Assembly: GCA_023954495.1 (NCBI GenBank)
Contig: JAMLIA010000029.1
Location: 1-35,241, forward strand
Reading direction: 5' to 3'
From: Thermomicrobiales bacterium
GTDB lineage: Bacteria; Chloroflexota; Chloroflexia; Thermomicrobiales; CFX8
Length of the DNA: 35,241 nt
In this document: piece after piece, positions 1 through 35,241 of the stretch
Position numbering within the stretch: the stretch's first letter is position 1
Layout of the letters: the number at the start of each line of letters is the position of its first letter
Position numbers and translations under genes: made by a program
The notes under the pieces: model-generated
The model's input: only the letters and a program-made list of their open reading frames with translations
What the model was told of the DNA's origin: nothing
Databases searched by the model: none

Positions 1-712
1 ACATGTCGAGGACGTGCGCGACGAGCCAGAGCAACCCGATGACGGCGGCGACGCTGAGCGCGCCAACCGCGAGTGGCACCGCCGCGCCAACGATCGAGCC
101 AAAGACGATGACGAGTGCGATCAACGCGAACGGGATGGCGATCATCTCGGCGCGCCGCAGATCCTGCTCCGAGATGCGCTCGACGTCCTCATAGAACGCC
201 GGCGCGCCGGCCAGCGTCACGTTGACATCCGGCACGTCAACGATGGCACCGCGAATCTCCGGCATCAGGCGCTGGGATTGCTCGGGCGACAGCGAGAGCT
301 GCACAAGCGAGTAGGCAGTGTGACCGTCGCGCGATATCTGGGCCGGGTTCGCCTGGAACGGCGTGACGCCAGTGACCTCCGGCAGCTCGATGATCCCCGC
401 CAGCGCCTGCTCAGCAGCCGAGACGAATGCAGGATCAGTCGCGATGTACTGATCGGATTGGTAGATCACAACAAGCGTCGACGGCGCGAAGCTGGGGATC
501 TCCGACTCCAGCAGGGCCCGCGCCCGGGCAGCCTCGATTGTCGGATTGGTGAATCCGCCAACCTTCAGCTCGTCCGTGAGACGGGGAAGAATCGGGATCG
601 CGGCCAGGAATGCGAGGACCCAGAGCAGAATGACCAGCCGACGATGGTAGTACGCCCAGCGACCCGTTCGGTAGAACATCACCTCAACCTGTTGAGCCAG
701 CGACAGCGCCAT
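1..712 (-). CDS. MMPL/RND-family membrane transporter, N-terminal part (cut by window edge)
   Basis: Reading the minus strand from the ATG at 712 gives 237 uninterrupted codons running off the left edge, so the C-terminal part is missing. The protein begins with a cytoplasmic stretch and a first membrane helix at about residues 25-40 (LVILLWVLAFLAAIPILP). A long extracytoplasmic loop follows, with the DELKVGGFTNP-type sequence usual after the first helix of MMPL proteins. Further helices start near residue 195 (MIAIPFALIALVIVFGSIVG) and near residue 220. This order is that of MMPL/RND-superfamily exporters, which use proton flux to move lipids or drugs across the membrane; the substrate cannot be told. 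No strong Shine-Dalgarno precedes the ATG, and a later ATG at codon 12 is possible. It is divergent from the methyltransferase gene, with 145 bp between them. Confidence 0.85.
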   Translation of the reverse strand, partial: MALSLAQQVEVMFYRTGRWAYYHRRLVILLWVLAFLAAIPILPRLTDELKVGGFTNPTIEAARARALLESEIPSFAPSTLVVIYQSDQYIATDPAFVSAAEQALAGIIELPEVTGVTPFQANPAQISRDGHTAYSLVQLSLSPEQSQRLMPEIRGAIVDVPDVNVTLAGAPAFYEDVERISEQDLRRAEMIAIPFALIALVIVFGSIVGAAVPLAVGALSVAAVIGLLWLVAHVLDM

Positions 713-857
713 TGCTGCCACTGAGCATTGTGGCTGTTCGTGGCGCATCTGGCCACTCAGGTAAACAGATCTACGGTACGTCGACGCACGCACAACCGGC
801 CAGATTCGGTTATTCTGCGCAGCGCACCAGAGGAATTCATCGCAGAAAGAGGCACCC

Positions 858-1658
858 ATGAGCGAGTCAGCCCCAGCCCAGGACCACAAGGACCGCGTGC
901 GCGCCCAGTTTGGCCGCACGGCGCAGGACTACGTCACGTCCGTTCGTCACCGCACCGGGCGCGACCTTGAGCGGCTGGTTGAGCTTGCCGAACCCAAAGC
1001 GACTGACGACGCGCTGGACGTCGCCACCGGCGGCGGCCACACGGCGCTGGCGATCGCCCCACACGTCCGCAGCATGGTCTCCAGTGATCTGACGCCGGAG
1101 ATGCTGGCGGCAGCCGAGGCGTTCATCACCGGCGAGAACGGCCTTACCAACGTAACGTTCAAGATCGCCGAGGCCGAGCACCTGCCGTTTGACGATGCCA
1201 GCTTCGACATCGTGAGCTGCCGGATCGCACCGCACCACTTCGACGACGTACAGGCGTTCTGCAACGAGGTCGCGCGAGTCCTGCGCCCGGGTGGACGTTT
1301 CGTGCTGATGGACTCGACGGTGCCGGACGACGAAGAACTGGCTGCCTTCATCAACGAGGTCGAGTGGCGACGCGACACGACGCACGTCCGCGCCTACAGC
1401 GTGAGCGAGTGGACGAGCTTCGTCGAATCAACGGGCCTCGTCGTCGATGCGGTTGAGCCGGTCCACCGGCGCTATGAGTACGACTCCTGGACAGCGCGCT
1501 CGCGGATGACCGACGAGGACAAGCAGGCGCTCGACAATCTCATCCTGACCGCACCAGACAGGGTTCACGAAGCGTTTGCCTTCACAATCGAAGACGGGGC
1601 CATCGACTCGTTCGATGACAACAAGATCCTGTTGCGCGCCCGCAAGCCGTCTACCTGA
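858..1658 (+). CDS. Class I SAM-dependent methyltransferase (UbiE/methyltransf_11 type)
   Basis: A 266-residue soluble protein with the Rossmann-like methyltransferase fold. Motif I, which binds S-adenosylmethionine, is at residues 54-62 (DVATGGG). The acidic end of strand 2 follows (SSDLTPEML), then motif II/III (AEHLPFDDASFDIVSCRIAPHHF) and motif IV with RVLRPGGRF. This layout matches the UbiE/COQ5-like family that methylates small molecules; the substrate cannot be predicted. The start is well supported by AAAGAGG about six bases before the ATG. The 145-bp gap to the divergent MMPL gene contains a TATTCT box at 811-816 but no convincing -35. The gene converges on the M48 protease gene with only 7 bp between the stops. 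It could equally be annotated simply as a methyltransferase-domain protein. Confidence 0.88.
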   Translation: MSESAPAQDHKDRVRAQFGRTAQDYVTSVRHRTGRDLERLVELAEPKATDDALDVATGGGHTALAIAPHVRSMVSSDLTPEMLAAAEAFITGENGLTNVTFKIAEAEHLPFDDASFDIVSCRIAPHHFDDVQAFCNEVARVLRPGGRFVLMDSTVPDDEELAAFINEVEWRRDTTHVRAYSVSEWTSFVESTGLVVDAVEPVHRRYEYDSWTARSRMTDEDKQALDNLILTAPDRVHEAFAFTIEDGAIDSFDDNKILLRARKPST

Positions 1659-1665
1659 CCGACGA

Positions 1666-2808
1666 TCAGCGCAATCCGAGCCCCTCGACGAGGTTGAACT
1701 CGGCAGCCTCCGCCGCCGCGATCCGTTCGGCTAGCGGTGGGTGGGAGTGCAGCAGGAACGTGATCGCAGGTGAGGGGCTCGGGTCGGCGAGGTTCTGCTC
1801 GCTGAGCTTGCGCATCGCCCCGGCGTAGGCACGTGGGTTGCCGGTCAGGCGAATCGCGAAGCGATCTGCGCGGCGCTCCATCCGGCGACTCTGCGCCAAC
1901 TGCCACGGCGACAGCAGCACGCCGACGACCGAGGCGACAACGCCGATCACCGGAAGCGAGCGCGGATTGGCCAGATCCGACGTGCCGGTCAGGCTCGGTA
2001 TCGCCCGCACCAGCCGACCGGCGACCAGGTGCACCGATGCTGCCGTCGCGAGTGTCGTCATTGCAGCCATCCCGATCAGACGCCAGATATCGCGATGGAT
2101 CTGATGGGCGGCCTCGTGTGCGACAACGCCTTCAATCTCCTCGGGAGTGAATGTTTCGAGCATCGTGTCGGCCAGCACGATGCGTCGCGTCGGACCGAGT
2201 CCGGCGAAGAACGCGTTGGCCTTCGAGGTCCGGCGGCTCATGTCCATCTGCGTGACATCGGCGACCGGCACACCGGCTCGATCGGTCAGGTCACGCAGGC
2301 GCTCAGCCAGCTCCGCGTCGGCCAGTGGCTCGTAGCGATTGAACCGCGGCGCGATCAGCACCGGGAAGAGTTGCGACAGGCCGGCAGTCAATGGAATCGT
2401 CGCACCCGACACGACCAGCCACCAGGATTGCGGCCAACGCCGCATCGCTGCGTACAGTCCTTCGAGCAGACCGACCTCCAGCGGCATCGAGAGTGCCGTC
2501 ATTTTGGCCTGATCGGAAAGCCAGCTGGCCGCTGACTGGTTGCTCAGCTCGTAGCGCTTCTCAACAACATAGCTGCTGTAATAGCGCAGCGGCAGCGAGA
2601 TGAGCGTCGAGAGTCCGCCAATGACGGCGATGTATCGACCGCGTTGCACAAGCGACGCGCCGGATGTCGGCAGGAGGCGATCGTTCAGCCGCCGCGCCAC
2701 GCCGCTGAACACAAGCGCCGATCCGCCGAGCAGCGAAATGGCCGTGCTGAGCAGGCTCAGGCGATCCTTCGTCCGGCTGTACTTGCGTGCCCGATCCGCG
2801 TTGCTCAT
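1666..2808 (-). CDS. M48 family (Ste24-like) membrane zinc metalloprotease
   Basis: A 380-residue integral membrane protein. The zinc-protease motif HEAAH is at residues 231-235 and the third zinc ligand is probably Glu311 in RRMERRADRFA. The motif HSHPPLAERI near the C-terminus is typical of M48 enzymes. Several hydrophobic segments precede the catalytic domain (about residues 18-35, 55-75, 105-120, 128-150), followed by two more at about 243-263 and 283-303. That is the Ste24/CAAX-protease topology with an M48 N-terminal domain rather than the shorter HtpX layout. In bacteria such proteases take part in membrane-protein quality control; prenyl-peptide processing is not implied. Only a weak purine-rich sequence (GAGAGCG) precedes the ATG. 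It is divergent from the P1-peptidase gene across 85 bp, which presumably holds both promoters. Confidence 0.9.
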   Translation of the reverse strand: MSNADRARKYSRTKDRLSLLSTAISLLGGSALVFSGVARRLNDRLLPTSGASLVQRGRYIAVIGGLSTLISLPLRYYSSYVVEKRYELSNQSAASWLSDQAKMTALSMPLEVGLLEGLYAAMRRWPQSWWLVVSGATIPLTAGLSQLFPVLIAPRFNRYEPLADAELAERLRDLTDRAGVPVADVTQMDMSRRTSKANAFFAGLGPTRRIVLADTMLETFTPEEIEGVVAHEAAHQIHRDIWRLIGMAAMTTLATAASVHLVAGRLVRAIPSLTGTSDLANPRSLPVIGVVASVVGVLLSPWQLAQSRRMERRADRFAIRLTGNPRAYAGAMRKLSEQNLADPSPSPAITFLLHSHPPLAERIAAAEAAEFNLVEGLGLR

Positions 2809-2893
2809 ATCAGTTCGCTCTCACTCACCCGACCGTTGCCATCAGTCGACCACGATCGTAGCATCCACACGAAGGCGAAGGAGAGGATGAGGC

Positions 2894-4018
2894 ATGCAGC
2901 ACCAGAACACGAGACCGCGTGCGCGGGAAGTCGGCCTGCGCATCGGGCACCTGCCAACCGGCCCGCACAACGCAATTACCGATGTCAGCGGAGTGCTTGT
3001 CGGTCATACGACGCTGATCGAAGGCGACGGCCCGCTCCGGCCCGGCCACGGACCCATCCGTACTGGCGTGACCGCCATCCTCCCGCACGGCGGCAACCTG
3101 TATCGCGATAAGGTCCCTGCCGCAATCCACATCATCAACGGCTTCGGCAAATGCATGGGGCAGGAGCAGGTCGATGAGCTGGGCACGATCGAGAGCCCTA
3201 TCGCCCTGACCGGCACGATGAACGTCGGTCTCGTCACCGACGCGATTTGCGCCTGGAGCATCGGGCAGAATCCGGATGTCGGTATCGACGCAGCGACCGT
3301 CAATCCTGTCGTCGGCGAGTGCTCCGATGCCTGGTTGAACGACATGCAGGGCCGGCACGTGCGCGAGGAACACGTCTTTGCGGCGATCGAATCGGCCTCC
3401 TCCGGCCCGGTGGATGAGGGCGCGGTCGGTGCTGGTGTGGGCATGACGGCATTCGGCTACAAGGGCGGCATCGGCACTTCGTCGCGCGTACTACCCGCCG
3501 ATCTGGGCGGCTGGACCGTCGGCGTGCTTGTGCTGGCGAATTACGGGCGGCGCGATCAGTTGCGCATCGATGGCGTGCCGATCGGCCAGCAGCTGACCGC
3601 AACCGAGGAGCCACCGGAGCGCGGCTCGATCATGATGATCGTTGCCACCGATGCGCCGCTCCTGGATCGCGGACTGCGCCGCCTGGCCCGCCGCGCCGGT
3701 ATCGGCCTGGCACGAACCGGCTCGATTGCCGGCAACGGCAGCGGCGACTACGTCATCGCCTTCTCGGCATCGCCGTCGGTCCGCATCCCTTATGAACCCG
3801 AGAGCCCAACGCGAGCGATGGAGATCATGATCGACACTGGCGAACCAATCGACACGCTCTTTCAGGCGACGGTCGAAGCGACCGAAGAGGCGATCGTCAA
3901 TGCGCTGTTCCGCGCCGAGACGGTCGTTGGACGCGACGGCAACACGCGCCACGCCCTACCGCTTGACCGCGTCGTGCCGCTGCTGCGTGCAGCAGGGCGG
4001 TTGGCGGACGGCGAGTAG
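2894..4018 (+). CDS. P1 family peptidase (DmpA-type L-aminopeptidase/D-esterase, family S58)
   Basis: A 374-residue cytoplasmic protein of the DmpA/P1 family of Ntn-type hydrolases, which cleave themselves to expose a nucleophilic serine and then act as aminopeptidase or amidase. The signature region ERGSIMMIVATDAPL places the autocleavage Gly244-Ser245, with Ser245 as the new N-terminal nucleophile. The N-terminal sequence ITDVSGVLVGHTTL and the TGVTAILPHGGN stretch are also characteristic. Length is normal for the family. A purine-rich GGAGAGG lies about eight bases upstream of the chosen ATG; a nearer ATG at 2887 is out of frame. The gene stands alone on the plus strand, followed by a 315-bp non-coding stretch with an inverted repeat. 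Its natural substrate is not evident. Confidence 0.9.
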   Translation: MQHQNTRPRAREVGLRIGHLPTGPHNAITDVSGVLVGHTTLIEGDGPLRPGHGPIRTGVTAILPHGGNLYRDKVPAAIHIINGFGKCMGQEQVDELGTIESPIALTGTMNVGLVTDAICAWSIGQNPDVGIDAATVNPVVGECSDAWLNDMQGRHVREEHVFAAIESASSGPVDEGAVGAGVGMTAFGYKGGIGTSSRVLPADLGGWTVGVLVLANYGRRDQLRIDGVPIGQQLTATEEPPERGSIMMIVATDAPLLDRGLRRLARRAGIGLARTGSIAGNGSGDYVIAFSASPSVRIPYEPESPTRAMEIMIDTGEPIDTLFQATVEATEEAIVNALFRAETVVGRDGNTRHALPLDRVVPLLRAAGRLADGE

Positions 4019-4118
4019 GACGTGCCTCAACGAAGCGAGACGGCATGCGCAAAGGCACCGCAAATCGTTGTGTGCGTTGCTCATCGTGGGTCGTCTGGTC
4101 GGCAGCCGACTCTGTCCT

Positions 4119-4209
4119 CTGTCATTTCGAGGCCGCAGCCGAGAAATCTCCCACCCGTTCGACGCAGTCCAACACAGGGGAGATCTCTCGCTACGGCTCG
4201 GGATGACAG
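4119..4209. repeat. Imperfect inverted repeat (REP/MITE-like element)
   Basis: Two arms of about 32 bases, 4119-4153 and 4178-4209, read as near reverse complements around a loop of about 25 bases. The left arm begins CTGTCATTTCGAGG and ends GAGAAATCTCCC; the reverse complement of the right arm begins CTGTCATCCCGAG and ends GAGAGATCTCCCC. Small differences and one- or two-base gaps separate the arms. Single elements of this sort (GTCATnnCGAG...GAGAnATCTC) occur dispersed between genes in many bacterial chromosomes; that is recollection, not a search. No second copy was found by eye in this window. It sits alone in the 4019-4333 gap between convergent genes, where no gene is visible. Confidence 0.75.
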
Positions 4210-4271
4210 TACAAGAGCGTGGCTGCTATGCCGAGACACGTGGCACTATGCCTCTATGCCCGCAAGGGAAA

Positions 4272-4294
4272 AGCCGTCCCGCAGAGGGACGGCT
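4272..4294 (-). terminator. Intrinsic terminator of the aldolase-like gene
   Basis: A perfect 9-bp stem (AGCCGTCCC / GGGACGGCT) with a 5-base loop, followed on the minus strand by TTTTCCC. It lies 40 bp after the stop codon of the minus-strand aldolase-like gene. On the plus strand the trailing sequence is only GTTTGC, so it would be weaker for the P1-peptidase transcript. Confidence 0.8.
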
Positions 4295-4333
4295 GTTTGC
4301 ATGTTGTTGTCTTTGGAGCAATCGGCCGGAACG

Positions 4334-5749
4334 CTACTCGCCCTCGACCTCAACATCGCTGATCTCATCGCCCGCCTGGAAGGGCAGCGACGGGACGGTC
4401 GTCAGGTCGCGCACCATCGACGAGGTGTTGACGACGTTCAGGCTGTTGAAAATGAGCTCGAAGCGCTCCTGCAGCTCATCGCAGATAGCACCCTTGGCGT
4501 CGGCACTCAGGTTCCAGAGGTCCTTCTTGAACGGGCCGAGAGCGCGCTTGCGGGCCGTGTAATAGAACTGCGCATCGGTCATGTCCGGCTTGCGATCGCC
4601 AGGATGGTTCGCCTCCAGGTAGGAGTACATTTCCTTGAGCAGATCGGCTGGGAACGCCGGGCTGTCGTACATGATGTTCTGGAAGCCGGTCGCCAGATGC
4701 ACCTCGCAAGCGTTCGAGCGTGAGAAGTGGCCAAAGGCCGCCTCAGGCAACGTCGACGCGCCGTGCTGCACCGCACCGGCCAGCCCGTACTTCTCGCGCG
4801 AGAGCTCCGACAGCTCGCCAAGCGTGTCGAAATCAACCTTGACGGTTGCAATCGAGCCGTCCGGCAAAACGACGCCACCGTGGCTGGTGCCGGTCTGAAC
4901 ACTGATCTTCGAGATGCCCGTCAGGCTGCCGCCATTGTGGGCGGCAAGTGCCTGCTCGTACTGGCGCATGAACGCAATCAGCTCGGCCGGCGTCGAATTC
5001 TCGGTCCCAACCTCGCCGATCTCGCCACCGACGGAGACGGTGACTCCCTCCGCCTCACGCTCGCGGATGTAGGCAGTCAGCTCGGCCGTCCGACGCGCGT
5101 TCTCAGCCTGCTGCTCATCCTCGTTCGCCAGCGAGAGATCGACGATCGTCGAGGTATCGACGTCAATGTTGAGGAATCCAGCCACCAACGCTTCGTCAAT
5201 CAGGTCACGAACGCCCTGCACCTCCGCCTCCGGGTCCGCCTTGTAGCCCTTGGCGTTGATCTGGAAGTGATCGCCCTGAATGAAGACCGGCCCCTGAAAG
5301 CCCTCGCGGATTGCAGCAGCGAGGATCGAGGCGGTGTACTCGGCGGGGCGCTGCTCCGTGTAACCCATCTCTGAGCGGGCGATCTCGAAGATTACCTGTC
5401 CGACGTCCAGCTTGTTCGCCGCTCGCACAATCGCGCGGGCCGTGTCGTAGGCCATCGCGCGGACGTTGATTGCCGGTGTCGTCTGGTTGTGCCAGACGTT
5501 GCGGCCGCCGGCCATGTAGTAGTCGTGGATCGAGGCCGGCGCGCAGCCGAGTGTCTGCGCCAGATTCCAGATCAGGTGCCGCGCCACCGGCTTCATCGCC
5601 TCGCTACCGAGCGCCGACGTGTAGGCCAGATTGTCGACAAAATCTCCTCGCAGGCCGTTGGCATCGGAGACCTGGACACCGTCCTGGTTCACCGCACCAT
5701 ACGGACGAAAGGCCTCCAGCAACTCATCCCTGGATTCGTAAGCGCGCAT
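4334..5749 (-). CDS. Class II (zinc) aldolase-like protein, fructose/tagatose-bisphosphate aldolase superfamily
   Basis: A 471-residue protein. The ATG at 5749 is preceded by GGGAGG with six-base spacing; an upstream in-frame ATG would add 18 unlikely residues and has no ribosome binding site. Motifs resembling class II aldolases are visible: FIQGDHFQ (Asp160-His161), VGGEIGEVG (Glu243), GTSHGG (His290) and QHGAS (His329), the usual places for the catalytic Asp and zinc-binding His/Glu residues of a TIM barrel. It is longer than classical fructose-bisphosphate aldolases (about 300-360 residues), with a C-terminal helical extension rich in aromatic and charged residues. It probably makes or cleaves a ketose (bis)phosphate by aldol chemistry; the exact sugar is unknown. 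It has its own downstream terminator and appears monocistronic. A GATAAT at 5806-5811 on the minus strand is a possible -10 box. Confidence 0.78.
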   Translation of the reverse strand: MRAYESRDELLEAFRPYGAVNQDGVQVSDANGLRGDFVDNLAYTSALGSEAMKPVARHLIWNLAQTLGCAPASIHDYYMAGGRNVWHNQTTPAINVRAMAYDTARAIVRAANKLDVGQVIFEIARSEMGYTEQRPAEYTASILAAAIREGFQGPVFIQGDHFQINAKGYKADPEAEVQGVRDLIDEALVAGFLNIDVDTSTIVDLSLANEDEQQAENARRTAELTAYIREREAEGVTVSVGGEIGEVGTENSTPAELIAFMRQYEQALAAHNGGSLTGISKISVQTGTSHGGVVLPDGSIATVKVDFDTLGELSELSREKYGLAGAVQHGASTLPEAAFGHFSRSNACEVHLATGFQNIMYDSPAFPADLLKEMYSYLEANHPGDRKPDMTDAQFYYTARKRALGPFKKDLWNLSADAKGAICDELQERFELIFNSLNVVNTSSMVRDLTTVPSLPFQAGDEISDVEVEGE

Positions 5750-5880
5750 CGTCGTCCCTCCCTGACCGTTCTTCAGTTGTCCCTGCCAGACCGGCTGGAT
5801 CACCGATTATCGCGCATCAATCATACCGCCGACCGGGGATACGGACGCGTAATCCAGGCAGCCCGGTGCGTCCAGCCACT

Positions 5881-5910
5881 AAAAACCTGCGATTTCCAGT
5901 TCAGGAAATC
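5881..5910 (-). terminator. Second, weaker terminator-like hairpin behind the cupredoxin gene
   Basis: A 7-bp stem GATTTCC/GGAAATC (5891-5897 and 5904-5910) with a 6-base loop. On the minus strand five bases and then TTTTT (5885 to 5881) follow. It lies downstream of the stronger terminator at 5938-5964 in the same direction, so the two would act in tandem. Confidence 0.5.
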
Positions 5911-5937
5911 CCTGCGATCTGATCGACGGGCATACAA

Positions 5938-5964
5938 AAGGGCAGATGGAGACCATCTGCCCTT
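5938..5964 (-). terminator. Intrinsic terminator of the cupredoxin gene
   Basis: A perfect 12-bp stem (AAGGGCAGATGG / CCATCTGCCCTT) with a 3-base loop. On the minus strand it is followed by TTG after a run of T within and beyond the stem (CCCTTTTG). It starts 17 bp after the cupredoxin stop codon, the expected position for a rho-independent terminator. Confidence 0.88.
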
Positions 5965-5980
5965 GATGATGTTGTCTGAG

Positions 5981-6379
5981 TTAGCGCTCGACGACGAGCG
6001 TCCCAACCATTCCGGCGTTCTCGTGCCCGGGCTCGTGGCAGACGATCTTGTATTCGCCCGGGTCGCTCGGCGCGGTGAACTCGACGGTCTGGCTCTTCTT
6101 GGCATCCAGCGTGACGTTTACATCGGCCGCTTCAATCGTGAGGTTATGGGGGATTGCGCCGCCATTCTTCACGACCAGCACGACATCCTCACCGGCCTTC
6201 ACGGTCACGGTATCCGGATCGAATTTCATCGTGTCCTTCATGTCCACCTCGATCGCGCCGTCCGCGATCGGTGACGCCGCAGAATCAGCATCGTTAGCTT
6301 CCGAACCACCACAGGCGACCAGACCGAGCACGAGCAGCAGGGTCATCAACAAGGCAGCAGGCAGACGAAACCGGGACAC
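5981..6379 (-). CDS. Cupredoxin-domain lipoprotein (blue copper/plastocyanin-like)
   Basis: A 132-residue exported lipoprotein. The start is a GTG with GGAGG five bases upstream. Residues 1-22 form a signal peptide with a long hydrophobic core ending in the lipobox LVAC, so Cys23 would be lipidated and the protein anchored to the outer face of the membrane. A Ser/Ala/Asp-rich linker runs to about residue 42. The remainder is a cupredoxin beta-sandwich with candidate type 1 copper ligands His78 (IPHNL), Cys114, His119 and Met124 in CHEPGHENAGM. The C-x4-H-x4-M spacing is like that of sulfocyanin or cytochrome-oxidase-associated cupredoxins. It probably carries electrons in respiration or stores/binds copper. 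It is monocistronic, with tandem terminators behind it and a promoter-like TATACT plus palindrome in front. Confidence 0.88.
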   Translation of the reverse strand: MSRFRLPAALLMTLLLVLGLVACGGSEANDADSAASPIADGAIEVDMKDTMKFDPDTVTVKAGEDVVLVVKNGGAIPHNLTIEAADVNVTLDAKKSQTVEFTAPSDPGEYKIVCHEPGHENAGMVGTLVVER

Positions 6380-6443
6380 AAAGACCTCCAGGGACTAACG
6401 ACCTTTGACACGCCGTACCGAGCGACAGGCCGATACGGGCAAC

Positions 6444-6505
6444 GCGACAGCATGCTCGCGTCGCACAATCGTCCCCAGCAGTTGGGTAGGGACGGCCTGA
6501 GTATA
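6444..6505 (-). promoter_or_regulatory. Candidate cupredoxin promoter and palindromic operator
   Basis: On the minus strand a TATACT box (6505 to 6500) lies in the 152-bp gap upstream of the cupredoxin gene. About 35 bp further along the leader is a palindrome-like sequence (6464 to 6444) that begins GCGACGCGAGCATG and ends GTCGC. The element closely resembles the one at the start of the suf operon (15865-15883). No convincing -35 hexamer is seen. Assignment as an operator is inference. Confidence 0.45.
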
Positions 6506-6531
6506 CGACCGCCCCCTCGTCGTTTCTGCCG

Positions 6532-8484
6532 CTACAGGTAGCGGTCGAACCAGCCGCAGATTCGCTCCAGGCGCTCGACGCGATGATCGGGCTTGCCCAT
6601 GCGCGAAAGCCCGTGGCTCTCATTCGGGAAGCGCACGAACTCGGCCACTTTGTCCAGCTTGCGCAACGCCGTGAAGAACTCCTCAGACTGCCCGATCGGG
6701 CAGCGCAGGTCATTCTCCGAGTGGATCAGGAGCAACGGCGTCGTGATGTTCTTGACGTAGGTCAACGGTGAGCGCTCCAGATAATGCTCGGGGTTGTCGT
6801 ACGGCGTCCCCGCGAACTCCCAGTCGTTGTAGGTCGCGTTCATGTCGCTCGTGCCGTAGGTCGAAATGCGATTGGCGGTCGAGCGCTGGGTCACCGCCGC
6901 CTTGAAGCGATCGGTCTGCCCGACGACCCAGTTGGTCATGTAGCCGCCGTACGAGCCGCCAGTGATACCCAGCCGGTTTGGATCGATGAAGTCGAGTGTC
7001 TCCAGGTAGTCCGCACCGGCCATGACGTCACGGTAGTCAGCACCACCCCAGTCACCGAGCGAGCCGGCCACGAAGTCCTGGCCGTAGCCGGTCGAGCCAC
7101 GCGGATTCGTGTAGAGCACGACATAACCCCGAGCAGCGAGCACGTGCATCTCGTGGAAGAAGCCGACGCCGTACATCCCGTGCGGCCCACCGTGCACCTC
7201 CACGATGGCCGGATAGCGCACTGCCGGATTGAACCCCGGCGGCGTCAACAACCAGCCATGCACCTCAACTCCATCGTCACTCGGGAAGCGCACCTCGCGG
7301 ACCTCGCCAAGCTCGCGCTCGTTCAGCAAGTCTCGGTTGGTGTCGGTCAGCTGCTGCACAGTGCCATCTGTTCGTCGGATGAACACCTCGGTCGGCAACG
7401 ACATCGTGCTCGATGCGAACGCGACCGTTCCGTCGTTGGCGATGCTGAACGATTGGATGTCCTGCGTCTCGTCGATCAGTGGCGCTGCCGGGCCATCAAC
7501 CTCGCAGCGGTAGAGGTGGACGCTACCGGCCTCGCTCAGCATCGTGTAGACAGCCTTGCCATCAGCAGACCAGACGGGAAGCTGCGTCGGCAGGCCGTAG
7601 CGCGCGTCAGCGATGGCAGAGTTACCCGGCTCACGATCGAGCGCTGAGAGCAGACCGCGTGGCTCGTCGGCCCGCATGTCGTGGACGAACAAGTCGGAGA
7701 GCGTCACTGGCCCGTACTTCTCGGTGATCGGGTTGCCGACATAAGCCAGGTGATCACCCTGAGGCGACCACGACGGCGTGCCGTATGCGCCATCTTCGGG
7801 TGTGACGCGCTCGGCCTGGCCTGTCGCAAGCTCAATGACCCAGACGTCCGTCAGCCGATTCTCAGCGCGCTCCGCGCTCCGGTTCGAGACAACCGCCAGC
7901 TTGCGACCGTCGCTGGAGAAGGCCGGCTGTGCCGAGTGCCAATCTCCTTCGGTCACCATCCGGGACTTGCCACCGTGCGCCGGCACAATGTGGACCTGCC
8001 GACGCTTATCCGTGAAGAACCCTTCGCCATCCATCCGATAGAGCAGGTCGGTGATGACCTTGACATCGCTCTTTGCGGGGCTGTCGTCCGGAGCGACGGC
8101 GCTGACGTAAGCCAGCGACGTCGAGTCTGGCGACCAGGCGATCTCGGACGCGCCGTTCGGTGCATCGGTCGCCTGCCACGACTCGCCGCCGTCGGCGTAC
8201 ATCACGTGGATCTGGTTGCGTCCACTGCGGTCCGACAGAAAGGCCAGCATCGTGCCGTCCGGCGACCAGCGCGGGCTGGTGTCCTTGCCCTTGCCGGTCG
8301 TCAGCCGGTAGGGCGTGCTGTCTCCAGCCAGGTCGGCGCACCAGATGTTCGACTTGTAGCCGTTGGATTCTTTGTCGACGGTTGTCACCAGCCAGACAAC
8401 CTTCTGGCCATCCGGTGAGATGTTCGGGTCTGCAATGAGGCGGATGCGAAACAGGTCGTCAATCTGGATTGGGCGTCGGGTCAT
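6532..8484 (-). CDS. S9 family peptidase (prolyl oligopeptidase/acylaminoacyl-peptidase type)
   Basis: A 650-residue cytoplasmic serine peptidase. The N-terminal part (about residues 15-385) is a beta-propeller with repeated SPDG/SPDS blades of the WD40-like TolB type, for example PRWSPDGTMLAF and EIAWSPDSTSLAY. The C-terminal alpha/beta hydrolase carries the triad Ser511 (GGSYGG), Asp592 (HSENDLRCP) and His624 (NESHG). The oxyanion region HGGPHG and the NPRGSTGYG motif are also typical of acylaminoacyl-peptidases. It would remove dipeptides or N-acylated residues from short peptides. GGAGGAGC sits just before the ATG. The start overlaps the end of the upstream SIS-domain gene by 26 bp, suggesting translational coupling and one mRNA. 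No clear terminator follows in the 152-bp gap. Confidence 0.92.
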   Translation of the reverse strand: MTRRPIQIDDLFRIRLIADPNISPDGQKVVWLVTTVDKESNGYKSNIWCADLAGDSTPYRLTTGKGKDTSPRWSPDGTMLAFLSDRSGRNQIHVMYADGGESWQATDAPNGASEIAWSPDSTSLAYVSAVAPDDSPAKSDVKVITDLLYRMDGEGFFTDKRRQVHIVPAHGGKSRMVTEGDWHSAQPAFSSDGRKLAVVSNRSAERAENRLTDVWVIELATGQAERVTPEDGAYGTPSWSPQGDHLAYVGNPITEKYGPVTLSDLFVHDMRADEPRGLLSALDREPGNSAIADARYGLPTQLPVWSADGKAVYTMLSEAGSVHLYRCEVDGPAAPLIDETQDIQSFSIANDGTVAFASSTMSLPTEVFIRRTDGTVQQLTDTNRDLLNERELGEVREVRFPSDDGVEVHGWLLTPPGFNPAVRYPAIVEVHGGPHGMYGVGFFHEMHVLAARGYVVLYTNPRGSTGYGQDFVAGSLGDWGGADYRDVMAGADYLETLDFIDPNRLGITGGSYGGYMTNWVVGQTDRFKAAVTQRSTANRISTYGTSDMNATYNDWEFAGTPYDNPEHYLERSPLTYVKNITTPLLLIHSENDLRCPIGQSEEFFTALRKLDKVAEFVRFPNESHGLSRMGKPDHRVERLERICGWFDRYL

Positions 8485-9592
8485 CAGTAGCTCCTCCGGT
8501 CATGTCGTCCATCGTTTGGCACGCACGGCGCATGATAGCCGCATTTCCCGGATGGATCGACGGAGCGCCCTCGATTGTTCGGAACAGCGCGTGTGCGAGC
8601 CAGAGAAGCGGGATCGCAGAGGGGATGGGTGCGAGGGATTCTTCGATTGTCGGGAGCGGCGTGTGCCAGCGGGCATCATCGGGTTGGCCGCCGATGCGCC
8701 AGCGGTCGATCCCGGCAACCTGGCAGACACGGCTGAGATCGGCGTGGCGACCGTCGGCCGGGCCGGATGGTGCGATCTGAACCACCAGATCGCCGCGTCG
8801 CAGTGCACGCAGGCCACCGAGCAGGGCGTCCTCAACCGATATCGCCGTTGCGAGGCGACCGCCGGTCTCAGCAAGCGCCAGACCGGCTGACTGCGCCAGC
8901 GCGGTCAGCGGGCCAGCCGCGACGATGAGCACCCGGGCATCCACAGTGGCGATGGCCGCGGCGACTTCAGCGGCTGCTGCGCGACTCGGCAGGGTTGAGT
9001 TGACGATCTCGCGCAGCTTCGGGAGCGAATCGCCGCTCGCCGAGCTGGGCTCGAACCGTGCTGCGATGCCGCCGATGGCTGCGACTGCGGCCGGCAGATT
9101 CGCCAGATGCGTCGGCACGTTCGATGGGCCGACTTTCACGGTCGTCGTTGCGTTCGAGATGATGCCATCCGGGCCGACAACGGCGATGGATGGCAAGCCG
9201 GCGTGCCCGGAGCGCTGGACGACGCGCGAGGCGTAGGCACGATCCTCGCCTGTGGCGATAGCGATCAGCAGGTCACGGCCATCGAAGCCGGGCGCATAGG
9301 TGGCCATATCAAACGCATGCCCGGCGCGCGCATCGACGCCAATAGCACGCAGCAATCCGGCCCCGATGTCCGCAATCGCAGCACTGTGACCTGCGCCGGA
9401 GAACCGCACGCGGCGAGCCTCGAAGATGTGCGCGGCAGCCTCGCGAATAGACGCGAAGTTCTCGGTAATTGCCGTCGAAACCAACTCCGGCTGGGCGAGG
9501 ATGCAGGCTTCAAGCTGTTCAGCAAGCGACAGGGTAGCGTCGGGCGTCGGGTCAGCGACGGTCTGGTTGCGGTCGGTCAAGTCATTCGACAT
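8459..9592 (-). CDS. Double SIS-domain protein (sugar-phosphate isomerase-like)
   Basis: A protein of 377 residues from the ATG at 9592, which has GGAGG eleven bases upstream; an ATG at 9610 (383 residues) is an alternative with a poorer ribosome binding site. Two SIS (sugar isomerase) domains can be seen. The first spans about residues 25-190 (RRVRFSGAGHSAAIADIGAGLL, then DLLIAIATGEDRAYASRVV); the second starts near residue 215 (ARVLIVAAGPLTALAQSAGLALAETGG). The layout is that of the GlmS isomerase half and AgaS/FrlB-type proteins, without a glutaminase domain. It probably isomerises or deaminates a phosphorylated amino sugar; the exact substrate is not evident. The 3' end overlaps the S9 peptidase gene, so the two are likely co-expressed. 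A hairpin separates it from the sufT-like gene upstream. Confidence 0.8.
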   Translation of the reverse strand: MSNDLTDRNQTVADPTPDATLSLAEQLEACILAQPELVSTAITENFASIREAAAHIFEARRVRFSGAGHSAAIADIGAGLLRAIGVDARAGHAFDMATYAPGFDGRDLLIAIATGEDRAYASRVVQRSGHAGLPSIAVVGPDGIISNATTTVKVGPSNVPTHLANLPAAVAAIGGIAARFEPSSASGDSLPKLREIVNSTLPSRAAAAEVAAAIATVDARVLIVAAGPLTALAQSAGLALAETGGRLATAISVEDALLGGLRALRRGDLVVQIAPSGPADGRHADLSRVCQVAGIDRWRIGGQPDDARWHTPLPTIEESLAPIPSAIPLLWLAHALFRTIEGAPSIHPGNAAIMRRACQTMDDMTGGATDDPTPNPD

Positions 9593-9628
9593 TGGGTTGG
9601 TGTCCTCCATCTGCCACCAAGGATACGA

Positions 9629-9644
9629 CCCGGCAAAAGCCGGG
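9629..9644 (-). terminator. Short GC hairpin at the end of the suf operon
   Basis: A perfect 6-bp stem CCCGGC/GCCGGG with an AAAA loop, 34 bp after the stop of the sufT-like gene and before the SIS gene. No T-run follows on either strand, so termination would be weak and read-through into the SIS and S9 genes is possible. Confidence 0.45.
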
Positions 9645-9677
9645 CCGTCGATGTTCCTTGACTGTGGTTATGGCTGC

Positions 9678-9986
9678 TTACCAGATGCCCAGCTCGTCGC
9701 GAGCATCCTCGGTCATCATGGCTGGTGACCAGGGCGGGGACCAGACGATGCGGACGAAGGTGCTGCCGCCGCCGTCCAGCTTCGCGACTGTCTGCTGGAT
9801 ATCCTGGATGATGACCGGCCCGAGCGGGCAGCCCATCGAGGTCAGCGTCATCGTCACTTCGACGTCGTTATCGTCTTTGACGTCGATCCCGTAGACCAGG
9901 CCAAGGTCAACGATGTTGACTCCGATCTCCGGGTCGTAGACCTCTTTGAGCGCTTCAAAGACCACGTCATCGGTTAGTTGCGCCAT
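9678..9986 (-). CDS. SufT-like MIP18/DUF59 metal-sulfur cluster assembly factor
   Basis: A 102-residue protein that is essentially one MIP18 (DUF59) domain. It has the conserved start VYDPEIGVNIVDLGLVYGI and the reactive-cysteine motif TSMGCPLGP with Cys53. Members (SufT, PaaD-like, eukaryotic CIA2) help mature Fe-S proteins or hand clusters to targets, acting in the cytoplasm. It is the last recognisable gene of the suf operon, 20 bp downstream of the Rieske gene, which supports a role in Fe-S maturation. An MIP18 protein at the end of sufCBDSU is a common arrangement in Gram-positive and Chloroflexota-like genomes. The name sufT is not used as symbol because this protein lacks the N-terminal extension of some SufT proteins. 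Confidence 0.85.
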   Translation of the reverse strand: MAQLTDDVVFEALKEVYDPEIGVNIVDLGLVYGIDVKDDNDVEVTMTLTSMGCPLGPVIIQDIQQTVAKLDGGGSTFVRIVWSPPWSPAMMTEDARDELGIW

Positions 9987-10006
9987 CTGCCCTCCTCACT
10001 GCTGGT

Positions 10007-10327
10007 TCAACCCCGCGGTTCCGTCGCAACCTGGATTTCGCTGTCAACGATACGAATATCAAAGACCGGTAGCGGCACTGTTGCGGGAAACGACTCGACC
10101 GCCCCAGTGCGGATATCGAACATCGCGCCGTGGAGCGGACACTCGACGGTATAGTCGTACAGTTCACCCTCCGTCAAGGACGCTTCCTCATGCGTGCAAG
10201 TGTCATCAAACGCGAACCACTCGCCATTAACGTTGGCGATACCAACAATTCGGCGGCCAGCCTTGACCGCCTTCATCTCGCCCGGCGCAAGGTCTCCGAC
10301 CCGCCCGACGCAGACGAACTCGCCCAC
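10007..10327 (-). CDS. Rieske [2Fe-2S] ferredoxin-like protein
   Basis: A 106-residue soluble Rieske protein. The cluster ligands are Cys44 and His46 (CTHEEAS) and Cys63 and His66 (CPLHGAMFD), the C-x-H ... C-x2-H pattern. The rest matches the small ferredoxin component of ring-hydroxylating oxygenases or NirD-like proteins. The start is a GTG with a GGGGGA purine tract six bases upstream; an overlapping ATG four bases earlier is out of frame. No oxygenase partner is nearby. Its place between sufU and the sufT-like gene suggests an electron-transfer role in Fe-S assembly, or that it is an early recipient of clusters; that is inference from context. Confidence 0.9.
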   Translation of the reverse strand: MGEFVCVGRVGDLAPGEMKAVKAGRRIVGIANVNGEWFAFDDTCTHEEASLTEGELYDYTVECPLHGAMFDIRTGAVESFPATVPLPVFDIRIVDSEIQVATEPRG

Positions 10328-10374
10328 TCATCCCCCAAATCCGTACCAACCAGCGACGAATTCCGCCGACCCGA

Positions 10375-10759
10375 TTACTCCTCGGGCCAGCCGTGGAATC
10401 CGTAGGCGCTGGCCTTCAATACTTTCAACCCCAGGAGGGCGCATTTAATTCGCGCCGGGCTGATCGGAATACCAATCTCGTCGAGGAGATCGTCCTTCGA
10501 CAGCTCTTTGACATCCTCAATCGTCTTCCCGGCGACCATCTCAGTCAGCATCGAGGTCGCGGCCTGGCTGATTGCACAGCCACGCCCGCTGAATTTGATG
10601 TGTCAGCGATGCGATCGCCATCAGTTACAAGTCGATGCGGATACGATCGCCGCAGAGCGGATTCGTATCCTCATAGGTTCCGTCGTTCGGGTCAAGCGTG
10701 CCGTGGTTGCGCGGATTGCGATAGTGATCGAGGATGTGCTCGCGATAGAGATCCGACAT
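10375..10759 (-). pseudogene. sufU: SufU scaffold/sulfur-acceptor gene, broken by two apparent frameshifts
   Basis: From the ATG at 10759 (GAGGAAG upstream) the frame reads as SufU through YREHILDHYRNPRNHG and NPLCGDR (Cys36, Asp38), then hits TAA at 10627-10625. A one-base shift there recovers TDGDRIAD. A second one-base shift near 10600 recovers KFSGRGCAISQAATSMLTEM and continues through ARIKCALLG to the TAA at 10375. With both bases restored the protein would be 128 residues with all three zinc/sulfur-binding cysteines, normal for SufU, the partner that accepts sulfur from SufS. Either the sequence has two base-calling errors or the gene is inactive. It lies 21 bp after the sufS gene end. 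A second, intact scaffold gene of the same family is at 28995-29522. Confidence 0.85.
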
Positions 10760-10780
10760 GGCTACTTCCTCAGTGCTGCG

Positions 10781-12029
10781 TCACGCGGCTGGATAGCTCG
10801 AATAATACCGCGCCTGCCGCAGGCCGTCGATCAGGCGGTCCACGTCGTCGTGGGTGTTATACACGGAGAAGCTGGCACGCGCCGTTGCGTCCAGGCCGAA
10901 TCGGGCGTGGAGCGGCTGCGTGCAGTGATGGCCCGCGCGGATACAGACGCCGTCCTCATCGAGAATCGACGCAACGTCGTGCGGGTGAATGCCGGTCATG
11001 CTGAAGCTCAACGCGCCGCTACGCTGCTCGGGCGGCGGGCCCCAGATGGTGAGGTCCGGAAGCTCAAGCAGCTGTCCAGGCGTAGGCGATCAGCTCGTGC
11101 TCGTGCGCCTCCACCGCGCCATGCCGGATGTCGACGATGTAGTTGCAGGCGGCGCCGAAGCCGAACGCGTCGGCGACGCTGGGCGTGCCGGCCTCGAACT
11201 TCGACGGCAGATCAGCCCAGGTCGACTCGCGCAGACCGACGACGCGGATCATGTCGCCACCACCCAGGAATGGCGGCATCGCCTCCAGCAGCTCGCGCCG
11301 ACCGTAGAGCAGGCCGGACCCCATCGGACCGAACATCTTGTGGCCCGAGGCGGCGTAGAAATCTACACCCAGCTCAGCGAGGTTCACACCGACGTGCGGC
11401 GCTGCCTGCGCGCCATCGAGGAGCACGAGTGCGCCGTAGTCGTGCGCCCGCGCGATGATCTGCTCGATCGTGGATTGATCGTGCCCAGTATGCTCGACAC
11501 GTGGCAGACCACGAGGCGGTTCCGCCGCTGGCCAGGGTGTCGGTCCAGATCTTCCAGTCGCAGCAGACCGTTGTCGTCTACGTGGATGAACTCCAGCGTC
11601 GCGCCGGTGCGCGCGGCGACAAGCTGCCAGGGCACGAGGTTGGAGTGATGCTCCATCTCGCTCAGGACGACAACGTCACCGGAGCGCAGGTTGGCGTCAC
11701 CCCAGGTGCGCGCAACGAGGTTGATCGCCTCGGTGGTGTTGCGAACGAAGATGATCTCGTCGGTCGAACCAACGCCGAACAGGCGCGCCACCTGGTGGCG
11801 TGCCTCGTCATACGCCTCGGGTCGAGCGTTCGGCCAGCGCGTAGACGCCGCGGCTTTGGACGTTGGCGTTGTCGTGGCGGTAGTAGCTGTCCATCGCCTG
11901 CAGCACAGCCTCGGGCTTTTGCGACGATGCGGCACTGTCGAGATAGACGAGATGGGGATCGTTCAGGATCGGAAACTGTCGGCGGAGCGCGACGGCGTCG
12001 AGCGCCGACTCAGGGGTGGTTGCGCTCAC
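10781..12029 (-). pseudogene. sufS: SufS cysteine desulfurase, broken by about three apparent frameshifts
   Basis: The gene begins at a GTG (12029) with AGGAGG six bases upstream. It is recognisable end to end across three frames: LRRQFPILNDPHLVYLDSAASSQKP, then EAYDEARHQVARLFG, then LLDGAQAAPH and the PLP-lysine site SGHKMFGP, then the active-site cysteine in RAGHHCTQP. Frame changes are needed near 11820 (an extra base in a GGG run), 11472 (a missing base) and 11080 (one extra or two missing bases). Restored, the length is about 415 residues, normal for group II SufS/NifS-type desulfurases that take sulfur from cysteine and pass it to SufU. All key residues survive, which favours sequence error over decay, but as given no full-length product can be made. 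Confidence 0.85.
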
Positions 12030-12094
12030 TGCGACCTCCTGTCACCAGCGCCCGCGGGGAGGCACGGGCGGAGTTCATAGGGTGCGCGTGTCGC

Positions 12095-12122
12095 GATCGC
12101 GCCTCCTCAATGAGGCGCGATC
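12095..12122 (-). other. Strong hairpin between sufD and sufS
   Basis: A perfect 11-bp stem (GATCGCGCCTC / GAGGCGCGATC) with a 6-base loop, in the 106-bp gap between the sufD stop and the sufS start. No T-run follows, so it is more likely an mRNA-processing or stability element, or a partial terminator that lowers sufS expression, than a full terminator. Confidence 0.65.
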
Positions 12123-12135
12123 ACAACAGAAGATG

Positions 12136-13471
12136 CTAGACCATGTAGCCGATCTTACGGTCGATCGTTCCCGCACAGTCTTCTGTACGGATTCGACCGG
12201 CACACGCTCGATCACCTCGTCAAAGAAGCCATCAACGATCAGCTTCCGCCTCGGTGCGAGAGATACCGCGGCTCATCAGATAGAAGACGTACTCTTCCTC
12301 GATCTGAGCGATCGTCGCGCCGTGCGTACAACGCACATCGTTCGCGCCAATCTCCAGGTTCGGGATCGAGTCGGCCCGCGCCGTCGGGGACAGGATCAGG
12401 TTGCGGTTTGCCTGATAGGCGTCGGTGCCATGCGCTTACAGACTCGATGACGCCGGAATAGACCGACCGCGAGCGATCTCTGATCGCGCCTTGAACAGCA
12501 GGTCGCTCGATGCGTACGGCGACTCGTGATTCTGGCGGGTCTGGTTGTCGAAGTGGTTGGTGTCGGCGAAGTAAAGACCAAGCATCTCAGCCGACGAGCC
12601 GGCCTCGACCAGGTTAGATGCAATCAGCGTCTTCGACATCCGCGCGCCGAGCGAAACGTTCAGCGAGCGAACGGCGGCGTCCTGATGGATGACACCCTTC
12701 TGCGTCGAGAAGTTCCAGGTGTGGCGACCCCAGTCCTGCACCTGAATGTAGCGCACCTGCGCGCCCTCAGCAGCGTGGACCTCAACGACACTGTCGGCGA
12801 TTGATTCTTCGTCCTGCGTCTCCGAGTCGAAGTCAACGAGCGTCACGTCGGCGTTTTCTTCAGCCACGATCAGGATGTGGTTGAACGTCGCGATGCCGGC
12901 AGCTTCCTGAACCGAGAAAACCCGGAATGGCAGATCGACCTCGACGTCCTGCGGGACGAAGCAGGACAAACGCCGTTGAAGTCCAGAATGCACCGTGCAG
13001 CGCAGCGAACTTGTTGTCCGTCACCGGCACGGTCGCGTCGCTCATGAAGTACTTCTGCAGCAGCTCGGGGTGTTCGCGGACAGCCGTCTCCAGATCAGAG
13101 AAGACGACGCCCTGCTCGGCCAGCGCCGAATCGACCTCGAAGTAGATGATCGACGAATCGCGCTGGACGACGACGCCCGAAACCTCGCCGGCCGCCTCCA
13201 CCTCAGCCGCGACGGCAGCTGGCAGATCGGCACGACTCGTCAGCCGGTCCGCCTGATCGGCGAACGGCAGAACCTCATCGATCGGCAGCAGGCGCAAGTC
13301 GGTACGCCGCCACTCCTCGTCGGTCCGCTTCGGCATCGGGATCTGCTCGAACGCTTCCCACGCCTCAATGCGCTTCTGGCGCAGCCAGTCCGGTTCCTGT
13401 CGGCGGTGCGACAGCTCGTCCACCGCCTCGCGCGAGAACCCCTTCGTCGCGCCCTGAATAGTCGTTGACAT
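12136..13471 (-). pseudogene. sufD: SufD Fe-S assembly protein, broken by about five apparent frameshifts
   Basis: The ATG at 13471 follows GGGAG. The N-terminal part reads as SufD to FAALHGAFWTSTAFV, then shifts near 12970. The next frame gives VPQDVEVDLPFRVFS through SLNVSLGARMSKTL to SSDLLFK. Further shifts near 12490, 12435, 12248 and 12165 are needed to read SRSVYSGVIES, TDAYQANRNLILSPTARADSIPNLEIGANDVRCTHGA, LIVDGFFDEVIERVP and the terminal IDRKIGYMV before TAG. Restored, it would be about 445 residues, the normal size. SufD joins SufB and SufC in the cluster-building complex. Several of the shifts fall in short runs of identical bases. As written the gene is inactive; sequence error is at least as likely as true decay. 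Confidence 0.85.
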
Positions 13472-13508
13472 ATATCTCCCTCACGTCGATGGGACGTGGT
13501 TCTCGCGA

Positions 13509-13552
13509 CGCGGGCCGGTGTTGGCAGATATGTCTGCCGACTCGTGCCCGCG
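13509..13552 (-). other. Nested stem-loop between sufB and sufD
   Basis: The 95-bp gap between sufB and sufD holds an inner stem TTGGCAGA/TCTGCCGA (13521-13528 with 13533-13540, one U-G pair, TATG loop). It lies inside an outer stem CGCGGGC/GCCCGCG (13509-13515 with 13546-13552). No T-run follows. Probably an mRNA processing or stability element. Confidence 0.5.
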
Positions 13553-13566
13553 CCGCGTTTCCCGAA

Positions 13567-14962
13567 CTATCCGACGGACCCTTCCATCTCAAGCTGGATG
13601 AGGCGGTTCAGCTCGACGGCATATTCGAGCGGCAGCTCTCAAGGATTGGTCACCGAAGCTGCTGACGATCATGCTCATCGCGTCGGACTCAGAGATACCG
13701 CGCGACCGCAGATAGAACAGCTGCTCTTCGCCGATTTTAGAGACGGAAGCCTCATGGCCGACGCTGACGTCATCTTCCTCAATTTCAATATACGGATAGG
13801 TGTCCGAGCGGCTGGCTTCATCCAGCAGCAGCGCGTCGCAAACCACGTTGCTTTTGCTGTGGTGCGCACCCTTGCCTACCTTGAGCAGACCGCGGTAGCT
13901 GGCGCGGCCGCCGTCCTTGGAAATGGACTTGGAGACGATTTTGGAGCGGGTATAAGGCGCCCCGTGGACAACCTTGCCGCCCGCGTCCTGGTGCTGGCCG
14001 TCGGTCGACATCGCCACCGAGAGAATCTCGCCGCGAGCGCCCTCTTCCATCAGCCAGACAGCCGGGTACTTCATCGTGATCTTGGAGCCGAGGTTGCCAT
14101 CAACCCACTCCATCGTCGCGTTCTTGTAGGCGGCGGCACGCTTCGTCACGAGGTTGTAGACGTTCTTCGACCAGTTCTGAATGGTCGTGTAGCGGCAGCG
14201 CGCGCCTTCCTTGATGACGATTTCGACGACTGCCGAGTGCAGCGAGTTCGACGAATAGGTCGGTGCGGTGCAACCCTCGACGTAGTGGACGTAGGAGTCC
14301 TTCTCGCAGATGATCAGCGTCCGCTCGAACTGCCCCATGTTCTCGGCGTTGATGCGGAAGTACGCCTGCAGCGGCACCTCAACGCGAACGCCCTCGGGGA
14401 TGTAAACGAACGATCCACCCGACCAGACCGCCGAGTTCAGCGCGGCGAACTTGTTGTCGTTGGGCGGAATGATCGTGCCGAAGTACTGCTTGACCAGTTC
14501 CGGGTACTCGCGCACGCCGGCGTCCATGTCGAGGAAGATGACACCCATCTTCTGGAGGTCCTCACGCAGCGAGTGGTAGACGACCTCGGACTCGTACTGC
14601 GCGCCGACACCGGCGAGGAACTTCCGTTCGGCTTCTGGGATACCGAGCTTCTCGAACGTGTCCTTGATGTACTCCGGAACCTCGTCCCAGGACTTGCTGG
14701 CCTTCTCGGTCGGCCGGATGTAGTAGTAGATGTCCTCGAAGTCCATGTCGGAGAGATCGGCTCCCCAGGTCGGAACCGGTCGCTTCTTGAAGTAGTCGTA
14801 TGCCTTCAGCCGGAACTCGCGCATCCACTCAGGCTCGCCCTTCATCTCGGAGATGGCGGCGACCTTTTCGGGATCGATTCCCTTCTCGGCCTTAAAAACG
14901 TAGTCTTCTTCGTCGCGGAATCCGTACTTGTACTGTCCGAATTCCAGCTCGGATACTGACAT
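13567..14962 (-). pseudogene. sufB: SufB Fe-S cluster assembly scaffold, frameshifted near its C-terminus
   Basis: The true start is the ATG at 14962 with AAGGAGG five bases upstream; the open frame reaches further but the extra residues are not SufB-like. About 430 residues read cleanly as SufB: GFRDEEDYVFKAEKG, YYIRPTEKASKSWDEVP, EGCTAPTYSSNSLHSAVVEI and SRGISESDAMSMIVS. Near 13640 one extra (or two missing) base moves the frame. The normal end, ELPLEYAVELNRLIQLEMEG, follows in the next frame up to a TAG at 13567. As written the protein would end about 22 residues later in foreign sequence (stop at 13589). SufB is the core of the SufBC2D scaffold. The break affects only the last helix region, so partial function cannot be excluded. 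Confidence 0.88.
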
Positions 14963-15005
14963 CAGCGCCTCCTTGCGCAGTGCTGGACGGCAAGTAGAGC
15001 GGCCG

Positions 15006-15803
15006 TTAAGCCGTCGCAAGCTCCGGCACGTACTTGGCCATGAACTTGTCGTAGCCGAGATCCTCAAGCTCCGACGCCAGCTCGGGGCCGCCTGACTTGA
15101 CGATGCGTCCCTCAGCCATGATGTGGACGAAATTCGGCTTGATGTAGTTGAGCAATCGCTGGTAGTGCGTGATCACCAGCATCGCCATGTTGTCGGTGAA
15201 CAGCGCGTTCACGCCGTCCGACACGGTGCGAAGCGCATCAATGTCGAGGCCCGAGTCGGTCTCGTCCATGATGCAGAACTCCGGCTCAAGCATCGCCATC
15301 TGCAAAATCTCGGCGCGCTTCTTCTCACCACCGGAGAAGCCTTCGTTCAAGTAGCGGTTCGCGAAGGACTCATCGACCTTCAGCAGCGCCATCTTCTCGC
15401 GGAGCGTGCGGCGGAATTCGCGCGGGGTGAACGGAGCGACATCCTCGCCCTCGTCGGCGCGGCGCTGGCGACGCGAGTTCGCGGCCATACGCAGGAAGTT
15501 CGCCATCGAGACGCCCGGGATCGAGGTCGGGTACTGGAAGGCGAGGAACAAGCCGAGCTGTGCGCGCTCGTCCGGCCCCATCTCCAGGATGTTCTCACCC
15601 TTGTAGAGAACCGCGCCCTCGGTAACCTCGTAGTTCGGGTGGCCGGCGACGGCATACGCCAACGTGCTCTTGCCGGAACCGTTCTTGCCCATCAGCGCAT
15701 GAATCTCGCCGCGCTGGATGGTCAGATCAACGCCACGCAGAATCTCCTGGCCCTCAATGCCGGCGTGGAGATTCTGAATCTGAAACAGTGGGGTATCGCT
15801 CAT
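15006..15803 (-). CDS. sufC: SufC Fe-S cluster assembly ATPase
   Basis: A 265-residue ABC-type ATPase that powers the SufBCD scaffold. Walker A is GKNGSGKST at residues 39-47, the ABC signature SGGEKKR at 157-163, and Walker B CIMDE at 177-181 within the SufC hallmark [12 protein letters not shown]. The C-terminal [11 protein letters not shown] is also typical. The start is taken at the ATG at 15803; a GTG seven codons earlier (15824) is in frame but has no better ribosome binding site, and a GGAGGG lies 13-14 bases before the ATG. It is the first suf gene, intact, and 43 bp ahead of sufB. Its promoter probably lies in the 102-bp gap to fur. Confidence 0.95.
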
Positions 15804-15864
15804 AATCTGGCTTGCGCCCTCCACAAGGTATCGACTTTCCGACGCCCGTCCTTCGCGCGCCGTC

Positions 15865-15893
15865 GCGACGACATGCTCGTCGCACTTAGTATA
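15865..15893 (-). promoter_or_regulatory. Candidate suf-operon promoter with palindromic operator
   Basis: On the minus strand a TATACT -10-like box (15893 to 15888) is followed at once by a perfect palindrome: 7-bp arms GCGACGA / TCGTCGC around a 5-base centre CATGC (15865-15883). The palindrome would overlap the transcription start, an ideal place for a repressor. No good -35 hexamer is seen; that region lies at the end of fur. A close relative of the element is in the cupredoxin leader. Which regulator binds (Fur, an IscR/SufR-like protein or another) is unknown. Confidence 0.5.
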
Positions 15894-15905
15894 CCGCTAG
15901 GTTGA

Positions 15906-16337
15906 TTAACTCTGGGACTCAACCGTCGACTGACACACCGGACAGACACCGGAGAAAACGGTCTGGTGCCCAGAGATGTCGTAACCGGTCTGCTCGGCAG
16001 CCACCTGCTGGGCGAGCAGCGCAGTCGGAACGTCGACATCAACCAGCGTGCCGCAGACGAGGCAGTGCACGTGATCATGCCGGTCGACGCGCTTATCGAA
16101 GCGGCTGGCCTGATCGCCAAAGGGGAACTCAAGGATGAGCCCGCGCTCGGCGAAGAGATGCAACGTGCGATACACCGTGCCGTATGCGATCGTCGGATAC
16201 TTCCGGTGCACGCGCTCGAAGATCTCGCCGGCAGTCAGGTGCCCCGTCGCCGAACGGACCTCCTCCAGAATCGCCGCGCGCTGCGGCGTCATCCGAAAAT
16301 CTACCTGCTCACAAAAGAGCTCAGCCCGCTCCGCCAT
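15906..16337 (-). CDS. Fur/PerR-family metal-dependent transcriptional regulator
   Basis: A 143-residue regulator with an N-terminal winged helix (MTPQRAAILEEV and the recognition region TIAYGTVYRTLHLFAERGLI) and a C-terminal dimerisation domain. Structural zinc ligands are Cys92 and Cys95 (CLVC) and Cys132 and Cys135 (CPVC). His33, the RHDHVH cluster (His87/89/91) and His124 are candidates for the sensing metal site. Whether it senses iron, peroxide or zinc cannot be settled; the adjacent suf operon favours iron or oxidative stress. It lies immediately upstream of sufC in the same direction, so it may also feed the operon by read-through. Two tandem 16-bp repeats directly precede its ATG and overlap its purine-rich ribosome binding region, suggesting self-repression. 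Confidence 0.9.
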   Translation of the reverse strand: MAERAELFCEQVDFRMTPQRAAILEEVRSATGHLTAGEIFERVHRKYPTIAYGTVYRTLHLFAERGLILEFPFGDQASRFDKRVDRHDHVHCLVCGTLVDVDVPTALLAQQVAAEQTGYDISGHQTVFSGVCPVCQSTVESQS

Positions 16338-16370
16338 AGTTGCGAATCACTCCCAGTTGAGAATCACTCC
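16338..16370 (-). promoter_or_regulatory. Tandem 16-bp direct repeats in front of fur (candidate Fur-family operator)
   Basis: Read on the minus strand, GGAGTGATTCTCAACT (16370 to 16355) and GGAGTGATTCGCAACT (16353 to 16338) differ at one base and have a 17-base period. The second copy ends directly at the fur ATG. Binding here would cover both the leader and the ribosome binding site. Assignment as an autoregulatory operator is inference from position and repetition. Confidence 0.55.
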
Positions 16371-16719
16371 TAGATGTCCACCGAAACCATAGCAATTTCA
16401 TCGGCATTGGTCAAGATTTGGAGCCGCGGGCCGTCCAGGCTTATGCCCCAGCCGTCGCGCGGGGCCGACGACCTCCGATTCCAGGCTGATCATGCAGTAC
16501 TGCACCAAGCGCTTGGTCATGCCCCTGCGCGACAGCGCGATGACCGCTGATCCAGCAGCAAGCCGTCGGCCCGGCATTGGCGCTGCAACTCCTGTCACGC
16601 CGCGAGGGTCGCTTCGCTTTCGAGACCGATTTCGCCATGACCGCCCACTCGTCGCTATAATCGCGCCAGTATCACCCCAATCTCGCATCCGATCCGTACC
16701 CGTGCAGAGGCGTGGGAGC
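16371..16719. other. Non-coding gap between fur and the LuxR-type regulator gene
   Basis: About 350 bp between divergent genes. The plus frame is open from 16492 but the translation before 16720 looks like nothing known and lacks a ribosome binding site. A consensus TATAAT at 16656-16661 with a poor -35 (TTCGCC at 16631, 19-base spacer) is the best promoter candidate for the LuxR-type gene; it would start transcription about 50 bp before the ATG. No terminator or RNA gene was found. Confidence 0.5.
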
Positions 16720-19638
16720 ATGGCACGCACGAGCCGTCCCCAATCGGTGTCCATCGTCGGTCGCGACCGCGAACAGGCGCTCCTCGCCGCGCACCTCGCC
16801 GACGCGCGAGTCGGCGGGGGGTCGCTGGTCCTCATCGGCGGCGAGGCGGGAATTGGCAAGACGGCACTTGTGCGCGCCCTCGGAGCCGCGGCTGCCGCCG
16901 AGGGCTGGCTCGTGCTGACCGGCACCTGCTACGACTCCGGCACGAGACCTCCCTATGGCCCCTGGTCCGAAGTGGCCGGTGGAGCGCAGCGACGCGGCGA
17001 TTTGCCCGACGTCCCACCGCTGTTGCGCGATCGCGAACTCCTGGCGCGGGCACCCAGTCCCGACATCGTCATTTCCGAGCTGGATGCCTGGCTGGCGGAG
17101 CTCGTCGAGCGTGGTCCACTGCTGCTGATTGTTGAGGATCTCCATTGGGCCGATCCGGAGTCGCTAGCCTTCCTGCGTTCCATCGCGCGCCGGGTCGGCG
17201 AGTGGCCGCTCATGCTGATCGCAACCTACCGGGCTGACGAGCTCGTGCTCAACCCGGCGCTCGACCAACTCCTGCCGCACCTCGTGCGTGAGTCGAACGC
17301 CCACCGCATTCGCCTGCTCCCGCTTGACGTACCGGGCATCCAGGAGCTTGTTGCGGTTCGCTATGCCTTGCCGGACGACGACATTGCCCGATTGGCCAAG
17401 CACCTCGGCAACCGAAGCCAGGGCATCCCCCTGTACCTGCTGGAACTCCTGCGGTCTCTGGAGGAGGAGGGGCGCCTGCGTCGCACGCAGAACGGCTGGA
17501 CGCTCGGCGAGATCGAGATGAGCCGCGTTCCGGCGCTGGTTCGGCAAGTGATCAATGGGCGCATCGCGCGTCTCGGCCCCGATACCAGGCGACTCCTGGA
17601 GCTCGGCGCGGTGATCGGACAGGATATCCCCTTGCTGTTGTGGCGGCGGGTCAGCAGCACGAGCGGGGAGCAGTTTGATGAGGCAATCGAGCGCGCCCTG
17701 GAAACGCAGCTGCTTGAAGAAGCACCGTCAGGGTTATCCCTGCGCTTCACCCACGCACTGGTTCGTGAAACGCTGTATGAGGGACTCTCGTTGCCGCGCC
17801 GCCAGTCCTGTCACCGGCAGGTGGCTGAAGCCCTCGTTACGGAGGCGGGAGCGGAGCCGGAAACGATCGCGCATCACTTCCGCCAGGCGCTCGATTCGCG
17901 TGCCGTCGACTGGTTTATCCAGGCCGGCAGGCGGGCCGAACGGGTTGCCTGGCTGACGGCCGCCAGTCACTTTGAAGCGGCACTCGCGATGATGACTGCT
18001 GATTCAGATCCCGGCGACCGCGGGTGGCTCCTCTTCCGCCGCGCGAAGTTGCTGCGGAGCGCCCAGCCGCGCACATCGCTTGCCATTCTGGATGCGGTTT
18101 AAGTACTCGCTGTCGAAGCCCAGGATGCGCTGCTCCAGGCATACGTGACGGTCTACCGGGGGGAGATCCGCTGTACAGTCGGCGAGGTACGGATGGGATT
18201 AGGCGACCTTGATACGAGCGTCGCTCAACTCGCCCACCTGAACCCCGCTGATCTGCAGCGTCTGGGCGAACTTGAGCGTCAGCGGATCGTTTTGAGTCGC
18301 TCCGACGTCGCCGGACTGCTGTCATCAACGCTGGCATTTGTCGGCCGCATCGACGAGGCACTCGAGCAGGCCGACGCCATCATCGAACGCGCGGACGACG
18401 TTCCGATGCTCGCCTGGTGGGCACGCGCCATCGCGCTCGCGCTCGCGGGCAAGGACGACGAGGCACGCGAGGCATTCGCAGTCTGCTGTGATGAGATGCG
18501 TCGTGTGTCGGCTGACGCAGCCGTTGCTATCCTGCTGTTGCAACAACTCTCTTTTATCCAGATTCCATACGGTGCGGACAACCTGGCCGAACGGCGGCGG
18601 ATTGCTGCTGCGGGAGAAGCCGCTTGGCGCGTGTCCAGTGGTGCGCACGACAACGTCCCCCCGCACATCGCCTGGTTACCGCTCCTGCAGATCGAGGGAG
18701 ACTGGTCGACGGCGCGCGAGTTGGCCCTGAGTGGTGTCCAGCTGGCGGATCAGACCTCAGAGAAGCATCTCGCCTCCACCGTCGTCCTTGCCCAGGTAGC
18801 TCAGGCACAAGGTGATGTGCCGTCAGCCTGGGAGTATGTGAATGCGCTGCTGCGGGGCGGTCCACAGACGCTTCCAGGGTATGTCGACCTCGCGCCGAGT
18901 CTCGCTCTGCTTCGAGTTGCCGTGGCGCTGTGTCTCGATCGCGACGACCTGACCGCCGCCCGTGCCTGGCTCGACGCGCACGACCGGTGGCTGCACTGGA
19001 GCGGAGCGATACTTGGCCGCGCCGATGGAGAGTGCGCCTGGACGCGATATTGTCTTGCAACTGGGGACATCGGGCGGGCACGTCAACACGCGGAACAGGC
19101 GCTGGCGTTGGCGAGCGAGCCGCGTCAACCGCTCGCATTGCTGGCCGCGCATCGCCTTCTCGGCGCGATCGAGGCTCACGCAGGCCGACTCGTCGACGCC
19201 CGCCAGCATCTTGACACAGCGCTGGCGCTGGCGGATGCCTGCGCGGCACCGTACGAGCGGGCCCTCACGCTCCTTGCCTGTGCGGACCTCTTCCTCCGCG
19301 CCGGAGACATCGACGAGGCTGCTGCGGCGCTGGATGAGGCGCGGGCAATCTGCTCTGCGCTGGCCGCTGCGCCCGCTCTGGCCCAGATCGAAGCGCTTGC
19401 GGCGCGACTCGCAGACCAGTCGCGTGCCATGCAGCGGACCGCGCGGGTCGGGTTGAGCCCGCGCGAGATCGAAGTGCTGAGACTGCTCGCCAGCGGTCGA
19501 ACCAATCGCGAGATCGCCGAAACAATGTTCCTCAGCGCGCGCACAGTCGAGCGCCACATCACGAACCTCTACGCCAAGATCGGTGCGCAGAACCGCGCTG
19601 AGGCGATCGCCTTCGCCCACGAGCACGCCCTCAACTAG
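16720..19638 (+). pseudogene. LAL-type LuxR-family regulator (AAA ATPase + TPR + HTH) interrupted by an in-frame TAA
   Basis: One continuous frame of 973 codons broken only by TAA at codon 461 (18100-18102). The start at 16720 follows AGAGG. The N-terminal half holds a nucleotide-binding domain: Walker A GGEAGIGKT at residues 40-48 and Walker B LLLIVEDLHWAD at 134-145. After the stop come helical repeats (many Ala-rich ADAALALA-type pairs) and, in the last 60 codons, a LuxR helix-turn-helix: LSPREIEVLRLLASGRTNREIAETMFLSARTVERH in overlapping motifs. This is the LAL/MalT-like signal-sensing activator architecture. A GAA-to-TAA change would explain the stop. The C-terminal half could still be translated from GTG at 18145, giving a 497-residue protein with the HTH but no ATPase. 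The neighbour downstream is the large secreted protein, a possible target. Confidence 0.82.
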
Positions 19639-19886
19639 GCCCCGGCTCCGACACGCACTACGTGGTTCACGCCACACTCCCGCCACCAATCGCGGAGATT
19701 CACGGATGCCGCACGGCGATCCGCCGCCTACTGTGGGAGACGTTCGAGGGATTCGGCGGCGGGTGACGTCCGTGGGCGCTGCCCGCCGGCGGACCCTCGG
19801 ATCTTCCAGCCTTCGCTCGGCAGGTGTACCAATCATGGGAGCCAGGCGCGCTATAGCGCAGCCAACTCCAGGAAGAGAAGCAGACA
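19639..19886 (+). promoter_or_regulatory. Intergenic region with a perfect 12-bp palindrome before the secreted-protein gene
   Basis: No gene is visible in these 248 bp. A perfect palindrome GCGCTATAGCGC lies at 19848-19859, 27 bp before the ATG of the secreted repeat protein. It could bind a dimeric regulator such as the adjacent LuxR-type protein; there is no direct support for that. GGAAGAG at 19871-19877 is a usable ribosome binding site. Confidence 0.35.
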
Positions 19887-22800
19887 ATGCAACGATGCTG
19901 GCGTCTACTGCTGATTTGTGTGCTCGTCGCTACCGGACTGGCCACGCTACCTGCCGCCCCAGCTGCCGCCGAGACCGGCGACGCCGTCGCCGGCGGCATC
20001 GTTAACGCCTGGGGCTACGACGTCTATGGCCAGACAACTCCGCCAGCAGGACTGGGCGATATCGTCGCGGTCGCGGCTGGCGGCTATCACTCTCTGGCAC
20101 TCACGACGGACGGCACCGTCACCGCCTGGGGGCGGAACAGCGAGGGCCAAACGGATGTGCCAGCGGACTTGCACAACGTCATCGCCATCGCCGCGGGTAG
20201 CTTCCACAGCGTGGCGCTCACGGCGGACGGTACTGTTGTCGCCTGGGGATTCGACGATCAGGGCCAAGCCATGGTGCCGGCAGGATTGACCAATGTCATC
20301 GCGATCGCTGCGGGCAACAGCTTCACCGTCGCAGTCACCGCGGATGGCAACGTCACTGCCTGGGGTCGGAACATTGAGGGCCAGACCACGGTGCCAGCCG
20401 GGTTGAGCAACGTCATCGCCATTGCTGCGGGCTCTTCGCACACCGTGGCGCTCAAGACGGATGGCACCGTTGTCGCCTGGGGAGAGAACGACTTTGGCCA
20501 GACGGATGTGCCAGCGGGATTGAGCAACGTCGTGGCGATTGCTGCAGGCTTCTCGCACACCGTGGCGCTCAAGGGGGATGGCACGATCACCGCCTGGGGA
20601 GATGACGCTCAAGGCCAGACGACGGTGCCGACGGGGCTGAACGATGTCGTGGCGATTGCTGCGGGCTTTTCACACACCGTGGCGCTCACGGCGGATGGCA
20701 CCGTCTTCGCCTGGGGAAATGATAATGGCGGCCAGGCATCGGTCCCGTTCGGGTTAAGCAACGTCATTGCTATCGCCGCAGGCGCCTACCACACGGTGGT
20801 GGTCAGAAAAGCGGGCCTCGTCACCACCTGGGGATCGAACGATGAAGGCCAGGGATCGGTTCCGGCGGGCCTGGACGACATCGTCGCAGTATCCGCAGGT
20901 GCCTACCACACCGTGGCACTGCACGGAGACGGCACAGTCACTGCCTGGGGATCCAACGCGCAAGGCCAGACCGATGTGCCACCAGGATTGAGCAACGTCA
21001 GGGCTATCGCCGCAGGTGGCTTCCATACGCTCGCGCTGCACGGGGACGGCACCGTCAGCGCCTGGGGCTGGAACCATTTCGGCCAGACGGATGTGCCGGC
21101 GGGATTGAGCAACGTCATCGCCATCGCCGCCGGTGCCAACCACAGCGTCGTCCTTACGGCGGACGGCATCGTCACCGATTGGGGAGCGAACTTCTCCCAT
21201 CAGACGGATGGGAACGACTCGCTGAGGAACATCGTGGCCATCGCCGCTGGCACCAACCACACGCTGGTGCTCAGGTCAGACGGCGAGGTCGCTGCCTGGG
21301 GGAACAACAGCTCCGGCCAGACGGATGTGCCGGCGGACTTGCACAACGTCGTCGCCATCGCCGCGGGGCTCAACCACAGCGTGGCGATCACGGCGGACGG
21401 TACTGTTGTCGCCTGGGGCGATAACGCTCAAGGCCAGACGGCGGTGCCGGCGAGCTTGCGCGATGTCGTGGCCATCGCAGCGGGCGACAACCATACGTTG
21501 GCGCTCAGGATGGACGGCACCGTCATCGGCTGGGGGCGGAGCAACGAGGGCCAGACGGCTGTTCCGGTCGGGCTGAGCGACGTGGTGAGCATCGCCGCTG
21601 GTGCCAACCACAGCGTGGCGCTGCATCTCTTCACCACACCGCCGAATCGTGCTCCGACAGCGCTAACCCTGAGCCTGAGCAGTGCGGCCGAGAACAGCGC
21701 GATCGGAACCAGTGTCGGCACGTTTACAACGACCGATCCTGATACGGGCGACAAGCACGGCTACAGCTTGGTGGCCGGCGAGGGCGATACCGACAACGCC
21801 GCTTTCACCATCAGCGGAGACACGCTGCAAACGGCGACGGTCTTCGACTTCGAGAGCCAGAGTAGCTATAGCATCCGCGTGCGAACGACTGACATCGGAG
21901 AGCTCATCTTCGAGGCGATGCTCACCATCACCGTCACCGATGTCAACGACGCGCCGATCGCGGCCGATGACAGGTACACGACTGCCGTGGACACGGCGCT
22001 GACGGTACCCGCACCCGGCATGCTCGGCAACGACACCGATCCTGACGGCGACTCCCTGTCCATCATCCCTGGCGGTGGACCGTTCAATGGCAACATCGTG
22101 TCGAATCCGAACGGCTCGTTCACCTATACGCCCAATCCGGGGTTCAGAGGTACTGACACATTTCACCTATCAGGCTAACGACGGCAACGCGACCCCGAAT
22201 GTTGCCACCGGTCACAATCACGGTGTCGTCCGCCAGCGACATCCTGGTCGCCACGGACGACACCTACAGCACGGACGAGGAGCGCCGTCGATCGCCACAC
22301 CCGGCGTGCTGGATAACGACAGCATTGGCGACGGCCTGACAGTCACCGCAATCGTCGTTGACTCGCCGCAACACGGCACGCTGTCGTTGAATCCGGACGG
22401 CTCCTTCACCTACACGCCGAACGCCGATGCCAACGGCAGCGACAGCTTCACCTACCAGGCGACCGACGGCACGGCGACATCGAACGTCGCGACCGTTGCG
22501 CTCACGGTCAACCCGATCAACGACGCGCCGGCAGCGGTCGGCGATGCGTACGTCACCGACGAGAACACGGCGCTGACCGTGGCCGCCCCCGGTCTGCTTA
22601 TCAACGACACCGACATCGACGGCGATACGCTCAGCACCGCGCTGGTACTCGATCCGTCCAGCGGCTCACTGACACTCAACGCCGATGGCTCGTTCAGCTA
22701 TACGCCCAACCCGGGTTTCAGCGGTTCTGACAGCTTCACCTACCGCGCTGAAGACGGCATCGTGGGATCAAACGTCGCTACCGTCACTATCACGGTGCTG

Positions 22801-24441
22801 TCCGTCAACAAGACTCCGACCGCTGATGCTGGGGGGCCCTACAGCGTGGACGAGGGTGGCACGGTCGCCGTCAACGCGACCGGATCGGACGCCGAAGACG
22901 CCTCGCTCAGCTTCATCTGGGATCTCGATGGCGACGGCATCTTCGAGACGCCTGGACAGACCACGACCTTCCCGGCCACCGATCTCGACGGTCCGGCGAC
23001 GCGCACGATCGCTGTCCAGGTTAGCGACGATGACGGGGGCGTGGCGACCGACGTCGCGGACGTGACGATCCGCAACGTCGCACCGACGGCCGCCTTCAAC
23101 GCTCCGTCCACTGTGGACGAGGGTAGCGCCATCACCCTCGCACTGACCGACCCATCCGACCCCTCGACCGACGATGCGCTGGCCGGCTTCAGCTACGCCT
23201 TCGATTGCGACGACGGCACCGGCTATGGTGCCTTCAGCACCTCCCCCAGCGAGATCTGCCCGACGAGCGATGACGGCGCGCGCACGGTCAAGGGCAAGGT
23301 TCGTGACAAGGACGGCGGCGAGACCGAATACAGCGCCGCGGTCATGATCGCCAATGTCGCGCCGCGCATCACGCTGGACGGCGCAGCCACCGTCGACGAA
23401 GGCGGAGTCTACACCGTCACCTTGCGGGCAGTGGCCGATCCCGGCAACGACAATGTGAGCGCCTACATCATCGACTGGGGCGACGGCAGCACCGAGACCG
23501 TTGGCGAAATCGGGGATCTGAGCCACGTCTATGCCGATGGCCCGTCCAACCCCACGATCGCGGTGGACCTGACTGATGAGGACGGCACGCACTCCGACGC
23601 CGGGACGCTGGCGATCACGGTCAACAACGTCGCGCCGGTCATCGATCCGCTAACGCTCACCAACGCGGCGGGCCAGGTGCTTGGGACTGACACCGATATC
23701 GTCGTGGTCGGGATGGAGGTCGATCTCACCTCCCTCTTCACTGATGTCGGCGGACAGGACACCCACACCGCGACGATCGACTGGGGAGATCAATCGTCCA
23801 GCGTCGACATCAACCCCGCCGCTAGCCCGATCATTGCCAGCCACACCTTCGATAGCGTGGGCACCTTCACGATTGCGTTGACCGTCGTTGACGACGATGG
23901 TGCCAGCGCGACGCAAAGTGCCGTGGTCAACGTGGTCGATCCCGTGACCGCGACTGCCGCCGTCGTCGATGACCTGACGGCCCTGGCGCGCGAGAAACCC
24001 AACCTGGCGCTTTTCGCGACGCTCAGCCTGTTGCGCGGCAATAACGGTCGCGCAGCTAACAATGGAGCGCTCGCTCTCCTGGAGGGCGACCCCGGTGCCG
24101 CGCTGGTTAAGCTGGGCATGGCGCTCACGGTGCTCGCATTCGCACCGGATTCCGATACCGTGGCCAACGCTGAGTACGTGCTGACCTCGGTCGCGAGGGC
24201 GGTGGCGCTGCAGCATCAGGCCGAAGCGATCGTCGCGCTTGGCAGCAACCCGTCGAAGGGTGAGCAGAAGCAGCTCGATCGAATCGCCGACGACATCGCC
24301 ACGGGGGACCGCTTCCTGGCGAACGGTGCCTATCCCAAAGCGGTCAGCATCTACACCGGCGCACTCTGGAGAGCACTCGATCTGCTCGTGACACGGGAAT
24401 CTCAAGGGTGGCGTTGGCCGCCACGATCCACGCCTCGATGA
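19887..24441 (+). pseudogene. Large secreted multidomain protein (RCC1 repeats, cadherin-like, Ig/VCBS and PKD-like domains), frameshifted in the middle
   Basis: A gene of about 1,518 codons. A signal peptide (residues 1-28, cut near AAA-E) shows export. Residues 41-579 are 14 RCC1-like repeats. A cadherin-like domain follows (NRAPTALTLSLSS ... VTDVNDAPIAADD), then three Ig/VCBS-type repeats of the form GSFTYTPNPGF..D.FTYQA.DG with calcium-type loops DTDPDGD. About four PKD-like domains (DADGGPYSVDEG-like starts, IDWGDGS) come next, and the last 165 residues are a helical, Ala/Leu-rich tail not recognised. The upstream frame stops at 22176-22178. Shifts near 22157 (a TTT run), 22209 (a GG run) and 22285 are needed to join the halves. 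No LPXTG or other sorting signal is seen. It is probably a secreted or surface adhesion/structural protein. As written only the RCC1-cadherin half (763 residues) is made from the true start. Confidence 0.8.
20007..21623 (+). repeat. Fourteen tandem RCC1-like repeats, about 114-120 bp each
   Basis: The coding sequence repeats a unit whose protein consensus is AWGxNxxGQTxVPxGL, then sNVxAIAAGxxHxVAL, then xxDGTVt. Fourteen units were counted by their GQ-x-VP segment; one (near 21195) is degenerate, reading SHQTDGNDSL. The DNA copies are also very alike, for example the recurring GGCCAGACGGATGTGCC. Such tandem similarity invites recombination that changes repeat number. RCC1-type repeats form a beta-propeller of about seven blades, so 14 units could make two. 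Confidence 0.9.
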
Positions 24442-24462
24442 TGGACAAGCCCTGCGGATGAA

Positions 24463-24496
24463 TCCGCACGACCCCGGCGGAACGGGGTCGTGCGGA
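24463..24496. terminator. Bidirectional hairpin between convergent genes
   Basis: A perfect 14-bp stem (TCCGCACGACCCCG / CGGGGTCGTGCGGA) with a 6-base GCGGAA loop, centred in the 73-bp gap between the secreted-protein gene (plus) and the M20 peptidase gene (minus). There is no T-run on either side, but the position and strength fit a shared terminator. Confidence 0.7.
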
Positions 24497-24514
24497 CGGA
24501 AGCGTTGCTAGCCG

Positions 24515-25774
24515 CTAATCCATCGATCCGGTCAGATAATCGAAGGCGGAGAGGACGTGAACGCGGACGGTGCCGTAGAGGTCGTCGAGGGTGACGTACT
24601 CATCGGCGGTGCCCATGTTGTAGGGAACCGGGCCGTAGACGTAGGCCGGGATGCCCTGCCAGCGCCAGAAACGGCAATCGGTGCCGCCGATGCTGATGGC
24701 CGGCTTCGGGCGGATGCCGCGCACGGCCTCGCCGTTGCGTTGCAGGATGCGCACCATCTCATGGTCTGGTGTGCAAACTGATGGCTCGCTCATCTTGAAC
24801 AGTTCGTAGGAGGCACCCGGGTAATCAGCCAGGATCGCCTCAAACTGCTCCAGCAGCGACTGGGCTGACAGCCCGGCCGGCGCGCGCAAATCGACGCCGG
24901 TGTAGCAGTCCGCCGCGATGACGTTCGTCTTGACGCCGCCGCGAATGGTGCCGATGTTGACCGTCACCTGCTTGACGACGTCGGTCGCGCCAGCGCCGAG
25001 GGCGGCGTCCAGCTCCGGGCGGGCCGCCTCGACCGCCGCCAGGATGTCGTCCGGCAGGGTGACCTCCTGGTCGGCCAGCTTCTCGATGCGGCTGATGATC
25101 TCAGCCGTGACCTGAATCGCGCTCTGGCTCAGGTGTGTGTAGGCACCGTGGCCGCCGGGCGTGCGCACCAGCATGTCGAGCCAGACCGGCCCCTTCTCGC
25201 CGAAGCGGATCGTGTACGGGGTGCTCGGCTCGCCGTTCAGGACGCAGTCGCCGATCACATCCGGGTGGTTGTCCATCAGGTAGCCGGTGCCCCAGGTGCC
25301 GCCGGTCTCCTCGTCGGAGACAGCGGTGAGGGTCAGGCGGCCACTGAGCTGCTGCCGCATCTCATGCAGATACATGTATGTAAGGAAGGACGCGGCAGTG
25401 CCGGTCTTCATATCAATGACGCCGCGACCGAACAGCTTGCCATCGCGGACTGCGCCGGAGAACGGATCGTCCGACCACTGGGTGGGATCACCGGCCGGGA
25501 AGATGTCGATGTGGCCGTTGAGGATCAGGTGCTTGCCCGGCTCACCACCGTCGAAACCGGCGACGACATTCGGCATCGTCGGCTGCGGCGCGACAACCTC
25601 GTGGTCAAGTCCACGCTCGGACATCCAGTCGGTCAGATACGCCGTCGCAGCTGTCGTATCGCCGTCTGGGTTTTCGCTCGGGATCTGGACGAACTTCTGG
25701 ACAAACTGAAGGATCGAGTCAGCGTCGCGCTCCAGACGCTGCTCCAGCGCGGCCCGCGCTTGCTGATGGTCCAT
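24515..25774 (-). CDS. M20 family metallopeptidase (ArgE/DapE/CPG2 type)
   Basis: A 419-residue cytoplasmic enzyme. The ATG at 25774 has GGAGGAG seven bases upstream; an upstream in-frame start would add ten unsupported residues. The di-zinc site is visible: His88 and Asp90 (NGHIDIFPAGD), the bridging Asp121 (GRGVIDMKTG), and the catalytic Glu155 with Glu156 (DEETGG). The dimerisation domain follows (about residues 200-330: PGGHGAYTHLSQSAI), and SIGGTDCRFW near the end belongs to the closing metal-site region. The family hydrolyses N-acyl amino acids or C-terminal amino acids of short peptides; ArgE and DapE cannot be told apart here. It lies 72 bp downstream of the peptide-binding lipoprotein gene in the same direction, which suggests use of imported peptides. 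Confidence 0.9.
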   Translation of the reverse strand: MDHQQARAALEQRLERDADSILQFVQKFVQIPSENPDGDTTAATAYLTDWMSERGLDHEVVAPQPTMPNVVAGFDGGEPGKHLILNGHIDIFPAGDPTQWSDDPFSGAVRDGKLFGRGVIDMKTGTAASFLTYMYLHEMRQQLSGRLTLTAVSDEETGGTWGTGYLMDNHPDVIGDCVLNGEPSTPYTIRFGEKGPVWLDMLVRTPGGHGAYTHLSQSAIQVTAEIISRIEKLADQEVTLPDDILAAVEAARPELDAALGAGATDVVKQVTVNIGTIRGGVKTNVIAADCYTGVDLRAPAGLSAQSLLEQFEAILADYPGASYELFKMSEPSVCTPDHEMVRILQRNGEAVRGIRPKPAISIGGTDCRFWRWQGIPAYVYGPVPYNMGTADEYVTLDDLYGTVRVHVLSAFDYLTGSMD

Positions 25775-25795
25775 GCCCACTCCTCCTGTAGTAGC

Positions 25796-25833
25796 GCGGC
25801 GCACGTCGGGCCATCGTGCCCATCGTGCGCCGC
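25796..25833 (-). other. Two-tier hairpin between the binding-protein and M20 genes
   Basis: An outer perfect 9-bp stem GCGGCGCAC/GTGCGCCGC (25796-25804 with 25825-25833) encloses an inner 4-bp stem GGGC/GCCC (25808-25811 with 25818-25821). It sits 14 bp after the binding-protein stop, with no T-run. It may protect the upstream message or partly terminate it, lowering expression of the M20 gene relative to the binding protein. Confidence 0.6.
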
Positions 25834-25846
25834 TGCGGTCTGCTGA

Positions 25847-27781
25847 TTAGTCCTCAAAGTACCAATCGGCGATATCGTACGTCTCTTCGGTCCACGGGCC
25901 AGGGTTGTTGCCCTTAAGCCGCGAGCTCTTGCCGTCCACCCGCTTACGGGCGATGAACGGCACGGTCACGACCTCGTTGACGATCATGTCGTTCATGGCG
26001 ATGAAGAGCTCGGACTGCTTGGCCGGATCCAGCTCGGTCAGAGCCTTGTCATAGAGATCGTTGTACTCATCGTTCGACCAGCGGCTCAGATTGCGACCGG
26101 CCCAGCCGTTCGACTTCTGGGCGATGTCGACGTCCGGATCAGTCGACTTCCAGTACGACATCAGGTCGATCGGGAACGGGCGACCGTTAAGCGCGAGCAT
26201 CTGCAAGTCGGCGTAGAAGTGCTTCCAGGTGTCCGGATTGCCAGAATCAGAAGAGAAGAAGACGCTGGAATCGATAGACTTCAGCTCAACCTCCATGCCC
26301 AGCTGATCCCATGCCTGCTTCATGATCTCCTGCGCCTTCAGCCGCAGGGGACTGATTGTCGTCTGGAACAGCACCTTCATCTGCGTGCCGTCCTTCGAGC
26401 GCGGGCTGCCCGACCAGCCGGCCTCATCCAGCTTGGCACCAGCGTCATCCAGGTTATAGGAGTAGCTCGTGTTCGGTGAGACGAACATATCGGGAGCGAC
26501 GATCGCGTTGCTGGTCGCATCGGCAGTCTGGCCGTACAGCTGCTCAACGATCGTGTCACGGTCGATGCTCAGCGGCAACGACTCGCGAACGGACTTGTCG
26601 CTAAAGAACGGATGCTCTGTCGATGGCTCAGAGCGCGCACCATCGACTTCCGTATTCGGGTCGGCGAAGTTGATGAAGAGGTGCTCGACGCTGCCGTCCG
26701 GCAGCACGATCAGCTCGCCGACGCCGCCGGAGAGCAGGCTATCCAGGACAGTCTTCTCAACCTGCAGGTTAATCGCGTAATCGACCTCGCCGGACTGCAG
26801 GACTGCGCGGGCCGCCGCCGGTGCATCGCCGCCGCCCTTGTATTCGACCTTCTTGAAAAACGGCTTGTCCGGGAAGCGGAAGTTCTCGTTGATCTCGAAA
26901 TTGACCACGTCGCCCGGCACGAAATTGGCCACCCTGTACGGACCAGTCCCGACCGGATTGAGGTTGTACGGTGCGCTCTGCGCTCGCTCGCCCATCTGGT
27001 CTTCGAGCAGGTGCTTCGGCAGAATCGGCGCGCCGTTGCTGGTGCCACGCCCGAAGATGTTGTACCAGGCCGGATCAGGTCCGTTCAGATGAATCTTGAA
27101 TGTCCGATCATCGACGATTTCGATGTCGTCGATGTTTGCAAACGCCGGGCTGGATGTCGTTCCGGCGGCCGGGTCCACAACCCACTCCCAGGTGAACTTG
27201 GCGTCGTCGCTGGTGACCGGCGTGCCGTCCGACCAGAGCAGCCCCTCCAACAGCGTGTAAGTAATCGTCTTGCCGTCCTCGGAGATGCCGCCGTTCTCCA
27301 GCGATGGTGCCTCAACGCACTGCACCGGCACGATCTCACCGGCCGGTGTCACCCGCACGATCGGCTCAAGCACGATTGCAGCGGGTGCAGAGATGAGGTT
27401 GCCGTTGGCGAAGTGCGGATTCAGCATCGGCGGGGCCTGCCAGTACAGGATCCTGAGCAGGTCGCCATCGCCGCGACCCCGGCCGCCGGTTGACTCTTCG
27501 GTGCTGTCGCCTGATGGCTCGGTCGCGGTCTCGCCGCCCTCGGGCGTGCTGTCGCTGGTTGATTCTGTGGCCTCGCCGCCGTCGCTCACGTCAGTGGCTG
27601 CAGCGGTTGCGGCCGGAGTCTCGTCGTCGCCGCCGCAGGCCGCCAGCAGCCCGGCGATGACCGGCGCGCTCAGGCCGAGGGCCGCTCCACGCTTCAGGAC
27701 AGCGCGACGGGGCAGGCGGCCAGCCAGTACCGCTTCGAGCGCTTCCACGCTCGCTGATCGCGAAATTTCTCGTTCACTCAC
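25847..27781 (-). CDS. ABC transporter substrate-binding lipoprotein, family 5 (peptide/nickel type), with Tat-like signal
   Basis: A 644-residue protein starting at GTG (27781) with GGAG eight bases upstream. The N-terminus carries a twin-arginine-like stretch PRRAVLKRG at residues 24-32, a hydrophobic segment and a lipobox LLAAC, so Cys49 would be lipidated. A Thr/Ser/Glu-rich linker (about 50-105) follows. The mature part is a family-5 solute-binding protein: the segment LLEGLLWSDGTPVTSDDAKFTWEW is its classic motif, and NPVGTGPYRV follows. Such proteins capture oligopeptides, nickel or other solutes outside the membrane and hand them to DppB/C-type permeases. No permease or ATPase gene is next to it, so it is an orphan here. 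The M20 peptidase follows, favouring a peptide ligand. Confidence 0.92.
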   Translation of the reverse strand: MSEREISRSASVEALEAVLAGRLPRRAVLKRGAALGLSAPVIAGLLAACGGDDETPAATAAATDVSDGGEATESTSDSTPEGGETATEPSGDSTEESTGGRGRGDGDLLRILYWQAPPMLNPHFANGNLISAPAAIVLEPIVRVTPAGEIVPVQCVEAPSLENGGISEDGKTITYTLLEGLLWSDGTPVTSDDAKFTWEWVVDPAAGTTSSPAFANIDDIEIVDDRTFKIHLNGPDPAWYNIFGRGTSNGAPILPKHLLEDQMGERAQSAPYNLNPVGTGPYRVANFVPGDVVNFEINENFRFPDKPFFKKVEYKGGGDAPAAARAVLQSGEVDYAINLQVEKTVLDSLLSGGVGELIVLPDGSVEHLFINFADPNTEVDGARSEPSTEHPFFSDKSVRESLPLSIDRDTIVEQLYGQTADATSNAIVAPDMFVSPNTSYSYNLDDAGAKLDEAGWSGSPRSKDGTQMKVLFQTTISPLRLKAQEIMKQAWDQLGMEVELKSIDSSVFFSSDSGNPDTWKHFYADLQMLALNGRPFPIDLMSYWKSTDPDVDIAQKSNGWAGRNLSRWSNDEYNDLYDKALTELDPAKQSELFIAMNDMIVNEVVTVPFIARKRVDGKSSRLKGNNPGPWTEETYDIADWYFED

Positions 27782-28051
27782 TCAACTCACTCCGTTACTT
27801 ATTCTCGGAACATCCCAATGCAGCAAATTCGATGCAAGTTGAATGCCCCAAACCACGCACGCTCCTCCAACTGGCGTGCAATTGCGTCAAAGCATACCCA
27901 CAAGAGCGTGTAATCAGTCGCCAACGTTGCTCTATCTGAGCAGTGCAGCGGAATAACCGCGCGGGGCGGCGTGTATATTCAGAGTGTGGATTGCTGCACA
28001 ATGACGGCCAGAGAGGCCGTGCGCAACCGACGATTCAACGAGGAGGCGCCA
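27782..28051. promoter_or_regulatory. Divergent control region between binding-protein and rhodanese genes
   Basis: 270 bp with no gene. A TATATT at 27974-27979 is the best -10 candidate for the plus-strand rhodanese gene, without a clear -35. A hairpin ACGGCC/GGCCGT (28004-28009 with 28015-28020) lies in the rhodanese leader, 31 bp before the ATG. The frame is open through part of this stretch but has no ribosome binding site before 28052. Confidence 0.4.
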
Positions 28052-28924
28052 ATGGCAACTGGCGAAGGTTATGCGAACCCACATGTGCTCGTGAGCACGG
28101 CGTGGGTCGATGAACATAAGTCCGATCCCGGGCTGCGGATTGTTGAAGCCGATGAGGACGTACTGCTCTACGAGCTCGGCCACGTTCCCGGCGCGGTGAA
28201 GATCGACTGGCACGAGCACCTGCAACGGCAGGACACGCGCGACTTCATCGACGCTGACGGATTCAACGCGTTGATGAGCAAGCTCGGCATCAGCCGCGAC
28301 ACAACCGTGATCTTCTACGGTGACAAGACCAACTGGTGGGCCGCCTATGCGTACTGGTTCTTCCGTTATATGGGTCACGACAACGTCAAGATCATGGACG
28401 GCGGTCGCAAGAAGTGGGAAGCCGAAGGGCGCGAGACGACGCGCGAGGTTCCCCAGATCACCCCAACCGACTACACCGGCGCCGAGGAGCAAGAGAAGCT
28501 GCGCGCATTCCGCGACGATGTCCTCAAGCACATCGGCTACGAGCGTCTGCGCAAGGTCGGCGAGGGCGGCCCACTCGTCGATGTGCGCTCACCCGGTGAG
28601 TTCAGTGGCGAGCTGCTGCACATGCCGGATTACCCGCAGGAGGGCGCGCTGCGCGGCGGGCACATCCCCGGCGCGAGCAACATCCCCTGGGGCAAGGCAG
28701 TTGCCGAGGACGGTACATTTAAGAGCGCCGAGGAGCTGCGCGCGATCTACGAGGCCGAAGGCGTCACACCGGATCAGCCGGTTGTCGTCTACTGCCGGAT
28801 CGGTGAACGCTCATCGCACTCGTGGTTCGTTCTGCACGAGCTGCTCGGCTATCCCGATGTTCGGAACTACGATGGCTCGTGGACTGAATGGGGCAATGTG
28901 ATCGGCGTGCCGATCGAGCTCTAG
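28052..28924 (+). CDS. Two-domain rhodanese (thiosulfate sulfurtransferase)
   Basis: A 290-residue cytoplasmic protein; ATG at 28052 with AGGAGG six bases upstream. The C-terminal rhodanese domain (about residues 165-288) has the active-site loop CRIGERSS with the persulfide cysteine Cys248. The N-terminal domain (about 8-130) has Asp91 (YGDKTNWW) where the cysteine would be, so it is the usual inactive structural domain. CRIGER with its adjacent serines is the loop of thiosulfate-type rather than mercaptopyruvate-type (CG[S/T]GVT) enzymes. It transfers sulfane sulfur to an acceptor. It is followed after 70 bp by an IscU/SufU-like scaffold gene on the same strand, pointing to sulfur delivery for Fe-S assembly; that link is inference. 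Confidence 0.93.
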
Positions 28925-28942
28925 TCTCCCAAAGCCGCTAAG

Positions 28943-28973
28943 GCCAGGGCGTTCAGCGATTGAACGCCTTGGC
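28943..28973 (+). other. Hairpin between rhodanese and scaffold genes
   Basis: A 13-bp stem with one G-U pair (GCCAGGGCGTTCA / TGAACGCCTTGGC) and a 5-base loop, 21 bp before the scaffold ATG. There is no T-run. It may act as partial terminator or as a message-stability element that sets the ratio between the two products. Confidence 0.6.
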
Positions 28974-28994
28974 AGGATAGAGAACAAGCAAGGC

Positions 28995-29522
28995 ATGGAT
29001 CGCCAGGAACAGATCGAAATCCTCGTCGACCACTACCAGAACCCACGTCACCGTCACGCTATGGACGACCCGGATGTCACAATGCCGGGCGGTAATCCAG
29101 GCTGCGGCGATGTCATCACCGTTTATCTCAAGCCCGGCGAGGACGGCAAATCCATTGCCGAACTCTCCTGGGAAGGGGACGGCTGCACGATCAGTCAGGC
29201 TGCCGCATCAATCCTGATGGAGATGGTTCACGATGAACAGTGGTCGCTGGACGACGTGCTGGAGCACGACTACACGACGATGATCGAGGTCCTCGGCAAG
29301 GAAGCCGTACAGATGCGGCCCAAGTGCGCAACGCTGGCGCTGGGCACGCTGAAGGCGGCTGTGCGCAAGCTCCAGCGCGACGAGCTTCGCCGTCAGCACG
29401 GAATGAATCCGGACGGCACGCCGATCGACGCCGACCCGGAGCACGACAGCGAGTTCGGCATCGTCGTTGGCGAAAAGGCCTACGACGAGCAACTGCCGGA
29501 GGGCGTGTCGCGCGAGCACTAG
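28995..29522 (+). CDS. IscU/SufU-like Fe-S cluster scaffold protein with C-terminal extension
   Basis: A 175-residue protein of the IscU/SufU/NifU-N family. The three cluster- or zinc-binding cysteines are Cys37 (NPGCGDV, with Asp39), Cys64 (GDGCTISQAA) and Cys111 (RPKCATL). The first ~128 residues are the normal domain. Residues 130-175 form an acidic, low-complexity tail (DPEHDSEFGIVVGEKAYDEQ) absent from typical SufU. The start ATG has only AAGG almost touching it, a weak ribosome binding site. It is intact, unlike the sufU gene of the suf operon, and lies between a rhodanese gene and a multi-cluster flavoprotein gene. It may serve as the working scaffold or sulfur acceptor of this set. 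The exact function of the tail is unknown. Confidence 0.92.
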   Translation: MDRQEQIEILVDHYQNPRHRHAMDDPDVTMPGGNPGCGDVITVYLKPGEDGKSIAELSWEGDGCTISQAAASILMEMVHDEQWSLDDVLEHDYTTMIEVLGKEAVQMRPKCATLALGTLKAAVRKLQRDELRRQHGMNPDGTPIDADPEHDSEFGIVVGEKAYDEQLPEGVSREH

Positions 29523-29675
29523 CGCACCGTTCCCAACGATGCACAGCAACGACCTCTTTCGCGAACTGCGGCGGGGTCGTTTGGCTATCGACGGCGCACG
29601 GCAGCACGCATCCGTTCCCACAGCAAGTCGAGCGGCGTGTCCAGCGATGTCACCGAAGAAAACCCGCCGGAAGCG

Positions 29676-29703
29676 CTGAAATCCGCACAGTCACTGCTAT
29701 ACT
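29676..29703 (+). promoter_or_regulatory. Candidate promoter of the multi-cluster flavoprotein gene
   Basis: CTGAAA at 29676-29681 (four of six bases match TTGACA) and TATACT at 29698-29703, separated by 16 bases. It lies within the 321-bp gap 29523-29843 and would start a leader of about 135 bases before the ATG. Confidence 0.5.
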
Positions 29704-29714
29704 GTCTCCTAGCG

Positions 29715-29823
29715 GATCAGGCCGCCATCGCGTTCGCGTGCCATCGTGCAGCAGGCGACGAGCCGAGGGCGAGAAGGATGTCTGTCGGGCGATCCCTCGC
29801 AGACCGGTCCGGCGGGCCTGATC
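29715..29823 (+). ncRNA. Possible structured 5' leader RNA of the flavoprotein gene
   Basis: GATCAGGCC at 29715-29723 is perfectly complementary to GGCCTGATC at 29815-29823. Adjoining GCC (29724-29726) and GGC (29811-29813) extend the pairing past a one-base bulge. Inside is a second stem GTCTG/CAGAC (29780-29784 with 29800-29804) capped by GGG/CCC with a CGAT loop, and a small CGCG/CGCG hairpin. The closing stem ends six bases before the GGGAGG ribosome binding site. I do not recognise a known riboswitch class. Folding is by eye only; it may be chance. Confidence 0.35.
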
Positions 29824-29843
29824 GATGTTGGGAGGACTTGCCA

Positions 29844-31946
29844 ATGTTCCGTTGCAGGATCTGCGGATATATAGAGACCGGTGAGGCGCAGCCCGCGGAG
29901 TGCGTATCGTGCGGTGCGTCGAGCGACCGGTTCGTCCCGCTGACTTCCGACGAAGTCAGCCAGATCATCGGCGGGCGCACCTCGTACGGGGTTGTCAGCC
30001 AGGATCAGTCAGAGACTCCGGTGGATGACACACGCCGCATTCGACTGCTGGCGTTTGTCTCGTCCGAAATGTTCTCGCCCTTCACGCGGCGCTCCGGCGC
30101 GCGTTACGCTGTCTACACCGGCGATCAACGCTGGTTTGCCGATAACATCCCGTGCCAGAAGGCGTGTCCGGCGCACACTGACATCTCCCGGTACATTGCA
30201 CTCATTGCCGACGGACGCTACGCCGACTCGTTCGAGCTGAACCGGGAGAACAACGTCTTCCCCGGCTGCCTCGGTCGCATGTGCGCTCGCCCGTGCGAGA
30301 CGGCCTGCCGTCGTCAGGTGGTCGATCAGCCGATCGGCATCTGCTATCTGAAGCGTGTGGCGTCTGACTACCGCGGCGAGACGCGCCGCGATGTTGCGCC
30401 GCCGTGGAACGGCAAGACCGTCGGTATCATCGGCTCCGGCGCGGCCGGCATGAGCGCCGCCCGCCAGCTCGGTCGCCAGGGCTACCGCGTCACCGTCTAC
30501 GAGGCTATGCCGGTTCCAAGCGGCATGATGTGGGCCGGTGTGCCGGAGTGGCGTCTGCCGCGCGACGTCATCATGGAAGAGATCGAGATGATCCTCGATC
30601 TCGGCATCGACCTGCGCCTGAACACCAAGATCGGCGTGGATATCTCGTTCCAGGATCTGGTAGATAGCCACGACGCCGTCGTCATCGCCGCCGGTAATCA
30701 GGCTGTCACGCCGGTACGCATCCCCGGCGAGGACATTCCGGGCGTCGTGCCGGGCCTGACCTTCCTGGAGGAGATCAACCTCAATCTGGTGCCGGACGTC
30801 TTCGTCGGCAAGCGCGTCGTCACCGTTGGTGGTGGATTCACCTCGATGGACTGCATCCGCACCGTTCTCCGGATGGGCGCGGAGAAGTCGATCATGACCT
30901 ACCGCCGCTCGGCACACGAGATTCCGGTCGACGCACTCGAAGTCGAAGAGGCCGAGCTGGAAGGCTGCGAGATCATGTACATGGTCTCGCCGACGCGCTG
31001 CATCGCCGGTGATGACGGACACGTCTGCGGCATCGAGTTCGTGCGCAACGAGCTTGGCCCGCCGGACGCCTCGGGTCGCCGCCGACCAGAGCCGGTCGAA
31101 GGCTCGGAATTCATCATCGAATGCGATCAGGTCATCATCGCCATCGGCCAGTATCAGGACAATTCGTTCTTCCCGGATGGCTTCTTCCCCGAAGTTGATC
31201 GCAGGGGCGTGCCACATGTCGATGCCGAGGGGCGCACAGCACATCCGAAGGTCTTCGCTTGCGGCGACTATGTCACCAACCCGCTGAACTTCATCTCGGC
31301 GATCGGTGATGCAAAGCGCGTCGCCGAGCACGTCCACGCCGCACTAAGCGACACTCCGATTCCGGTGCCGGACTTCGAGATCACGCGCGTGCCGATCGAA
31401 GATCTGCATACGCCGAATCCGCTGCTGGCCGAGGGCGTCGCCGAGTGGTCGGCCTCCACGATGAGTCGCCGTCTGCGCTGGGGTGATAACTACACCTCGG
31501 TGCAGCGCCAGATCATGCCGACGCTGCCGCTTCAGGAGCGCGGACTGTTCGCCGACGAAACAACGCTGGAAGTCGAGTTGGGCTATCCGAAGCCGGTTGG
31601 CTTCGACGAGGCCAAGCGCTGCCTGCAGTGCCAGCTCAACATCTTCATCGACGGCGACCGCTGCATTCTCTGCAACGGCTGCGTGGATATCTGCCCGGTC
31701 GGCGTGATCGAGATGATCTCGACTGACCGCATCTACTCGATCGACAACGATGTCGAGCTCGCCGAGCTTGCTCGCGGTGAGCTGGGCACGAACGCAGTCG
31801 CCATGATTATCGACGAGATCGCCTGCATTCGTTGCGGCGCGTGCGTCGAGTGGTGTCCGACGGAGTGCCTCACGATGGAGCATTACCGGCCGGTGCCGCT
31901 GCCAAGTCGCGAATCGACCGACCTGGCGATCGTCGCCGACGGATAA
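29844..31946 (+). CDS. GltD-like FAD/NAD(P)H oxidoreductase with N-terminal rubredoxin-like zinc ribbon and two C-terminal [4Fe-4S] clusters
   Basis: A 700-residue protein; ATG at 29844 with GGGAGG eight bases upstream. Residues 1-33 form a rubredoxin-like metal site (Cys4, Cys7, Cys20, Cys23: CRIC ... CVSC). Residues 100-160 hold the GltD/DPD-type Fe-S helical domain with Cys104, 108, 142, 147, 151 and 155. An FAD Rossmann motif GSGAAG is at 197-202 and an NAD(P)H motif VGGGFTSMD at 328-336. The C-terminus has a two-cluster ferredoxin: Cys607, 610, 613, 617 and Cys661, 664, 667, 671. It would move electrons from NAD(P)H through FAD to clusters, or the reverse, like NfnB or the glutamate synthase small subunit. 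No glutamate synthase large subunit is near. Its place after rhodanese and scaffold genes suggests an electron-supply role in sulfur or Fe-S metabolism. Confidence 0.9.
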   Translation: MFRCRICGYIETGEAQPAECVSCGASSDRFVPLTSDEVSQIIGGRTSYGVVSQDQSETPVDDTRRIRLLAFVSSEMFSPFTRRSGARYAVYTGDQRWFADNIPCQKACPAHTDISRYIALIADGRYADSFELNRENNVFPGCLGRMCARPCETACRRQVVDQPIGICYLKRVASDYRGETRRDVAPPWNGKTVGIIGSGAAGMSAARQLGRQGYRVTVYEAMPVPSGMMWAGVPEWRLPRDVIMEEIEMILDLGIDLRLNTKIGVDISFQDLVDSHDAVVIAAGNQAVTPVRIPGEDIPGVVPGLTFLEEINLNLVPDVFVGKRVVTVGGGFTSMDCIRTVLRMGAEKSIMTYRRSAHEIPVDALEVEEAELEGCEIMYMVSPTRCIAGDDGHVCGIEFVRNELGPPDASGRRRPEPVEGSEFIIECDQVIIAIGQYQDNSFFPDGFFPEVDRRGVPHVDAEGRTAHPKVFACGDYVTNPLNFISAIGDAKRVAEHVHAALSDTPIPVPDFEITRVPIEDLHTPNPLLAEGVAEWSASTMSRRLRWGDNYTSVQRQIMPTLPLQERGLFADETTLEVELGYPKPVGFDEAKRCLQCQLNIFIDGDRCILCNGCVDICPVGVIEMISTDRIYSIDNDVELAELARGELGTNAVAMIIDEIACIRCGACVEWCPTECLTMEHYRPVPLPSRESTDLAIVADG

Positions 31947-31961
31947 CCGCTCCGACGCTAC

Positions 31962-31997
31962 ACAAACGGCAGTCCCGTCCGCGGGGCTGCCGTTTGT
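31962..31997 (+). terminator. Intrinsic terminator of the flavoprotein gene
   Basis: A 15-bp stem with one U-G pair (ACAAACGGCAGTCCC / GGGGCTGCCGTTTGT) and a 6-base loop, 15 bp after the stop. The T-run is weak (GTTTGTCGT), but stem length and position make termination likely. Confidence 0.8.
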
Positions 31998-32057
31998 CGT
32001 ATATCTCGATAGACCTGCTAGCATGTGCCGATCGCCCGCCCTTCCCACAGGGCGTGC

Positions 32058-32078
32058 TATGATGGTGTACGTACATCA
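32058..32078 (+). promoter_or_regulatory. Candidate promoter -10 and palindrome before the GH57-type gene
   Basis: TATGAT at 32058-32063 resembles a -10 box. The palindrome TGTACGTACA (32066-32075) follows at once, within a longer imperfect dyad TGnTGTACGTACAnCA. A dimeric regulator bound here would sit on the transcription start. The -35 region is poor. The rest of the gap 31947-32167 holds only the terminator described separately. Confidence 0.35.
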
Positions 32079-32167
32079 CAACCAGCACATGCCAACAACG
32101 TTTTTCGACACAAGAGTCGAGTGCTATCAACAGCACATTCGTCAACGAGGCACGAACAGGAACTGTC

Positions 32168-33532
32168 GTGAGCAGCCGCTACGTCATCATTCATGGGCAC
32201 TTCTATCAGCCGCCGCGCGAAGACCCGCTCACCGAGGAAATGCCCTGGGAGCCAGGCGCGCACCCATACCATGATTACAACGAGAAGATTCTGGCCGAGT
32301 GTTATCGACCGAATGCCGACCTCGGCAACTTCAGCCGGATGAGCTTCAACATCGGCCCGACGCTGGCGACCTGGATGCGGCGGCATCATCCGAGTGTGTT
32401 GCGCCGGATTGCGAATGCCGACCGACTCGCGGTTCGCGAGAGCGGCTTCGGGACGGCAATCGCGCAGGGCTATCACCACACGATCCTGCCACTCGACACG
32501 CCCCGCGACCGGCAGACCGAGCTACGCTGGGGAGTCAGGTCGTTTGAGCTGCTCTACGGTCGCAAGCCGCGTGGGATCTGGTTGCCGGAAACGTCCGTCG
32601 ATCACGCAACACTGCGGGACTGCGCCGATGAGGGTCTGACGTTCACCATCCTGGCATCCGGCCAGTCACGACCGCGAGGGCCGCGATCCGGTGCGTATGC
32701 TGTGTCGCTGGGTGGAGAACGAGCATTCACGGTGCTGACCTACGATGCGGGGCTGGGCGGCACCGTCTCATTTGATCCGGCGGCGACCGTCCATGCTAGC
32801 GAGTTCGCCGCGCGGCACATTCTGCCGAATCTCAGCCAGGGCGACGGCAGTGCGGCAGCCATCACGATCGCCACCGACGGCGAAGTCTACGGCCACCACC
32901 ATAAGTTCAAAGACCTGTTTCTGCAGGACCTGCTCGCGCGAAGACTCGCTGAGTATGGGCTGACTCCGGCGTCCGCCGAATCGTTTGTGACCATGCATCC
33001 GGCGACGGTCGAGGCGGAGTTGGTGGACTTCACATCGTGGGGCTGCGGCCACCATCTCGCGCGCTGGTCAGATGGCTGCGACTGCACGGCTGGCTCGTCC
33101 GCCTGGAAGCGACCGCTGCGCGACGCGTTCGACGCGTTAGCAGCACGAATCGACCACGAATTCGAGGAACGCGGCAGCATGTACCTCATCGACCCGTGGG
33201 GTGCCCGCGATGCCTATATCGATGTCGTGGAAGGCGCTGTGTCGTTCTCTGAATGGTACGAGCAGTGGCGGACAAGCCACGGCGACGAAGCGATCGCTCG
33301 ACAGCTGCTGGAGTCGCAGCGTTTGCGCCTGTCGATGTACGCGTCGTGTGCGTTCTACTGGGAAGCGCTGGATCGGCTGGAGCCGACCTATGGCATTCGG
33401 CGTGCTCGCGCTGCGGCGACGCTGCTGGACAACGCTTGCAGCACGAGCCTGGCGTCGGCGTTTCAGCATGATCTCGCAGCGCGGCTGAATCGCCCGGAGC
33501 CGCAGGGTCTGGACATCGCAGCAGCCGGATAG
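32168..33532 (+). CDS. Glycoside hydrolase family 57-like protein with DUF3536-type C-terminus
   Basis: A 454-residue protein starting at GTG (32168) with AGGAA six bases upstream. The N-terminal half reads as a GH57 catalytic barrel: HGHFYQPPRED at residues 9-19, the nucleophile region WLPETSVD with Glu141, and ATDGEVYGHHHKF with the likely acid Asp237. From about residue 290 the sequence SWGCGHHLARWSDGCDC and the following helices match the DUF3536 region that often trails such GH57 domains. GH57 enzymes act on alpha-glucans (amylase, amylopullulanase, branching enzyme). From memory, DUF3536 proteins are usually near 800 residues, so this one would be a short version; the stop is clean and no continuation was found after it. 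No sugar transporter or other glycogen gene is adjacent. Confidence 0.82.
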   Translation: MSSRYVIIHGHFYQPPREDPLTEEMPWEPGAHPYHDYNEKILAECYRPNADLGNFSRMSFNIGPTLATWMRRHHPSVLRRIANADRLAVRESGFGTAIAQGYHHTILPLDTPRDRQTELRWGVRSFELLYGRKPRGIWLPETSVDHATLRDCADEGLTFTILASGQSRPRGPRSGAYAVSLGGERAFTVLTYDAGLGGTVSFDPAATVHASEFAARHILPNLSQGDGSAAAITIATDGEVYGHHHKFKDLFLQDLLARRLAEYGLTPASAESFVTMHPATVEAELVDFTSWGCGHHLARWSDGCDCTAGSSAWKRPLRDAFDALAARIDHEFEERGSMYLIDPWGARDAYIDVVEGAVSFSEWYEQWRTSHGDEAIARQLLESQRLRLSMYASCAFYWEALDRLEPTYGIRRARAAATLLDNACSTSLASAFQHDLAARLNRPEPQGLDIAAAG

Positions 33533-33536
33533 GCGA

Positions 33537-33562
33537 GCGACTGGTGATTGCTCACCAGCCGC
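33537..33562. terminator. Shared hairpin between convergent GH57-type and LLM genes
   Basis: A 7-bp stem CTGGTGA/TCACCAG (33541-33547 with 33552-33558), extended past one mismatch by GCG/CGC, with a TTGC loop. It fills most of the 39-bp gap between the two stop codons. There is no T-run, so confidence is moderate. Confidence 0.55.
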
Positions 33563-33571
33563 CCGATCTGC

Positions 33572-34531
33572 CTAGATGTTCGGGATGATGTCGTCGGCGA
33601 TCATCTTGAGACCGTCGATGTCGTCCTGATCGAACGTCTGCAGCATGATGCGCTCGACACCCTGCTTGCCACGCTCCTGGATGAGCTCAATGACCTGCTC
33701 GACGGTGCCGGCGAGGTAGCCGCGGTCGCGAACGCGCTCGAACGCTTCCTTCGGCTCGAGGTCGCGCAGCGTTGGCACGATCTCCTGCAGGCGGCGCGTG
33801 CGGTCCAGCACCTCGGCCTCGTTGCGACCAATGACATGGCCCAACATCATCGAGCGGTGGATCTCCTCCGGGTCGCGGCCGATGGCGCGGCAGTGCTCGG
33901 CCAGCACGGCGCTCTTGTGGTTGTAGGCATCGACGGTCATCGTCGAGACGTTCCACTCTTTGGCGTACTCGGCGACGATGCGGAGCGTGCGCTTCTCACC
34001 ACTGCCACCGATCAGCATTGGCACGCCGCCCTCAGTCGACGGCACCGAGGTCGTGCGCGCGCCCTGCAGCTGGTAGTACTCACCATCGAACGTCACGGCC
34101 TCGCCGGTCCAGAGCAGCTTGATGACCTTCAGCGCCTCTTCAAAGCGATCAAAGCGCTCACGGAGTGGCGGCAGAGGGAAGCCGAACGCCGGATGCTCCT
34201 GCTCGTTCCAGCCCGCGCCGATGCCGAACCAGTAGCGTCCGTTCGAGATCTGGTCGAGCGCGGCGGCCTCGGACGCCAGATGGACCGGGTGGCGGAATGT
34301 CGTCGGTGAGACGAGCGCGCCGAACTCGACTCGCTCGCTCCAGATCGCAACGGCAGTCAGCGACGGCACGAGCGAGAGGGTTGGACGATCGATCTCGCCC
34401 ATCACTGAGAACAGGTGGTCGGAGCGCCAGACCGAGTCGAAGCCAAAATCCTCGCCGGCCCGAACGATCTTGTCCCAGCGCTCCCAGGTCAGCCCTTCCT
34501 GACCCTCGATCATGATCCCCAGTCGAACCAT
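33572..34531 (-). CDS. LLM class (luciferase-like, probably F420-dependent) oxidoreductase
   Basis: A 319-residue TIM-barrel flavin/F420 enzyme; ATG at 34531 with GGTACGGAG upstream. Conserved segments include WDKIVRAGEDFGFDSVWRSDHL near the N-terminus, then SPTTFRHPVHLASEAAALDQISNGRYWFGIGAGWN, the hallmark of luciferase-like monooxygenases. The middle LKVIKLLWTGEAVTFDGEYYQL and the PMLIGGSGEKRTLRIVAEYA motif follow. The last two suggest the F420-using subgroup common in Actinobacteria and Chloroflexota; FMN use is not excluded. The substrate is unknown. The open frame extends to 35206 but the added part overlaps the PAP2 gene and is not like the family. The 144-bp gap to the divergent PAP2 gene probably holds both promoters. 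Confidence 0.92.
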   Translation of the reverse strand: MVRLGIMIEGQEGLTWERWDKIVRAGEDFGFDSVWRSDHLFSVMGEIDRPTLSLVPSLTAVAIWSERVEFGALVSPTTFRHPVHLASEAAALDQISNGRYWFGIGAGWNEQEHPAFGFPLPPLRERFDRFEEALKVIKLLWTGEAVTFDGEYYQLQGARTTSVPSTEGGVPMLIGGSGEKRTLRIVAEYAKEWNVSTMTVDAYNHKSAVLAEHCRAIGRDPEEIHRSMMLGHVIGRNEAEVLDRTRRLQEIVPTLRDLEPKEAFERVRDRGYLAGTVEQVIELIQERGKQGVERIMLQTFDQDDIDGLKMIADDIIPNI

Positions 34532-34675
34532 GTCTCCGTACCTTTCGTTCAATTGACGGTGCGTATCGCAACTATCACAATGTTCCGCCGCCATTGCACG
34601 GACGGCGTCATTGCAGCATAACACCTGATCATCAACGGCCCGTGGTTCGGATACTGCGATGGGGGAGTGCCAACG

Positions 34676-35241
34676 ATGGCGCGGCCGGTTTCCGGCCACG
34701 GAGGAGGTCATATCGACGCGCACTACAAACAGCACGCCGATGAGATGCGGCAGACATCGCCTCAGCTTCGTGAAGCAGATTCTCGGCACGAACGACACAT
34801 CCCCGGCGCGGCGGCGCTTCTTCGCGCTCTCGCTGCCGTCGTCGTGCTGTTCGTCGTTCTGCAGGTCTACTCGTGGTTCCGCAAGACGTTCTTTGTCCCG
34901 CCGAGCAGCCTCGGCTTCGAACACGCGCGCGAGATCATCCGTCTGCAGCGCTGGCTCGGCATTGGGGTAGATCGGGTCGAGATCCCGTTGCAGCAGCATG
35001 TCATTGCGCACCCGTGGCTGATCGATCTGTTCAATCATTACTACCAGCAGATGAAGATCGTCGTGCTGGCTTCGGCCGCGCTCTGCGTCGCGCTGACGCC
35101 GGCTGCGTTCTGGCGGGTGGCCCGCGTGTTCGCGCTCACGACGCTGATCGCCTTCCCGATGTACGCGATCTACCCGCTCGCTCCGCCGCGCCTGATGCAC
35201 GAGCACGGCTATGCGTTCGTCGATACGCTGGCGGTCTACGC
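34676..35241 (+). CDS. PAP2-family (PAP2_3/Aur1-like) membrane protein, N-terminal part (cut by window edge)
   Basis: From the ATG at 34676, with GGGGGAG eight bases upstream, 188 codons run off the right edge. A polar N-terminus of about 45 residues is followed by membrane segments at about 47-65 (ALAAVVVLFVVLQVYSWF), 125-145 (MKIVVLASAALCVALTPAAF) and 150-165. The motif YPLAPPRLM followed by FVDTLA is typical of the PAP2_3 group, whose catalytic histidines come later and are outside the window. Such proteins are phosphatases or transferases acting on lipid phosphates or inositol-phosphate lipids at the membrane. It is divergent from the LLM gene. Confidence 0.8.
   Translation, partial: MARPVSGHGGGHIDAHYKQHADEMRQTSPQLREADSRHERHIPGAAALLRALAAVVVLFVVLQVYSWFRKTFFVPPSSLGFEHAREIIRLQRWLGIGVDRVEIPLQQHVIAHPWLIDLFNHYYQQMKIVVLASAALCVALTPAAFWRVARVFALTTLIAFPMYAIYPLAPPRLMHEHGYAFVDTLAVY

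Follow-up and report, generated by a model that had tools for sequence, protein, structure and literature searches.

A conserved tandem pair of Fur/PerR-type boxes precedes a PerR-type regulator gene at the head of a suf operon in Thermomicrobiales

For the window, the whole stretch of 35,241 nucleotides of Thermomicrobiales DNA analysed here, we identified two operator-like boxes in tandem immediately upstream of a gene for a Fur-family regulator with a PerR-type ligand set. Judged from sequence, this element is a real, conserved and lineage-specific tandem feature of operator-like character; it is of a known kind and occupies an unusual location, in front of a PerR-type gene heading suf genes. 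The boxes, their spacing, conservation and position, the operon, further sites in related genomes and the ligand residues of the protein were all computed, and they point to what we consider the probable explanation, namely that a PerR-type repressor of Fe-S assembly regulates its own gene through a tandem operator.

The two boxes are visible in the DNA as a direct repeat. On the minus strand this region reads GGAGTGATTCTCAACT-G-GGAGTGATTCGCAACT-ATG, where the two 16-mer copies (16355–16370 and 16338–16353) have a period of 17, differ by one mismatch and abut the start codon (16337–16335). Taken as two 17-bp units (16338..16371, minus strand; units 16338–16354 and 16355–16371), the repeat contains two mismatches over the full unit. 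The coordinates, period, single mismatch and contact with the ATG described in a sequence-only reading of this DNA were all reproduced, and its assignment of the gene to fur agrees with a Pfam FUR match (E 1.4e-25). The TRF score of 59 placed the repeat third among 16 rows in the window. Its rarity was assessed by simulating the window 100 times with a first-order Markov model and counting adjacent repeats of period 12–40 with at least 15/17 identity. The simulated windows contained a mean of 0.15 such repeats per 35 kb (maximum 1), and none at period 17; the real window contains three, with the longest unit in the fur-upstream one. The repeat is short and has just two copies, as a chance repeat without function might, but its rarity in the simulations and its conservation in relatives leave that explanation a negligible probability.

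Each 17-bp unit is itself a degenerate inverted-repeat Fur/PerR box of the 7-1-7 type, with 11 of its 14 positions agreeing with TGAGAATnATTCTCA; the chance of at least 11/14 at one position is ~4.5e-5. Upstream of the gene, the minus strand can be written as TAGGAGTGATTCTCA-ac-TGGGAGTGATTCGCA-act-ATG, with the box centres 17 bp apart. Box 1 (TAGGAGTGATTCTCA; 16358..16372, minus strand; 11/14) aligns with boxes scoring 10–14/14 in 18 relatives of the family designated f4, and box 2 (TGGGAGTGATTCGCA; 16341..16355, minus strand; 11/14) follows exactly 17 bp after it. The hallmark of Fur/PerR operators, a 7-1-7 inverted repeat near a promoter, was found here as two degenerate 11/14 boxes. In the window's own genome, 39 sites showed at most three mismatches to the box (both window boxes counted), compared with 8 for the reversed pattern. 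The sequence-only reading had contrasted the direct repeat with the usual inverted repeat of Fur sites. This contrast was not supported: as both units are imperfect inverted repeats themselves, the visible direct repeat amounts to two ordinary boxes in tandem.

A consensus scan of a 501-base region returned two promoter-like sites against 0.1 expected. The –35 hexamer TTGACC (16409..16414, minus strand), whose position is kept in relatives from the window's own family (f1) and from f4, is separated by a 17-nt spacer from the –10 hexamer TATGGT (16386..16391, minus strand), which has a TG in front. Together these hexamers would form a sigma70-like promoter spanning 16414–16386, with a predicted transcription start near 16379. 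Relative to this start, box 1 would cover approximately +8 to +22 and box 2 approximately +25 to +39, with the ATG at about +43; both boxes are downstream of the –10 hexamer and clear of the promoter core. The GGGAG at the left end of box 2 (16350–16354), 12 nt before the ATG, likely serves as the Shine-Dalgarno sequence, and the earlier proposal that the fur gene has an operator-like element overlapping the ribosome-binding region is upheld to the extent that box 2 overlaps this likely site. The accompanying proposal, that binding would block both transcription and ribosome access, stands for transcription of that stretch but not for ribosomes, since binding to DNA is itself no block to ribosomes on the mRNA. 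Both units fall within the predicted leader and each contains GGAG, which would also suit an RNA element in the 5′ untranslated region, such as a hairpin, a riboswitch or a duplicated ribosome-binding site. The palindrome, however, also occurs before other genes, where its distance to the start codon varies; the fold z was 0.25, with 122 of 200 shuffles as good or better, and no Rfam match was obtained at gathering score. This candidate was rejected and we regard it as highly improbable.

The regulator (143 aa; 15906..16337, minus strand) was characterised by profile and alignment. Its FUR domain (PF01475, residues 13–125) scored above cut-off, and the best solved relative was Bacillus subtilis PerR (2fe3, E 2.7e-26). 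Residues H37, D85, H91, H93 and D104, the iron ligands of PerR, align in 2fe3 with H33, D81, H87, H89 and D100 of the window protein, which also has the Cys4 set for structural zinc (C92, C95, C132 and C135); that is, all Fe and Zn ligands of the B. subtilis protein align. Among the orthologues described below, the equivalents of H37, D85, H91 and H93 are kept in all 44, and the D104 equivalent and the four zinc cysteines in all 43 covered there. Asp at position 104 is the PerR state, whereas Fur has Glu; the three Fur alignments printed show Glu at this position and the window protein has Asp. Because the curated PerR models scored below cut-off (NF052545, 101 bits versus 180; NF047406, 88 versus 200), we limit the label to "PerR-type" and do not file the protein as PerR.

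The regulator gene is predicted to be the first of a fur-sufC-sufB operon. It is followed by sufC (15006..15824, minus strand; TIGR01978, above cut-off) and by the sufB ORF (13589..15067, minus strand; TIGR01980, above cut-off), inside which the true sufB start probably lies. Of the 44 orthologue loci, 29 have sufC next and in the same direction, 14 contain too little sequence and one (L093) is without it; sufC was present in 27 of 28 loci of the first locus set, the exception (L062) being from the same species. The sequence-only reading had missed both the PerR-type ligands and this position at the head of suf. A zinc-uptake (Zur) role was dropped, as the neighbours are suf genes. Further along, a sufD-like gene (12436–13471, minus strand) is distributed across two overlapping frames (N part 12860–13471, later part 12436–12993), and a sufS match (11384–11935) aligns with only a portion of its family model; these may reflect indels, whether from assembly or from real damage. 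On the other side, a divergent regulator (16492–19638, plus strand) also seems to be split into two ORFs (16492–18102 and 18145–19638): the first carries an AAA domain, the second TPR and LuxR-type GerE domains. The gene for an RCC1-repeat protein (19887–22178, plus strand) has a 117-bp DNA repeat array (~13 copies).

Searching 61 Thermomicrobiales genomes (E at most 1e-30) gave 44 with an orthologue of the regulator: 4 of 5 in f1, 18 of 21 in f4 (which includes Thermomicrobium, Thermalbibacter, Sphaerobacter and others, as judged from named loci whose upstream sequence is identical), 22 of 32 in f5 and none of 3 in f2/f3. One box of at least 10/14 lies upstream of the orthologue in 44/44. A second box at +17 bp (at least 8/14) was found in 4/4 promoters of f1, 16/18 of f4 and 3/22 of f5. 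In f4, box 1 is strong (10–14/14), whereas the sequence exactly 17 bp further on scores weakly (6–10/14). In f1, box 1 scores 9–11/14 and box 2 11–12/14; the box 1 of three loci (L028–L030) was placed by hand, 17 bp before the best-scoring box. Strength seems to shift between the sites while the pair is kept, with strong-weak in f4 and weak-strong or equal in f1. Averaged by genus, the f4 score at +17 is 8.8/14 versus 1.9–5.3 at 18 other offsets, whereas the f5 average at +17 (3.4) does not stand out; the f1 offset average (5.2) is not meaningful, as box 2 served as the anchor for three f1 sequences, which was corrected in the per-genome scores. The lineage-specific doubling suggested by the sequence-only reading is supported by this footprint, the pair being kept in the same genus (G003) and the same family (G002 and G004). 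The near-identical direct repeat was found only in the window's genus, where the two boxes appear to have converged and so become visible as a repeat. Because box 2 lies at exactly +17 in f4, where the repeat is not visible, the pair would be older than the window's genus. A strict two-box pattern searched in 400 genomes of the phylum matched the window's genome alone; this pattern was fitted to the window letters, fails on pair-bearing f4 genomes and is uninformative on spread.

These counts also bear on an explanation that we consider unlikely, in which one box is functional and the other is either a ribosome-binding site with a fortuitous likeness to a box or the product of a small tandem duplication in the window's genus. 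The remaining 19 of the 22 f5 promoters have one box, typically CGAGACTCATTCTCA, and none at +17; the three with a +17 box score 11 (G057), 10 (G059) and 8 (G039), two of them at least 10/14. Two f4 genomes fall below the 8/14 threshold at +17, with scores of 7 and 6. Within box 2, GGAG is one of the best-conserved segments in f1 and f4, the right half of box 2 is poor in Thermomicrobium (6–8/14), and the conservation of box 2 in f4 is partly due to the overlapping Shine-Dalgarno sequence. A slip duplication would likewise yield a 17-bp repeat. Against a single box, however, stand the f4 genomes with box 2 at exactly +17 and no visible repeat, and three f1 genomes in which box 2 is the better of the two (11–12/14 versus 9–10/14).

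The 17-bp pair also occurs away from start codons, before two other genes, which again argues against a single functional box. Sites differing from TGAGAATnATTCTCA by no more than one mismatch were present in 29 of the 61 genomes (fur-suf sites counted), and the reversed-pattern control gave 0. Sites outside fur-suf lie before a gene for a heavy-metal P1B-type ATPase in members of f1, f4 and f5, and before an Rrf2 gene in f4. The ATPase box of the window's own genome scores 13/14, the best of its 39 sites with at most three mismatches, and that of the sister species likewise scores 13/14; the protein passes the general P1B and Cd-type cut-offs, which do not establish the P1B4 subclass or iron efflux. 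Directly after a TATACA stretch and 112 nt ahead of the sole Rrf2 gene of this genome lies a box of 11/14, a weak site. Among the genes examined, boxes of at least 11/14 precede 11 of 31 for Rrf2 and 8 of 30 for the ATPase, versus 0.5% and 0.4% for 200 permuted palindromes. The genes examined were those with loci among 44 Rrf2 and 42 ATPase matches, within ~250 nt of the aligned start, a limit that misses a G034 ATPase box further upstream. No box of at least 11/14 was found at 13/13 f5 Rrf2 genes, at several f1 and f4 Rrf2 genes or at the 6/6 Thermomicrobium (genus g12) ATPase genes examined, and the regulon is patchy.

The pair at Rrf2 was identified in 9 of the 11 box-bearing promoters (two genera, g11 and g12; 8–9/14); ranked by genus average, +17 came first among 62 offsets. 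These promoters have the stretch TTGACGAATCCCGA in common with fur-suf, and their pairs may be copies of the fur-suf stretch. At the ATPase gene, the pair is strong (10–11/14) in four g9 genomes (of five) with a site found, whose promoter differs; it is weak (8/14) in g4 and g6 and absent from five other genera; over all genera, +17 was the third-best of 62 offsets, with a strong pair in one of eight (g9). These results support the 17-bp pair as a reused arrangement and not a general rule. Hydrophobic, probably membrane proteins, similar in two families (G017 and G045), also follow a box (L130 1501–1515, 14/14; L147 1258–1272, 13/14). A Pfam scan of the L130 protein (G017) gave no match, and we consider it a candidate new regulon member. 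Several other sites with at most one mismatch had no convincing gene nearby. Searching the own genome with the window unit gave 26 matches (both window units counted; 23 at two mismatches) versus 11 for the reversed unit, too weak for a regulon.

The same survey is relevant to whether the boxes bind another Fur-family paralogue, making this cross-regulation instead of autoregulation. The window's genome (G000) has three Fur-family genes, and near-perfect boxes occur in genomes with no orthologue found (e.g., G007, G034, G036 and G038), several of which are incomplete. All 44 orthologues, however, have a box at their own promoter, and local autoregulation is usual in the Fur family. We judge cross-regulation to be quite unlikely.

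A further element, AATGCCGA (16401..16408, minus strand), also written AATCCCGA, lies between the –35 and –10 hexamers and may be one half of a further, Rrf2/IscR-like operator. Upstream of the box, AATnCCGA-type matches were found in 4/4 f1, 18/18 f4 and 13/22 f5 fur promoters and in 9/11 box-bearing Rrf2 promoters, but in 0/8 ATPase promoters, against ~4% expected per promoter. The distance from its CGA to the box is near-fixed in f1 and f4 (31–35 nt) and variable in f5 (22–58 nt). The IscR type-1 consensus is ATASYYGACTRWWWYAGTCRRSTAT. Its best 25-mer match in the window promoter was 16/25 (shuffle p 0.13, not significant). The register of the AATnCCGA element fits a type-1-like dyad in f4; matches at p of at most 0.05 were obtained in 1/4 f1, 14/18 f4 and 4/22 f5 fur promoters, 1/11 Rrf2 promoters and 0/8 ATPase promoters. 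A clear dyad, ATATCCGAC-n6-AGTCGGATAT, is located nearby in one f5 promoter (G048); in this locus (L087), upstream of fur-suf, the palindrome ATATCCGACGAGATCAGTCGGATAT resembles an Rrf2/IscR site. The AATnCCGA element may represent a second, Rrf2-type operator.

For the favoured tandem autoregulatory operator, we infer from these features that the window's own paralogue binds and represses, which metal it carries, that it senses peroxide and that both boxes are occupied. The PerR-type repressor, the product of the first gene, would bind each 7-1-7 box as a metal-loaded dimer. At box 1 the dimer would straddle the downstream boundary of the open complex; with another dimer on box 2 the block would reach as far as the start codon, and transcription of fur-sufC-sufB would be stopped at promoter escape and early elongation. 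The dimers would be freed by peroxide oxidation or metal loss, so that Fe-S assembly and the regulator rise together, and the same box at the P1B-type metal ATPase and Rrf2 genes would add up to a small iron/Fe-S/peroxide regulon. In docking of the PerR homologue Slr1738, offsets of 14–16 bp were clash-free without contact and those of 18–21 bp gave dimer contact (PMC3293774). An offset of 17 bp is not named in the available part of that paper; occupancy of both boxes is plausible, and the dimers may or may not cooperate. A larger circuit, in which a PerR-type peroxide/iron sensor encoded within the suf operon controls suf, Rrf2 and a metal-efflux ATPase through 17-bp paired boxes, with box 2 doubling as a ribosome-binding site, strength shifting between boxes and Rrf2 feeding back on suf and itself through the CCGA element, is a possible but doubtful Thermomicrobiales-specific master circuit of Fe-S metabolism.

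Control of suf by SufR, IscR or Fur is known. In these systems a metal or Fe-S regulator tunes suf, as proposed here, whereas here the candidate, a PerR-type Fur protein, has its gene at the operon head. The box of B. subtilis PerR is TTATAATnATTATAA; the box here is TGAGAATnATTCTCA-like and the regulator heads a suf operon. Known Fur boxes and 7-1-7 operators, as far as the available parts of the sources describe them, share with this element an inverted-repeat core near a promoter and a Fur-family protein, but involve one dimer, or two on one shared box, whereas here two separate boxes lie 17 bp apart, one over the likely ribosome-binding site (PMC4506495; PMC3293774). The feoAB1 operator of M. 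gryphiswaldense (...CGCAACTCATTCGCA...) resembles the single f5 box CGAGACTCATTCTCA (PMC4506495, available part). Two tandem FUR boxes before one gene, as here, have been predicted in delta-proteobacteria; in the accessible text these precede psp and genY-related genes in another phylum, with the consensus WTGAAAATNATTTTCAW, in contrast to fur-suf here (PMC545781). P1B4 iron-efflux ATPases such as PfeT are described as Fur/PerR-controlled, and a P1B-type ATPase is common to PfeT systems and the predicted regulon, the P1B4 subclass not being established for the latter (PMC7762939, in part). An open-access literature search found no paper on fur-suf or on Fur/PerR boxes in the Thermomicrobiales lineage. 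The arrangement predicts a coupling of peroxide and iron sensing to Fe-S assembly in this little-studied lineage, via a regulator inside the suf operon, and its natural operator series (one box, strong-weak, weak-strong and equal pair) would serve to study the joint action of spaced Fur-family dimers.
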